From: Akkermansia muciniphila
Lineage (GTDB): Bacteria > Verrucomicrobiota > Verrucomicrobiia > Verrucomicrobiales > Akkermansiaceae
DNA: 53,030 bases
NCBI GenBank assembly: GCA_945901795.1
Contig: CAMDLP010000017.1
Span: 1-53,030, forward strand
Direction of reading: 5' to 3'
Every line of letters starts with the position of its first letter. Position 1 is the stretch's first letter. The notes beneath the pieces were generated by a model. That model ran no database searches and was not told the DNA's origin. It was given only the letters and a program-made list of their open reading frames with translations. The position numbers and the translations under genes were made by a program. This document shows positions 1 through 53,030 of the stretch, in pieces.

Positions 1-2
1 GG

Positions 3-287
3 CGCGCCCGGCAACAATCGCGGGGGCATGAGCGATTTTGGACAGGAGCGAACGCGACGTGCCCCGAAGGGGCGAAGGCGCGTGTGGAGCGCCTGAGTCA
101 ATCGGGCCCTACCGCGATTTCCAACGGCTCCGCCTGCAGGTCCAGCAGCGATACGCCGAGCCATGTGATCAAGGCGATGGGCTACAGCGACGATGAAGCG
201 AATGAGGCGATTCGCCTGAGCTGGTGCCACCTGACGCCGGAGGTGGATTGGAAGGCGGTGGCGGTGAGGATTTTAAGTTTGCGATAA
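3..287 (+). pseudogene. C-terminal fragment of a NifS/IscS-type cysteine desulfurase
   Basis: The last ~55 residues match the C-terminus of class V aminotransferase cysteine desulfurases: the active-site loop region reads [20 protein letters not shown] and is followed by an EAIRLSW block, as in IscS 'GSACxSGSxxPSHVLxAMG...A.gSiRlS'. The loop cysteine is present. The frame stays open to the window edge, but residues before about position 110 do not resemble the rest of a desulfurase, and the upstream DNA looks like low-information intergenic sequence. I therefore read it as a decayed 3' remnant rather than the end of an intact gene; a GTG at 84 could start a 67-residue peptide. If the true gene extends left of the window this would be wrong. 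It ends 8 bp from the stop of the converging gene at 295. Confidence 0.6.
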
Positions 288-294
288 GTCGTTA

Positions 295-897
295 TCAGGC
301 CTCTGTTGCGTCCGAGTCCCTCGGACGGAAATACCCGATAATGCTCCGCTTGGGATCGCGGACACACCACTGGACGTGGCACTTTTCTGAGAGTTTGGAA
401 CCTTCAAAAAGTTCTCCGCCTTCGAAAAATGGCGCTCGCACGGTGTGATACGCTAGAAGCCCCCCGGCTTCACGTGTCTCATGGAGAAAGTTCACAACAG
501 CGCAATCGAGATGCCGTCTTACCAAGTCAGCATCACCTTTGTATCCAGGTTCGTTGGTCGGGAGGGGTTCGCCTGTGATTTTACTTAGACGGCGGAACCC
601 CTCGAATGCCACTTTCACAAGTTCCAAGCTCGATTCCTCGGCGAGATCCAAACAGTTTCCTGGATCAATGATCGCGCCAACAACGGCGGGAGTTTTGATT
701 TTTTGGGATTTTGATCGGGCGAGCAGTTTGGCCCATGAAAGCGCCCTAGCCGGGTTGTTTTCCCAAAAATACGCACCTGATCCAAGCCAGTCGTAAGTGT
801 TGGTGCTGGATCGAACTTCCGCCTGGCCATTGAGTATGGCTTCCGCGACATCCCGATCACAGCCGTGATAGCCCAAAACCAAGCCCGGAATCCTCAT
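295..897 (-). CDS. ADP-ribosyltransferase-like protein, candidate toxin
   Basis: A 200-residue soluble protein. Near the N-terminus it has a 'GYHGC' strand (residues 9-13) and about 30 residues later 'LGSGAYFWENNPARALSWA' (38-56). A His-Gly pair followed by a Gly-x-Tyr-Phe strand and an Ala-rich helix is the layout of PARP/diphtheria-toxin-like ADP-ribosyltransferases (H-Y-[E/Q] class) and of DUF3990-like toxins. Acidic candidates for the third catalytic position lie near 165-170 (FFEGGELFEG). No signal peptide or membrane segment is seen. Its ATG overlaps the stop of the upstream 89-codon gene by ATGA, so the two are translationally coupled in the order expected for antitoxin-toxin operons. 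The fold assignment is by motif only; toxin activity is inference. An alternative is a housekeeping ADP-ribosyl or RNA-modifying enzyme of unknown role. Confidence 0.6.
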   Translation of the reverse strand: MRIPGLVLGYHGCDRDVAEAILNGQAEVRSSTNTYDWLGSGAYFWENNPARALSWAKLLARSKSQKIKTPAVVGAIIDPGNCLDLAEESSLELVKVAFEGFRRLSKITGEPLPTNEPGYKGDADLVRRHLDCAVVNFLHETREAGGLLAYHTVRAPFFEGGELFEGSKLSEKCHVQWCVRDPKRSIIGYFRPRDSDATEA

Positions 898-1163
898 CCG
901 CCGTAGCGTTTCGTGAGACCGCCTGTTTGCTTCACAAATCCGTGTTCGACAAGAAACTCCTTGGCTTTGCCTTCACGAATCAACTTGTCTGCAAAATCGC
1001 GAATGATCCGTATTTCCGCCTTACGATCATCATTCCGAGGGTTGTTGGACTTTTCCTTGGGCACAGGGAAGCAAAGCACGATCATGCCGGGCTGACGAGT
1101 GGAATTTAGGGCGATCACGAGCTCTTCGGTTCTCAAGGAATTGGCTGGATCCGCGAATTCCAC
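894..1163 (-). CDS. small protein coupled to the ART-like gene, candidate antitoxin
   Basis: An 89-residue charged protein with no recognised domain. The start is taken as GTG at 1163, with GAAGGA 3 nt upstream; the frame is open for 19 more codons without a better start. The N-terminal part contains a predicted strand (MIVLCFPVP), the middle is Lys/Arg/Asn rich, and the C-terminal third is a helix ending in 'KEFLVEHGFVKQTGGLTKRYGG'-like sequence. A tail of the form FL..aGi....G.Lt..Y is common in small proteins encoded upstream of toxins and of orphan enzymes, but that is recollection of a pattern, not a family match. It overlaps the downstream ART-like gene by 4 nt. Function as antitoxin or specificity partner is inference. 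Confidence 0.5.
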   Translation of the reverse strand: MEFADPANSLRTEELVIALNSTRQPGMIVLCFPVPKEKSNNPRNDDRKAEIRIIRDFADKLIREGKAKEFLVEHGFVKQTGGLTKRYGG

Positions 1164-1209
1164 TTTTCCTTCGAAGGTCCGTAGCCGATGGTTTCCTCGC
1201 GGAGATGCC

Positions 1210-1344
1210 GTTGCTGAGTTTCATCGGCACCGCACCCGGCGTGCGGCCGATGCGCATGGCGAGATCGACGATCACCGGTTGCTTTCCATCGAACTGCCCG
1301 AAGCGGAGCTTGTGGTAGAGATTGAGGACGATGAGGAGCGGGTC
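1210..1344 (-). pseudogene. N-terminal fragment of an HNH-endonuclease-family protein
   Basis: Translated on the minus strand this stretch gives about 45 residues including 'LNLYHKLRFGQFDGKQPVI' and 'DLAMRIGRTPGAVPMKLSN'. This is the conserved amino-terminal module of a large family of putative HNH restriction-type endonucleases (pattern LaLnLYc..pFGr.h..nP.iieLA..lGRtpsaVamKL.NfasLDp). The match stops at 'KLSN', where the usual 'FASLDP' should follow, and no HNH core is found downstream in any frame. The remnant is immediately followed by the three-palindrome cluster (1354-1419) on its 5' side and by the candidate antitoxin gene on its 3' side. It is a remnant, not a functional gene. Confidence 0.6.
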
Positions 1345-1353
1345 GGAGTGCGT

Positions 1354-1419
1354 GGGACATGTCCCCGCTTTCCCACTGGCCGACATGTCGGCCAGTGGGA
1401 AGCTCCGACATGTCGGAGC
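1354..1419. repeat. cluster of three perfect palindromes centred on ACATGT
   Basis: Three perfect palindromes lie almost end to end: 1354-1365 (12 bp, GGGACATGTCCC), 1370-1401 (32 bp) and 1402-1419 (18 bp, GCTCCGACATGTCGGAGC). All share the central hexamer ACATGT and the last two share CCGACATGTCGG. The second and third abut directly. The 32-bp unit would form a 16-bp stem with no loop as cruciform, or is better seen as a dyad protein-binding site. It is not followed by a T run on either strand, so it is not an intrinsic terminator. I find no other copy of CCGACATGTCGG in the window. Confidence 0.85.
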
Positions 1420-1497
1420 AGTCCAGACCGGCCGTCCCGGCTCAAATACCCATCGTCCCGGCTTTGCGTCCCTTGGGGACCTCTGCGGCTCTGCGGT

Positions 1498-1692
1498 TCA
1501 CCCTTTGCCGTCGAGGTATTTCCAGGTGCCTTGGTAGCGTTTGAAGCGGGAGTGTTCGTGGAGTTCTCGGGCTTGGCCGTCCTCGAAATATTCGGCGCGG
1601 AACTCGACTTTTCCGACCTTGTCTGCGGCTCCGCCCTTGGAGGATCCGAGGATGGTTAGGAAGCGCCAGTTCGCCTCGTGGATCTGCGAAAT
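1498..1692 (-). pseudogene. C-terminal fragment of a YchJ-like (UPF0225) protein
   Basis: On the minus strand the frame ending at the TGA of 1498-1500 encodes 64 residues that run from an in-frame stop at 1693-1695: 'IHEANWRFLTILGSSKGG' then 'VGKVEFRAEYFEDGQARELH' then 'EHSRFKRYQGTWKYLDGKG'. This aligns with the NTF2-like half of YchJ (E. coli: HTEWLGLTV...GFVSFVARFTEGG...ERSRFLKENGQWYYIDG). The N-terminal SEC-C zinc motif of YchJ is missing because the frame is closed before it, and no ATG is present in frame. It is a decayed remnant abutting the helicase gene. The longer open frames on both strands here are shadows. Confidence 0.6.
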
Positions 1693-1740
1693 TCATACCG
1701 GTTGCCCGCCGGCGAATCCGCTGTCAGGGTGGGTGCGCGC

Positions 1741-3783
1741 ATGGCTCGTCAATACACCCTTCACCGCCCGCAAACGGTCGCGGCATCCGGCATCGATTAC
1801 GTGGCGGCGCTGAACGCGGAGCAATACGAGGCGGTGTCCTCGCCGCCGGGGAAGGCGCTGGTCATCGCCGGTGCCGGTTCCGGGAAAACCCGCACGCTGA
1901 CCTACCGGGTGGCGTGGCTGCTAGACCACGGGATCGAGTCGAAACAAGTGCTGCTGCTCACCTTCACGAACAAGGCGGCGCGGGAAATGATCGAGCGCGT
2001 GCGCGAGCTGGTGCCGCACGACACGTCGGACTTGTGGGCCGGGACGTTTCACTCCGTCGGCAGCCGGATCCTGCGGCGGCATGCGGAGGATCTCGGGTTC
2101 ACCCGCTCGTTTTCAATCCTCGACCGCGACGACCAGAAATCGCTGCTCTCCTCGGTCATCGCGAAGTGCGACATCGACACCAAGCAGCGCCGGTTTCCGA
2201 AGGCGGACGTGCTGGCCTCGATGTTCAGCCTCATCGAAAACACCGGCGCGACGCTGGAGGAGGTCATCGCTGCCAGATACGACCATTTCTACGACTGGAC
2301 GGAAAAAATCGAGCTCGTCCGCGCCGGCTACATCGCGAAGAAGCAGGAGACGAACTCGATGGATTTCGACGACCTGCTGGTGATGGCCGTGCGCCTGTTC
2401 GAGGAACGGCCCGACGTGCTGGAACTCTATCAACAGAAATTCAGACACATCCTGGTGGACGAGTATCAGGACACCAACTCGGTGCAGGGCCGGATGATCG
2501 ACCTGCTCGTCGGCGAAAAGAACAGCCTGATGGCGGTGGGTGACGATGCGCAGTCGATCTACTCGTGGCGTGGCGCGGACATGGAGCACATCCTCGGGTT
2601 TCCGGTGCGCTATCCGGGTTCCAAGGTTTTCACGATCGAGACCAACTACCGCAGCGTGCCGGAAATCCTCGATCTATCCAACGCGGCGATCCGCGTGAAC
2701 TCCGGGCGATTTGAAAAAGACCTGCGCTCGTCACGGGAGGCAGCCGGGGCGAAACCGGCGCTCGTCGCGCTGGAAGATCCGCGTGCGCAGGCGGCGTTCG
2801 TGGCGCAGCGGATGCTGGAGCTGCGCGACGAGGGGATTCCGCTGGAGCAGATGGCGGTGCTCTATCGGGCGCATTTCCAGAGCCTGGAAATCCAGATGGA
2901 GCTGACGGTGCGCGGGATTCCGTTCGGGATCACCAGCGGGCTGCGGTTTTTCGAGCAGGCGCACATCAAGGACATCGCCGCGTTCATGCGCTTCGTGGTG
3001 AACCGCCGCGACGAGGTGAGTTTCATGCGGATGGTCAACCTGCTGCCCGGCTGCGGGCCGGTCGCGGCGCAAAAGCTGTGGGATTCCTGGCTGAAGAGCG
3101 GTTGGGCCGGCAAGGAGGAGTTGCCACCGAAGTGGTCGGAGTTGTTTCTGAAATTCAAGGTGCCGAAGAAGGCGGTGAAGCACTGGGAACAACTTTGTTA
3201 TGTCCTGGACGAGCTCACGCCGGGCGGCGAGTTCGCGCGGCCGTCCGAGATGATTTTCAGCATCCTCGAGGGCGTTTATGACGAGTATCTCAAGGCGAGC
3301 TTCGAGAACTTTGAGAACCGCCGCAGCGACATCGAGCAGCTCTCGCAGTATGGCGGCAGCTTCGACGACATCCTCGATTTCCTCGCCCAACTCTCGCTGA
3401 TGAGCTCGGTGGACGGCGAGCCGACCGGCGACAAGAGCGAGCGCGATGACGAGAAAGTCACGCTCTCCTCGATCCATCAGGCCAAAGGGCTGGAGTGGAA
3501 GGTCGTGTTCCTGATCTGGCTGGTGGACGGCCAGTTTCCCAACGGCCGCATCCTCGAAGCCGAGGACGAGCCGATGCTGGAGGAGGAGCGGCGCTTGTTC
3601 TATGTGGCGCTGACGAGGGCGAAGGACGACCTTTATCTAACCTTCCCGATGATGAACCCCAAGTCCTACACCGGCGACGTCATCTGCCGGCCATCGAGGT
3701 TCCTGGAGGATTTCCCGGCGGAGCTCGTCGAGGAATGGAACGTGGGAAGCGACGACGCTTGGAACGACGACGAGCCGTTTTGA
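1741..3783 (+). CDS. UvrD/PcrA/Rep-type superfamily 1A 3'-5' DNA helicase
   Basis: A 680-residue ATP-dependent helicase. All SF1A motifs are visible: Walker A GAGSGKT (44-50), motif Ia 'LTFTNKAAREM', motif II 'VDEYQDTN', motif III 'GDDAQSIYSWRGAD', motif IV 'IETNYRSVPEIL', motif V 'VTLSSIHQAKGLEWKVVF', motif VI 'RLFYVALTRAKDDLYL'. These enzymes unwind DNA during excision repair, mismatch repair and clearing of stalled forks. Length is slightly below UvrD/PcrA (about 720); the variable C-terminal tail is short and ends in an acidic DDEPF, as in several PVC homologues. Start chosen at ATG 1741; an upstream GTG at 1678 would add 21 residues that do not look conserved. It stands alone; upstream lies only the YchJ remnant. 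Confidence 0.93.
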   Translation: MARQYTLHRPQTVAASGIDYVAALNAEQYEAVSSPPGKALVIAGAGSGKTRTLTYRVAWLLDHGIESKQVLLLTFTNKAAREMIERVRELVPHDTSDLWAGTFHSVGSRILRRHAEDLGFTRSFSILDRDDQKSLLSSVIAKCDIDTKQRRFPKADVLASMFSLIENTGATLEEVIAARYDHFYDWTEKIELVRAGYIAKKQETNSMDFDDLLVMAVRLFEERPDVLELYQQKFRHILVDEYQDTNSVQGRMIDLLVGEKNSLMAVGDDAQSIYSWRGADMEHILGFPVRYPGSKVFTIETNYRSVPEILDLSNAAIRVNSGRFEKDLRSSREAAGAKPALVALEDPRAQAAFVAQRMLELRDEGIPLEQMAVLYRAHFQSLEIQMELTVRGIPFGITSGLRFFEQAHIKDIAAFMRFVVNRRDEVSFMRMVNLLPGCGPVAAQKLWDSWLKSGWAGKEELPPKWSELFLKFKVPKKAVKHWEQLCYVLDELTPGGEFARPSEMIFSILEGVYDEYLKASFENFENRRSDIEQLSQYGGSFDDILDFLAQLSLMSSVDGEPTGDKSERDDEKVTLSSIHQAKGLEWKVVFLIWLVDGQFPNGRILEAEDEPMLEEERRLFYVALTRAKDDLYLTFPMMNPKSYTGDVICRPSRFLEDFPAELVEEWNVGSDDAWNDDEPF

Positions 3784-4030
3784 AGCAGGCGCTCCCGATG
3801 GACTCCTGGACCGGGTTGTTTATCGCGCGGCCTCCGCGGCGATGTGTCCTGCAAAGCTGGCGAAACCCATAGGACCGTCGTCAATCTTTGCGGCTGGTTG
3901 CGCGAGGAAAAGCAAAACTGCAAGGAATTTGCTCTCTGCGGTGCTATCTCTTTCCGGCACCTTTCGGCAGCCTACCTTGGCGCTGGTCTTGCGGAGCGGT
4001 GAGGTATGGCGGCGGGTCATCTGACAGAAT
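3784..4030. other. gene-free spacer between convergent genes
   Basis: A 247-bp interval between the 3' ends of the helicase and the polysaccharide deacetylase. Short open frames exist on both strands (about 60 residues each) but show no recognisable family and overlap each other; I do not call them. No strong stem-T-run terminator is visible. Confidence 0.5.
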
Positions 4031-5218
4031 TTACTCGCCGTCGGGAAGATAGGCGGCTTCGCGGTCGATTTGGAAAGACCAGCGGAGCGGAGCTTCCACG
4101 GGTTTGCCGGCGGTATCTTTCCACGTGATGGCCACTTGGCAACTCGTCTGGCGGAGGCGGCGGTTGACTTGCCAGGAGAACTTTTTGGTTTCGGCGGAGA
4201 AACTGGCGGGAACTTCGCCGAAGCCGGAGATCTTCATCGTGAGTGTCGCGGGGTCCAGGTTTTCGACGGTGGATAGATCGGCGGAAATTTCCGGCAGGCG
4301 TGAATTGACGATGGCGCCGGCTTCAGGAGTCACGGGCAATGGAGTGGTCTGGGCGATTCCGGCGATGGCACTGCCGGGCTCCGCGGCGCTTCCGCCCTCG
4401 CGGAAGGTGGTCGCGGTTTCGAAAATCTTGTCGTAGTTGCCGAGGATGATGTAGCGCGGCAGCAGGCTATCTGGCAGCGCGCGTTTGATCTTGCCGGGCA
4501 GCACCGTGAACATGTGGGTATAGCCGAATTCCTCGCCGAGCTTGGGCATTTCCTCGGTGTGAAATCCGCCGGGATAAGCGTAGGTCGTGACTTTCACGAG
4601 GAACTTCGACTCGATGAAGCGTTTCGATTCGCCGATTTCCTTGCGGAGGTAGGCGTCGAATTCATGCTCTCCCTTTTTCCTAAAATTCTTCACCGTGAGT
4701 GGATAGGGATGGCTGACAGAATGGCTGCCGACCGTCGCTCCGCCGGTGATCATCTCCTGGATCATCGGGGTGGTGAGGGCTTTGCCGCCGCCATCGACGT
4801 AGTTCTTGTAAAGGAAGATGGTGAACGGGAATCCGAACTCCTTGAGGATCGGATAGGCGTCGGTGTAAACCGATTTCCAGCCGTCGTCGAAGGTGATGAG
4901 GATGGCTTGTTTGGGGATCTCCTTCTCGCCTTTTTTCCAGGCGGTGAATTCATCCAGCGTGATCACCTTGAGCCCGAGTTGGCGGATGGTCTCCATCTGC
5001 TTGCGGAATTTCGAGGTGTGAATGCGCATCGCGGTTTCCGGCAAGTTCTCGGCGAGGTCGTGGTAGCCGAGGATGGAAACGCGGACGCCGTCATCGGGAA
5101 TCGCGGGATCCTCCACCGGCGGCGCGACGGGTGCCAGAGGGATCTCGGGCACGGGAGCATCTTGCGCCCACGAGCAGATACTGGTGATAAGGGTGAGAAG
5201 CAGGGCGAATTTCGTCAT
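4031..5218 (-). CDS. secreted polysaccharide deacetylase (NodB/CE4 family)
   Basis: A 395-residue protein with an N-terminal signal peptide (MTKFALLLTLITSICSWAQDA). The NodB homology domain spans about 45-260: 'SILGYHDLAE', motif 1 'ITFDDGWKS' with the catalytic-base and metal-binding Asp pair, then 'GATVGSHSVSHPYP' giving the H-x3-H metal ligands, and 'TTYAYPGGFHT' for motif 3. CE4 enzymes remove acetyl groups from N-acetylglucosamine polymers or peptidoglycan. The last ~110 residues form a Thr/Ser/Pro-containing segment with beta-rich Ig-like character ('LSTVENLDPATLTMKISGFG') and no named domain. It is monocistronic and convergent with the helicase. Substrate (peptidoglycan, exopolysaccharide) cannot be told from sequence. 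Confidence 0.9.
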   Translation of the reverse strand: MTKFALLLTLITSICSWAQDAPVPEIPLAPVAPPVEDPAIPDDGVRVSILGYHDLAENLPETAMRIHTSKFRKQMETIRQLGLKVITLDEFTAWKKGEKEIPKQAILITFDDGWKSVYTDAYPILKEFGFPFTIFLYKNYVDGGGKALTTPMIQEMITGGATVGSHSVSHPYPLTVKNFRKKGEHEFDAYLRKEIGESKRFIESKFLVKVTTYAYPGGFHTEEMPKLGEEFGYTHMFTVLPGKIKRALPDSLLPRYIILGNYDKIFETATTFREGGSAAEPGSAIAGIAQTTPLPVTPEAGAIVNSRLPEISADLSTVENLDPATLTMKISGFGEVPASFSAETKKFSWQVNRRLRQTSCQVAITWKDTAGKPVEAPLRWSFQIDREAAYLPDGE

Positions 5219-5543
5219 GAAAGAGGTGGGAGGTTATTCCTGAAATCCGCCGCGTGGAAGCCGAAAGACAAGCTTTGGAAGGGGAGGCACGGCGGATTTC
5301 TGCACGGAACTTGAATCATTGGTCCCAATGGAGTTGCGCTGTTTTACTTGCCGTTGGGAGGAATTGACGATTGATGAATGACGATTGTTGATTTGCGATC
5401 GGAACAGGGAGGCGGGAAGACGCGCGCCTTTTAACAGAAAAAAACCCTCTTCCCACCTATGCACCTTATACGCCGAGTTCTCCTTTGCCCCCCCCCAAAT
5501 ATTGGTGTAAGATCAACCAAAAATCATTCGTTTGCATAAAAAT
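5219..5543. other. divergent intergenic region with degenerate repeat tract and C9 run
   Basis: This 325-bp interval separates the divergent deacetylase and cytochrome genes and should hold both promoters. It contains a short degenerate repeat (around 5365-5395: TTGACGATTGATGAATGACG followed by ATTGTTGATT), an AT-rich stretch just before the + strand start, and a run of nine C at 5488-5496. No riboswitch or RNA gene is recognised. Confidence 0.5.
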
Positions 5544-8429
5544 ATGTCTTGTATACGTATCATCGGAGCTGCTCTGGCCAGCGGATTCCTCTCATCGACA
5601 ATCAACGCCGAGGAGATCCGATTCAACCGCGACATCCGCCCCATCTTCACTAAACACTGCTCCGCCTGCCACGGCGGTGTGAAAGAAGCGGGCGGTATCT
5701 CCTTCGTTTTCCGCGACCGCCTACTCATCGAAGGCGAATCCGGAAATATCCCCGTGGTGCCGGGCAAGCCGGAGAAATCGGAAATGATTAGCCGTGTGAA
5801 AAGCAAAGATCCTGATGAGATCATGCCCCAGCCGAAGCACGGCCAGCCCCTTTCCTCAGCAGAGATCGCCAAACTGGAGAAATGGATCGCTGAAGGAGCG
5901 AAATGGGAAGAACACTGGGCCTTCATGCCACCGGTGGAGATGCAAGTGACCGGACTCAAAAACGAATCCTGGCTCACCTCCTCGCTCGACCGCCATGTTC
6001 TAAGGAAAATCGAGGAATCCGGCCTCGAACCCGCCCCGGAAGCCGCTCCCGGGGAATGGCTGCGCCGCGTCTCCTTCGATTTAACCGGTCTCCCTCCATC
6101 CTTGGAGGAACTCGCTGAGGTGGAGTCTGCCTGGAAAACAGACCCCACCAATGCGCGAACGACGGCCGTCGACAGACTCCTCGCCTCCCCCGCTTACGGC
6201 GAACGCTGGGCTGCCGTCTGGCTCGATCTCGCACGCTACGCCGACACCTTCGGTTTCGAGAATGACCCCCATCGCGATATCTGGCCATGGCGGGATTGGC
6301 TCATCCGATCACTCAACTCCGACATGCCCTACGACCGGTTCACCGTCGAGCAACTGGCCGGCGACCTGCTCCCCGCCGCCACTCCCGACCAGATCCTCGC
6401 CACCGCTTTCCACCGCAACACCCAGACCAACACCGAAGGCGGCACCGACGACGAGGAATTCCGCGTCGCCGCCGTCATCGACCGCGTCTCCACCGTCTGG
6501 ACGACGTGGCAGGCCACCACCTTCGGCTGCGTCCAGTGCCATGACCACCCCTACGATCCCATCGCGCACGACGAGTTTTACGAGTTCATGGATTTCTTCA
6601 ACCAATCCGAGGATTCCGACCTCAACAACGAGTTTCCCAAACTGAAACTCGCGGGCGACGAATTCGTTGTGCTCGAACGCGACACCCGGACCCTGCGCGA
6701 ACAACTCAACGCCGATGGCCGGGCAATTTCCGATGCCGCATGGAAACCCCTCGGCAACCATGTCCTCACCCCCCAATTTGGAACCCTGACGATCGATGGC
6801 ACCGGCCTCATCGTCAGCGAGGGAACTCTCCGCTGGGGAGTGACCCACAAGGTCAACGCCAGTACCGAACCCTTCGATGCGCTAAAAATCTCCATCTTCC
6901 CCGTCAGCGACGACCCGAAAAATTGGCCGGAAATGGGTGTGATGGTGATTGATTTCAAAATGGAGAAAGTCTCCCCCGACGGCTCCCGCCAGCCCATCCC
7001 CATCGCTGAGATTTTCGCCGATTATTTGGCCGGGTTCTCGGATCCGATGAGTGCATTCACCGGCCAACCGGACGGTAAAAAATTCGAACGTTTCTCCGGC
7101 CCCGGCGGCAAGGGCGGCGGGGGAGTGGGCTTCGGGGAATACCCGCGCCTCACCGGCCCGCGCCAATTCGTGCTGCTGCCCGCACAACGCGTCGAAATCA
7201 CGCCCGAAGACCGCATCGAAATCTCCCTCTCCCACGGCGCGAGTGCCAACGGGAGCCAAGGCACCTACCTCCGCAAATTCCGCATCGAGACGGCCTCGGA
7301 TGCGCGCTACCCATCCCTCCTCAGCGCTCCCGCGCGCGCCGCGAAATGGCAGAGTGTCATCGCCAACACCGACCGCATGGCCACCCTGAAAGGCACCGAA
7401 GTCCCGGTGATGCGCGACCGCGCTCCGAACGCGCGACGCGACACCCGCGTGTTCGCCCGCGGCAACCGCCTCACCAAGGAACACAGCGTCAAAGCCGATG
7501 TCCCCGAGCTCCTGAAAAAGGGCTATTCGGGCGGAAAAACCGCGAACCGCCTCGACATGGCGCGCTGGCTCGTCAGCGGAGAGAATCCTCTCACCGCCCG
7601 CGTGATGGTCAACCGTCTGTGGGGCGAGATGTTCGGAATCGGCATCGTCGAATCCGCCGAGGACTTCGGCACTTCAGGCATACCTCCATCCAACCTCCCA
7701 CTCCTCGACCACCTCGCCCTCCGTTTCCAGAACGATCACAAATGGTCTGTCAAAGCCGTCCTCCGCGAGATCGCCCTCTCCTCGACGTATCGCCAAGCCT
7801 CTGCCGCATCGCCGGAACTCGTTTCCAAAGACCCCAAAAACCAGCTCCTCGCCCGCGGCCCACGCAACCGCCTCACCGCGGAAATGGTTCGCGACCAAGC
7901 TCTTGCCGTCGGCGGGCTGCTATCTAGGAAAATGTTCGGCCCCTCCGTATTCCCTCCGCAACCGGATGGCATCTGGAGCTCAGTTTACAGCGGCGCAGAA
8001 TGGAAAGAATCCCCGGGTGAGGACAAGTTCCGCCGCGCGGTCTATACCTACATGAAACGCACCAGCGGTTTCCCCGGCCAACTGACTTTCGATGCGCCCA
8101 GCCGCGATCTCTGCTCCGCCCGCCGCCTCGCATCAAACACCCCCTTGCAGGCTCTCGTTACCATGAACGATCCCGCCCACATCGAGGCCGCCGTGGCGCT
8201 TGCCGCACGCCTGTCCGCCCATTCCGGCGAGATCCGCGCACAGATCAAACACGCCTACATCGCCTGCACCCAGCGCCTCCCCGATGAGGCGGCCCTCTCC
8301 GATCTCGAAGGCCTTTTTCAAGACCTCTCCCGCGAAACCTACGGCAAGGACGCTAAGCTCGGCCCGAACCCCGCGCTCACCCTCACCGCCAACACGATCC
8401 TCAACCTCGACGCCTCGCTCACCAAATGA
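5544..8429 (+). CDS. PSCyt1-DUF1549-DUF1553 c-type cytochrome protein
   Basis: A 961-residue exported protein of the planctomycete/verrucomicrobial cytochrome class. A signal peptide (first ~22 residues, ending in NAEE) precedes a c-type haem domain with CSACH (39-43) in the 'RPIFTKHCSACHGG' context. The DUF1549 block follows ('VSFDLTGLPPSLEEL', 'ERWAAVWLDLARYADT', 'RNTQTNTEGGTDDEEFR') and includes a second CVQCH motif with 'CHDHPYDPI'. The DUF1553 block is at the C-terminus ('NPLTARVMVNRLWGEMFG', 'NRLTAEMVRDQAL', 'SNTPLQALVTMNDP'). ATG 5544 is preferred to TTG 5532 because it gives a cleaner signal sequence. It overlaps the next gene by ATGA. The family is tied to polysaccharide (often sulfated glycan) utilisation; exact chemistry is unknown. 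Confidence 0.93.
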   Translation: MSCIRIIGAALASGFLSSTINAEEIRFNRDIRPIFTKHCSACHGGVKEAGGISFVFRDRLLIEGESGNIPVVPGKPEKSEMISRVKSKDPDEIMPQPKHGQPLSSAEIAKLEKWIAEGAKWEEHWAFMPPVEMQVTGLKNESWLTSSLDRHVLRKIEESGLEPAPEAAPGEWLRRVSFDLTGLPPSLEELAEVESAWKTDPTNARTTAVDRLLASPAYGERWAAVWLDLARYADTFGFENDPHRDIWPWRDWLIRSLNSDMPYDRFTVEQLAGDLLPAATPDQILATAFHRNTQTNTEGGTDDEEFRVAAVIDRVSTVWTTWQATTFGCVQCHDHPYDPIAHDEFYEFMDFFNQSEDSDLNNEFPKLKLAGDEFVVLERDTRTLREQLNADGRAISDAAWKPLGNHVLTPQFGTLTIDGTGLIVSEGTLRWGVTHKVNASTEPFDALKISIFPVSDDPKNWPEMGVMVIDFKMEKVSPDGSRQPIPIAEIFADYLAGFSDPMSAFTGQPDGKKFERFSGPGGKGGGGVGFGEYPRLTGPRQFVLLPAQRVEITPEDRIEISLSHGASANGSQGTYLRKFRIETASDARYPSLLSAPARAAKWQSVIANTDRMATLKGTEVPVMRDRAPNARRDTRVFARGNRLTKEHSVKADVPELLKKGYSGGKTANRLDMARWLVSGENPLTARVMVNRLWGEMFGIGIVESAEDFGTSGIPPSNLPLLDHLALRFQNDHKWSVKAVLREIALSSTYRQASAASPELVSKDPKNQLLARGPRNRLTAEMVRDQALAVGGLLSRKMFGPSVFPPQPDGIWSSVYSGAEWKESPGEDKFRRAVYTYMKRTSGFPGQLTFDAPSRDLCSARRLASNTPLQALVTMNDPAHIEAAVALAARLSAHSGEIRAQIKHAYIACTQRLPDEAALSDLEGLFQDLSRETYGKDAKLGPNPALTLTANTILNLDASLTK

Positions 8430-9913
8430 AAGACCTCGAACAGCGCCTCCGCATCGGCGAGCTATCGCATCTCACCCGCCGCCATTTCCTCTCCAAATGC
8501 ACCACCGGGATGGGAGCCATGTGGCTCGCCTCGCTCGGCGACAATGCCTTTGGCGCGGGTGCCAAGCTGGTAAAAGACCCCGCCCGCCCCTTCGCCCCGG
8601 ACGTCCCTCATCTCCCGGGAAAAGCCAAGCGCGTGATCTACCTCCACATGGCCGGAGCGCCCTCCCAGCACGAGCTTTTCGACTACAAGCCAGAGCTCAA
8701 GAAACTCGACGGCCAGGACTGCCCCAAGGAATTCCTCGAAGGCAAGCAGTTCGCCTTCATCCAGGGAGTCCCGAAAATGCTCGGCCCGCAATTTGAGTTC
8801 AAGCAGCACGGCCAAAGCGGAGCGTGGATCTCCGACCGCCTGCCCCATCTCGCCACGGTCGCCGATGAGCTGTGTTTCATCAAATCCATGCACACCGACC
8901 AGTTCAACCACGGGCCGGCGCAGCTCCTCGTCCACACCGGGACACCCATCCCCGGCGGGTCTTCCATCGGCTCATGGACCACCTACGGCCTCGGCACGGA
9001 TAACCAGAACCTCCCAGGTTTCATCGTCCTCACCTCCGGCGGCAAAAATCCGGACGCTGGCAAATCTGTCTGGGGTTCCGGATACCTCCCTTCCGTTTAC
9101 CAAGGCGTCCAATGCCGTTCTCAGGGTGAGCCCGTCCTTTACCTCCAGAACCCCGATGGTGTCTCGCGCGACATGCGCCGCCGCTCCCTCGACACCCTCG
9201 ACCGCATTAACCGCCGCATCGCGGAGGAAACCGGTGATCCTGAAACCGTCACCCGCATCGCCCAATACGAAATGGCCTTCCGGATGCAGATGAGTGCCAC
9301 CGATGCCTTCGATCTCAAACAAGAGGACGAAGCCACACAAGCCATGTATGGCACCGAACCCGGCAAGGAATCCTTCGCGAATAACTGCCTCCTCGCCCGC
9401 CGCCTTGCCGAGCGAGGCGTCCGCTACATCCAGCTCTTTGACTGGGGCTGGGACTCGCATGGCGCGGATACGAAGGAAGCACTTAACGCAGGCTTTAGTG
9501 ATCGCTGCAAAGCCATCGACAAACCCATCACCGCACTCATCAACGACCTCAAGCGCCGCGGTATGCTGGAGGACACCCTCATCGTCTGGGGCGGAGAGTT
9601 CGGTCGCACCCCCATGCGCGAAAACCGCGGCGGAGTCGAAATGGCACTCATAGGCCGCGACCACAACCCCGGAGCCTTCACCGTCTGGATGGCCGGCGGC
9701 GGCGTGAAAGCGGGAACCTCCTACGGCGAGACCGACCCCATCGGTTACGAGGCGATCAAGGACAAGGTTTCTGTCCACGACCTCCACGCCACCATGCTCC
9801 ACCTCCTCGGATTCGACCACGAGAAGCTCACCTACCCGTTCCAGGGCGCGAACCAGCGCCTCTCCAACATCACTAAGCCCGGTACCAAAGTCGTTAAGGG
9901 CGCGGTCGCCTAA
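8426..9913 (+). CDS. DUF1501 family exported protein
   Basis: A 495-residue protein, the usual partner of the preceding cytochrome, whose stop it overlaps by 4 nt. The N-terminus carries a twin-arginine-type export signal ('LTRRHFLSKCTTGMGAMWLA'). Conserved DUF1501 segments include 'RVIYLHMAGAPSQHELFDYK', 'KSMHTDQFNHGPAQLLVHTG', 'GFIVLTSGG', 'FDWGWDSHGAD' and 'DTLIVWGGEFGRTPMREN' followed by 'GRDHNPGAFTVWMAGGGVK'. The fold is related to alkaline phosphatase/sulfatase; the D-H and E-F-G-R-T residues would line the metal site. Specific substrate unknown. The tight coupling indicates joint synthesis and probably a shared periplasmic pathway. Confidence 0.92.
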   Translation: MKDLEQRLRIGELSHLTRRHFLSKCTTGMGAMWLASLGDNAFGAGAKLVKDPARPFAPDVPHLPGKAKRVIYLHMAGAPSQHELFDYKPELKKLDGQDCPKEFLEGKQFAFIQGVPKMLGPQFEFKQHGQSGAWISDRLPHLATVADELCFIKSMHTDQFNHGPAQLLVHTGTPIPGGSSIGSWTTYGLGTDNQNLPGFIVLTSGGKNPDAGKSVWGSGYLPSVYQGVQCRSQGEPVLYLQNPDGVSRDMRRRSLDTLDRINRRIAEETGDPETVTRIAQYEMAFRMQMSATDAFDLKQEDEATQAMYGTEPGKESFANNCLLARRLAERGVRYIQLFDWGWDSHGADTKEALNAGFSDRCKAIDKPITALINDLKRRGMLEDTLIVWGGEFGRTPMRENRGGVEMALIGRDHNPGAFTVWMAGGGVKAGTSYGETDPIGYEAIKDKVSVHDLHATMLHLLGFDHEKLTYPFQGANQRLSNITKPGTKVVKGAVA

Positions 9914-10038
9914 ACTCAGGAAATAGTTTTTCGCCATGTGTGGAGAATCCGCTGAAGAGGCGGTTTGTGGAGAGCTGCCCGGTGTCTCAGAGCTTGCTCA
10001 GCGCCTCGGCGATTGCCGCCTCAGTGAGGCGGATAGAA

Positions 10039-11463
10039 TCATCCCAGCATCTCAAGCAGGTGGCCGAAGACGTCGGAGTTTCTCACCATGCCGGTGAAGC
10101 GGTCGGACTGCGGGCCGAGGGCGGAGATGAGCGTGGGATCGGAGGTGTGGGTGGTGCCGGTCCAGCCGATGCCGGTGTGGTTGCCGGCGAACTGGCCTAG
10201 CAGGCCTTCCGGTTTGCTGAGTTGCTCGTTCCACTCGACGACCGGGTGTTTTTCGAAAATTTCGAGCAGGGCGGCGGACTGATCCGGCCTGAGGGTGAAG
10301 TCGAGGTGCTGCTTGATGAGCGCGGCGAGCTGGTCGGCGGTTCCACCTTGGGTTTTCGTCCACTCGGCGAAAAGTCGTTCGTGGGAGGCTTTCAAATTTC
10401 GGATCCGGGCGAAGCGCTGCGTGCTCTCGGCGTAGCCGTTTCCCATGCCGTTGAGGCCGGGGTTGGAGTTGCCGTGGTCGCTGGTCACGACGAGCAGGAT
10501 GTCGTCGCGATTGCCGATGAGGGCGAGGACGGCGGCGAGGGCGTCGTCGAAGGCGAGTTGGTCGCCGAGCAGCGCGCCGATGTCGTTGAGGTGGGCGGCG
10601 TGGTCGATGCGGGCGCCTTCGATTTGCAGAAGAAACGGCTTATCGCCTGGCAGGAAGCGGGTGAGCGCGGCCTGGGCCATTTCCGTGAGGGTGGGAATCC
10701 GGGCGGCCAAGGCGGGATTCTGGTCGCGGTCGATAGAGAAGGGGAGGTGGCCGCGGGTGAAGGTGCCGAGGAGTTTCTGCTCGCGGGCGGCGAGCAGCGC
10801 GTCGCGGGTGTTGACGATGCCGTATCCGGCCTTCGCGAAATCGCTGGCGAGGTCGCGCTTGTCGAGGCGGTCCTTCGCGCTGAAATGGCCGGAACCGCCG
10901 CCGAGCAGGATTTCCACGCGGTCGAGGTATTGCGGGGCGATGCTACCTTCGTCGCCGCGTTTCGGGACGATCGACGCGAATCCCGCAGGTGTCGCGTGGG
11001 TGATGGTAGCGGTGCTAACAAGGCCGATCCGTGCGCCTTTGTTTTTGAGAATCGCGGCGATGGGAGTGATTTCCCGGCCTTCGGGGCTAACGTTGACGGA
11101 GCCGTTATTGACGCGCTGGCCACCGCCCCATGCGCTGGAGGCCGCGGCGGAATCGGTGACCATCGAGTTGGCCGAGGCGGTATCCATCAGACCGCGGGCG
11201 GCGTTGCGGTCGTTGAGCAGCGACCACCACTGCGTGCCGCGCTTGCGGGTGAGATTGGAATAGGCTTCAGCCAGCGTCAGGACGCCCGGGCTCATGCCGT
11301 CGGAGACCATGAAAACGATCCCGCGCACTTTGCGGGCCGGGCTGCCGGAGGGATCGGCGGAGGCCTTGGTGGCGGCGAGCAGCGCGGCGGCACCGCTGAG
11401 AGTGGCGGCCTTGAGCCAGTCCCGGCGGGCGATTTCACACATACTCGTGAGCGGCGAAGTCAT
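10039..11463 (-). CDS. alkaline phosphatase, Tat-exported
   Basis: A 474-residue PhoA-superfamily enzyme. The N-terminus has a twin-arginine signal ('IARRDWLKAATLSGAAALLA') with an AxA-like cleavage site (TKASA). Metal and nucleophile motifs are present: 'VFMVSDGMSPGV' with the metal Asp, 'NSMVTDSAAASSAWGGG' with the Ser nucleophile in D-S-A, 'LQIEGARIDHAAHLND' with metal ligands D and H, and 'LLVVTSDHGNSNPG'. It hydrolyses phosphomonoesters in the periplasm. It lies convergent to the DUF1501 gene with 125 bp between them. No Pho box can be identified in the short upstream interval, which it shares with the divergent topoisomerase gene (102 bp). Confidence 0.92.
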   Translation of the reverse strand: MTSPLTSMCEIARRDWLKAATLSGAAALLAATKASADPSGSPARKVRGIVFMVSDGMSPGVLTLAEAYSNLTRKRGTQWWSLLNDRNAARGLMDTASANSMVTDSAAASSAWGGGQRVNNGSVNVSPEGREITPIAAILKNKGARIGLVSTATITHATPAGFASIVPKRGDEGSIAPQYLDRVEILLGGGSGHFSAKDRLDKRDLASDFAKAGYGIVNTRDALLAAREQKLLGTFTRGHLPFSIDRDQNPALAARIPTLTEMAQAALTRFLPGDKPFLLQIEGARIDHAAHLNDIGALLGDQLAFDDALAAVLALIGNRDDILLVVTSDHGNSNPGLNGMGNGYAESTQRFARIRNLKASHERLFAEWTKTQGGTADQLAALIKQHLDFTLRPDQSAALLEIFEKHPVVEWNEQLSKPEGLLGQFAGNHTGIGWTGTTHTSDPTLISALGPQSDRFTGMVRNSDVFGHLLEMLG

Positions 11464-11565
11464 GGAGAAGTCTTAGCACCCGGGCTGCGGACGGCAAGGC
11501 CGCGAAAACGATCTTTTCACCTCAGGCTTGCGCGGATGCTTCCGGTTCTTTAACCATCCGCCCCC

Positions 11566-13548
11566 ATGACGCACGATCCGGACCAACACGCCTCGCTGGG
11601 GGAAATGTATTCCGACTATTTCCTCGATTACGCCAGCTACGTCATCCTCGAACGCGCGGTGCCGCACCTTTACGACGGCCTCAAGCCGGTCCAGCGCCGC
11701 ATCCTCCACGCCATGGACGAGCTCGACGACGGCCGCTATAACAAGGTCGCCGGGATCGTCGGAAACACGATGAACTACCATCCGCACGGCGACCAGTCGA
11801 TCGGCGCCGCCATCGTCGGGCTGGGCCAAAAGGACCTGCTCATCGACACCCAGGGGAACTGGGGCAACACCCTCACCGGCGACGGTGCGGCCGCGCCCCG
11901 TTACATCGAGGCTCGCCTCACCAAGTTCGCCAACGAGGTCGTCTTCAACCCGAAAACCACCACCTGGCTCCCCAGTTACGACGGCCGCCGGAAGGAACCC
12001 GACACGCTGCCTGTTAAATTCCCGCTGCTCCTCGCGCAAGGCGTCGAGGGCATCGCCGTCGGACTCGCCTGCAAGATCCTGCCGCACAATTTCCATGAGC
12101 TCATCGAGGCCGCCATCGCCGTGCTGCGCGACCAGTCGTTCACGCTGATCCCCGATTTCCCCACCGCCGGCATCATGGACGCCTCCGAATACCGCGACGG
12201 CCTGCGCGGCGGAAAAGTCCGGGTCCGCGCCCGCATCGCCACCGACAAGAAGGGCGTCCTCCGCATCACGGAAATCCCCTTCGGCACCACCACCGGCGGC
12301 CTGATGGAGTCGGTCGTCGCCGCCGCCGACAAGGGGAAAATCAAGATCGCCAAGATCGAGGACAACACCGCCGCCCACGCCGACATCCTCGTCTATCTGC
12401 CCGCCGGCGCCGATCCCGAGCAGACCCGCGACGCGCTCTACGCCTTCACCGACTGCGAGCTCACCATTTCCCCTAACGCCTGCGTCATCGTCGATGGTAA
12501 GCCGGTGTTCATGGCGGTTTCCGACATCCTCCGCCGCACCACCCTCCACACCCGCAACCTGCTGGAAATGGAGTTACAGATCAAACTCGGCGAGCTCGCC
12601 GAGAAATGGCACTTCAGCTCGCTCGAACAGATCTTTATCGAGAACCGCATCTACCGCGACATCGAGGAATGCGAAACCTGGGAGGCCGTGCTCAAGGCCA
12701 TCGACGACGGTTTGAAGCCGTTCAAGAAACTCCTCAAGCGCGAGGTCACCGAGGAGGATCTCGCCCGGCTCACCGAGATCAAGATCAAGCGCATCTCCAA
12801 GTTCGACTCCTTCAAGGCCGACGAGGAAATCAAGGGACTCGAAAAAGGTATCGAGGAAACCGAGAAGAACCTCCGCAACCTCACCCGCTACACCATCCGC
12901 TGGTATGAGGAGCTCGCCAAGAAATACGGTAAGGACCGCGAGCGCCGCACCGAGATCGCCTCGTTCGAGCGCGTGGACCGGATGCAAGTCGTCGCCGCCA
13001 CCGAGACGCTCTATCTGGACGCGAAGAACGGCTTCGCCGGTTACGGTCTGAAAAAAGACGGTGAGCCCGTGGAGAAATGCTCCACCATTGACGACCTAAT
13101 CACCTTCACCCAGGACGGCAAGATGCGCGTCATGAAAGTCGCCGAGAAAGTCTTCGTCGGCCAGAAACCGCTGCGCGTCGCCATCTTCCGCAAGGACGAG
13201 GACCTCATCTACTCGATGATCTATCGGGACGGCCGCGAAGGCCCTATCCTTGCCAAGCGATTCACCGTCGGCGGCGTCACCCGCGACAAGGAATACGACC
13301 TGACTAAAGGCAAGCCCGGCACCCGCGTCCTCTACTTCGCCTTCCACAAGACCAACGAGGAAAGCGCCGCGCAGATGCTGCTGGTCTATCTGAAATCTGG
13401 CCTCCGCATGCGCAACCTGATCCGCCCGCTGCACTTCGCCGAGTTCGGCATCAAGAGCCGCTCCAGCGCCGGCAACCTTGTCACCAAGCACGGCATCGAG
13501 AAGATCATCCGCGCGCCGAAGGATTATGATCCGAACCTGGGTGCCTGA
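11566..13548 (+). CDS. type IIA topoisomerase subunit A (ParC/GyrA-like), short form
   Basis: A 660-residue DNA topoisomerase subunit. The catalytic tyrosine is in 'APRYIEARL' (Tyr113); winged-helix and tower regions match ParC/GyrA ('LYDGLKPVQRRILHAMDEL', 'NYHPHGDQSIGAAIVGLGQ', 'VEGIAVGLACKILPHNF'). A long charged coiled-coil region ('KFDSFKADEEIKGLEKGIEE') leads to a C-terminal beta-pinwheel-like region from about residue 485. That region is only about 175 residues, where GyrA has six blades over 300 residues, and no canonical GyrA box (QRRGGKG) is seen, which favours a ParC-type decatenase. No parE/gyrB neighbour is in the window. Confidence 0.85.
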   Translation: MTHDPDQHASLGEMYSDYFLDYASYVILERAVPHLYDGLKPVQRRILHAMDELDDGRYNKVAGIVGNTMNYHPHGDQSIGAAIVGLGQKDLLIDTQGNWGNTLTGDGAAAPRYIEARLTKFANEVVFNPKTTTWLPSYDGRRKEPDTLPVKFPLLLAQGVEGIAVGLACKILPHNFHELIEAAIAVLRDQSFTLIPDFPTAGIMDASEYRDGLRGGKVRVRARIATDKKGVLRITEIPFGTTTGGLMESVVAAADKGKIKIAKIEDNTAAHADILVYLPAGADPEQTRDALYAFTDCELTISPNACVIVDGKPVFMAVSDILRRTTLHTRNLLEMELQIKLGELAEKWHFSSLEQIFIENRIYRDIEECETWEAVLKAIDDGLKPFKKLLKREVTEEDLARLTEIKIKRISKFDSFKADEEIKGLEKGIEETEKNLRNLTRYTIRWYEELAKKYGKDRERRTEIASFERVDRMQVVAATETLYLDAKNGFAGYGLKKDGEPVEKCSTIDDLITFTQDGKMRVMKVAEKVFVGQKPLRVAIFRKDEDLIYSMIYRDGREGPILAKRFTVGGVTRDKEYDLTKGKPGTRVLYFAFHKTNEESAAQMLLVYLKSGLRMRNLIRPLHFAEFGIKSRSSAGNLVTKHGIEKIIRAPKDYDPNLGA

Positions 13549-13602
13549 GCGACCGCATCGCGCCACCGGCTCACCGGAGTCTCGTCTCCTGATAGAAATC
13601 CG

Positions 13603-13869
13603 TCACGGCTCCGCCTCGTCGTTTTCCTCGGCCGCCATCGGGAGTGCTTCGAGACTGCCGCGGTAGGCTTTTTCATCGAAACCGCGGCGTTTTCTCAGCA
13701 CTTGGTCCATTTCTTCGCCGAGGCAGAGTGCGATCTGGGATTTCGCCTCGGATTCCTCGAGACCGAGATTGAGAAGCCTGGCGAGGGTTTTCGTGACATA
13801 GGGCGTCTGCGGAGACACGAGCTGCTGCTCAACGGCGGCAATCAGGTCGGGTAAGAGGTCTTCGTTCAT
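13603..13869 (-). CDS. conserved small protein of unknown function
   Basis: An 88-residue acidic soluble protein that begins 'MNEDLLPDLIAAVEQQLVSP' and contains 'TPYVTKTLARLLNLGLEESEAKSQIALCLGEEMDQVLR'. It appears all-helical. Proteins of this form, with a conserved 'TPyV..T..RL...G....eAk..IA.cL.ee', occur as hypothetical proteins in diverse bacteria; I cannot name a domain. It is convergent to the topoisomerase gene, with only 54 bp between the stops. No export signal or metal motif is seen. Confidence 0.7.
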   Translation of the reverse strand: MNEDLLPDLIAAVEQQLVSPQTPYVTKTLARLLNLGLEESEAKSQIALCLGEEMDQVLRKRRGFDEKAYRGSLEALPMAAEENDEAEP

Positions 13870-14078
13870 GATCAGGCGGGGGTGTTGGGTCTGTCATTCA
13901 TGGGGTTTCAATCATTCACGAGGCAAACATGATGTTGGGGGTGACGTGAAGGAAAGCGCAAAAACCATGGGAATGCGTATCTTGACGACTCACGGCGTCT
14001 TGGCCGCAGTCGAGGACGCGATTGGATTGTTAGGGGCGTTGTGGTCGAGGTCGTAGGAGATGGTTTCCGTGTCGGAAG
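13870..14078. other. spacer without recognised features
   Basis: A 209-bp interval upstream of the small minus-strand gene and downstream of the permease gene. No coherent reading frame, stem-T-run terminator or RNA gene is visible. Confidence 0.4.
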
Positions 14079-15155
14079 TCACAGGTCCGCGAGTTTCCGC
14101 TCGTGCCAAATTTCAAGGAGCAGCAGGGTGATCGTAACCGAAAGCGGGCCGAGAATGATCCCGGAGGAGCCGAAGACGATCAACCCGCCGACCAGGGAAA
14201 TGAAGGTGAGAAGGGTGTGTTGATGGAGTCGGTTTCCGACCAGGATCGGGTAGATCAGATTGTCGATGCCCGCCACCACGATGCCGCCCCATGCGGTGAG
14301 GAGCATGGCTTTTCCCCACATCCCCTGCGACGCCAGCCAGATGGCGGCGGGAATCCAAATGACGAAGGCTCCTAGGACCGGGATGACCGCCAGCAGTCCC
14401 ATGATGATGCCCCAAAGCAAGGGGGCGGGTAGGCCGAGCATCCAGAACATCAGTCCGCCAAGAGTGCCCTGAATGGTGGCGACCACCAGCGTGCCGTAAA
14501 CCGTGGCGTGAATGGTGGCGCTGACCCGTGCGAAAATACGGTTCATTTCTGCAGGCGAGAGCGGGGATAGGGATCGCAGGGAGTCGAGAACCAGGCACTG
14601 GTCGCGCAGGAAATAGAAGAGCAGATAGAAGGTGAGCAGCAGGCCGGTCAGCTGCATCACCGAGCCCCGCACGAACGAGGTCGCGGTATTGGTCAACCCC
14701 GTGGCGAGGCGGCCGACGGTTTCGGGTAGATCGATTTGCCGCTCGATCCAGCGGTCGAGCGGGGCAAGGTGCGGGTAGCTGTCGAAATACTTGGTCAAGG
14801 TGTCCGGGGCGGCGTGGGTCTGGATGAGTTCGGCTCCTTTTGAAATTTCCATGATCAAGCGGTTCACCACGAAGATGGCGGGCGCGACGACGATCACCGC
14901 GATGACGGTGATTGAAATGGCCGTCACCAGATTGCGGCGTTTGAACTTCGATTCCAGCCTGCGCTGCAAGGGGCTGAGAATGACGGCGAGAGCGAGCGCC
15001 CAGGAAATGGCGGGCAGGAACGGCAGGGCCAACCGGTAACAAAGATAGAGCCCGATGAGCATCAACGCCGTGAGAACCAATCCGTTCGCCGGAGCGGATG
15101 GTTCGCGGGGACGGGCTGGCGGGATCTTCGATGCTTGGGGGGCTGAGTCGTTCAT
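14079..15155 (-). CDS. AI-2E transporter family (PerM/YdiK-like) membrane protein
   Basis: A 358-residue integral membrane protein. After a Pro-rich cytosolic start, paired hydrophobic segments appear at about 27-65 ('VLTALMLIGLYLCYRLALPFLPAISWALALAVILSP'), 80-105, 170-190 and four or more in the C-terminal half, with the hallmark family segments 'GLLAVIPVLGAFVIWIPAAIW' and 'IDNLIYPILVGNRLHQHTLL' followed by 'LVGGLIVFGSSGIILGPL'. The family includes AI-2 exporter TqsA and Na+/H+ antiporter-like members, so substrate cannot be assigned. It follows the universal stress protein gene on the same strand with 27 bp between, suggesting cotranscription. Confidence 0.88.
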   Translation of the reverse strand: MNDSAPQASKIPPARPREPSAPANGLVLTALMLIGLYLCYRLALPFLPAISWALALAVILSPLQRRLESKFKRRNLVTAISITVIAVIVVAPAIFVVNRLIMEISKGAELIQTHAAPDTLTKYFDSYPHLAPLDRWIERQIDLPETVGRLATGLTNTATSFVRGSVMQLTGLLLTFYLLFYFLRDQCLVLDSLRSLSPLSPAEMNRIFARVSATIHATVYGTLVVATIQGTLGGLMFWMLGLPAPLLWGIIMGLLAVIPVLGAFVIWIPAAIWLASQGMWGKAMLLTAWGGIVVAGIDNLIYPILVGNRLHQHTLLTFISLVGGLIVFGSSGIILGPLSVTITLLLLEIWHERKLADL

Positions 15156-15182
15156 GGGGAATTCCGGCGAAATCGGGAACAG

Positions 15183-15632
15183 TTATTCCCGGGCAGCAGG
15201 CACGATGAGAGTCGGGACGCTTGCCTTGCGGACCATGCCTTCCGCGACGCTGCCTAGCAGCAACGACGCGATCACTCCGTGGCCGTGCGATCCGACCACC
15301 ACAAAGTCCGCGCCGCTTTGCTTGATATGGTCGAGCAACATGTGAAGCGGGCTGCCCTCCACCATCCGGGAGGTCGCGTGAGGCACATCCGCGCGCACCT
15401 TGGCGAGGAGTTCGTCCAGTTTGACGGCCGCCCTTCGTTTCGCTTCTTCGTGGAATTCGGTCATGGCCGGAAATTCACCGGGAGTGAAGCCGTAGGCGGC
15501 GTAGCCGGGTTCCGGCTCGATGACGTGGAACAACTGCAAGTCCGCGCCGAAGGATTTGGCCAGGTCCACGGCGATCTGGGTCACTCGGGGCGTGGCGTTC
15601 GAGAAATCTACTGCAACGATGATGGTTTTCAT
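15183..15632 (-). CDS. universal stress protein (UspA family)
   Basis: A 149-residue single-domain Usp. The N-terminal strand 'MKTIIVAVDFSNATPRV' and C-terminal ATP-binding signature G-x2-G-x9-G-S ('GSHGHGVIASLLLGSV') are intact, followed by 'VRKASVPTLIV'. Usp proteins bind ATP and support survival under starvation and other stresses. It sits between the AI-2E permease (27 bp downstream) and the site-2 protease (45 bp upstream), all on the minus strand, so the three may form an operon responding to membrane or energy stress (inference). Confidence 0.9.
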   Translation of the reverse strand: MKTIIVAVDFSNATPRVTQIAVDLAKSFGADLQLFHVIEPEPGYAAYGFTPGEFPAMTEFHEEAKRRAAVKLDELLAKVRADVPHATSRMVEGSPLHMLLDHIKQSGADFVVVGSHGHGVIASLLLGSVAEGMVRKASVPTLIVPAARE

Positions 15633-15677
15633 GACATTAGGGATATAGCATCGGCGACCGATCGTTGTAAAGATAGA

Positions 15678-16781
15678 TCATCCCGCGTGGACCACCCGCG
15701 TCGCCTTGCCGGCGAGGGCGGAGTTGACCATGATCAGCTCGCCGATGTTTTCCAGCGTCAGCAAGCCGACGATTCTCTCGCCACTCATCACCGGGAGCGT
15801 GGCCCATTGATTTCTCCCCATGGACTCCAGCGTGAGTGTCAGGACGTCAGTGTCATTTACCGGATCGCACCCGCGGTACATGAAATCGCCGACTGCGGCT
15901 CCCCGGTTCCCGTCCATCAGGGCTTTGACCAGGTCGTTGCGCAGCAGGACACCGAGCACTTGTCCGTTATCAAGAACCGGGAAATCCTGTTGGGAGCCTG
16001 CGAGAAGCTCTTCCACCGCCGTGCCGAGCGTGTCATGCGCGGAGAGAGTGCGGAATCGCGTCATCATGGCATCCCGCACTTGCAGGCCTTCCAATGCGGA
16101 CTCCGTCTCGACTTGCGCCGCTTCCCCTTGGGCTCCCAGATAGACAAAGATCGCGATGAAGACCAGGAACGGATTGTGGAAAAAGCCGACGATGCCTAGC
16201 AGGATCGCCATCATCTGCCCGATGTTCGCCGCGATCGCCGTGGCCCGGCGGCGCCCAAGGCGGTTGGCCAGTAAGGCGCGCAGGACTCGTCCTCCATCCA
16301 TCGGGAATGCCGGCAGCAGATTAAAGGTGCCGATGAATAGGTTCACCCACATCAGTTGCGCCAGAAATCCGTTTTTCATTCCGTGGACTTCCATCAGTTC
16401 GTGAGTCCGGCCTTGGAGCAGCAGGATTCCGAAAAGCATCGCCGCGATGACTGCGTTCACCGCCGGACCGGCGATGGCTACCCAGAATTCCTGCATCGGT
16501 TTTTCCGGGATCCGTTCCAAGCGGGCGACGCCGCCGATGGGTAGCAGCGTGATGTCCCGCGTCAGCACGCCATAGCGTTTGGCCGTCAGCGCGTGGCCGA
16601 ACTCGTGCAGCACCACGCAGCCGAACAGCGCCAGAATGAAGCCCACTCCCGCCAACGCTTGGCCGGCAGTCTCGCCCGCGCCGAGGTGGGCGAGGAAAAT
16701 CCAGCCGATCAGCAGGACGAAGGTCCAGTGCAAATAAACGCCGATACCGGCGACACTGCCGAGCTTCAGGGACCATTTCAT
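15678..16781 (-). CDS. M50 site-2 protease with paired CBS domains
   Basis: A 367-residue intramembrane metalloprotease. The zinc motif HEFGH is in 'VVLHEFGHALTAKRYG' and the third ligand in 'NLLPAFPMDGGRVLRAL'. Transmembrane segments surround these motifs ('WTFVLLIGWIFLAHL', 'VGFILALFGCV', 'AIAGPAVNAVIAAMLFGILLL', 'MMAILLGIVGFFHNPFLVFIAIFVYLGA'). Two CBS repeats follow (about 240-360: 'VRDAMMTRFRTLSAHDTLGT' and 'VLTLTLESMGRNQWATLPVM'), usually adenosyl-nucleotide sensors. Start set at ATG 16781 ('MKWSLKLGSVAGI'); a GTG or ATG further upstream adds seven poorly conserved residues. This family (sporulation-protease-like S2P-CBS) cleaves membrane-bound regulators; the target is unknown. Confidence 0.9.
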   Translation of the reverse strand: MKWSLKLGSVAGIGVYLHWTFVLLIGWIFLAHLGAGETAGQALAGVGFILALFGCVVLHEFGHALTAKRYGVLTRDITLLPIGGVARLERIPEKPMQEFWVAIAGPAVNAVIAAMLFGILLLQGRTHELMEVHGMKNGFLAQLMWVNLFIGTFNLLPAFPMDGGRVLRALLANRLGRRRATAIAANIGQMMAILLGIVGFFHNPFLVFIAIFVYLGAQGEAAQVETESALEGLQVRDAMMTRFRTLSAHDTLGTAVEELLAGSQQDFPVLDNGQVLGVLLRNDLVKALMDGNRGAAVGDFMYRGCDPVNDTDVLTLTLESMGRNQWATLPVMSGERIVGLLTLENIGELIMVNSALAGKATRVVHAG

Positions 16782-16783
16782 AG

Positions 16784-17126
<343 letters not shown>

Positions 17127-17243
17127 GTCAACAGTCGGGGAACTGTCGATTTCTCGAACATTCGGCTTGATTTTGTGGCCTGTGCGACAGCAATAAAGCT
17201 AGGCGCTGACGATGGTAGCCTCCAATTTGAAGATTCCCAGTTC

Positions 17244-17648
17244 ATGAATCACCCCTATTTGCCGGTCCTGATTTTCTTCGCCGTGGCGCTGATGGTGCCT
17301 ATCGGTTCGCTCGTTCTCGCGCGTGTTTGGATGACGTTTTTCACGCCGATCAAGCGCGGCAAGGAGAAGAACGCGCTCTACGAATGCGGCGTCAACCCGC
17401 TCGCCGAGCGCCAGACGCGCTTCCACTCGCAATACTATCTGTTCGGCCTGCTGTTCCTGCTGTTCGACGTGGAAACCGTCTTCCTGCTGCCGTTCGCTGT
17501 GGCGTTTCTCAAGCTGCCAGTCGGCGCGTTTCTGGTAGCCATGCTGTTCCTGCTCCTGCTCGCGGAAGGCCTCCTCTGGGCCTGGAGCAAGGGCCTGTTA
17601 AACTGGCGCGGTCCCGCGAAACCCAAGCTCACCGTTTACAGCGAGTGA
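17244..17648 (+). CDS. nuoA: NADH-quinone oxidoreductase subunit A
   Basis: A 134-residue membrane subunit of respiratory complex I. Three hydrophobic segments are visible (about 5-27, 70-92, 96-116) and the family core is intact: 'YECGVNPLAERQTRFHSQYY' followed by 'LFDVETVFLLPFAV'. NuoA sits in the membrane arm near the quinone channel. Start set at ATG 17244 ('MNHPYLPVLIFFAVALMVP'); a frame open to 17175 adds residues that do not look like NuoA. Unusually, nuoB does not follow: the next gene is yidC, convergent, 24 bp away. So this is either a detached nuoA or one serving an nuo cluster elsewhere. Confidence 0.9.
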   Translation: MNHPYLPVLIFFAVALMVPIGSLVLARVWMTFFTPIKRGKEKNALYECGVNPLAERQTRFHSQYYLFGLLFLLFDVETVFLLPFAVAFLKLPVGAFLVAMLFLLLLAEGLLWAWSKGLLNWRGPAKPKLTVYSE

Positions 17649-17672
17649 TTTCCGCGCCGCGCTCCGGGTCGT

Positions 17673-19529
17673 TCAACCGCCTGTCCGCGGGGGACGCTTC
17701 TTCTTGGAGTCCGGCGTCACGTCGCGCATGCCGCCCTGGCTCTTCGCCTTCTGGGCTTTTTGCATCTCCGCCTGGCGGGCTGCCATGCGCTGGACCCAGG
17801 ATTGCTTGTCGGCTCCGGTGCGGGCCTTGAGTTCGGGCTCGGGCACCTTGTTCATCAGCCAAGTCTGGCCGATGGAGAAGATGTTCTGGGTGGTCCAGTA
17901 GAGGGCGAGCGCGGAGGCGAAGTTATAGCAGAAGAAGAAGAACATGAACGGCATGAACATGATGATCTTCTGCTGCATGGCGTCGCCGGTCTTGGGCGTC
18001 ATCTTGATTTGCAGGAAACTGGAAATCGCCATGACGACGGGGAGGATGTTGATCGGCACGCCGGAGATGTGCATCAGCGTGTCCGGCTGCGAGAGGTCGT
18101 CCACCCACAGGAAACCCTGGCCGCGGAGCTCGACGGCGTATTGGAGCATCCGGTAGAAGCCGAAGAAGATCGGGATCTGGATGAACATCGGGAGGCAGCC
18201 GCCGAGCGGATTGATCCCGAATTTTCGATAGAGCCCCATCGTCTCGGTGTTGATCTTGTTCGGATCGTCTGCGTATTTCTCTTTGATCTTGGCCATCTCC
18301 GGCTGGAGCTTGGCCATCCGCTTCATGGTGTGGGTGGACTTGGCGTGGAGCGGCCAGATGATGATGCGGACGGTGATGGTTAGGAAGATAATGGCGAGGC
18401 CCCACGACCAGTTTTTGGCGACTTGGTCCAGCAGGCTGTGGAAGGTGTTGAGGAGCCAGTTGAGCGGGCCGGAGACCCACCAGAACCAGCCGTATTGCAT
18501 GACCTCGCCCCAGCCGATGCCCCAGGCGCTGTCCATTTTCTGGAGCATCGGATTGTGCTTGGGACCGATGAAGACGAGGTAGTTGAGCGTCAGCGGTTGG
18601 CCTGGATTGAGGGAAACTGGGGGAAGCTGGAGACCGGCGTTCACGGAAGTCACTGCTGCGGCTCCGCTGGTGATGCTGACTTGGCTGGACTTGGCCCACA
18701 CGTTGGTGACGGCTGGCTCGACGGGTCTGAGGACGGTCGCGAAGAATTGGTTAGTGACCCCGGCGAATTTCACCGGCTTGGTGCTCTCGCTCTTCATGAG
18801 CGACTGCGCGGAGCTGAACATGCCGCCCTTGAATCCGGAGCCGTCCTTGAAGTCGATTCCGCCGTTTTCGCTCCAGAAGAATCCGGTTTGCTGGCCGACT
18901 TCGGCCTGATAGGTCGGCGCGGCTTCGCCCATGAAGAGGCTCCATTGGCCGAGATTGGTGGCGACGGATGCGGTGTTTTCGAGATTGAGCTCGAAGGCGA
19001 GCATATAGGTGGAGCCTGCTTTGCCGGGTTCTTGCAAGGCGAAGGATTTTTTGGCGATCAGCCCGGATGGCAGTTTGGCGATGAAGACCGCCTTCTTGCC
19101 GGCAATGGATTCGTCGGCCTTGTAGGCATAGGGGACGTTCTCCAAAATTTCGCCCGCGCCTGCCAATCCGCCGATGGGGCCGGCACCGAAGCGGTTGGCT
19201 TGGACGAGTTCGTTCTTGCTGCCGACTTGGAACTGTTTCTTGAACTCAGCGAATTTGATGCCGCCCCCGATGTTGGTAAGGGTGAAGATGACGTCTTCAT
19301 TTTCGAGAATGACAGTTTCCTCCTCGGTGGGAGGTGGTGGTGGCTCAACGGTGAGTTCCGCAGTGCTGATAACGGGCTGTCCTGGGGCGGGCGGGAGGCT
19401 TTTCTGAAGCGCTGCCTCGCGGGCACGGAGCTCGGCCTGCGCGGCGCTGTTTTTGCTAGAATAGTAGAGGTTGGCGGCGAGCAGGCCGCCGCAGAGGGCG
19501 AGGATGACCCAGGTTTTACGATCGTACAT
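17673..19529 (-). CDS. yidC: membrane protein insertase YidC/Oxa1
   Basis: A 618-residue insertase. N-terminal anchor at 8-24 ('WVILALCGGLLAANLYY') is followed by a large periplasmic beta-domain (about 60-350) as in Gram-negative YidC. The conserved C-terminal Oxa1 core contains 'WSWGLAIIFLTITVRIIIWPLH' with the functional Arg in the groove, the C1 coiled-coil ('KLQPEMAKIKEKYADDPNKI'), 'YRKFGINPLGGCLPMFIQIP' and 'FFFCYNFASALALYWTTQNI'. A basic tail ends the protein. It is the last gene of the rpmH-rnpA-yidD-yidC order, 17 bp after yidD. Confidence 0.97.
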   Translation of the reverse strand: MYDRKTWVILALCGGLLAANLYYSSKNSAAQAELRAREAALQKSLPPAPGQPVISTAELTVEPPPPPTEEETVILENEDVIFTLTNIGGGIKFAEFKKQFQVGSKNELVQANRFGAGPIGGLAGAGEILENVPYAYKADESIAGKKAVFIAKLPSGLIAKKSFALQEPGKAGSTYMLAFELNLENTASVATNLGQWSLFMGEAAPTYQAEVGQQTGFFWSENGGIDFKDGSGFKGGMFSSAQSLMKSESTKPVKFAGVTNQFFATVLRPVEPAVTNVWAKSSQVSITSGAAAVTSVNAGLQLPPVSLNPGQPLTLNYLVFIGPKHNPMLQKMDSAWGIGWGEVMQYGWFWWVSGPLNWLLNTFHSLLDQVAKNWSWGLAIIFLTITVRIIIWPLHAKSTHTMKRMAKLQPEMAKIKEKYADDPNKINTETMGLYRKFGINPLGGCLPMFIQIPIFFGFYRMLQYAVELRGQGFLWVDDLSQPDTLMHISGVPINILPVVMAISSFLQIKMTPKTGDAMQQKIIMFMPFMFFFFCYNFASALALYWTTQNIFSIGQTWLMNKVPEPELKARTGADKQSWVQRMAARQAEMQKAQKAKSQGGMRDVTPDSKKKRPPRTGG

Positions 19530-19546
19530 GGAGGCGTGGTGGAAAG

Positions 19547-19852
19547 TTAGATGTGAGGTGTTTCGCGGTGGCGCGAGCAGGAATGTTTTGCAGTTTCCGG
19601 TGCGCCGGGCGACGGGACGGGGTCATAACCGCAGCCACCCCATGGATGACAGCGGAAAATCCGACAAATTCCATGCCACGAGCCGATGAACGGTCCGTGG
19701 GCTTCCACCGCTTGGAGGAAATAGTTCGAGCAGCTCGGCGTGTAGCGGCAGCCCATGGCGGGGCCGGAGACCGCTTTCAACATCGGATTGAGGATCCGTT
19801 GATAGAAACGGATCAGGAGGCGGATCACGGTGCTGGTGAAACGTGAGATCAC
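19547..19852 (-). CDS. yidD: membrane protein insertion efficiency factor YidD
   Basis: A 101-residue YidD. The family signature is complete: 'LIRFYQRILNPML' amphipathic helix, 'CRYTPSCSNYFLQAVEAHG' and 'ICRIFRCHPWGGCGYDPVP' with conserved cysteines. YidD is a small membrane-associated factor that assists YidC. It overlaps the end of rnpA by 4 nt and is followed by yidC. Confidence 0.97.
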   Translation of the reverse strand: MISRFTSTVIRLLIRFYQRILNPMLKAVSGPAMGCRYTPSCSNYFLQAVEAHGPFIGSWHGICRIFRCHPWGGCGYDPVPSPGAPETAKHSCSRHRETPHI

Positions 19853-20214
19853 GATTTTTCGGCGGGGCGGGGGAACAGTCCGAGCCGCTTGGCTTGCCGG
19901 ACCCAGTCTTCCTCGAGTTCGGCGAAGGTCGCCTTGGAGGCACCCGGCCGGGCGATGGTGACGAGGTAGCGGCGGATTTCCACAAATTCGGGGGCGTGGG
20001 ACTGGACGAGCGAGCGGAAGCGGCGGCGCAGCAGACTGCGGTCGTGGGCCTTGCCGCTGCGCTTGGTGGTGATGAAGCCGGTGCGGATCGTGGTGAGCGA
20101 CGAATCAGGTAGCGTGCTTAAAATAACGAACCGGCCGGCTTTCGCCTGACCGGTGGTTTTGACCCGCGCGAAATCCGCGCGCTGGGTCATGCTGCATGTC
20201 CGCGGGAGTCGCAT
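19849..20214 (-). CDS. rnpA: ribonuclease P protein component
   Basis: A 121-residue RnpA, the protein subunit of RNase P that matures tRNA 5' ends. The N-terminal 'FARVKTTGQAKAGRFVIL' strand pattern, 'TIRTGFITTKRSGKAHDRSL' and 'LLRRRFRSLV' correspond to the central RNR helix. In the usual motif (K-x-G-x-A-V-x-R-N-x-x-K-R-x-x-R) the Arg-Asn pair is here Asp-Arg, a modest deviation. Gene order (after rpmH, overlapping yidD) confirms identity. Confidence 0.93.
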   Translation of the reverse strand: MRLPRTCSMTQRADFARVKTTGQAKAGRFVILSTLPDSSLTTIRTGFITTKRSGKAHDRSLLRRRFRSLVQSHAPEFVEIRRYLVTIARPGASKATFAELEEDWVRQAKRLGLFPRPAEKS

Positions 20215-20258
20215 GGCGGGGCTGCTGTGGACTCCCGTGACGGCCTCAGGGCGAAGCC

Positions 20259-20444
20259 TCAGTTGCCGTGCTGCGTCGTGTGACGGCTGTATTGAATCTC
20301 AACACCCTTGGGAACAAGGCGCTTGCGACCTTTTTGGCGGCGGCGGCGGATGATGTCGCGGCCGGATTTGGTGGCCATGCGGGCCCGGAAGCCGAATTGG
20401 TTTTTCCGTGTGCGCTTGGATGGCTGATAAGTGCGTTTGCTCAT
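20259..20444 (-). CDS. rpmH: large ribosomal subunit protein bL34
   Basis: A 61-residue protein beginning [20 protein letters not shown] and containing '[22 protein letters not shown]', the canonical bL34 sequence, with a 15-residue C-terminal extension ([18 protein letters not shown]) beyond the usual 44-46. Start set at ATG 20444; the longer open frame upstream is not conserved. It heads the rpmH-rnpA-yidD-yidC operon. The dnaA gene found upstream of rpmH in many bacteria is not here. Confidence 0.97.
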
Positions 20445-20613
20445 GGCTTGGGCCTCAAATAAAGGTTCGTAATCCGTCCGGTAGCCGGCTCGGGGCGCGC
20501 ACTCTAGGTGCCGGAAGCGGCTTGTCAACCCGCCAATGGCAGGAAAATGAGATTTTTAAGCGGGCGGTGCAGCTTGCTTTGACTGGGCTGATTATCAGCT
20601 TGGGTTGGATCAC

Positions 20614-20770
20614 TTCAGAACACCTGACCTCGGCGGGGTTTTGGGTGAGTTTAAGATGATACTGATTTTAAAATCATGCGCAGGCAATCTCCAGCCGCTC
20701 AAAAAATCAAACCCCTTGATTTTGCAGACTTTCGCTGCGTTCACGCTCACACGAGGTCAGGTGTTCTGAA
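20614..20770. repeat. 157-bp segment bounded by perfect 19-bp inverted repeats
   Basis: TTCAGAACACCTGACCTCG at 20614-20632 is repeated as its exact reverse complement at 20752-20770, with 119 bp between. The interior includes a GATTTTAAAATC dyad near 20664. No target-site duplication is visible, the arms do not match a transposon end I know, and no protein is encoded. It could be a MITE-like relic or a regulatory dyad upstream of rpmH. Confidence 0.8.
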
Positions 20771-20833
20771 TTTGTTGAAATGCGAGACCGGAGCCATCTA
20801 TTTCTTCAAAACGGCGTTCGCCCGCAGGGCGGA

Positions 20834-20977
20834 GGGGAGTACACGCGCCCTCGCGTGTTCCCTGTCGCGCCCTCGCGGCAGGGTCGGCCCGCGTCACGCG
20901 TCAGCCCGTCCAACACAGCAGACGCCCGTTTTCAGCGGGGGCGCTGAAAACCACACGTGAGGGCGCGTGTGCTCCCC
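20834..20977. repeat. imperfect 25-bp inverted repeat with two nested hairpins
   Basis: Arms at 20834-20858 and 20953-20977 pair at 23 of 25 positions (GGGGAG[T/C]ACACGCGCCCTC core). Inside are a hairpin near 20860-20883 (CCCTGTCGCG/CGCGGCAGGG, one G-T pair) and a perfect 10-bp stem at 20928-20937/20942-20951 (GTTTTCAGCG, loop GGGG). The nested layout resembles a repetitive extragenic palindrome or a structured RNA; neither can be proved here. Confidence 0.7.
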
Positions 20978-21362
20978 TTGCGGAATTCCACCGACCGCCG
21001 CGAGTGGTCCCCTTCCTGACAGCTCGCCCGCAGTGCCGCGAAGAGCTTGGAGCGAACGGAATCCACCTTCGACTTCTCGATCCCGTATTTCAGTTCCAGG
21101 TCCGCCAGAAGGTTCCGCACGGCCTCCACCAGACGAAAAATGGGATGCTACGGAATGGAAATACGCAACCCGCAGGCGGCATCACAGAGGAAGTGAGGCG
21201 TGGGGGACCTTCATGGAAATCATGAAATGAAGTTATCAAGACGGAGTGGTGGGGAAGCTTTGATCCCGCGCCGAAGCACAGCGAATTTCAAAGATCTGCC
21301 CGCGACGACGAGCCGTTCTGATAGTCTGAAGGATTGACGACGTGACGGGCCGCGCCAACCGG

Positions 21363-22472
21363 TTAGTGCGCCATCGGGCTCTCGCCGGAGGCTTCGCCGA
21401 GGCGGGAGAGGTGCTCTGGCAGGAATTTCTTGAAGCGAGTCTTGTCGATGGCCTTCATGTAGGCTTCCTCCGGCGAGATCATGCCTTCGCGGAGTTTCGA
21501 CCAGATCGACTCGTCCATGAACTGCATGCCTTCGTTCTTACCGCCGGTGATGACGTCGTAGAGTTTCTGGGTGGCACCTTCCCGGATGATCGCGGCGACG
21601 GCGGGGGTGGCGAACATGATTTCGTGCACGGCGGTCCGGCCGGGCTTGTCCACCCGCTTGCAGAGTAACTGGGCGACGACGCCGCGAAGCGAGGCGGCGA
21701 GCATGGTGCGGACCTGGGATTGCTGGTTGGCGGGAAATACGTCGATGATCCGGTCAACGGTCTTACGGGCGTTGTTCGTGTGGAGGGTGCCGAAGACGAG
21801 CAGGCCGGTCTCGGCCGCGGTTAGGGCGAGGGAGATGGTTTCCAAATCGCGCATTTCCCCGACGAGTACGATGTCCGAGTCCTCCCGCAGCGCGGCGCGC
21901 AGGCCGTCGGCGAAGGAGGGGGTTTGGATCGGCACTTCGCGCTGGGTGATGATGGAGCGCTTGTTGCGGTGGACGAACTCGATGGGTTCTTCCACCGTGA
22001 TGATGTGGCGGTTGAAGTTGGTGTTGATGTAGTCTAGCAGCGCGGCGAGCGTGGTGGACTTGCCCGAGCCGGTAGGGCCGGTGACGAGGACGAGGCCGGA
22101 GCGCATGTGGCCGAATTCCTTGACGACATTCGGCACTCCGAGGCTTTCGAGCGAGGCGATTTCGGTGGGGATCAGGCGGAACACCGCGGCGAGGCCGTTC
22201 TGCTGTTTGAGGTAGTTGCAGCGGAAGCGGGAGTCCACGTCCATTTCGTAGGCGAAGTCGAGGTCACCGTCTTCGAGGTAGCGCTGGAAGGCCTTGGCAT
22301 CACAAATTTCGGCGAGAAGATCCCTGAAGCTGTCTCCTAACAATGGTTCCTGATCGGGGATATTGACGACCGAGCCGTGGACGCGGATTTTTGGCACCTG
22401 ACCTTCAGACAAGTGAAGGTCGGAGCCCTTGGTGTCGATTAGATAGCGGAAAAACGAGTCGATTCTGGCCAT
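21363..22472 (-). CDS. pilT: PilT-type type IV pilus retraction ATPase
   Basis: A 369-residue hexameric secretion-superfamily ATPase. N-terminal PAS-like domain ('GSDLHLSEGQVPKIRVHG') is followed by Walker A GPTGSGKST (132-140), the Asp box region 'HIITVEEPIEFVH', Walker B 'LREDSDIVLVGEMRDLETI' and the His box 'GLLVFGTLHTNNA'. PilT depolymerises the pilus for twitching motility. It lies downstream of a second PilT paralogue on the same strand with 77 bp between, a PilT/PilU-like pairing. Which is the primary PilT is not certain. Confidence 0.92.
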   Translation of the reverse strand: MARIDSFFRYLIDTKGSDLHLSEGQVPKIRVHGSVVNIPDQEPLLGDSFRDLLAEICDAKAFQRYLEDGDLDFAYEMDVDSRFRCNYLKQQNGLAAVFRLIPTEIASLESLGVPNVVKEFGHMRSGLVLVTGPTGSGKSTTLAALLDYINTNFNRHIITVEEPIEFVHRNKRSIITQREVPIQTPSFADGLRAALREDSDIVLVGEMRDLETISLALTAAETGLLVFGTLHTNNARKTVDRIIDVFPANQQSQVRTMLAASLRGVVAQLLCKRVDKPGRTAVHEIMFATPAVAAIIREGATQKLYDVITGGKNEGMQFMDESIWSKLREGMISPEEAYMKAIDKTRFKKFLPEHLSRLGEASGESPMAH

Positions 22473-22549
22473 GGACGAGGAAGGGGATGCGTTTTGGATT
22501 TTGTTTTTTGAAGCTTTTCCCCGCAGGGAACGCGGTGAACGGGTGTCTA

Positions 22550-23632
22550 TCAGGATGCCAGGAACGCTTTCATCTGGTTCTTGTCATCTGAGCGGAAGAG
22601 CGTCTCGTCCTTGGAGATGAGGCGCTGCACGTAGAGCTGGCGCAGCGACTCGTCCATGGTGATCATGCCGACGTTCTTACCGGTCTGCATCACGCCGGGA
22701 AGCATGAAAGTTTTGCCTTCGCGGATGCAGTTGGCGACCGCGGCGGTGTTGACTAGGAGCTCGAGGGCGAGCACGCGGCCGTTGCCGTCGGCGCGGGGGA
22801 CGAGCTGCTGGGAAAGGATGCCGCGGAGCGATTCGGAAACCATGATGCGGATCTGCTCGCGCTGGTCGGTTGGGAACACGTCGAGCACCCGGTCGAGGGT
22901 CCGCGGGGCGTTTCCGGTGTGGAGGGTGCCGAGAACCAAGTGGCCAGTCTCCGCGGCGGTTAGGGCGAGCTGGATGGTCTCGAGGTCGCGCATTTCTCCG
23001 ACCATGATCACGTCCGGATCTTCCCGCAGCGCGCCACGCAGCGCACGGGCGAAGGACTCGGTGTGTTTGTGGACCTCGCGTTGGTTGACGTGGCAGCCTT
23101 TGGATTCGAAGACGTATTCAATCGGGTCTTCGAGGGTGAGAATGTGGTCCTCGCGGTCGCGGTTGATGAAATCGACGAGGGCGGCGAGGGTGGTGGACTT
23201 GCCGGAACCGACGGAACCGGTGACCAGCACGAGGCCGTTCTGATAGCGGGTGAGCGGAAGGATGTGCTCGAGCGGCAGGCCGATGTCTTCGATCGACTTG
23301 ATCTTGTCGTTGATGATCCGGAAGGCCATGTCGTAGCCGAGGCGCTGTTTGACGACGGAAGCGCGGTAGCGTCCGTTAGGCGCGGAGTAGGCAAAGTCAA
23401 TATCTCCTTGTTTTTCGAGCCGTTCCCATTCCTTCGGACCGAGGAAGGACCGGGCGAGGCGCTCGGTGTCTTCGGGAGTGAGCGGATCGTGGTCGGTCCA
23501 AATCGGAGAAAGCTGGCCAAAACGTCTCCATGCAGGCGGGTAGGCCGTCGGGAGGTGGAGATCCGAGCAATCGTAATCGCGGCCGAGTTGGAGGTATTGA
23601 TCGACGTGATCGAGGACCTGATGTGCAGACAT
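22550..23632 (-). CDS. PilT/PilU paralogue, type IV pilus ATPase
   Basis: A 360-residue paralogue of the downstream PilT. Walker A reads GSVGSGKST (139-147), with Val where PilT usually has Thr; the rest is canonical ('DHILTLEDPIEYVFESKGCH', 'LREDPDVIMVGEMRDLETI', 'HLVLGTLHTGNAPRTLDRVL'). The N-terminal domain differs from the downstream copy ('YDCSDLHLPTAYPPAWRRFG'). In systems with two retraction ATPases (PilT/PilU) the second works with the first; here the tandem order suggests the same. Catalytic Glu and Walker residues are intact, so it should be an active ATPase. Confidence 0.9.
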   Translation of the reverse strand: MSAHQVLDHVDQYLQLGRDYDCSDLHLPTAYPPAWRRFGQLSPIWTDHDPLTPEDTERLARSFLGPKEWERLEKQGDIDFAYSAPNGRYRASVVKQRLGYDMAFRIINDKIKSIEDIGLPLEHILPLTRYQNGLVLVTGSVGSGKSTTLAALVDFINRDREDHILTLEDPIEYVFESKGCHVNQREVHKHTESFARALRGALREDPDVIMVGEMRDLETIQLALTAAETGHLVLGTLHTGNAPRTLDRVLDVFPTDQREQIRIMVSESLRGILSQQLVPRADGNGRVLALELLVNTAAVANCIREGKTFMLPGVMQTGKNVGMITMDESLRQLYVQRLISKDETLFRSDDKNQMKAFLAS

Positions 23633-23645
23633 GGATGGGTTTTGT

Positions 23646-24047
23646 TTATAGAGGGTTAGCTGGATGAGGCAGGCTTGACGGAGAGGCTTTGGCCGTGGAG
23701 GCGCGTGATTGACCCGCGAGGTAGTTTTTCACTTGGTCAGTGAGCCAGACTTTTGCCATCGGACGGATGGCGGTCAAGGCGAGACCGAGCAGGGTGAGCG
23801 CCAACCCCCGGTGTTTTTTTTCCACAGCGCGTGGTTTGAGGCGGAAAAGCAAGCTGGCGGCGAGACCGGAAGCCAAGGAGCCCAAGACCCAGCCCGCCGG
23901 GTGGTCTTTCAGGGAGCCACGGATTCTAGCGGGAACGTCGAGCCGTTGTTTGAGCAAAACCACCTCGTCTCCCAAGCAGGAGCGGGCGGCTGCGCCAAGG
24001 CGGATCAGTCGTTGAATTTCTTGGTTTTTTGGAAGTTTTCGATCCAT
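23646..24047 (-). CDS. small envelope protein, YqjK-like position
   Basis: A 133-residue protein with a basic N-terminal half ('RSCLGDEVVLLKQRLDVPAR'), a hydrophobic helix at about 51-69 ('AGWVLGSLASGLAASLLFRL') and a second at 81-95 ('LALTLLGLALTAIRPM'). It ends in a Ser/Pro/Ala-rich tail. No domain is recognised. It overlaps the upstream DUF1469 gene by 43 nt and is third after a DUF883 gene, the arrangement of the yqjD-yqjE-yqjK operon of proteobacteria, so a role in membrane/ribosome stress is inferred only from position. Confidence 0.65.
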   Translation of the reverse strand: MDRKLPKNQEIQRLIRLGAAARSCLGDEVVLLKQRLDVPARIRGSLKDHPAGWVLGSLASGLAASLLFRLKPRAVEKKHRGLALTLLGLALTAIRPMAKVWLTDQVKNYLAGQSRASTAKASPSSLPHPANPL

Positions 24048-24451
24048 TCGCGGTCTTTTTTAAATTCAGCGCGGGTGACAGGAAATGCAGTGGCGGCAGA
24101 GGGTTTGGCCAAGCGGGCGAGGATGATTCCCGCCAGGAGGTGAATCACGGCGAAGCCGATGGCGACTTTGTCCCATGGACATTCGATCGACTTGGCGATC
24201 CATGAAACGCCTCCCGCCAGCAGGAGCGCCCATGCGAAGACGATACACCCGACGGCGGCGGCGAGCGACGAGCCCCGTCTGGCAGCTTCCTTGCCAGCTT
24301 CTTTCGCTTCCAACTCGACCAAGGTCAGCCGACTGGCAATCAAGGACATTAAGGCCTCGCGCCAATTGGCGGGGGGGAGATCCTGCGGCGGCGACTCCGG
24401 TTGTAAGGCTTCCTCGGGAGAAGTGGGCACGCTGTCAGATGAAAGACTCAT
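24005..24451 (-). CDS. phage-holin-superfamily III / DUF1469 (YqjE-like) membrane protein
   Basis: A 148-residue protein with two transmembrane helices at about 65-85 ('LAAAVGCIVFAWALLLAGGV') and 96-112 ('VAIGFAVIHLLAGIILAR'), separated by a short loop. A soluble helix upstream ('LMSLIASRLTLVELEAKEAG') matches the start of DUF1469/YqjE ('l..lL.sRleLl.lE...e'). Lies between a DUF883 gene and a small membrane protein gene on the same strand. YqjE function is unknown; the 'holin' label is a fold-level name only. Confidence 0.8.
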   Translation of the reverse strand: MSLSSDSVPTSPEEALQPESPPQDLPPANWREALMSLIASRLTLVELEAKEAGKEAARRGSSLAAAVGCIVFAWALLLAGGVSWIAKSIECPWDKVAIGFAVIHLLAGIILARLAKPSAATAFPVTRAEFKKDREWIENFQKTKKFND

Positions 24452-24491
24452 GAGACTGGAAGGAAACTCACCTAACGGGAGATGCTGTTTC

Positions 24492-24899
24492 TCAACGGCG
24501 AACGATCAGGCCGATCAGAAATCCGGCACCGAGGGCGCTCAAGACGCACTTGGTGGGATTTTGGCGGATGTAGTCTTCGGCCGTGACGTGCAGTTCCTTG
24601 GCTTTCACTCGGGTGTCCTGCCATTGTTCGGTGGCAGATTCCTTGAAATGAAGGGCTTTCTCCGTGGCGGTCGCCTTGAATTGGCTGGCCCGCTCGGCGG
24701 CGGTGTCGCGGAACTGTTGGGCGGATTCCACGGCGCGGTCTTTAAGCGCGGTGGCTTTTTCCTCGGCGGTGTGGACGAATTCGCGGGCTTTTTCGCCAGC
24801 GGCGGCGCGGAGATCATTGGCGGCCTGTGAGACCGATGGTGTCTGGGTGAAGCCTGCCTCCGGATCGAGGGTGTTAGCGGCTGAAAATGGATTGTTCAT
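24492..24899 (-). CDS. DUF883 family (YqjD/ElaB-like) ribosome/membrane-associated protein
   Basis: A 135-residue protein that is one long Ala/Lys/Glu/Gln-rich helix ('AANDLRAAAGEKAREFVHTA', 'AEEKATALKDRAVESAQQFR', 'DTAAERASQFKATATEKALH') with 11-residue-like repeats, ending in a short C-terminal anchor 'NPTKCVLSALGAGFLIGLIV' and basic RR. The pattern 'vr..P..svl.AaGvGfllGll..R' is the DUF883 signature. YqjD and ElaB tail-anchor to the inner membrane and bind stationary-phase ribosomes in E. coli. First gene of a three-gene minus-strand set. The repeats also resemble LEA proteins, but the C-terminal anchor decides for DUF883. Confidence 0.85.
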   Translation of the reverse strand: MNNPFSAANTLDPEAGFTQTPSVSQAANDLRAAAGEKAREFVHTAEEKATALKDRAVESAQQFRDTAAERASQFKATATEKALHFKESATEQWQDTRVKAKELHVTAEDYIRQNPTKCVLSALGAGFLIGLIVRR

Positions 24900-25005
24900 G
24901 GGGGTTGGTTGTGGTTTGCGGATGAAACTTCATGATTCACCCGCGTCGAGGAAAAACTAGCCCTTCCTGTTGGCGGGCGCAAGATGTGACTTGAAAAAAT
25001 GTCGA

Positions 25006-27486
25006 TCACTCGCCGTCGTCGATGACTTTGGCTTTCGGCGCTTCCAGCAGGATTTGTTTCTGGGGTTCCTGAGGAGCGGTGAACTTGAGATTTTCCCATT
25101 TGGGCTCTTTCAGCGGACCGGTTCCCCGGAATTGGAACAGTCCGGAAAACGGCCGCAGCGGCAGGGTGATCAGTCCGAGCAGGCCACGGGCGTTCATCCG
25201 CATGGTCATGTCGATGGTCCGCTCCTTGAGGTCGAGCGAGCCCTCGCCGGTGAAATTGAGCGAGGTGGTGGCAGTTTGGAAGTCGTTGCTGGTGAGGATG
25301 CCGTCCTGGATCTTGTAGGTGAAGAACGCGCTTTTCGCCCGTTGGAAGCCCGCTTTTTCGTCATTCAGCACGCCGCCGATCAGAGGGGTGAGCGGGCCGA
25401 ACATCGGGACGGAAAATAGCTCGGCTTTTTCCAGCGCGAGCAATCCCTCGCCCGCCATGGTTTCCACTTTGCCGTCGGTGAGGGAGAAATCGATCCGGCC
25501 GGTGACGTCGCCGGTGCCTTTCATCTGGAAGCCGTAGGTGGATGTCAGACCGGGGATCGACAGCTTGGTCCAGCTCAGCTCGCCCTTGAGTTTGCCTCCG
25601 CCGAGATACTCGAAATTTCCGGCCACCGGTCCGTCAAAGGCGTCGAGCTCCAGGTTGGTGACGCTGGTTCGCTCGCCACGGATGGCGACTTGTGCGGAGG
25701 GGCGTCCGAGGGTGAGGTTCTCGCCGAGAAACTGATAGTCCGCCGGATGGTCGGAACTGAAGGATACGTCCAGCGCGGTGCGCCCTTGCGGGGTGACGTC
25801 CACCACGCCGGAGCCCTTGAGATCTGGCGGTTGGTGGAAGCGGTATTGTTCGAGGGTGTCCGCCACCTTCGGCGCGAAAAGCCGGACCATCGGCGCGGCC
25901 CAGATGGCGCCGCGCACGTCCTCGACCTCCACAACCTTGTTGGGCGCGTCGTAGCGAATGCGGCCCACCTTGGCGGTGCCTTCCTCAGCCCCGTTGAAGG
26001 CTTTGTGCAGGGCGTAATTCGAGTAATTGAAAACCACCGTGCCATCGTGGAAATCCAGTTCGTTGTGATTGAGCGAGAACTTGCACGCCGCCGAGTTCAC
26101 CGGCACTCCCTTGTAGTTCAGGTTCTTCACCGCGCCGCTTCCGGTGTAGGCCCACGCGAATTTGTTAGTCAAATCAAAGCCTCCTTCCAGCCTGACATCG
26201 ACCGTCGCGCCCTCGCGTTCGGAGAAATCATTGAGGACGATCTCCAGCGGCTGCTTCACGAAGAACGGTCGATAGACCGGCACCGGCAGGGTGCTGTGAA
26301 GCTCTAACCGGACCAGCGGCCATTCGATCATCGCCTTTCCCTTGGCCTCGCCGTCCCGCCGGATCAGCCGCAGATCTCGCAGAAACAGATCTCCGTCCCG
26401 CCACGAGAATGCGCCTTCCACGGCATCGAACGGCATTCCCCGCAGCGTCACCGATTCGCAGCGGGCGTGGCCGGTTAGCTTGATCTGTGGTACGTTTTTT
26501 TCATTCAGTCGGAATTCCCCCTCGGCTTCCAACCGTTGTTTTCCGCGGATCGAAACGTCGTGAAGCGCTGGCAGCCCGAGCCATGCGGTGAGGAGTTGCG
26601 GAACCTCCAGCGAGGAGGACACATCGAAGCGGCCCTCGCGGTCTCGCAGGTTATAGTCGATGTGTCCCTCGAACACCCCGCGTGAGTCGGTCGCGCGGAG
26701 TGAAGTGACGGTGAGCACGTCGCCGGCCATGTCCGCCTGAGCGGTGACCTCGTCGAGCACGTGGCCGTTTTTCTCCATGGCGGTGATCCGCAAGCTGATT
26801 TTCGCGGTGATCGAGGAGTGGTCGTTGATGTCGCCCTCGGCGGTGATTTGCAGGGCGGGAGCGTGAGTTCTATCAAAATTCCATTTCTCCAGCTCGTGGA
26901 TCACTTGTGCGAGCAGGATCCGCCTTTTGCCCATATTCGACTCGTCGGTCGCCTGGTTTCGCTGTTGCTGATAGCCGATGAGGCGGGCGTTGAGGGTGAC
27001 GTCGATTCCCGCGATTTTGCCATGGGCGTCGCGGATTTCCAGACGCCGGTCCCCTGGCATGAAGACGGTCCCGTTGGCGTCGGTGAGGTCGAGGGTTTCG
27101 GATTCGGGATCGCTCGAGTCCACGGCGAGGGTGAGTCTGGCGTCATCGAGCTGGAGCTTTTTGAGTTGGATGATGCCGCGGGCGAGTTTGGTGTTGTCGA
27201 AGCTGAGGATGACGCGTTCCAGCCGGGAAATTTCTCGCAGGTATTCGGGTTCGGAATAGACCCTGACGTCGGTGGCGATGATTCCGCGCAGGACGACGTA
27301 GCGCAAACCGCCGATTTTGAGATGCACTCCCTGTTTTGCGACTTCACGTTCGATGGCGGCGCGCCACGGCTCCGGCAGACCGGTATCATTCGCCCACCAT
27401 AGGACGCCGATGACTCCCAGCACCGCCGAAAAGATCAGCAGGAATGCGAGAGTGCGCAGGTTCCGGGTGAGGTGGAGGCGATACAT
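25006..27486 (-). CDS. AsmA-like (DUF3971/YhdP-type) envelope protein
   Basis: An 826-residue protein with one N-terminal membrane anchor at about 12-31 ('LAFLLIFSAVLGVIGVLWWA') and a long beta-strand-rich periplasmic region typical of AsmA-family lipid-transfer proteins. Strand repeats such as 'LKIGGLRYVVLRGIIATDVR' appear early, and the C-terminal AsmA_2-like domain contains 'ALEKAELFSVPMFGPLTPLI' and 'RGLLGLITLPLRPFSGLFQF' with 'FRGTGPLKEPKW'. Members of this family (YhdP, TamB, AsmA) are proposed to move phospholipids to the outer membrane. It is upstream of the DUF883 set by 106 bp. Specific role inferred from family only. Confidence 0.82.
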   Translation of the reverse strand: MYRLHLTRNLRTLAFLLIFSAVLGVIGVLWWANDTGLPEPWRAAIEREVAKQGVHLKIGGLRYVVLRGIIATDVRVYSEPEYLREISRLERVILSFDNTKLARGIIQLKKLQLDDARLTLAVDSSDPESETLDLTDANGTVFMPGDRRLEIRDAHGKIAGIDVTLNARLIGYQQQRNQATDESNMGKRRILLAQVIHELEKWNFDRTHAPALQITAEGDINDHSSITAKISLRITAMEKNGHVLDEVTAQADMAGDVLTVTSLRATDSRGVFEGHIDYNLRDREGRFDVSSSLEVPQLLTAWLGLPALHDVSIRGKQRLEAEGEFRLNEKNVPQIKLTGHARCESVTLRGMPFDAVEGAFSWRDGDLFLRDLRLIRRDGEAKGKAMIEWPLVRLELHSTLPVPVYRPFFVKQPLEIVLNDFSEREGATVDVRLEGGFDLTNKFAWAYTGSGAVKNLNYKGVPVNSAACKFSLNHNELDFHDGTVVFNYSNYALHKAFNGAEEGTAKVGRIRYDAPNKVVEVEDVRGAIWAAPMVRLFAPKVADTLEQYRFHQPPDLKGSGVVDVTPQGRTALDVSFSSDHPADYQFLGENLTLGRPSAQVAIRGERTSVTNLELDAFDGPVAGNFEYLGGGKLKGELSWTKLSIPGLTSTYGFQMKGTGDVTGRIDFSLTDGKVETMAGEGLLALEKAELFSVPMFGPLTPLIGGVLNDEKAGFQRAKSAFFTYKIQDGILTSNDFQTATTSLNFTGEGSLDLKERTIDMTMRMNARGLLGLITLPLRPFSGLFQFRGTGPLKEPKWENLKFTAPQEPQKQILLEAPKAKVIDDGE

Positions 27487-27531
27487 GCGGAATTTCGGCG
27501 GAGCCTAGGGCCGCGGATTTGGAAAAGCAAC

Positions 27532-28245
27532 TCAGGGCACCAAACCTGCCTCGCGGAATGAATAATAGGCTGCCCGTCCCGGCGATGGTCGGCCGATGAT
27601 GACGTGATCGAGGAAGCAAACTTGCATCAGTTTCGCCGCCTCCACGATCCGCCGCGTGATGAGTTCATCGGCGCGGCTGGGGCTGGGATCGCCCGATGGG
27701 TGGTTGTGAATCAAAATAAATCCGTAAGCGCCGCGGGTGATCACCGGCCGCAGAATTTCCCGCGGATGCGCGCTCGAATCGTTGACTGTGCCGACCGAGA
27801 CGACTGTGGTCGCCACATGCCGCAAGCGCGAGTCGAGCACCGCCACCATGACTTGTTCCTGGGATAAATGCCGGAGCTGCGGCCCGAAAAAATTGTGGAT
27901 CAACTCCGGTGTCTCTAGCGAAACATCCCGCAGTTGCTCGCGGGCCACGCGGGTCCCGAGTTCGAAGGCCGCCGCGAGTTTGGAGGCTTTTGCCAGGCCC
28001 AGACCTTTGATTTTCGACAACTCGGCGACCGGCAAACCGCCGAGCGCGGCCATCGATCCGTATTTGGCGATCAACTCCCGCCCGATTTCGATCGCGCTGC
28101 GCCCTTTCATTCCGGTGGCAATGAACAACGCCATCAACTCGGCATTATCGAGGGCGGCGGGCCCGAGCGCCGCGAGTTTTTCCCGTGGCCGCTGGTCGTA
28201 TGGCATGTCTTGGATGCGCGAACTCAGCGGGTCGGGATCGTTCAT
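27532..28245 (-). CDS. radC: RadC/MPN(+) JAB-domain protein
   Basis: A 237-residue RadC-family protein. An N-terminal helix-hairpin-helix-like part ('SRIQDMPYDQRPREKLAALG', 'LSKIKGLGLAKASKLAAAFE') precedes the JAB/MPN domain with the metalloprotease motif 'GFILIHNHPSGDPSPSRADE' (HxHP...D) and an upstream Glu region 'EQVMVAVLDSRLRHV'. Despite the name, members are not proven repair enzymes. It is divergent from the DCC gene, with 87 bp between the start codons, and only 45 bp from the AsmA-like gene. Confidence 0.93.
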   Translation of the reverse strand: MNDPDPLSSRIQDMPYDQRPREKLAALGPAALDNAELMALFIATGMKGRSAIEIGRELIAKYGSMAALGGLPVAELSKIKGLGLAKASKLAAAFELGTRVAREQLRDVSLETPELIHNFFGPQLRHLSQEQVMVAVLDSRLRHVATTVVSVGTVNDSSAHPREILRPVITRGAYGFILIHNHPSGDPSPSRADELITRRIVEAAKLMQVCFLDHVIIGRPSPGRAAYYSFREAGLVP

Positions 28246-28332
28246 TTGAACAAGCTAACGAATCGGCCCGGCTTGGCAAGGAATAGAAATCCCGCGTTGA
28301 TTTTTCCGGCGACGGGCGATTAGGCTCCCCGC

Positions 28333-28731
28333 ATGGGCTGGGTGCTTTTTTTCGACGGTGACTGCGCGTTCTGCTCGGCGTCGGTGCGGCGGGTTGTTCG
28401 TTTCGACAGGCACCGGCGTATCGCCTTCGCGCCCTTGCAGGGGGAATTTGCCTCTGAAATGGGATTCACCAAATACGCGGACGAAGCCGGCGGCACGATG
28501 GTCCTCCTCCGCGAATCCGACGGCCAAGTCTTCCTGCATGGCGACGCCTTGATCGAGCTCGCCCGCGCGCTCGGTGGCGCGTGGCGGATTTTCACGATCG
28601 CCCGCTTCATCCCGAAGCCGCTGCGCGACGCGGTCTATCAGTGGGTGGCGGACAATCGTCACCGGATCATGGGACGGGCGGATTACTGCCTGCTTCCCGA
28701 TTCAGAATTGCTGAAACGGCTGCGCGAATAA
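28333..28731 (+). CDS. DCC-family thiol-disulfide oxidoreductase (DUF393/YuxK)
   Basis: A 132-residue DUF393 protein. The N-terminal signature 'VLFFDGDCAFCSASVRRVVR' carries the D-x-x-C-x-x-C motif; 'FAPLQGEFASEMGF', 'VFLHGDALIELARALGGAWR' and 'IPKPLRDAVYQWVADNRHRI' complete the family pattern. It has a thioredoxin-like fold; the redox substrate is unknown. Single gene, divergent from radC. Confidence 0.93.
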   Translation: MGWVLFFDGDCAFCSASVRRVVRFDRHRRIAFAPLQGEFASEMGFTKYADEAGGTMVLLRESDGQVFLHGDALIELARALGGAWRIFTIARFIPKPLRDAVYQWVADNRHRIMGRADYCLLPDSELLKRLRE

Positions 28732-28771
28732 AATGCCGGTGGCTGGCGGATGATTCCCTTGCGGAGCGTGG

Positions 28772-30115
28772 CTACTCGAAAAACCGTTTCAAAGTCCGCT
28801 GCTCGGCGGGATCAAGCGCGTCGCGCCAGACGCGGTCGCCGCCCTTGCCGGTGGCCTCGGTGTTTCCGCCTTGGGAAATTCCCGACGGGGAATGATCCAT
28901 CTCGTGCTCGCCGTCCTGCAGTTCCAGCAAATCACCGGGGGTGGCCTGCGAAAGATCCTTGGCTTCGAGGCCGGTTAGCTCGCCGGTTTCGAGCGGGTCC
29001 TTCTCCGCACCGAGCACGCCGGGCGAGTGGCCCGGGCCGCGATCGACCCCGCCTTTGCCGGGACCTTCGCCCTTTTCTTCTCCTTCGCCTTCTCCCTCAC
29101 CCTCGCCGGCGAGCAGTTCATCCGACCAATCCTCGCCTTCACCCTCGCCCTTGCCGTTTTTCATGGCCTCGGAGTGCTTCTTCAAATTTTCACGAAGCTG
29201 TTCGATCTGCTCGGGCGTGAGCTTGGCCATGTCTTTCAAATCGAGTTGTTTCATCTGTTCGAGCAGCGCGGGGTTCGGCTTCATCGCGCCGTTTTGAAGT
29301 CCCTGGAGCGCCTGGTCGAATTCCTCCATCAGCCGGTTTCTCTCGGCCTGGTTAGAGGCTCCGGCGTTTTTTTCGAGAGTCGCAAGCGCCTTGTCCGCGC
29401 GGCCGAGTTCGCGCTCGACGCGCTCGGCCTCGGCGCGGTGGGATTTCTTCAAGGAGTCGGTGGCTTCAAGCGACGAGTGGCTGAACCACTGCTCCTCTTC
29501 CTGCGATTTCAGCTCGTCGAGATTCTTGCGCGTTTCTTCGAGATATTTCTCATCGACGACCTCTTCCTTGGTGAGTTGGTCGAGCTCGGCGCTGAGTTGT
29601 TTCCAGGCTTGGGGCTGTTCCGGCGGCCCCGCAGGATTGAGGCTGCGCGCCGTGATGGGAATCAACAAGCCCGCGGCTAACATGACCAGCGCGCCGAGCG
29701 GCGGGATCAGCAGGCGTGGCCACTGCCAGGCCAGCCCCGCATCGATCCGCTCGACCGGTGTCGGCCACGGGGCGACGCCCGCACTGGCGGCGGAGAGGGA
29801 GTTTCTCAAGCGCATGGCGGCCTCGATCCTAACAAGCGATTGTTCGGGGCGCTCGAATTTCCGTGCCGCCCACGCCCGGCAGCCGAGTGCCAATACGGCG
29901 ATCACGCCGCTGGTGGAGGCCGCCAGCATCCAAGGCTCGATGTGTGGAAAGGCGCGCCTCACGACCAGCAGCGCCACGGCACCGCTAACGGCGACGACGA
30001 GCAGGGGAGCCGAGAGGGTTTCCAGCCACCAGGCGAAATTCACCTTGCGCGACACCTGCTTGGCGGTGGCCAGCCAGTGATCGCGGTTGGAACTTGCCGG
30101 GCTTGAACTCATCAC
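28772..30115 (-). CDS. DUF4175-like membrane-anchored coiled-coil protein
   Basis: A 447-residue protein with two or three N-terminal membrane helices (about 35-52 'LLVVAVSGAVALLVVRR', 62-82, 137-155 'LIPPLGALVMLAAGLLIPIT'), then a long charged coiled coil (about 165-310) and a Gly/Glu repeat stretch ('GKGEGEGEDWSDELLAGEGE' and following GEGEGEE), ending in a conserved-looking 'VWRDALDPAEQRTLKRFFE'. This architecture matches DUF4175-type proteins that accompany MoxR-BatA-type clusters in Bacteroidota/Verrucomicrobiota. No such cluster is in the window, so it stands alone. Function unknown. Confidence 0.65.
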   Translation of the reverse strand: MMSSSPASSNRDHWLATAKQVSRKVNFAWWLETLSAPLLVVAVSGAVALLVVRRAFPHIEPWMLAASTSGVIAVLALGCRAWAARKFERPEQSLVRIEAAMRLRNSLSAASAGVAPWPTPVERIDAGLAWQWPRLLIPPLGALVMLAAGLLIPITARSLNPAGPPEQPQAWKQLSAELDQLTKEEVVDEKYLEETRKNLDELKSQEEEQWFSHSSLEATDSLKKSHRAEAERVERELGRADKALATLEKNAGASNQAERNRLMEEFDQALQGLQNGAMKPNPALLEQMKQLDLKDMAKLTPEQIEQLRENLKKHSEAMKNGKGEGEGEDWSDELLAGEGEGEGEGEEKGEGPGKGGVDRGPGHSPGVLGAEKDPLETGELTGLEAKDLSQATPGDLLELQDGEHEMDHSPSGISQGGNTEATGKGGDRVWRDALDPAEQRTLKRFFE

Positions 30116-30164
30116 CGGGAAGGTAGGGGGATTCGTGGGGGAATGCGACGGGAAATTCGCATGA

Positions 30165-30202
30165 AAAAACCTCCTCCCGCCGGGTGGGGCGGAAGGAGGT
30201 TG
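30165..30202 (-). terminator. intrinsic terminator of the HiPIP gene
   Basis: Read on the minus strand, a 14-bp stem (arms 30189-30202 and 30169-30182, one G-T pair, 6-nt loop) is followed directly by TTTTTT. It lies 22 bp beyond the HiPIP stop. Confidence 0.85.
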
Positions 30203-30224
30203 GAAATAAAAGGGTCGGGCTGAA

Positions 30225-30563
30225 TTACGGTTTCACCGATTCCGGCTTTTTCGCATAGACCGAGCACCAGCCGGTTGCGGTGACAAGCTTGCCTCCGAAG
30301 GGGATGCAAGGGCCGCTGGCTTCACCGGGTTTCCCCTGATAGAGCGCGCAGTTGTCGCAGCGCTGCTCGGGCTTGTGCAGCGGGTATTTCGCCGCGTCCA
30401 CCTTGGTGGTGTCTTTCTTGTAACCGAGCACCGTCGCGACGGGATCGCTCTCCTCAAGCTTGACCGGAGGAGGCGGTGTTTGGGCGAAGGCACGGCTGCA
30501 CAAGAGGGCGGGCATTCCGGCGGTGGCTACGAGGCGAGTCAGGAATCGGCGACGGGTGTTCAT
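30225..30563 (-). CDS. high-potential iron-sulfur protein, Tat-exported
   Basis: A 112-residue HiPIP precursor. The twin-arginine signal 'MNTRRRFLTRLVATAGMPAL' ends near 'SRAFAQ'. The mature part has four cysteines spaced C-x2-C-x13-C-x13-C ('RCDNCALYQGK', 'SGPCIPFGGK', 'ATGWCSVYAK'), the standard binding pattern for its [4Fe-4S] cluster, with the 'G.C..F.gk.V...GWC' core. HiPIPs are periplasmic single-electron carriers, best known between bc1-type complexes and oxidases or reaction centres. Monocistronic, followed by a strong terminator. Its electron partners are not in the window. Confidence 0.93.
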   Translation of the reverse strand: MNTRRRFLTRLVATAGMPALLCSRAFAQTPPPPVKLEESDPVATVLGYKKDTTKVDAAKYPLHKPEQRCDNCALYQGKPGEASGPCIPFGGKLVTATGWCSVYAKKPESVKP

Positions 30564-30659
30564 AGGAATTGGATAGATTGTTTATTGGACAGCGCGAAAA
30601 TATCCGGACATCGGGCAACGATGCAACGCCTTGTTTTGAGAATTTCACCGCGATTTTAA

Positions 30660-31319
30660 TCACGTCCAAGTGATCGCCCTGCCGAGAGTCTCGACGACCT
30701 GGTCCGCGCCGTGGGCCGCAAGCTGCGCGGAGGAAAACTGGCCGGTCGCCACCGCCAGACAGCGGGCCCCGATGGCATGCGCGCAGGCGATGTCTTTGGG
30801 AGTGTCGCCGATGACCCAGGTTTCCGCGGCGGTGAAATTCCTGCCCGCGTGGCGGGCGGCGCGCTCGAGGGCGATCGGGCCGAGCCGGTTGCGGTCCGCG
30901 TGGTCGCAGCCGTAGGCACCGAAAGGGAAATGGCCGGCCAGCCCGAAGTGACGCGTTTTCGCCGCCGCGCCGGCCGCCGTGTTCCCGGTGAGGAGTCCGA
31001 CGGTCGCGTCCGGATGCTCGGATAGTCCGGCGAGCAATTCCGGCACGCCGTCGAGAACGCGGCCGGGAAATCCGCCGTGGCGCAGGTTCCATTCCAGCCG
31101 CCCGTGATAGACTTCGAAGTATGCATCGATCCGTTCCCGTGTCGGCTCGATTTCGAAATGGGCGTGAATGTTAGAGACGATGCCCAGATCCGTGCTGCCC
31201 GCCAGATCGAGCGGTGGACCGTCGTGGCCGAAAACTTCGCGGGTCGCCTCTTTCAAGGCGGTCATTCCCGCGCCGCCGGTGTCCACCAGCGTGCCGTCGA
31301 TGTCGAAGAGATAGAGCAT
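30660..31319 (-). CDS. HAD-superfamily hydrolase, phosphoglycolate-phosphatase-like
   Basis: A 219-residue haloacid-dehalogenase-type phosphatase. Motif I is 'LYLFDIDGTLVDTGGAG' (nucleophile Asp6 and acid Asp8), motif II 'TVGLLTGNTAAGAAAK', motif III/IV 'NRLGPIALERAARHAGR' and 'TWVIGDTPKDIACAHAIGAR'. A helical cap (about 20-85) makes it subclass I. Substrate is a small phosphate ester; Gph-like activity is plausible but not provable. It follows infC by 50 bp with an intrinsic terminator between, so it is probably separately expressed. Confidence 0.88.
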   Translation of the reverse strand: MLYLFDIDGTLVDTGGAGMTALKEATREVFGHDGPPLDLAGSTDLGIVSNIHAHFEIEPTRERIDAYFEVYHGRLEWNLRHGGFPGRVLDGVPELLAGLSEHPDATVGLLTGNTAAGAAAKTRHFGLAGHFPFGAYGCDHADRNRLGPIALERAARHAGRNFTAAETWVIGDTPKDIACAHAIGARCLAVATGQFSSAQLAAHGADQVVETLGRAITWT

Positions 31320-31355
31320 AAAAAACGTGGCGGCGGATTGAAACCCGCCGCCACG
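31320..31355 (-). terminator. intrinsic terminator of infC
   Basis: On the minus strand an 11-bp GC-rich stem (arms 31345-31355 and 31326-31336, CGTGGCGGCGG paired) is followed by a run of T that reaches into the start codon of the HAD gene. It lies 14 bp beyond the infC stop. Confidence 0.85.
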
Positions 31356-31369
31356 ATTGGATTGAAAAA

Positions 31370-32098
31370 TCAGGACTTGGACGCCTCTTCCTCGATTTGC
31401 GCGGAGGCTTCAGGAGTCTCGTCGGAAACCTCGTCAGGCACTTCGTCCGGGACGAAATCATCCTCCGGGATTTCCTCGTCGTGGCCTTCTTCGTTCTCGA
31501 AATCGTCTTCCTCCATCAGTTCGCCATGGAACAGGTGGAACCTGCGCTTGCGCTGGTGGGCGGGAAGCGGGGAGAGGATCATCGCCACGGCGCGGCCGTT
31601 GAGACGCGGGGGTTGGTCCACTTGCGCCATCGACTTGAGGTCCTCGATGATCCGGTTGAGCACCACGAAACCGAGGTCCTTGTGGGCGTTTTCACGACCG
31701 CGGAACTGCAGCACGAAGCGGCACTTGTGGTTGGTGTCGAGGAATCCCTCTGCCCGGCCGAGCTTGATGTTATAGTCGTGTTGCCCGGTGCCGACGCGGA
31801 ATTTCACTTCCTTCATGCGGGTGGCGCTCTTGGACTTTTGCTTCTTCAGCTTGGCCTGCTCGTATTTGTATTTCCCGTAATCGACGATTTTGCAGACCGG
31901 TGGGTCCACTTGGCCGGCGATCTCGACGAGGTCGAGTCCGAGCGATTGGGCTTTGGCGAGCGCTTCGCGTGAACTCATCACGCCGAGTTGATCGCCGTTG
32001 GCCATGACGACACGGACTTTCGGGGCGCGGATTCGGTCGTTGATCCGCGTCATGTCGCGGAAACGACCCCTGTTTGGATCTCTTTGTGGCTTAGCGAT
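31370..32098 (-). CDS. infC: translation initiation factor IF-3
   Basis: A 242-residue IF-3 if started at the ATC at 32098. The N-terminal domain 'RINDRIRAPKVRVVMANGDQ' and 'LVEIAGQVDPPVCKIVDYGK', linker 'YKYEQAKLKKQKSKSATRMK' and C-terminal domain 'EVKFRVGTGQHDYNIKLGRA' are canonical. IF-3 proof-reads the start codon on the 30S subunit. The ATC is preceded by GGAGGA with 7 nt spacing, while the longer frame from 32149 has no obvious site and the internal ATG at 32053 would remove residues before the fold. Infrequent AUU/AUC starts in infC are known for autocontrol in E. coli. A C-terminal acidic extension of about 50 residues (Glu/Asp rich) is unusual. rpmI/rplT do not follow. Confidence 0.93.
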   Translation of the reverse strand: MAKPQRDPNRGRFRDMTRINDRIRAPKVRVVMANGDQLGVMSSREALAKAQSLGLDLVEIAGQVDPPVCKIVDYGKYKYEQAKLKKQKSKSATRMKEVKFRVGTGQHDYNIKLGRAEGFLDTNHKCRFVLQFRGRENAHKDLGFVVLNRIIEDLKSMAQVDQPPRLNGRAVAMILSPLPAHQRKRRFHLFHGELMEEDDFENEEGHDEEIPEDDFVPDEVPDEVSDETPEASAQIEEEASKS

Positions 32099-32111
32099 GG
32101 TTTTGTCCTCC
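32096..32111 (-). promoter_or_regulatory. infC ribosome-binding site and AUC start codon
   Basis: On the minus strand GGAGGA (32111-32106) is followed by 7 nt and ATC (32098-32096), in frame with IF-3 and giving ATC-GCT-AAG-CCA. This is the only well-placed ribosome-binding site in front of the IF-3 fold. A non-AUG start permits IF-3 to repress its own synthesis, as shown for E. coli infC with AUU. Confidence 0.65.
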
Positions 32112-32600
32112 AGTGGGTAGATGCGACGCGCCGCTGCACGGACGGACAAAGCCGCCGCACGATATCGGTGCGAAGAGGGGTGCGGAACGATGGACCAAAC
32201 GCCGGATCATAGATCGCAAACAGGGGGGAATAACCGATTGGAAAAATCGGTTTTAAGGTTCATAGCGGGTCGTTCCTGGAAAATCATGAATCGGCGGGTG
32301 CCGGAGATCATCACGTTAAAAGGGTGGCGGAAATTGTTTCTTCCAAACTTTTCGGGTGCGTCTAGGGCAGTGTATAGGGAGGCGGATTAAAATCGGCAAG
32401 TCTCTTTTTCGAGGGAAACTGGCGCGAATGCCAAGGAGGGTGGGCGTCTCGCCCGCCGCATTCATCCATCGAAGGGTGAAAGGTAGGCACTGAGAAGAGT
32501 TAGGCACTGCGAATTTGGCGAATCCAGCGAATCATAGGGGGAGGGATATCTCTATTTTCATGCGCAAGATTCGCGGTTACTTCCTCTTCTCCCGGCAACC
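32099..32600. other. 502-bp leader between thrS and infC
   Basis: No gene is recognised. On the minus strand the interval forms a long possible 5' leader for infC. It contains an 8-bp stem at 32232-32239/32245-32252 (AACCGATT/AATCGGTT, loop GGAAA) about 135 nt before the infC start, and an AT-rich stretch around 32340-32420 that could carry the infC promoter. No T-box, riboswitch or ribosomal-protein leader could be matched by eye. Confidence 0.45.
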
Positions 32601-34475
32601 TCACAGGCTCCGCTCGCGGATCTCCGTGGTAATCTTGGCGGTGAATTCCTCCAGCGTCAGGGTGGTGAGATCCTCGTTTTCGCGGTGGCGGACGGAGACG
32701 GTTCCCTCTTCCACTTCCTTCGCGCCGAGCACCAGCATGTAGGGCACGCGGTCGAGGCGGGCGAGGCGGATCTTGGCGCCGATCTTGTCGTTGGTCCGGT
32801 CCACCGAGACGCGCACGCCGACATCGGCGAGCTTGGCGGCGGTGGCTTCCGCGGCTTCGAGGGTTTTCTCAGAAATCGGGATGACGCGGACTTGCTCAGG
32901 CGCGAGCCAGGCGGGGAATTTTCCTTCGAAGTGCTCGATGAGCAGGCCGGTGAAGCGCTCCAGCGAGCCGAACGGCGCGCGGTGGATCATGACCGGGACG
33001 TGCGGCTGGTTGTCTGCGCCGACGTAAGTGAGTCCGAAACGGACCGGTAGATTGTAGTCCACCTGCACGGTGCCTAACTGCCAGTCGCGGCCGATCACGT
33101 CTTTGACGACGAAGTCGATCTTCGGGCCGTAGAACGCGGCCTCGCCGATTTCCTCGGTATATTCCACACCGAGTGTCTGCACGGCCTCGCGGAGGGCGGC
33201 TTCTGCCTTGTCCCAGTTTTCCGCGGAGCCGACGTATTTGTCAGACTCGGGATCGCGGAGGGAAAGGCGGACGCGGTATTCGTGCATGCCCAGCGTGTTG
33301 AGGACCTTTTTCACGAGGTCAAGGCAGCCGGTGACTTCCGCGGCGACCTGGTCCGGCGTGCAGAAAAGATGCGCGTCGTCCTGGGTGAAGCCGCGGACGC
33401 GGGTCATGCCGCCGAGCTCGCCGGATTGTTCCCAGCGGTAAACGGTGCCGAATTCCGCCAACCGCACCGGCAGGTCGCGGTAGGAGTGGTGGTCGCTCGC
33501 GTAAATCTTGATGTGGTGCGGGCAGTTCATCGGCTTGAGCAGGTAGCCTTCGTAGGTGCCGTCCGAGAGGCCGTTGATGAGGGTGGCGCAGGTGGCGTCC
33601 TCGTCGGCGAGTTTTTCCAACACGTCGCGCTCGGCGATGGCGGGATACTGGCTCTCCTGATAGTAGGGGAAATGGCCGGAGGTCCGATAGAGGTCGAGCT
33701 TGCCGATGTGCGGGGTGAAGACCTGCGAGTAGCCCTGTTTGTCGAGCTCCTGGGTGATGAATTCCTGGAGCGAGCGGCGGACGAGCGCGCCTTTCGGTTT
33801 CCAGAGGACGAGTCCTTGGCCGACCATTTCGTCGATGTGGAAAAGCCCGAGTTCCTTGCCAAGGCGGCGGTGGTCGCGCTTCTTCGCTTCTTCGAGGCGA
33901 GTGAGGTGCTCCAGCAGTTCGGTGGAGTTCTTGAAGCAGGTGCCGTAAATCCGCTGGAGCGACTGGCGGTCCTTGTCGCCTTTGTAATACGAGCTCGCCA
34001 CGCTCATCACCTTGAACGCCTTGCAATTCCCGGTGCGCCCGACGTGTGGGCCGGCGCAGAGGTCCCAGAAATCGCCGTTTTTGAAGATCGAGATTTCCTC
34101 GTCTTCCGGGATGTCGTTGAGGAGATCCACCTTGAAAATGCTCTCAATCTCACGGTCGGCGACCGCGCCGAGGCGGCCTGCTTTGGCGAGTTCCAGCGCC
34201 TCGGCGCGGGAAACGGTGATGCGCTCGAAGGAGTCGTTGTCCTTCACCACTTTTTTCATCTCTTCTTCGATCCGCGGGAAATCGTCGGGCGAGATCCGGT
34301 GCTTGAGATCCATGTCGTAGTAAAACCCGTTTTCCACCGGCGGGCCGGCGGCGAGCTGGACGTCCGGCCAGAGCCGGCAGATGGCCGTGGCGAGGACGTG
34401 GGCGCACGAGTGGCGGAGCCGCTCGATGTCTGACATCTGGTGGCGTTCTTCGAGAGTCTTGCGTTCGGTGGACAT
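32601..34475 (-). CDS. thrS: threonyl-tRNA synthetase lacking the TGS domain
   Basis: A 624-residue class II synthetase. After a 13-residue lead it begins directly with the editing domain ('RLRHSCAHVLATAI', HxxxH, and 'LCAGPHVGRTG'), then the catalytic core: 'MNCPHHIKIYASDHHSYRDL' with zinc Cys, 'TVYRWEQSGELGGMTRVRGF' motif 2, 'FYGPKIDFVVKD', 'HVPVMIHRAPFGSLERF' motif 3, and the anticodon domain ('WLAPEQVRVIPISEKTLEAA'). The usual N-terminal TGS domain (about 60 residues) is absent. Start set at ATG 34475; the open frame further upstream is low-complexity Ser-rich intergenic sequence. Directly upstream of infC, as in E. coli, but 502 bp apart. Confidence 0.95.
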   Translation of the reverse strand: MSTERKTLEERHQMSDIERLRHSCAHVLATAICRLWPDVQLAAGPPVENGFYYDMDLKHRISPDDFPRIEEEMKKVVKDNDSFERITVSRAEALELAKAGRLGAVADREIESIFKVDLLNDIPEDEEISIFKNGDFWDLCAGPHVGRTGNCKAFKVMSVASSYYKGDKDRQSLQRIYGTCFKNSTELLEHLTRLEEAKKRDHRRLGKELGLFHIDEMVGQGLVLWKPKGALVRRSLQEFITQELDKQGYSQVFTPHIGKLDLYRTSGHFPYYQESQYPAIAERDVLEKLADEDATCATLINGLSDGTYEGYLLKPMNCPHHIKIYASDHHSYRDLPVRLAEFGTVYRWEQSGELGGMTRVRGFTQDDAHLFCTPDQVAAEVTGCLDLVKKVLNTLGMHEYRVRLSLRDPESDKYVGSAENWDKAEAALREAVQTLGVEYTEEIGEAAFYGPKIDFVVKDVIGRDWQLGTVQVDYNLPVRFGLTYVGADNQPHVPVMIHRAPFGSLERFTGLLIEHFEGKFPAWLAPEQVRVIPISEKTLEAAEATAAKLADVGVRVSVDRTNDKIGAKIRLARLDRVPYMLVLGAKEVEEGTVSVRHRENEDLTTLTLEEFTAKITTEIRERSL

Positions 34476-34478
34476 GGG

Positions 34479-34614
34479 AGAAGTTGATGGTTGAGTGTTG
34501 AGAATGGATTGTAAGAGGGAAGATGAAGAGACGATGTTGAGAGAGGAGGAATGCGATAGGAAGGGGGCTGAATCGACTCTTCTCTTCGCGATCAACCATC
34601 AACACTCAACTTCT
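34479..34614. repeat. imperfect inverted repeat spanning the thrS leader
   Basis: Arms 34479-34501 and 34592-34614 pair at 19 of 23 positions (AGAAGTTGA core plus TTGA repeats), enclosing about 90 nt. They fill the whole interval between the lpxC-fabZ stop and the thrS start. Each arm is itself a degenerate tandem of TTGA(T/G)(G/T)G units. It could act as a terminator-like or leader structure, or be one of the degenerate intergenic repeats found elsewhere in the window. Confidence 0.6.
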
Positions 34615-35931
34615 TCACCGATCCATGAGCGCGAATTTGAGTTCCGCTTCGGACACGACTTCGCCGTTGACGAGGCAGCGGGCGCGGGTTTGGCCGATGG
34701 AGCCGCGCATCTTGATGATCTCGGTCTCGATGAAAAGCGTGTCGCCGGGGAAAACCGGACGCCGCCATTTCACGCTGTCGGCGCTCATGAAGTAACCGAT
34801 TTTCCCGCTGTTCTCCGGCTTGCGGAGCATCAGCACCGAGGAAACCTGGGCCATCGCCTCAAGCTGCAACACGCCGGGCATGATCGGGTGGCCCGGGAAG
34901 TGCCCGGCGAAATAGGGCTCATTGATGGTGACGTTCTTGATCGCGATGCACTTGCTGTCGCCGAGGCAATCGACGATGCGGTCCACCATCAGGAACGGAT
35001 AACGGTGAGGCAGAATTTTCATCACCTCGTTGATGTCGAGCACGCTCTCGCCGTCAGGGATGGAGACGGCGGCGGGGACCATCGAGCGCATGCGAGCGTA
35101 TTCGGTTTTCAGCTTGGCGGCCATCATCGTGTTAGGCCCGTGGCCGGGTTTCACCGCGATGACGTGGCCGAGGATTTTGACACCGGAGAGCATCAGGTCG
35201 CCGATGAGATCGAGCGCCTTGTGGCGGGCGAACTCGTTGGTGAAGCGCATGGGCTCCTTCGACATGATTTCGTTGCCGCGGATGACCACGGCGCTTTCCA
35301 GCGAGCCGCCTTTGATCAGTCCCTTGTCGAGCAGCGGCTTGACGTCCTCGTAATAAACGAAGGTGCGGGCGGCGCAGATTTCGTTCTCGTAGGTCGTTGG
35401 ATTGACCTCGCTGGAGAAATACTGGGTGAAGCGTCCTTCCGGGCCGACGTTGGTGACGGAGACTTTGAAGGTCTTGCACGGGACGATGGTGATGATGGTG
35501 CCGTCGCCGGTTTCCAAATGGATCGGCTCGCGGATTTCCCAGACCTTGCGCGGCGCGTTTTGGGCGAGCGTGCCGACCTTTTTGATCAGCTCCACGAAGG
35601 GCCGGGAGGAGCCGTCGCCGATCGGCGGTTCGTTGGCGTCCATCTCGATGAGCGCGTTGTCCACGCCCATGCCGGTTAGCGCGGAAATGACGTGCTCGAC
35701 GGTGTGGACCTTGACCGAGCCTTCCGCGAGCGTGGTCGCGCGCTCGACGGTCTGGACCTTGTCCACGCAGGCGTTGATGAACGGTTGGTCCGGCAAATCG
35801 ACGCGGCGGAACTTGAATCCGTGGCCCTCCGGCGCGGGCTTGAGCGTGAGCGTAACCTTCTGTCCGGTGTGGAGAGAGGTGCCTTCGAGAGTGGCTTGAC
35901 CAGCGAGAGTGTGTTGAACAGCAGCGGACAT
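34615..35931 (-). CDS. lpxC-fabZ: bifunctional UDP-3-O-acyl-GlcNAc deacetylase / 3-hydroxyacyl-ACP dehydratase
   Basis: A 438-residue fusion. Residues 1-285 are LpxC: '[17 protein letters not shown]', '[20 protein letters not shown]' with zinc His80, '[13 protein letters not shown]', and '[17 protein letters not shown]' with the second His and Asp ligands. Residues about 300-438 are FabZ: '[17 protein letters not shown]', catalytic '[20 protein letters not shown]' and the Glu in that segment. LpxC commits precursors to lipid A; FabZ dehydrates acyl-ACP for fatty acids, so the fusion couples lipid A and phospholipid supply. The fusion is known in Bacteroidota and PVC bacteria. Start set at ATG 35931, dropping 10 unconserved residues. 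Co-directional with thrS. Confidence 0.96.
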
Positions 35932-36002
35932 GGGGGCGCAGGTTTCATTCTTACCCGCCAAGTATCAAGCCGGAATGGTGGGGGCGCCCTCAATGCGCCG
36001 CC

Positions 36003-37298
36003 TCAGCGGGTGAGCCAGTCGCGGAAGACCGCCTTGTCGGCGGGGAGCAGGGTGGCGACTTTTTCGCGCTGGGCGAGGATGGCGAGGCGCTCGGGGATTT
36101 CCACGCAGCCGCGGCCGAGCTCGGCTTCCATCACGTCGAGGAACTTGGCGGGGTGTGCTGTTTCCAAAGTGACGGTGGCGCTCGCCGGGTGGGCGGCGCG
36201 CCATTTTTGGGCGGCCAGCCAGCCGACCGCGCCGTGCGGGTCGATCTCGTAATGGTGGAGCGCCTTGACGGTGCGGATCGCGGCGCGCGTCTGGTCGTCG
36301 GTGAAGGACATGCCGGAAATGCGGTTTTTCATGGCATCCCACGAGCCGCCGAAGAGCGCCTGCATACGGATAAAGTTAGAGGGCGCGCCAACGTCCATGG
36401 CATTGGAAATGGTCGGCACGCTGGGGCGCGGCGCGTATTGGCCGGAGCGGAGAAATTCCGGGACCACGTCGTTGCGGTTGGTGGCGGCGACGAAGTGATC
36501 GACCGGCAGCCCGAGCCGCATGGCGAGCAGGCCGGCGGTGAGGTTACCGAAATTTCCCGAAGGGATGACGAAGGTGGGCGTGACGCCTTCCGGGAGTTGG
36601 CGGGCGGCGTGGATGTAGTAAAAACTCTGCGGCACGAGGCGCGCGAGGTTAATCGAGTTCGCGGACGTTAGATTCATCCGCTCCGAAAGCTCGCGGTCGA
36701 GGAAGGCGGATTTAACGAGCGCCTGGCAATCGTCGAAAGAGCCTTGGATTTCCAACGCGGTGATGTTTCCGCCGAGCGCGGTGAGTTGTTTTTCCTGAAG
36801 CCCGGAAACCTTGCCTTGCGGATAGAGGATGATCACGCGGGTACCGGGGACGTTGTGGAATGCGGAGGCGACCGCGCCGCCGGTGTCGCCGGAGGTGGCG
36901 ACGAGGACGGTGAGCTCGCGGTCTTCGCCGCGGGTGAGCCAGGCCATCAGGCGGGCCATGAAGCGCGCGCCGAAGTCCTTGAAGGCGAGCGTGGGGCCGT
37001 GGAAAAGTTCGAGAACGTGGTCGCCCGGGCCGAGCGTGACGAGCGGCGCGTCGAAGGTGACGGTGCCTTCGACCATGTCCACGATCGCCTGCGGCGGGAC
37101 GTCCTCGCCGAAGAACGCATCCGCCACGGCGATCCCGATTTCCGGGAAGGTGAGCTCGCGCCAGATCTCCCAGAATGCGGGGTCGAGCATGGGCAATTTG
37201 TCCGGCATGTAGAGCCCGTTGTCCGGCGGCAGCGAGCGCAGGATCGCTTCCTTGAGATCGACGCGGTAGGACGGGTTGTTAGTGGAGTGGTATAGCAC
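36003..37298 (-). CDS. thrC: threonine synthase
   Basis: A 431-residue PLP enzyme converting O-phosphohomoserine to threonine. The N-terminus 'YHSTNNPSYRVDLKEAILRS' and 'PPDNGLYMPDKLP' match the ThrC class of gamma-proteobacteria and PVC. The lysine Schiff-base segment is 'GPTLAFKDFGARFMARLMAW'; 'TVLVATSGDTGGAVASAFHN' and 'PSGNFGNLTAGLLAMRLGLP' bind phosphate and substrate. Follows thrB by 18 bp on the same strand, forming a thrBC unit. Confidence 0.96.
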   Translation of the reverse strand: MLYHSTNNPSYRVDLKEAILRSLPPDNGLYMPDKLPMLDPAFWEIWRELTFPEIGIAVADAFFGEDVPPQAIVDMVEGTVTFDAPLVTLGPGDHVLELFHGPTLAFKDFGARFMARLMAWLTRGEDRELTVLVATSGDTGGAVASAFHNVPGTRVIILYPQGKVSGLQEKQLTALGGNITALEIQGSFDDCQALVKSAFLDRELSERMNLTSANSINLARLVPQSFYYIHAARQLPEGVTPTFVIPSGNFGNLTAGLLAMRLGLPVDHFVAATNRNDVVPEFLRSGQYAPRPSVPTISNAMDVGAPSNFIRMQALFGGSWDAMKNRISGMSFTDDQTRAAIRTVKALHHYEIDPHGAVGWLAAQKWRAAHPASATVTLETAHPAKFLDVMEAELGRGCVEIPERLAILAQREKVATLLPADKAVFRDWLTR

Positions 37299-37316
37299 GG
37301 CGTGCGGAAGCGCTAA

Positions 37317-38258
37317 TTAGTCAATCACATGCACCCCGCGCGGATTGATGCGGGAGACGTAGGCTTGGTTTTCGATCGGGATCGCGGAGAAGATTTTGCT
37401 GACGGCGTCGGCGACTTTGCGGGCGGTTTCCTCGCCTTCGCAGAGGGCGAAGACGGAGGGGCCGGCACCGGAGATGGAGAAGCCGAGGGCTCCGGCGGCG
37501 AGGGCGGCGCGTTTCGCTTTGTAGAAATCCGGGATGAGTTTCTGGCGGCGCGGCTCGGCGATGACGTCGTGGATCGAGCGGGAAATAAGGCCGTAATCTT
37601 CCTGGATGAGACCGCAGAGCAGGCCGCCGAGGTTGCCGATCTGCTGGGTGGCGTTCTCGAGCGGGATTTCCTTGGGCAGAATTTCGCGGGCGACTTTCGT
37701 TAGGATTTCGATGTCCGGATGGACGACGGCGGCCCAGAGGTTTTTGGGCGCGGGGATCTGGGCGAAGTCGAGCTCGTCGTTGGAGCGGATGAAAACGATG
37801 CCGCCGAAAAGGCAGGGGGCGACGTTGTCGGCGTGCCAGGCACCGTCGGCGGAGGCCTCGCCGGCCATGGCGAAGGGGAGAAGCTGCTTTTTGCTGAGCG
37901 GGTTGCCGATCAGTTGGTTGACGGCGAAGGCACCGGCGACGGAGGAAGCGGACGAGGAGCCGAGGCCGGAGCCGAAGGGCATTTTCTTGTGGATCTCCAT
38001 CTCGATGCCGCGGTCGGTCATGCCGAGGTGCTTGAGCAAATCGAGCGCGGCGACGCCGGCGCAGTTTTGAGCGGGATTTTTTGGGAGCTTGCCGTTGTCC
38101 CCGGTGATCTTGGTGATGTGCAGGCCGGGCTTGTCGCTGAAGCGGACGACGATTTCATCGCCGGGTGAGTCGATGGCGAAACCGAGGACGTCATAACCGC
38201 AGGCGACGTTGGCCACCGTGGCGGGGGCGAAGACGCGAATTTCAGGAGAGTTGGACAT
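37317..38258 (-). CDS. thrB: homoserine kinase
   Basis: A 313-residue GHMP-family kinase phosphorylating homoserine. Motif 1 is 'VFAPATVANVACGYDVLGFA', the ATP loop 'KKMPFGSGLGSSSASSVAGA' and motif 3 'GALGFSISGAGPSVFALCEG'. Upstream partner of thrC in threonine synthesis. No transcription attenuator with Thr/Ile codons is seen in the 83 bp before its start. Confidence 0.95.
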   Translation of the reverse strand: MSNSPEIRVFAPATVANVACGYDVLGFAIDSPGDEIVVRFSDKPGLHITKITGDNGKLPKNPAQNCAGVAALDLLKHLGMTDRGIEMEIHKKMPFGSGLGSSSASSVAGAFAVNQLIGNPLSKKQLLPFAMAGEASADGAWHADNVAPCLFGGIVFIRSNDELDFAQIPAPKNLWAAVVHPDIEILTKVAREILPKEIPLENATQQIGNLGGLLCGLIQEDYGLISRSIHDVIAEPRRQKLIPDFYKAKRAALAAGALGFSISGAGPSVFALCEGEETARKVADAVSKIFSAIPIENQAYVSRINPRGVHVID

Positions 38259-38341
38259 AAGAAGAGCGCTCGCAGGGAGCGGGCGGAGTCTGCGGGTAGA
38301 CGTCCCCGCTATTCAAGCGCGGAAACACCGGACTGCGCGCC

Positions 38342-38722
38342 TCAGCGGATGATGTCGTAAACCACGATCTTCTTGCTGAGCGGCTTGAGGACTTCGGTGA
38401 CTTTTTGGACGTGGCGCGGGTGGCTCTCGTAGGCGCGAAGGGATTCCGCGGAATCGAAACGCATGGTCATGCCGATGTCGAACGAGTCATCGACGACAGG
38501 CCGGTCGCTGGCGAGGGCGGTGCCGGAATCGAGAAACTTGATGCCGGGGATGACGCAGAGCTCATTGGAGGCTGCAATGACGGCCTGGCGGTCGGTGGGG
38601 TTTCCCGGGCGTTTAAGCCAGACGAAGACGACGTGATCAACGGAACCGCGGGCTGCGGGCGGGGCGATGGTGGAGCAGGAGACCAGAACGAGACTGGCGG
38701 CGAGGGTGAGAATTGATTTCAT
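38342..38722 (-). CDS. Dabb (stress-responsive alpha/beta barrel) domain lipoprotein
   Basis: A 126-residue protein starting 'MKSILTLAASLVLVSCSTIA' with a clear lipobox (LVSC). The mature part is one Dabb domain: 'VDHVVFVWLKRPGNPTDRQA', 'GTALASDRPVVDDSFDIGMT' and 'DSAESLRAYESHPRHVQKVT'. Dabb domains are ferredoxin-like dimers of unclear role. Start set at ATG 38722; the much longer frame to 39214 is a shadow of rlpA. Lies between thrB and rlpA on the same strand, 43 bp after rlpA. Confidence 0.88.
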   Translation of the reverse strand: MKSILTLAASLVLVSCSTIAPPAARGSVDHVVFVWLKRPGNPTDRQAVIAASNELCVIPGIKFLDSGTALASDRPVVDDSFDIGMTMRFDSAESLRAYESHPRHVQKVTEVLKPLSKKIVVYDIIR

Positions 38723-38765
38723 GGGGAAATGGTGAGCTCGCGGCGACCGGTGATCGCCGCTACGC

Positions 38766-39278
38766 TTAGAAGAACCAGCCGCGTTTCTTGCGCTTGTAGG
38801 AGCCGTCGCCGACGGAAAGCACCTTGATGTGCGTGCTGGTGAGGCCGTTTTCGCGGAAGCCGAGTTTTTTGGCGGCGCGGGGCGTGAGGTCGAGATGGCG
38901 ACCGGCGATGAAGGGGCCGCGGTCGTTGATGCGGACTTTGAGCGACTTGCCGTTCTCCAGGTTGGTGACCTTGACGAGGCAGGGCAGGGGCAGGGTTTTG
39001 TGGGCACCGGTGATGTGCCAGGGCATGACCTTTTCACCGAGCGAGGTGTTGCCGCGCTTGAGACCGAGGAACGAGGATTCGTTATACCACGAGCAGGTTC
39101 CGGTTTCCTCGAAGTCGAGCGCCGCATCGACAGGCATCGGCTGATAGTGCTGGCCGCGCACCGTGTAGGAGCGGGTCTGATAGCCGCGGTAGCCGCCGCA
39201 CGAGGTGAAAACAAAAACCGCCACGCTGCAGATGGCGGCGAGGCGGAGCGAAGGGTTTTTAAGGTAGCTGAGACTCAC
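38766..39278 (-). CDS. RlpA-like septal/cell-wall lytic transglycosylase
   Basis: A 170-residue exported protein. A hydrophobic N-terminal signal with possible lipobox ('AVFVFTSCGG') precedes a double-psi beta-barrel: 'GTCSWYNESSFLGLKRGNTS', 'AHKTLPLPCLVKVTNLENGK' and 'VRINDRGPFIAGRHLDLTPR' with the catalytic Asp region. RlpA cleaves denuded peptidoglycan during division; no SPOR domain is present, so it is a short form. Its start overlaps the stop of the HU gene by 4 nt, indicating coupled expression. Confidence 0.9.
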   Translation of the reverse strand: MSLSYLKNPSLRLAAICSVAVFVFTSCGGYRGYQTRSYTVRGQHYQPMPVDAALDFEETGTCSWYNESSFLGLKRGNTSLGEKVMPWHITGAHKTLPLPCLVKVTNLENGKSLKVRINDRGPFIAGRHLDLTPRAAKKLGFRENGLTSTHIKVLSVGDGSYKRKKRGWFF

Positions 39279-39607
39279 GATTTGCGCTCGCGAATGACTT
39301 GGAGAGTGGTGGCGACTTTTTCCTTCATCTCCTTGCCGGGCTTGAATTTCACGGCGGCGCGGGCGGGGATCGGCACGTCTTTGGCGGGATCTTTCGGGTT
39401 GCGGCCGATCTTCGCTTTCATCTCGCGGACTTGGAAGGCACCGAAATTGCGCATCACGACGGTGTTGCCATGAGCGAGCGAATCGGTGATTTCATCGATG
39501 AGGGTTTGCACGACTTCGAGCACGTCCTGTTGGGTGATTTCAATTCCCTTTTCCCCGAGTTGATCGGTGATTTTGATGACGAGTTCGCGTTTGGTGATAG
39601 TAGCCAT
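39275..39607 (-). CDS. HU/IHF-family DNA-binding protein
   Basis: A 110-residue nucleoid protein. 'MATITKRELVIKITDQLGEK' and 'VVQTLIDEITDSLAHGNTVV' form the dimerisation helices; 'MRNFGAFQVREMKAKIGRNP' and 'PARAAVKFKPGKEMKEKV' form the DNA-clamping beta arms. A C-terminal extension of about 15 residues goes beyond the 90-residue HU norm. It precedes rlpA with a 4-nt overlap. Confidence 0.94.
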   Translation of the reverse strand: MATITKRELVIKITDQLGEKGIEITQQDVLEVVQTLIDEITDSLAHGNTVVMRNFGAFQVREMKAKIGRNPKDPAKDVPIPARAAVKFKPGKEMKEKVATTLQVIRERKS

Positions 39608-39770
39608 GAGGGTAGGGAAAGTGTTGAGAGTTAACGATGCGGGCTGATTGAACTACGAGGAAGGCGGTTTTGTCTCCTCAAAAATCGTTTAATTCAATGC
39701 GCTTTCCGTGCCAGCGGGGAAATAAATTACAAAATCGGCGGACGATTTGCAACGGACTCTACCGGAATGT

Positions 39771-40700
39771 CTAATTGCAAGGATCTGGCGGAGTGGTTCC
39801 GAGCACGGCGTGGGTGGTTTTGAAATGCAGCTTGGCGACTTTCGCGAGGACTTCGGGCCCGTCGCGGGCGACGAGTTCGCGGGCGGCGTGGATGACGGTG
39901 TCGGAGGCTCCTAGCGGAAGTTTGATGCCGCAGGCGGCTGAGGTCTGGTCCATCCAGTCGATGAAACGCTCGCGGGCGAGGATGGAGGCGGCGGCGACGG
40001 CGGTGTCGGATTCGCCCTTGGTGCGCTGCTCGAGTCGGAGGGTGAGGCCTTTTTCCTTGAGGGCGCGCTGGAGGATTTCGGGGCGGGCGAATTGGTCGCT
40101 CAAGGTGCGCGGGCAGTCGGGGCGCGCGGCGGCGAGCGTCTCGATGGCTCGGGCGTGGCCCCAGGCGAGCAGGCGGTTGAGGTTTTTGAATGAGGAAAAC
40201 ATCGAGTTGTAACGCTCCGGCCCGATCGCGACGACGGCGGTGGTGCAACCGGGTGTCTCGCGGATGATGGCCGCAAGCTGGCGGATGCGGGCGGCGCTGG
40301 TGACGCGCTTGGAGTCCATGATCCCGGCGTCGATCAAGCGGCGGGCGATGGTGGCATCCGTGTAGGCACCGGCAATGACGAGCGGCCCGAAATAATCGCC
40401 CTTACCGCTCTCATCGATGCCGAAATGAGGCTCGAATTTGTCAGGCTCAAGAATTTCCTCGTAACCTAACATCGCCACGCCGGTGACTTCGGGTTCGAGC
40501 GTGAAGCGGATGAAGTCTTCCGTGTCTTTGCCTTGGATCAGGACCTTGGGACCCTTTTCGTAAACGGTGACGTTGAGCTTGCCCTTGCGCGCGGAGAACA
40601 GGGCGTAGGGCTTCGTCTCGAAATCATAGCCCTGCCGCTCCAGCACCTGACGGAGGGCTTCCGCCTGGGCGGGAGTGAGCGGTGCGGTGTGGGTGGTCAC
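39771..40700 (-). CDS. rnhC: ribonuclease HIII
   Basis: A 309-residue RNase HII/HIII-family enzyme of the HIII type, which removes RNA from RNA-DNA hybrids. The N-terminal TBP-like substrate-binding domain (about 1-95: 'LTPAQAEALRQVLERQGYDF', 'LNVTVYEKGPKVLIQGKDTE') is diagnostic for HIII. The catalytic domain begins 'FGIDESGKGDYFGPLVIAGA' with the Asp-Glu pair, then 'DAGIMDSKRVTSAARIRQLA' and 'RTKGESDTAVAAASILARER'. Monocistronic. Confidence 0.95.
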   Translation of the reverse strand: MTTHTAPLTPAQAEALRQVLERQGYDFETKPYALFSARKGKLNVTVYEKGPKVLIQGKDTEDFIRFTLEPEVTGVAMLGYEEILEPDKFEPHFGIDESGKGDYFGPLVIAGAYTDATIARRLIDAGIMDSKRVTSAARIRQLAAIIRETPGCTTAVVAIGPERYNSMFSSFKNLNRLLAWGHARAIETLAAARPDCPRTLSDQFARPEILQRALKEKGLTLRLEQRTKGESDTAVAAASILARERFIDWMDQTSAACGIKLPLGASDTVIHAARELVARDGPEVLAKVAKLHFKTTHAVLGTTPPDPCN

Positions 40701-40744
40701 TGGGGGTAACCTTTGGAATTCCAGCGCGGGGAATCAAGAATGGA

Positions 40745-41893
40745 TCACTCCGGGATCGAGTCGTAGATTCCCTCCAGCGACAGCACGGTGTAGGCGGTCA
40801 CGAGCACGGGATTGGATTCCATCCAGCGGCCGTTGTCGTTGAGCCACGAGCCGTTCTCGCGCTGGGCGGCGAGGATCTTGTGGCCGAGGTCGTTGCGCCA
40901 GTCGGCTTCGGTGCCGTCTGCGAGTTTGAGTTTATCGACGTTGGCGGCGGTGAGCGCCTTGGACATGGTCTGATAGTAATAGTAAATCCCTTGAGATCCC
41001 ATGCCCGGGTTTTCGGTGAGGGTGTAATTTTTACCGAGCCATTCCTTGACGGCGACGACCCGCGGATCGTCGGCGCTGACCTTGGCGTAGATGAATGAGA
41101 GCAGTCCCGCATATGACATCGAGCCGTAGGAGCGGAGCGCGGTGCGGCCGTTGGGAAGCTTCTCTTCGCCGGCTTTGGTTTCGTTAGGGCCGTAGATGAA
41201 ACCGCCTTTGTTTTTCGGATCGTTGGACGCCCACTCGCTGCTGTTGGTTTCTTCCAGATTCTGGCAGCGGGAAATGAAGGTGACGGCGGCATCCCAGTCG
41301 AGATCCGGTTGGTCGCCGTGCTTGCCGTCCTCGATGACTTTCTTGGAAAGCGCGAGCGCCTCGATGGCGAGGTAGGTGTTGGACATGTCCGCGCGGTCGT
41401 CCTTGGAGCCGTAGCCGACACCGCCGTCGTTGGGGTTGTCGGTTTCCTTTTTCTTGTCGATGTCCCATTGCTCGCCGATGAGGTGCTTGCGGGCTTTGAC
41501 GATGGCGGGCTCGTAGGCTTCGCGGCCGGAGGCGACAAGCGCGGTCACGGCGGTGGCGGTGTTGTAAACCGACAGGCCGCGGTTGTAGATGCCGCCGTCT
41601 TCCTTCTGCTGGGCGAGAAGCCAAGTGAAACCTTTTTCGAGGGGTTCGGGAAAGGGGGCCTTGCGGTCCAGGCTCGGGTCGCGGGCGAGTGCGGTTAGGG
41701 CGAGCGCGGTGAACGCGGGAAGACCGTCGTCGTCCCAGTTGCCTTCGGGTTTCTGCTGGGTTTTCAGCCAAGCGTTGCCGCGGGCGATCGACTGGCGGAT
41801 TTCCTGTTTGAGCGACTCGTGGCGGCCCGGGACTTTTTCGGCGGCACTGCCGATGGCAGTGCCGAGGATGAGGAGCGATGTGAGTAATTTCAT
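40745..41893 (-). CDS. secreted squalene-cyclase/prenyltransferase-repeat protein
   Basis: A 382-residue protein with signal peptide (MKLLTSLLILGTAIGSAAEK). It consists of alpha-alpha barrel repeats of the terpenoid cyclase/prenyltransferase kind: 'GNWDDDGLPAFTALALTALA', 'EDGGIYNRGLSVYNTATAVT', 'GVGYGSKDDRADMSNTYLAI', 'SYGSMSYAGLLSFIYAKVSA' and 'NGSWLNDNGRWMESNPVLVT'. The DxDD acid motif of squalene-hopene cyclases is not seen, and export argues against a cyclase. Such proteins are common and unassigned in Planctomycetota/Verrucomicrobiota. Start set at ATG 41893; the upstream extension is not a signal sequence. Confidence 0.85.
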   Translation of the reverse strand: MKLLTSLLILGTAIGSAAEKVPGRHESLKQEIRQSIARGNAWLKTQQKPEGNWDDDGLPAFTALALTALARDPSLDRKAPFPEPLEKGFTWLLAQQKEDGGIYNRGLSVYNTATAVTALVASGREAYEPAIVKARKHLIGEQWDIDKKKETDNPNDGGVGYGSKDDRADMSNTYLAIEALALSKKVIEDGKHGDQPDLDWDAAVTFISRCQNLEETNSSEWASNDPKNKGGFIYGPNETKAGEEKLPNGRTALRSYGSMSYAGLLSFIYAKVSADDPRVVAVKEWLGKNYTLTENPGMGSQGIYYYYQTMSKALTAANVDKLKLADGTEADWRNDLGHKILAAQRENGSWLNDNGRWMESNPVLVTAYTVLSLEGIYDSIPE

Positions 41894-42006
41894 GGTTTTG
41901 GGAGAGGGCTGGTGTTCGGATAAGGAGCGATGGTCACGGTGCAGTGATTGAATGAAACCTGCCATGATACGTGCGGCGGTCATGGAAAATTAGAACGAAC
42001 TGCGGA

Positions 42007-42939
42007 TTAGTCGGCTTTTTTTTGCGGCAGATTCAGCGTGGTGGCGAATTCGCTCCAGCACAGGCGGGTGAGGCGGTGGTTGAGCGCGTCCTGCGGGCTT
42101 TCGCCAGTCGCCAGATCGGCGGGCGGGGTGTAGGCGGTGGCTCGTCGCAGGTGACTTTGGACGAGCTGGAAAACGGCTTTCAAGACGTCGTCGCGGAGGG
42201 TTTCGGGCGAATCCACGGTGAAGGAGCGCACTTCCGTGGAAACGGATTTTTTGTCTGGCCCGGCGAGCCAAATCGCGATCGGTGCGGGTCCCTTGATGGT
42301 GCTGCTGATCTTGCCGGCGGTGACCGTTGTCTTGATTTTCACGATGCCCGAGGACGCCCGCTCCAGATCACGGGCGACGCCTTCAAGGACGGGAGTGAGG
42401 GTTTTCGCAAGTTTTACGGCCGTGCCGGCACGCAGCGAGATGGCGATGGCGGTCTCGGCTTTCGCATTCCAATCCGGCTGGGTCGCGCGCAGGCGTTTGA
42501 TCGCGGAAACGGCGGTGGCGGCCTGGCTTTCATCGGGCTGGGTGAGATCAATGACCCGCTCCCAAGCCAGCAAGGCGCGTTGGAATTCGGCTTTTTCCTC
42601 AAGCAGCGTCGCCAGTTCGATGAGATGGGAGGACCCCTCCGGGGAGCGCGTCGCGTAGTCTTGCAGGGTCGGTGGATGAGAGAGGTCGCCGAGCTCGATG
42701 ACCGGCTTGGGCGGCTCGACAGGTGGCGGTGGCGGCGGTTCCGGAGCCACGACGGGGACTGAAATTGCATCGTCCACCCGGTCAGTTTGCGGCAACGAGG
42801 ATTCGATTTTCACCCGGATTCCCTCCAGCTGCGCTTGGGACGGCGGCGTGATGAAATCCAGATCCCGGGTACCGCCCCACCAGACTCCCCCGACGACCGC
42901 CAGGACGAGAAAGATGACCAATGGAATGGGAACGCGCAC
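42007..42939 (-). CDS. membrane-anchored protein of unknown function
   Basis: A 310-residue protein with one N-terminal transmembrane helix (about 5-22 'PLVIFLVLAVVGGVWWGG'), a Pro-rich spacer ('PVVAPEPPPPPPVEPPKP') and a soluble domain. The region from about 85-125 ('SHLIELATLLEEKAEFQRAL') looks like a tetratricopeptide-type helical pair; the rest ('IVKIKTTVTAGKISSTIKGP') is mixed. No family recognised. It lies between rplS and the squalene-repeat gene on the same strand. The layout is that of a periplasmic protein tethered to the inner membrane. Confidence 0.65.
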   Translation of the reverse strand: MRVPIPLVIFLVLAVVGGVWWGGTRDLDFITPPSQAQLEGIRVKIESSLPQTDRVDDAISVPVVAPEPPPPPPVEPPKPVIELGDLSHPPTLQDYATRSPEGSSHLIELATLLEEKAEFQRALLAWERVIDLTQPDESQAATAVSAIKRLRATQPDWNAKAETAIAISLRAGTAVKLAKTLTPVLEGVARDLERASSGIVKIKTTVTAGKISSTIKGPAPIAIWLAGPDKKSVSTEVRSFTVDSPETLRDDVLKAVFQLVQSHLRRATAYTPPADLATGESPQDALNHRLTRLCWSEFATTLNLPQKKAD

Positions 42940-43001
42940 GGCGGCAAGGTGGCGCGGACTTCCGCTGCCGGAAAGCGGAAATCTCGGGTCCTGCTAAAAA
43001 C

Positions 43002-43036
43002 AAAACGCCCCGCCCGGAAATCCGGTGGGGCGTTTT
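43002..43036 (-). terminator. intrinsic terminator of rplS
   Basis: A perfect 10-bp AAAACGCCCC/GGGGCGTTTT stem with an inner CCGG pair; on the minus strand the right arm ends GCGTTTTG and a further T run (TTTTT) follows. It sits 21 bp beyond the rplS stop and may work in both directions. Confidence 0.85.
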
Positions 43037-43056
43037 GGGAAATTGATCTGTCGGGA

Positions 43057-43407
43057 TCAGTTGTTGCCGGCGCTCTTGACGAGGAGGGCGCGCTTGCCGA
43101 CCCGCTCGCGGAGATAGTGCAGTTTGGCGCGGCGGACTTTGCCACGGTTGGTGACTTCGATCTTCGCGATCCGCGGGGTGTGGAGCGGGAATACGCGCTC
43201 GACGCCTTCGCCGTAGGAAATCTTGCGGACGGTGAACGCAGCGTTCACGCCGGAACCACCGCGGGCGAGAACGATGCCAGCGAAGATCTGGACGCGCTCT
43301 TTACCACCTTCAACAACCCGGCAATGGACCTTCACGGTGTCGCCGACGTTGAACTCGGCGACGTCTTGCTTCAATTGCTCTGATTCGATCTTCTTAATGA
43401 TGTGCAT
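43057..43407 (-). CDS. rplS: large ribosomal subunit protein bL19
   Basis: A 116-residue bL19: '[20 protein letters not shown]', '[20 protein letters not shown]', '[20 protein letters not shown]' and '[18 protein letters not shown]' are canonical. A strong ribosome-binding site (AAGGAGG, about 5 nt before ATG) precedes it. The usual rpsP-rimM-trmD partners are not adjacent. The terminator just downstream makes it monocistronic. Confidence 0.97.
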
Positions 43408-43528
43408 GGGGTCCTCCTTCGCGGAAAATAATGTGCTGCCTGCGGTGTCTTTGCGGTGTGCCCTGACGCGCGGGGGCGGAGAGCTACCGGATCAGTTTGG
43501 GGATTGCAACCGTGAAATCACTCGAAAT

Positions 43529-43987
43529 TCATGGTTTTCCATAAACATCCGCCGGATCGAACGACTTTCCGGGGCCGATGAGCTCCAGTTTCGTCGTCTC
43601 GCCGCTCACCGCCGCGACCACCTTGCGATAGAAGCACGAGTTCCGGCCGGTGTGGCAGGCCCCCGCGCCGATTTGCTCGACCATGAGAATCAACGCGTCC
43701 TGATCGCAGTCCGTGCGGATTTCGACGATCCGCTGGATGTGGCCGGAGGTCGCGCCTTTGTGCCAGAATTCCTGCCGCGAGCGCGACCAGTAAACCGCCT
43801 CGCCGATTTCCAGCGTCCGCCGCAGCGATTCCTCGTTCATGTAGGCGAGCATCAGCGGTTCGCGGGTCGTCGCGTCCATCGCCAGCGCCGGGACGAGGCC
43901 GTCGGCGTCGAATTTCGGGGAGAAATCCGCGCCTTCCTCGACAGCGGCCTTGGCGCCTCGCGGGGCGAAAATGTTTTTGAAATCCAT
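43529..43987 (-). CDS. hisI: phosphoribosyl-AMP cyclohydrolase
   Basis: A 152-residue HisI opening the purine ring in histidine synthesis. '[20 protein letters not shown]', '[20 protein letters not shown]', metal-binding '[20 protein letters not shown]' and '[16 protein letters not shown]' give the conserved Asp/Cys ligands. Single-domain type, without the HisE pyrophosphohydrolase. Start set at ATG 43987; the longer frame is a shadow of the neighbouring SDR gene. No other his genes are nearby. Confidence 0.95.
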
Positions 43988-44037
43988 GCGCGGACCGTGA
44001 AACGGGCCTGCCGGGCTGTCCAGTTTTTCCGCCGCGT

Positions 44038-44742
44038 TCACATCTGCTGCTCCGCGCTGCGCATCAGGATGTCGCCGATCTCGACGTGCGCGGGTGCTTC
44101 GAGGATGGTGAGGACGGCCCACGCGACATCGGACGGCTCGAGCATTTTCATCGCGGCGCGGGTCTGCGCCAGCGATTGCTCGCGGCCGAGGAAATAGGAA
44201 TCCAGCAGCGGCGTATCGACGAAGCCCGGAGAAACGCAGGCGACTTGGATCGGTGATCTCACCGACTTGAGCTCGGCGCGCAGCGCGTCGGTGATGGCCC
44301 TGACCGCGAACTTGGTCGGCGCGTAAAATCCGCCGGACGGCGGCACGCGGTGGCCGCTCATCGAGGAAACATTGACGATGCGCCCGCCGCTGGCGGGGAA
44401 GTGTTTGAGCGAGAGCTGGCAGCAAAGCGCCAGCGCCATCACGTTGACGCGCCACATTTCCTCCCAGTCGGCGGGGTTGCCGTCGATGATCCGCGAGAGG
44501 TAGGCGGTGCCGGCGCAGTTCACCAGCCCGTCGATTTTTCCCAAGCCTTGGAAAATGGCTGAAACCTGGTCCCGCTGGGTGAGGTCGGCAAGGATCGGCG
44601 AGACGTCTTCCGAGAGCGCGGACGGTCGGCGGGTGACGCCGAGGACGTTGACCCCGCGCGCGACGAGGAGTTCACAAAGTGCCTGCCCGATGCCGCTGGA
44701 GGCGCCGGTGACGAGCAGGGTTTTGCCTTGCAGCGATGTCAT
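44038..44742 (-). CDS. short-chain dehydrogenase/reductase
   Basis: A 234-residue classical SDR. Cofactor loop '[18 protein letters not shown]', the '[12 protein letters not shown]' NAG motif, catalytic Ser in '[18 protein letters not shown]' and Tyr-x3-Lys in '[16 protein letters not shown]' are intact; '[20 protein letters not shown]' follows. The Arg-rich turn after strand 2 ('[10 protein letters not shown]') suggests NADP(H). Substrate not deducible; YdfG-like members act on serine or 3-hydroxyacids. It overlaps the next upstream gene by 4 nt, so the two are cotranscribed. Confidence 0.88.
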
Positions 44743-45719
44743 GCGGGCACGGTGTCAGATCCGGCGGGCGCGGGCAATGCTTTGAAGAGCTCTGACAAAT
44801 CCGGCAGGTCCGCCGCTGAGCGGGCCGGCTGCGACGAGATGATCTGGCCGTCGCGGAAAAGGAACGCGCCGGGCATTTGCAGGCCGTCGCCCGCGAGATG
44901 ACCCAGGCCGCAGCCTTTGAAAATCGCCACCGCGCCGCGCCACCAGACGTGCGGGCCGAACAGTTCGAGGAAGCCGCCTTTTCCCAAACCGAAGGCCCGA
45001 TAGAGTTCGCAGCGCGGGTCGGCGATGCGGGCGACGCCGCTGCGCTCGCCGAGGTAGCGGGTTTCCTTGCCATTTTGGAGCATGTGGACGAGCACCAGTT
45101 CCGCGCCGTGGGCCTTGGCTTCTAGCTGGATGTTTTCCAAGCCGCGGAGGATTTGGCGGGTGAAGGTGCAGCCGAAGTGGCGGAGGAAAACCAGAGCCAG
45201 CGTTTTCGAGTCGGACGCTTGGGCGAGGGTCTGGCCGTTGGATAGATGATAGGTGGCGGCCGCTTCGGAAATGCTGTAAGGCTCGGAACGGGTGGGCGGC
45301 ACGCCGGTGTGGGCGCGGAGGCAGACCCACAGGATGCCCGCGAACGGAGCCCACCAGACGAGATCGTCCACCAGCATCATCCAGAACGAGCGCAATGGGA
45401 TGTGCCCCTCGAACAGGGCGATGGCGAACCCGATCGTGGCGAAACTGAACTTTGCGAATCCGACGAGAACGATCAGCCAATGCTGGATCGGGTTCTTCGC
45501 GGCGAGGAGCAGGCTGATTCCAAGGATCCCCATGATGAGGCCGAAACCTTGCCAGAGGATCGGGTGGTTCGGCTGCTCCATGCCCGTCCAGTCGAACCAC
45601 AGGTGCGGCCAGCAAATCGCCCAAGCGGCAAACAAGAGATGATAGACTCCGGCAGCCAGCAGGACTTTCAGCATCCAGCACGGAGACTGGCAGCGGCCGT
45701 TATCGCAGGTAAATGGCAT
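44739..45719 (-). CDS. four-helix membrane domain fused to a peroxiredoxin/SelL-like domain
   Basis: A 326-residue two-part protein. Residues 1-140 hold four hydrophobic helices ('MLKVLLAAGVYHLLFAAWAI', 'ILWQGFGLIMGILGISLLLA', 'WLIVLVGFAKFSFATIGFAI', 'LVDDLVWWAPFAGILWVCLR'). Residues 160-320 match the AhpC/TSA_2 (PRXL2/SelL-like) fold: 'TLALVFLRHFGCTFTRQILR', 'AELVLVHMLQNGKETRYLGE', 'YRAFGLGKGGFLELFGPHVW' and 'MPGAFLFRDGQIISSQPARS'. The redox site reads G-C-T-F-T, one Cys where SelL-like proteins carry CxxC or UxxU. Role is probably a membrane-linked thiol redox function; inference. ATGA overlap with the SDR gene. Confidence 0.75.
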   Translation of the reverse strand: MPFTCDNGRCQSPCWMLKVLLAAGVYHLLFAAWAICWPHLWFDWTGMEQPNHPILWQGFGLIMGILGISLLLAAKNPIQHWLIVLVGFAKFSFATIGFAIALFEGHIPLRSFWMMLVDDLVWWAPFAGILWVCLRAHTGVPPTRSEPYSISEAAATYHLSNGQTLAQASDSKTLALVFLRHFGCTFTRQILRGLENIQLEAKAHGAELVLVHMLQNGKETRYLGERSGVARIADPRCELYRAFGLGKGGFLELFGPHVWWRGAVAIFKGCGLGHLAGDGLQMPGAFLFRDGQIISSQPARSAADLPDLSELFKALPAPAGSDTVPA

Positions 45720-45764
45720 GGGGCATCGTAAATGACATTTTCACCCGTGCAACCCGCGGTTTAA

Positions 45765-46898
45765 CTACCGTTTCAAGCCCGCAATGAAGGCCGAGAAAAA
45801 CGTGGCGGCGTGTTCGAGCGCGGAAATTTCGATGAACTCGTCCACCGTGTGCGCCTGGTCGATCGAGCCCGGCCCGATGCAGATGCTGGGAACCCCGCCG
45901 CTGGATAGATGCGCGGCGTCGGAAAACCACGGGGCGCCGGCGAGACCGGTGGCGGAGTCGGTGGCGAGCAGCGCCTGGATCATCGGGTGATCCGCCGCCG
46001 TCTCCATTGGCAGGTTTTCATGCGGGTTCACGATTTCAACGGGCAGTTCATGGAATTCAATGGTTTCCGTGAGCAGTTTCAAGGCGCCGCCCGCCGCGGC
46101 GAGCGCGGGAGTGATGCGGATGTCGATTTCCGCTTCTGCGAGATCCGGCACGATGTTAGGCCGCGCGCCGCCGCGGATCATCCCGACGTTCATCGTCGAG
46201 CGGCCGAGCACCGGATGGGTGAAGGTGGCGAGCTCGCTGCCGAGATGATAGTCGAGCTGGTCGAGCGCGCGGGTGAGCTTAAGAATCGCGTTCTCCCCGC
46301 GCTCCGGCTGCGAGCTGTGCGCAGCTTTGCCGGTGGCCCGCAAGGTCGCCCACAGCGAGCCTTTGGTCACGTGGACGACCTGCATCGACGTCGGCTCGCC
46401 GACCAGCGCGAAGCTGTAGTCCTTGCCGTGCCGTTTCACGAAATCCTTCGATCCCCACTGCCCGGATTCCTCGCCCATGAACGCGACGAAATCCACAGCC
46501 ACCGGCAGGTCTGCTAGGACTTCCTGATGGTCATGCAGCGCCCACAGCATCGCGGCCATCGGCCCTTTCGTGTCGGACGCGCCGCGGCCCCAGATTTTCC
46601 CGTCGCGGATCTCGCCGCCGAACGGCTCGATGACCATCCCGCCGACGCCGACCGTGTCGAGGTGCGGTCCTAGCAGAATCCGCGGCCGCCCGTCGAGCGG
46701 CGCGAAGCGGGCGATCAGGTTCGGCCGGCCGGGTTTGATCTCTTCGAGCGTCACGTCCGCGCCGATGGATTCCAGCCAGCCTGTCAGAAATATTGCGAGC
46801 GTTTCCTCGCCGGTCTGCGCGGTGCCCGGCGCGTTGTCGGGATTGACCGAAGGAATCCGGACAAGCTGCTGGAGAAGTGAGATAACGTCTTGGCTCAT
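45765..46898 (-). CDS. M20-family metallopeptidase/deacylase (ArgE/DapE-like)
   Basis: A 377-residue dinuclear zinc hydrolase. 'LQQLVRIPSVNPDNAPG', metal ligands in 'ILLGPHLDTVGVGG' and 'IWGRGASDTKGPMAAMLWAL', catalytic Glu in 'VAFMGEESGQWGSKDF', the dimerisation-domain His in 'KAAHSSQPERGENAILKL' and the last His near 'SIDQAHTVDEFIEI' are all present. It could be N-acetylornithine deacetylase, succinyl-diaminopimelate desuccinylase or a broader acylase; sequence alone does not decide. Start set at ATG 46898; it overlaps the Fic gene stop by 4 nt. Confidence 0.9.
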   Translation of the reverse strand: MSQDVISLLQQLVRIPSVNPDNAPGTAQTGEETLAIFLTGWLESIGADVTLEEIKPGRPNLIARFAPLDGRPRILLGPHLDTVGVGGMVIEPFGGEIRDGKIWGRGASDTKGPMAAMLWALHDHQEVLADLPVAVDFVAFMGEESGQWGSKDFVKRHGKDYSFALVGEPTSMQVVHVTKGSLWATLRATGKAAHSSQPERGENAILKLTRALDQLDYHLGSELATFTHPVLGRSTMNVGMIRGGARPNIVPDLAEAEIDIRITPALAAAGGALKLLTETIEFHELPVEIVNPHENLPMETAADHPMIQALLATDSATGLAGAPWFSDAAHLSSGGVPSICIGPGSIDQAHTVDEFIEISALEHAATFFSAFIAGLKR

Positions 46899-47902
46899 GA
46901 TGGTTTGAGGGAGTATCGTCCTGCTTTTTTGGTGCCGATTTTTTCCACGAGTCCGGCTTCCAGGAGCGGGCGTATCAGATCCATCGCTCCTTGTTTTGAA
47001 ACGGCGAGTGTCTCCCATATTTCGGCTGGCGACATGCTGCCGTGGTCGCGCAGAAGTTTGAGCAGGTGTTCCTGCTTGGGACGCAGAACAAGCTTCTCCG
47101 GCGACTTCACTTTGTAAGTCTGCACACGCAGCCACACGCGTTCCAGCGTCTGTCTGATTCCCTCGGCGGAGTATTCCAGCCAGCCGGTGAGGTCCTCGCC
47201 CGCGACGCGCACGGCGTCCAGTGCGGCATAGTAACCGGGACGGTCTTCCCAATAATATTCGTCCACTGAGAAAATGTGATGACTGTCGAATCCCCTTCGA
47301 TAGAGCTCCCAAAGTGCCAATGCCCGGCCCGTCCGCCCGTTGCCATCGGCGAACGGATGGATGTGTTCGAAACGATAGTGCAGGATGGCGGAACTGAGCA
47401 CCGGGGATAACTCGACGGACTTCTTGTTCCACCAGTCCAACAGCTCGAACATCAACCCCGAGACATCGAGGGCGGCCGGCGGGAAGTGATTGCCCACTCG
47501 CACGGAAATGGTCCGGTAGCTTCCCGCGGCTCCTTGATCCATCACGGTGTCTGCCAGAATTCGGTGCAGCTCGAAGAGATCCTCGTGGCGGATGGACTTC
47601 TTCATGGCGTGTTTTTCCACGTAGCGCAGGCCGGCGAAGTAGTTCAAAACCTCGCGGCTGGAGCGGCCATCGGAGGCGACGAGATCACGACCTTCCTCCA
47701 AGGCCCGCACTTGCTCCAGAGTCAGCGGGTTTCCCTCGATGGCAGTGGACGCGTGGACGTTTCGGGTGCGCGTGTCTTTTTGCAGCGCGGGAATCCACGA
47801 TAGCTCCACCGCTGCGCCCTGAATCCGCTCGCGCAACGCGGCGATCGTCTCGACCAGCGAGAGCAGGCGAGGGCTGATCGTGAATTGCGGTTCGTAGGCC
47901 AT
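46895..47902 (-). CDS. class II Fic-domain protein with winged-helix tail
   Basis: A 335-residue Fic AMPylase-type protein. The self-inhibitory motif (S/T)xxxE(G/N) is present N-terminally as 'STAIEGN' (52-58), and the active-site motif HPFADGNGRTGR is complete (182-193), so this is a class II Fic whose own helix occludes the ATP site. The last ~75 residues ('LRPKQEHLLKLLRDHGSMSP', 'EIWETLAVSKQGAMDLIRPL') form a winged helix-turn-helix. Such Fic-HTH proteins are widespread and often chromosomal; targets are usually unknown. The overlap with the M20 gene shows cotranscription. Confidence 0.9.
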   Translation of the reverse strand: MAYEPQFTISPRLLSLVETIAALRERIQGAAVELSWIPALQKDTRTRNVHASTAIEGNPLTLEQVRALEEGRDLVASDGRSSREVLNYFAGLRYVEKHAMKKSIRHEDLFELHRILADTVMDQGAAGSYRTISVRVGNHFPPAALDVSGLMFELLDWWNKKSVELSPVLSSAILHYRFEHIHPFADGNGRTGRALALWELYRRGFDSHHIFSVDEYYWEDRPGYYAALDAVRVAGEDLTGWLEYSAEGIRQTLERVWLRVQTYKVKSPEKLVLRPKQEHLLKLLRDHGSMSPAEIWETLAVSKQGAMDLIRPLLEAGLVEKIGTKKAGRYSLKPS

Positions 47903-48014
47903 TGAAATGAGTCAAGCGTAAGTCAAGTTGTCAGTCAAGCGGCCAATGCCCTCCCCTGAAGCCTTGGTGAAATGTTTCCAGCGCGGCGAATTCGCGCGCG
48001 CCGAGGCTGGCCGG

Positions 48015-49559
48015 TCACTCCGCGCGGGAGAGGCGGGAGATGCCGCGCTGGAGGAGCTGGGCGTCCACGCCGGTGGAGACCGCGTCGTCGAGATAGACGG
48101 TGAAATTCTCCTCGGCGAACTCGATGGAATGGCGCTCGTTCATGCTGCCCTTGAACGCGGCGATGAGGCTTTTCATGTCCTTGATTTCCTTGCCGTTGAC
48201 CTTGCGGACGATGAGGTTGCGCAGGCTTTCGTAGCCGACGGTGGCGGGGGTGGGAATGGAGCCGCTCAAGAAAACGACGCGGTTCATCTTGTCCTCGTAT
48301 TTTTGGGGGTTTTCCATCGCGTCGAGGAAATTGAGCGGGGCACGGCTCTGCCAGTTCTCGCCGTAGGCTTCCATCAGCGGCCGGGAAAGTTCCTGAAAGA
48401 CGAGGCCGCCCTTGATGAGATAGTTAGGGGCTTTGCCGAAATTATAAGCAGGGACCAGACGCGCGCTCTCCTCCTCGCGGGTGAGGACGGGTTTGAGTTC
48501 CAGCGGTTGGCCCTCGCGCAGCAGCGAGAGGGTGACGGATTTGCCGGTGGACTTCTCGCCGCGGATGAGGTGGCCCCAGAACAGGCCGCCGTAGTGCGGG
48601 TGCTGATAGTAGCCGCGGCGGTCGATCGGCTGGCCGTCGATGGCGAGCAGGACGTCGCCCTTCTTGACGCCGGCGGTCTCGGCGGCACCGCCCTTGCGGA
48701 CGGCCTGGATGTAGATTCCGCCTTGGTCGTCGGCGAGTTTCAGCCATTGCCGGAAAGATGCGTCTTCGGTGCGGGCGATGGTAATGCCGAGGCTGGGGAA
48801 ACCCTGATAGTCATCGTCCGCGCTTTCCTGGAGGAAGCGGGAGATGATCTCGGTGGAGGCGACGTCGCAGATCTGGTCCTTGGAGTTGTAACTGATGAGC
48901 ACGCCCGTGAGTTTCCCCTCGTGGACGACGGGCAGCGAATAACTGCTAGCAGCGCTCTGCATGGACGCCTTGACGAGGTAGGTGAGGAAGCCGTGTCCGG
49001 GGAGGAAATTGGACGTGACGTCGATGCTCTGCAGGCTGCCGGGGGTGAGGAGCGTCTGGCCGTTTTCCTCGATCTGCAGAATTTCCAGGGCCTGGCCGAT
49101 TTTCGGCGGCGCGGTGATCTCCAGCGGGGTGGTTTTTTCAAACAGGAGCTTGCCTTCCGTTTCGTCGGCCGGACCTAGCAGGGCGAGGTTCGCCTCGTAG
49201 TCCACGGCGATGACTTTCGCCTGCGCGAAATGGGTGCCGTCGGGCGATTCGAATTCGAGGTAGGTGGCGTCCGCCACGAGTTCGGAGGTGGTGAGGACGC
49301 GCTGCGGGCCGACGATGGCGGCGAGGGCGCGGCGTTGGTTAGGCGGGTTTTTTTCCCAAGGCTGGCCGGGATTCCAGGATTGCTGGGTGGAGTTGATGCG
49401 GACCACGGAGGTCTTGAGGTCGGCGCGGGACGGGGCGGTGGCTTCCGCGGGGGCGGGGGGCTCCTGCGGGGCAGGGGCTGTTTTGGCGATGGGTTCGGGC
49501 TTCTTCGACTCACAAGCGTTTAGAATAACCAGTAGGGGAAGGAGGTGGCGGAGGCGCAT
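48015..49559 (-). CDS. HtrA-like PDZ lipoprotein with degenerate protease site
   Basis: A 514-residue lipoprotein (lipobox 'LLVILNAC', then a Pro/Ala linker). Residues about 45-240 align in layout with trypsin-like HtrA proteases, but the catalytic His is replaced ('GPQRVLTTSELVADATYLEF', where HtrA has a TNxHV), and the serine region reads 'SMQSAASSYSLPVVHEGKLT' instead of GNSGGP; the Asp-like 'VIAVDYEANLALL' remains. A PDZ domain follows ('GIYIQAVRKGGAAETAGVKK', 'GDVLLAIDGQPIDRRGYYQH') and a second PDZ-like block near the end ('YESLRNLIVRKVNGKEIKDM'). It is probably a binding or scaffold protein rather than a protease. Divergent from the SEC-C/RelE gene by 38 bp. Confidence 0.75.
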   Translation of the reverse strand: MRLRHLLPLLVILNACESKKPEPIAKTAPAPQEPPAPAEATAPSRADLKTSVVRINSTQQSWNPGQPWEKNPPNQRRALAAIVGPQRVLTTSELVADATYLEFESPDGTHFAQAKVIAVDYEANLALLGPADETEGKLLFEKTTPLEITAPPKIGQALEILQIEENGQTLLTPGSLQSIDVTSNFLPGHGFLTYLVKASMQSAASSYSLPVVHEGKLTGVLISYNSKDQICDVASTEIISRFLQESADDDYQGFPSLGITIARTEDASFRQWLKLADDQGGIYIQAVRKGGAAETAGVKKGDVLLAIDGQPIDRRGYYQHPHYGGLFWGHLIRGEKSTGKSVTLSLLREGQPLELKPVLTREEESARLVPAYNFGKAPNYLIKGGLVFQELSRPLMEAYGENWQSRAPLNFLDAMENPQKYEDKMNRVVFLSGSIPTPATVGYESLRNLIVRKVNGKEIKDMKSLIAAFKGSMNERHSIEFAEENFTVYLDDAVSTGVDAQLLQRGISRLSRAE

Positions 49560-49581
49560 GCGCCGAATGCTGCGTGGCGGC

Positions 49582-49597
49582 GGTTTACTTGTAAACC
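49582..49597. promoter_or_regulatory. palindrome abutting the TTG start of the SEC-C/RelE gene
   Basis: GGTTTAC-TT-GTAAACC, two perfect 7-bp arms with a 2-nt centre, ends one base before the TTG at 49598 and lies inside the 38-bp gap between two divergent genes. Its position suits an operator or a translation-blocking hairpin. Protein binding is inference. Confidence 0.55.
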
Positions 49598-50614
49598 TTG
49601 GATAAGAAGGGGATTCTTCCTTTCTTCGCCCGCCGCTACGATGACCCGCGTATCCTGAAGAATCTTTTCCCCCGGCTTCCAGAGGACAGCCCGAAATGGC
49701 GGGCAGCGATAGAAGCAGGCGAAGCCATCGGCCGCGAACTCATGGAACAGGCCCGCGGGCCTATCTTCAACCTGATCCCGGCGACTCCCAAAACCGAAAT
49801 CAGCGGCATCACCGTGCGCAGGTCCGTGGATCACATTGGCCGCAACGATCCGTGTCCCTGTGGCAGTGGCAGCAAGTACAAGCGCTGCTGTTTCGGAAAG
49901 GACCAGCAGAGGCTCCAAATGTCCACCGATGTGGCCGCCAAAGGAGCCAGGGAAAACGAAAAACTCCGCGAGGCCCGGCAGAAACTCCAGGCCAAGGCCG
50001 CCGAGGTCAACCGGATGAAAAACGACATGGAAAAACTCCATGCCGAAATCGAGCGCCGCGAACAAAAGGCCGCCGATAACGCCGCGAAACCCACACCCGC
50101 CCCCGCCGCCCCCGTCGATCTGGAAGTCCTGCGCGACCTTCGCGAAAAAGTATCCACCCTCAAGAGCGAACTCAAGGAACGCCACGACGAGCGCGCCGTC
50201 CTCCGCCGCGAGTTGAACACCACGCTCAACGAAGTGGAAACCCTCCGCGAAAACCAGAGCCACGCCCACGGCAGCCCCGCCGATCACGAGGACAACGACG
50301 ACCACCTTGTCCTGCCCGGTCCCGTCGGCGGCAGCCAGCCCGTCCGGCTCATCGAGTTCCCCAAAAAATTCCACCACACCCTCGGCCGTTTCCCCAAACA
50401 GATCGCCCGTGGCACCCTGACGCTGCTCGGCCGTCTCGCCGCCGGTGAGCCCGACGCCTTCCAAGGCGTTGTCCGCCTCAAACAACGCCCCGACACCCTG
50501 CGCGCCCGCATCGGCATCGACCACCGCCTGCTCTTCCGGCTCGAAACCGACGCCATCCACGTCATCGATCTCATTCCCCGCCAGGACCTCGAACGGCGGA
50601 TCAAAAGCCTGTGA
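49598..50614 (+). CDS. SEC-C zinc motif / coiled coil / RelE-ParE-like fusion protein
   Basis: A 338-residue protein of unusual make-up. Residues 80-99 are a full SEC-C zinc motif ('GRNDPCPCGSGSKYKRCC', ligands C86, C88, C97, C98), the module that ends SecA and YchJ. Residues about 103-160 and 174-220 are long charged coiled coils, joined by a Pro/Ala spacer. The C-terminal 95 residues ('QPVRLIEFPKKFHHTLGRFP', 'DTLRARIGIDHRLLFRLETD', 'AIHVIDLIPRQDLERRI') follow the strand-helix-helix-strand pattern of RelE/ParE toxins ('yRiRvGdyRllf.id...i.vl.i..Rkd.y'). The start is TTG 49598, since TAA lies in frame just before and the next ATG (49742) would cut conserved-looking sequence. No partner antitoxin gene follows. 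Function unknown; RNA or ribosome binding is plausible. Confidence 0.7.
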   Translation: MDKKGILPFFARRYDDPRILKNLFPRLPEDSPKWRAAIEAGEAIGRELMEQARGPIFNLIPATPKTEISGITVRRSVDHIGRNDPCPCGSGSKYKRCCFGKDQQRLQMSTDVAAKGARENEKLREARQKLQAKAAEVNRMKNDMEKLHAEIERREQKAADNAAKPTPAPAAPVDLEVLRDLREKVSTLKSELKERHDERAVLRRELNTTLNEVETLRENQSHAHGSPADHEDNDDHLVLPGPVGGSQPVRLIEFPKKFHHTLGRFPKQIARGTLTLLGRLAAGEPDAFQGVVRLKQRPDTLRARIGIDHRLLFRLETDAIHVIDLIPRQDLERRIKSL

Positions 50615-50838
50615 GAGGCTGCGTTATTCTGAATTCTCTTCACTTCGATGTTCGATGTTGGGCGTTCGATGTTCGCAGAGCCGCCAGGAAGAGATGATGG
50701 AGGATGGAGAAACAAGGGCGTGGATCGATCCAAATCCAGAAATCCAAGGACTGCCCTGGCGAATCCTGTCAAGATTTGCACACTGACCTCACTTCCAGAA
50801 GCTTGCGCGGACGGGGATTTCCCGTTAACGGTAACCCC
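50615..50838. other. intergenic region with degenerate TTCGATGTT repeats
   Basis: A 224-bp spacer. At 50644-50676 TTCGATG units repeat three times (TTCGATGTTCGATGTTGGGC then GTTCGATGTTC), a low-complexity tract of the kind seen in other spacers of this window. Just before the Uma2 start is GTTAACGGTAAC, a short imperfect dyad. The reading frame open from 50704 is not conserved-looking before 50839. Confidence 0.5.
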
Positions 50839-51405
50839 ATGGCACTGGCAATCGCGGACAATCGGATCTCCCGGGATGAATATCTCCAAGGCGAACTTGC
50901 CTCGGAAATCCGTCACGAATACGTGGCCGGAAATGTTTACGCCATGTCCGGCGGAACGCTCAACCATCAGCGCATCGCCGGAAATTTCATGCGAATGGTC
51001 GGAAACCAGCTTGCCGGAAAGCCCTGTTTCCCCACCGGCAGCGATTTCAAGCTCCAGGTGCCGCTTGGCGGGGGCGACGAGGCTTTCTACTATCCCGACG
51101 GGATGATCATCTGCGTGCCCGTGCCGGGCGACTCGCTCTTCACCGACTCCCCGAGCGTGATTCTCGAAGTCCTCAGCCCGACCACCCGCCGCAATGACGA
51201 GGTCCAGAAATTCCGCGACTACCTCACCATTCCCACCTTGGGAACCTACATCCTCGCGGAAACAGAATCGCCCTTCCTCACCCTGCACCGCAGGGACGGC
51301 GCGGGCTTCCGCCGGGAAACCCTTTCCGGGCCGGACGCCATCCTCGATCTTCCCGAAGCTGGCATTTCCTTCTCCCTGGCTGAACTCTACCGGGACGTGA
51401 GTTGA
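50839..51405 (+). CDS. Uma2-family (DUF820) putative nuclease
   Basis: A 188-residue PD-(D/E)xK-fold protein. 'SRDEYLQGELASEIRHEYVA', 'NVYAMSGGTLNHQRIAGNFM' and 'CFPTGSDFKLQVP' are followed by the acidic core 'YYPDGMIICVP' (Asp), 'SPSVILEVLSPTTRRNDEVQ' (Glu) and a downstream Lys in 'KFRDYLTIPTLGTYILAE'. Uma2 proteins are expanded in cyanobacteria and PVC bacteria; many are mobile and their targets unknown. Start set at ATG 50839 because the preceding in-frame codons do not fit the family. It is in the accessory tail of the window. Confidence 0.9.
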   Translation: MALAIADNRISRDEYLQGELASEIRHEYVAGNVYAMSGGTLNHQRIAGNFMRMVGNQLAGKPCFPTGSDFKLQVPLGGGDEAFYYPDGMIICVPVPGDSLFTDSPSVILEVLSPTTRRNDEVQKFRDYLTIPTLGTYILAETESPFLTLHRRDGAGFRRETLSGPDAILDLPEAGISFSLAELYRDVS

Positions 51406-51458
51406 TTCTCGCAGATCCTCGATCGCTTCTTCACTCAGGGGGGGCTTGATTTACAAGG

Positions 51459-51644
51459 GTGGCCCGCCGCGAAGACACCACCGTGGACTCCATCATTTCC
51501 ATCGCCCTCTCCTCCCAAGTCACCGCTTGGAAAGTCCGCGACACCTTCGAACAGCGCGTCGCCCGCCCGAAAATCGAGGATCTCGCCGATATCCTCGCCA
51601 ACGTTCCTGACCTTCCTCCCGCACCCGGCGACGAGCGCGAATGA
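51459..51644 (+). pseudogene. C-terminal remnant of a ribbon-helix-helix antitoxin
   Basis: From a GTG at 51459 (in-frame TGA at 51447) 61 codons encode 'ARREDTTVDSIISIALSSQV' and 'RVARPKIEDLADILANVPDL'. This resembles the second half of CopG/HicB-type antitoxins ('A..egvSlnqfi..Alaekv.a...e.f..eRa.r.....f...l..vpd..P...De'), beginning inside the first RHH helix and lacking the DNA-binding beta strand. No ATG and no clear ribosome-binding site are present. Either a relic or a very short coding gene. Confidence 0.45.
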
Positions 51645-51696
51645 ATGACCGCAATAGACGAATGTCTGTTATTTGGGACTGACCCCGAGGCTGCTT

Positions 51697-52869
51697 TTAG
51701 GGGACTGAAGTGCGGGCCACCCGGAACCCGAGGTTGATGTTCGAGCCGGACGGGTTGCCGCCGTAGTCGCGGTACGCGACGCGGCAGCCGAACGCGCTGA
51801 AGTCCCAACCGCCCCCCCGGCTCACCCGGTAAGTGCCCGAACTAACACCTCGCGGATCGGTCGGTGTGCCCGTGGCATACGTCCCATACCAATCCCAGCA
51901 CCACTGCCAGACGTTCCCCGCCATGTCATTGAGCCCGTAGCCATTCGCCGCAAAGCTGCCCACCGGTGACGTGTAGGGAGTCGATCCGGTGGCGTAGGTC
52001 GGGTGGTAGTTGTTCACCGCTCCGCTCAGGTCGTAGGGCCAGCTGGGAAACGGACGATAATTCGCCTGGCTGTGGCTGATCTCATCGCCCCATGGGAAAC
52101 GCTTGCCGCTCAAGCCGCCGCGTGCCGCTTTTTCCCACTCCGCCTCAGTCGGCAGGCGATAGCCATTAGCCGCCCAGTTCACCACCGGTTCCGTGGTGCC
52201 GGTCTTCATCACCGCGCCACCCACCGTGTAAACGGGGGTCAGCCCTTCCTGCTGGCTGCGGGCGTTGCAATATTTCACCCCATCCCACCACGAGACCGTC
52301 TGCACCACCGGATGGTTGCTCGCCTTGCCCGCGCCTGCCGCCATATCGCTGTAGCCATTGCTGATGGCCCAGGTCCGCACGGTATCCCACTCGGCCTTGG
52401 TCACCAGATTTTGCGCCATGTAGAAGGCACTCACATTCACCGTGTGGGTAGGTGCCTCGGTGTCACCATCCACATCGCCCATGGTGAAAACCCCTGCCGG
52501 GATCAGCGAGAAGCCAGCTGGAGGCGGCGGCACATCACTCACCGTGATGCGGAACTTCGTCTGGGTGGACACCTGTTGGTTCCAGTCCGCGCCTGCATCC
52601 CAGGTGATGCGCAGGTTGCTGCCCGGCGTGACGTTGCTGCCCACGGCTCCGGTAAGCGAGGTGACCGGCAGCGTCCAAGTGACGCCACCATCAGCGGAGC
52701 CTTGGAGCGAGACACTCACCGGCGAGCTGGTGCCGGTGACATCGTAATCAATATCCACCAGCTTGGAATCCGCGCGCTGGACGTGACGGATATTTCCGGC
52801 AGCAAGCTGGGCGGACGCCATTGAAGCGAAGACCAGCGCGATAGCGCAGGGAATGAGGAACGTTTTCAT
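51697..52869 (-). CDS. formylglycine-generating-enzyme-like (SUMF1 domain) exported protein
   Basis: A 390-residue protein with signal peptide (MKTFLIPCAIALVFASMASA). Residues about 22-105 form an Ig/FN3-like beta region ('RHVQRADSKLVDIDYDVTGT', 'NLRITWDAGADWNQQVSTQT'). Residues 115-390 are the FGE/SUMF1 fold: 'FSLIPAGVFTMGDVDGDTEA', 'FYMAQNLVTKAEWDTVRTWA', 'YRLPTEAEWEKAARGGLSGK', 'YGLNDMAGNVWQWCWDWYGT' and 'YRVSRGGGWDFSAFGCRVAY' ending 'NLGFRVARTSV'. A single Cys sits near each FGE cysteine region, but the typical catalytic pair is not evident, so sulfatase activation is doubtful; many PVC SUMF1 proteins are carbohydrate- or surface-related. No sulfatase gene adjoins it. Confidence 0.9.
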   Translation of the reverse strand: MKTFLIPCAIALVFASMASAQLAAGNIRHVQRADSKLVDIDYDVTGTSSPVSVSLQGSADGGVTWTLPVTSLTGAVGSNVTPGSNLRITWDAGADWNQQVSTQTKFRITVSDVPPPPAGFSLIPAGVFTMGDVDGDTEAPTHTVNVSAFYMAQNLVTKAEWDTVRTWAISNGYSDMAAGAGKASNHPVVQTVSWWDGVKYCNARSQQEGLTPVYTVGGAVMKTGTTEPVVNWAANGYRLPTEAEWEKAARGGLSGKRFPWGDEISHSQANYRPFPSWPYDLSGAVNNYHPTYATGSTPYTSPVGSFAANGYGLNDMAGNVWQWCWDWYGTYATGTPTDPRGVSSGTYRVSRGGGWDFSAFGCRVAYRDYGGNPSGSNINLGFRVARTSVP

Positions 52870-53030
52870 GGGGAGGATCTGGCCGGGGTCAGTGAAAGCG
52901 CCGGGATAAACCGGCTTGGAATAGAGAATGAAAGAGTCTTACAGAGAAAACCTAGCCAGTAGCTCTGGCCACAAGCCCTACGCTGGGAGCGGTGACGCTC
53001 CGGGTGTAGCATGGGTGCGTGGCGACGCAG
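52870..53030. other. window end, no gene seen
   Basis: A 161-bp tract upstream of the SUMF1 gene. It should hold the promoter of that gene. No reading frame, terminator or repeat of note is visible. Confidence 0.4.

Follow-up and report, generated by a model that had tools for sequence, protein, structure and literature searches.

The window analysed here, a 53,030-nt stretch of DNA from Akkermansia muciniphila, contains an 80-bp element that we interpret as one copy of a non-autonomous, RAYT-dependent repeat of the REPIN type, i.e. an inverted pair of REP-like units with a third arm. We give this reading a probability of about 0.8. The element is most likely a mobile repeat that has been left behind, rather than a control switch. 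Because its own genome has no cognate RAYT that we could find, it is classed as a REPIN-type remnant and not as a working system in this organism.

Architecture of the element

An earlier note on this DNA had drawn attention to three perfect palindromes of 12, 32 and 18 bp, each centred on ACATGT, and all three are present as described (Table 1). They had been called abutting; this is so for the second and third, but the first is separated from the second by 4 bp. The palindromes are the arms of one larger unit, and their recurrence is beyond chance. CCGACATGTCGG occurs twice in the window compared with an expectation of 0.00 (none of 100 shuffles reached 2), and GACATGTC occurs four times against 0.69 expected (again, none of 100 shuffles reached 4), the fourth occurrence being an isolated copy at 41382. 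The unit is bounded by terminal inverted repeats, and has a CATG loop on each of its three hairpin arms in addition to a closing stem. On the minus strand the order is tail GGACT, arm 1, middle arm, arm 3 and tail ACTCC.

Table 1. Component parts of the palindromic element, in window coordinates.
Feature	Position	Strand	Description
Whole element	1345-1424	minus	80-bp cloverleaf, inverted REP-like pair plus middle arm; aligned with the 10 other full copies of its genome
Closing stem/outer tail, half one	1345-1349	minus	GGAGT on the plus strand; one mismatch against the other half
Arm 3	1350-1368	minus	GCGTGGGACATGTCCCCGC; core is the 12-bp palindrome GGGACATGTCCC at 1354-1365; one bulged T at 1353
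Middle arm	1369-1401	minus	Includes the 32-bp perfect palindrome at 1370-1401; optional across the family
Arm 1	1402-1419	minus	GCTCCGACATGTCGGAGC, a perfect 18-bp palindrome
Closing stem/outer tail, half two	1420-1424	minus	AGTCC on the plus strand

Copies in the source genome

The source genome assembly comprises 3.28 Mb in 120 contigs and is 95.39% complete. A genome-wide search for the repeat had been proposed in the earlier note, which offered a REP-like repeat family as one option, and that option is borne out. CCGACATGTCGG is found at 18 places in the genome (and its reversed control at none). The element also belongs to a wide family in other genomes, with the link to a transposase clade described below. 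Similarity and model searches identified 11 full copies, on contigs C3, C4 (two), C13, C17 (the window copy), C18 (two), C40, C49, C53 and C114, together with a degenerate copy on C31 and single-arm matches on C1 and C10. The full copies align from end to end with a mean column identity of 89%. For a REP family, eleven full copies plus fragments are few.

A search for a clean empty site corresponding to the C49 copy found none: the orthologous place in a related genome (G012) holds a remnant in which arm 1 is kept and arms 2 and 3 are absent, with 89% identity over the matched stretch. This may be the result of decay, or there may have been a single unit originally.

The window copy lies next to degraded genes, as had been noted. 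On one side is a truncated, shifted frame (1130-1350) that resembles the start of an HNH_2 endonuclease gene (PF13391) that is intact in G012. On the other side is a minus-strand fragment at 1500-1690, ending ...FKRYQGTWKYLDGKG, which we take to be the C-terminal part of a YchJ/UPF0225 protein; a UvrD-type helicase (1678-3783) lies beyond it. The same HNH-like start adjoins the copy at C4:96320 and one copy in G012 (G012:C90, L069), where the intact HNH gene follows. The ATG of the middle arm was considered as the start of the neighbouring HNH gene, and this was dropped; the intact HNH frame in G012 begins further on.

Some further features of these surroundings may be recorded. A second short repeat (GTCCCGGCTTTGCGTCCCTTGGGGACC...) is found at 1443-1481 of the window, with weak matches on C40, C34 and C13 and at other places in the genome. 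Two overlapping minus-strand frames of 200 and 89 aa occupy 295-1163, have no Pfam match, and could at a guess be likened to a toxin-antitoxin pair. On C18 (G000:C18 49971-51125, L023) two copies in the same orientation are 1,078 bp apart, with two small genes in between that resemble a HepT/MNT-type pair.

The family in other genomes

The common form of the element is TTTGGAGTGC-(arm)-GCTTT-(middle arm)-AAAGC-(arm)-GCACTCCAAA. Its REP-like unit can be written TTTGGASTGC-[NNNGACATGTCNNN]-GCTTT, and two such units are inverted with their tails outward and an optional third arm. This anatomy is that of a REP dimer (REPIN). A two-unit pattern fits 62 places among the matches listed, 33 of them 78-82 nt in length, 18 of 52-56 nt and 11 of other lengths; the 52-56 nt form (about 53 nt, with two arms) is the same element minus the middle arm.

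A scan of the sequence collection with GGASTGCNNNGACATGTCNNNGCNTT found at least 116 stretches. Among the matches listed are Verrucomicrobiota (Akkermansiaceae, Limisphaerales, Opitutales, Chthoniobacterales and others) and MAGs labelled Sumerlaeota, Planctomycetota, Gallionella, Acidobacteria and Fermentibacteria, these names being the records' own labels for bins that can be mixed. A model built from the 11 copies of the source genome, whose own scores are by construction, matched 9 of 59 genomes at E 0.001 (source genome included), in 3 of 17 genera. A stricter pattern matched 3 of 387 genomes of a phylum sample, again including the source genome; since the reversed control also matched 2 genomes, the count beyond the source genome is no more than chance, and one of the two other places (G278, L231) is a real element.

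We note two variations on the arrangement. At G018:C324 41-391 (L070/L077) three elements follow one another with a period of 135 bp. In other loci (L137, L172, L195 and L225; L130, L159 and L208) other palindromic sequence, e.g. CCCGCTGAGCGGG, takes the place of the tip of the middle arm or extends it.

Folding and covariation

As DNA, the C114 copy is predicted to fold into a cloverleaf (z -9.3) that leaves nothing unpaired except its three CATG loops. In the two perfect copies tested, DNA parameters favour the cloverleaf over a rod by 0.8-4.1 kcal/mol, while RNA parameters favour a rod that pairs arms 1 and 3 over the drawn cloverleaf by 1.0-2.6 kcal/mol. In the window copy, where one pair of the closing stem is mismatched, the best DNA fold has the three arms without that stem, and the RNA fold is the rod.

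In the alignment of the 11 copies from the source genome pairing holds in 94.0% of cells, and both sides have changed in 5 of 34 pairs. A family alignment was made from 35 three-arm elements (34 distinct), comprising 4 of the 11 from the source genome, one from G024 and 30 of 33 from collection loci; L215, L144 and L186 were left out. Here 92.8% of cells pair and 18 of the 34 pairs have changed on both sides, a count that kinship among the sequences can inflate. The covariation score is 0.318, compared with 0.088 for shuffled alignments, of which none among 500 scored as high, and 0.011-0.059 in slid controls. Pairing is kept in 99.2% of cells in arm 1, parts of which were required by the patterns and models that found all 35 elements, in 95.8% in arm 3 and in 97.1% in the closing stem; close to the foot of the middle arm, three pairs mostly fail to form.

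Association with a clade of RAYT genes

The link to RAYTs emerged on searching loci recruited through the repeat with local Y1 profiles. In two of these (L231 and L193) a Y1 transposase gene lies between elements, encoding proteins of 175 and 174 aa, both of which pass the NCBIfam model for the REP-associated tyrosine transposase (NF047646). Four proteins of the clade were scanned with this model, for which the cut-off is 80; P0001 scored 82.1, P0002 91.6, L286 81.1 and L280 77.3, the last just below the cut-off. P0002 scored 21.8 against the IS200 model (cut-off 55), and P0001 matched no family in Pfam-A. The HuH motif NHYH is invariant across a 16-row alignment, as is Y-x3-N (123-127 in P0001). 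At 1e-28 or better the clade profile matches 18 genomes among 59 relatives, that in G053 being broken by a stop. Of 50 repeat-bearing assemblies (from 54 listed, and chosen for holding the repeat), 19 match the 16-row profile at 1e-15, and 16 of these do so at 1e-58 or better. In a tree, one change sets the 37 clade rows apart from the 12 others (support only 88/64), the branches among the 12 being long.

The clade genes are flanked by the tail of the element. Both strands of the 600 bp to either side of the gene were searched for TGGASTGC, at 41 clade loci that reduce to 40 on merging L193 and L275, which are one locus. The tail is present on both sides in 31 of the 40, on one side in three and on neither in six. 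For the 18 clade loci from relatives, which were taken regardless of the repeat, the corresponding numbers are 14, two and two. By contrast, 60 distinct control loci of other Y1 genes, 42 of which have the full 600 bp on both sides, gave one with both sides, one with one side and 58 with neither. The sole both-sided control, L288 (G451:C151), is also the closest RAYT relative that lies outside the clade, and scores 64.5 with NF047646, below the cut-off. Its flanks carry tandem repeats, each ~127 bp long and ending in GCACTCCA, so a tail of the TGGASTGC type may reach beyond the clade.

At seven loci (L231, L193, L278, L280, L285, L286 and L292) it is the GACATGTC elements themselves that flank the RAYT gene. 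In L286, from Haloferula luteola, tandem three-arm elements with arm cores like those of the window stand on both sides; this locus was scored as having neither flank because the tail edge of its elements is not TGGASTGC. Of the 40 distinct clade loci, 11 have GACATGTC within 600 bp, a count that is biased in that all 11 were reached through the search for GACATGTC elements; at the 18 loci that come from relatives GACATGTC is absent over this distance. Ten of the 11 are in the tree, and all fall in one 20-row node (support 88/85). Arm sequences differ between RAYT subgroups, e.g. GCGGCAGCCTGCTGCCGC beside L258.

Other Y1 genes are not associated in this way. The source genome has 12 PF01797 matches that are not near elements, and the same is true of those in 8 repeat-bearing relatives. 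At 41 PF01797 loci from these genomes the element model gave no match. These matches are other Y1 types, some with palindromes of their own. In L085, L087 and L109 short Y1 genes adjoin such different palindromes (CCCAGGGCNNNGCCCTGGG, CCTAGGCCNNNGGCCTAGG), as other REP/RAYT-like systems in the same genus. A further genome (G048, 2.8 Mb in many contigs) has 28 Y1 matches, mostly in open frames of ~320-400 aa, and no palindromes with arms of 8 bp or more were found at three of these loci (L091, L100 and L107).

Separation of the element from the clade RAYT

No RAYT of the clade was found in the 95.39% complete source genome, where the best profile match (1.3e-10) is to a 356-aa Y1 protein of another type, and its copies therefore look like orphans. 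Nor was one found in the other 8 of the 59 genomes that match the element model (best 2.9e-14), and the 18 relatives that do have a clade RAYT gave no match to the element model. Because the two sets of genomes do not overlap, the clade RAYT and the GACATGTC type are apart in the nearest sample, several assemblies of which are incomplete.

Proposed mechanism and alternative explanations

By analogy with IS200/IS605 and TnpA-REP, we suggest that when the locus becomes single-stranded the arms would fold, and that one strand could form the closed cloverleaf. A small Y1 (HuH) transposase of the RAYT clade would recognize a hairpin together with its GGAST tail and cut beside it, and the element would be copied or moved elsewhere by single-strand transposition. 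The manner in which REPs spread is described as still unsettled in the part of the literature available (PMC8266576). The copies in the source genome, formerly mobile if the analogy holds, are probably immobile remnants; left with no cognate transposase, they would be decaying by arm loss.

It is conceivable, although improbable, that the resemblance to REP/RAYT systems is one of form only and that a different transposase spreads the element, e.g. a DDE enzyme that uses the terminal inverted repeats in the manner of a MITE. Such repeats are indeed present, and the lack of overlap between GACATGTC-element and clade-RAYT genomes among the relatives sampled is in keeping with an unrelated enzyme. 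Yet the same tail flanks most of the distinct clade RAYT loci, some of them are flanked by the GACATGTC elements themselves, and inspection by eye of the copies in the source genome showed no target-site duplication.

A role at the RNA level, as a terminator, an mRNA stabilizer or a structured RNA, is a good deal less probable again. Reading of the sequence finds no T run after either end of the element, which agrees with the earlier note that this is not a terminator; there is no match to Rfam within positions 1-4000 of the window, and the link to a transposase clade argues for a different role. This is despite a strong fold as RNA (-50.5 kcal/mol, z -7.0) and the position of some copies just past the ends of ORFs, e.g. 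L022 and L024, where the nearest long ORFs end before the element on either side. The element may influence mRNA secondarily, in the way described for REPs.

Very slight, and marginally below that of an RNA element, is the probability of a cooperative operator array, also proposed in the earlier note, whereby a dimeric regulator bound to each GACATGTC dyad would control neighbouring genes. The perfect dyads share this constant core, but the copies are at 11 unrelated places, paired changes in the arms beyond the core maintain the pairing, the closing stem and total length are conserved, and the core itself varies in other RAYT subgroups. That the palindromes are a local accident is scarcely credible given the other copies in the genome, the family elsewhere and the G012 remnant at the place orthologous to the C49 copy.

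On the REPIN-type reading that we prefer, the family accounts for recurrent perfect ACATGT dyads that might be mistaken for operators. It also provides material on which the spread of REPs could be tested, in that the tail of this RAYT clade is a different one, the substrate has a fixed size with either two or three arms, the hairpin cores vary between transposase subgroups, and some genomes have elements without the enzyme. We would extend this tentatively, at a little under even odds: a RAYT lineage spread over several phyla might use GGAST instead of GTRG and mobilize a closed cloverleaf, the third arm being a working part (either recognized, or needed for folding and excision), and genomes like the present one might keep 80-nt cloverleaves after loss of the enzyme.

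Comparison with known systems

RAYT genes lying between inverted REPs, REP dimers and the co-variation of REP and RAYT are known, and the tails given for them are GTAG/GTGG and CGTC, some subclasses having atypical structures, as far as the available parts of these papers extend (PMC2817692, PMC3733652, PMC6006769, PMC8266576). In the family described here neither superfamily tag is found. The hairpin foot is GGAST in all 35 aligned elements and not GT[AG]G, and the unit does not end in CGTC. As the element is a dimer, flanks RAYT genes and is associated with the right enzyme family, but has neither tail, we class it as REPIN-type outside both the GTRG and the CGTC superfamilies. No description of a GGAST cloverleaf family was found in the REP/RAYT literature searched, which was mostly that outside subscription journals.

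There is a near likeness to the REPINs, BIMEs and REP dimers with RAYT (TnpA-REP) of Pseudomonas, E. coli and Stenotrophomonas. As these are described in the accessible sources, the shared features are inverted palindromic pairs in dispersed copies, units on both sides of the RAYT gene, and a hairpin sequence that varies with RAYT lineage. The window family differs from them in its GGAST tail, in its third palindromic arm that makes a constant 80-nt cloverleaf, and in the perfect GACATGTC core; the source genome differs in lacking a cognate RAYT. A further point in common is that some REP dimers are mentioned as having structured spacers, in the available part of one study (PMC3733652).

The atypical TnpA-Y1 groups (subclass 2.6, and class 3 with a CnGA foot; PMC6006769) are alike in having RAYT-like genes, flanking structures that are not GTRG, and copies elsewhere. 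This likeness is by description, within the part of that source available, and the groups are described there mainly from Bacteroidetes (2.6) and from Planctomycetes, Acidobacteria and Proteobacteria (class 3). With IS200/IS605 the element shares the Y1 HuH enzyme family and hairpins with a guide sequence at the foot; it differs in being a gene-free inverted pair, and the proteins of the clade match the RAYT model.
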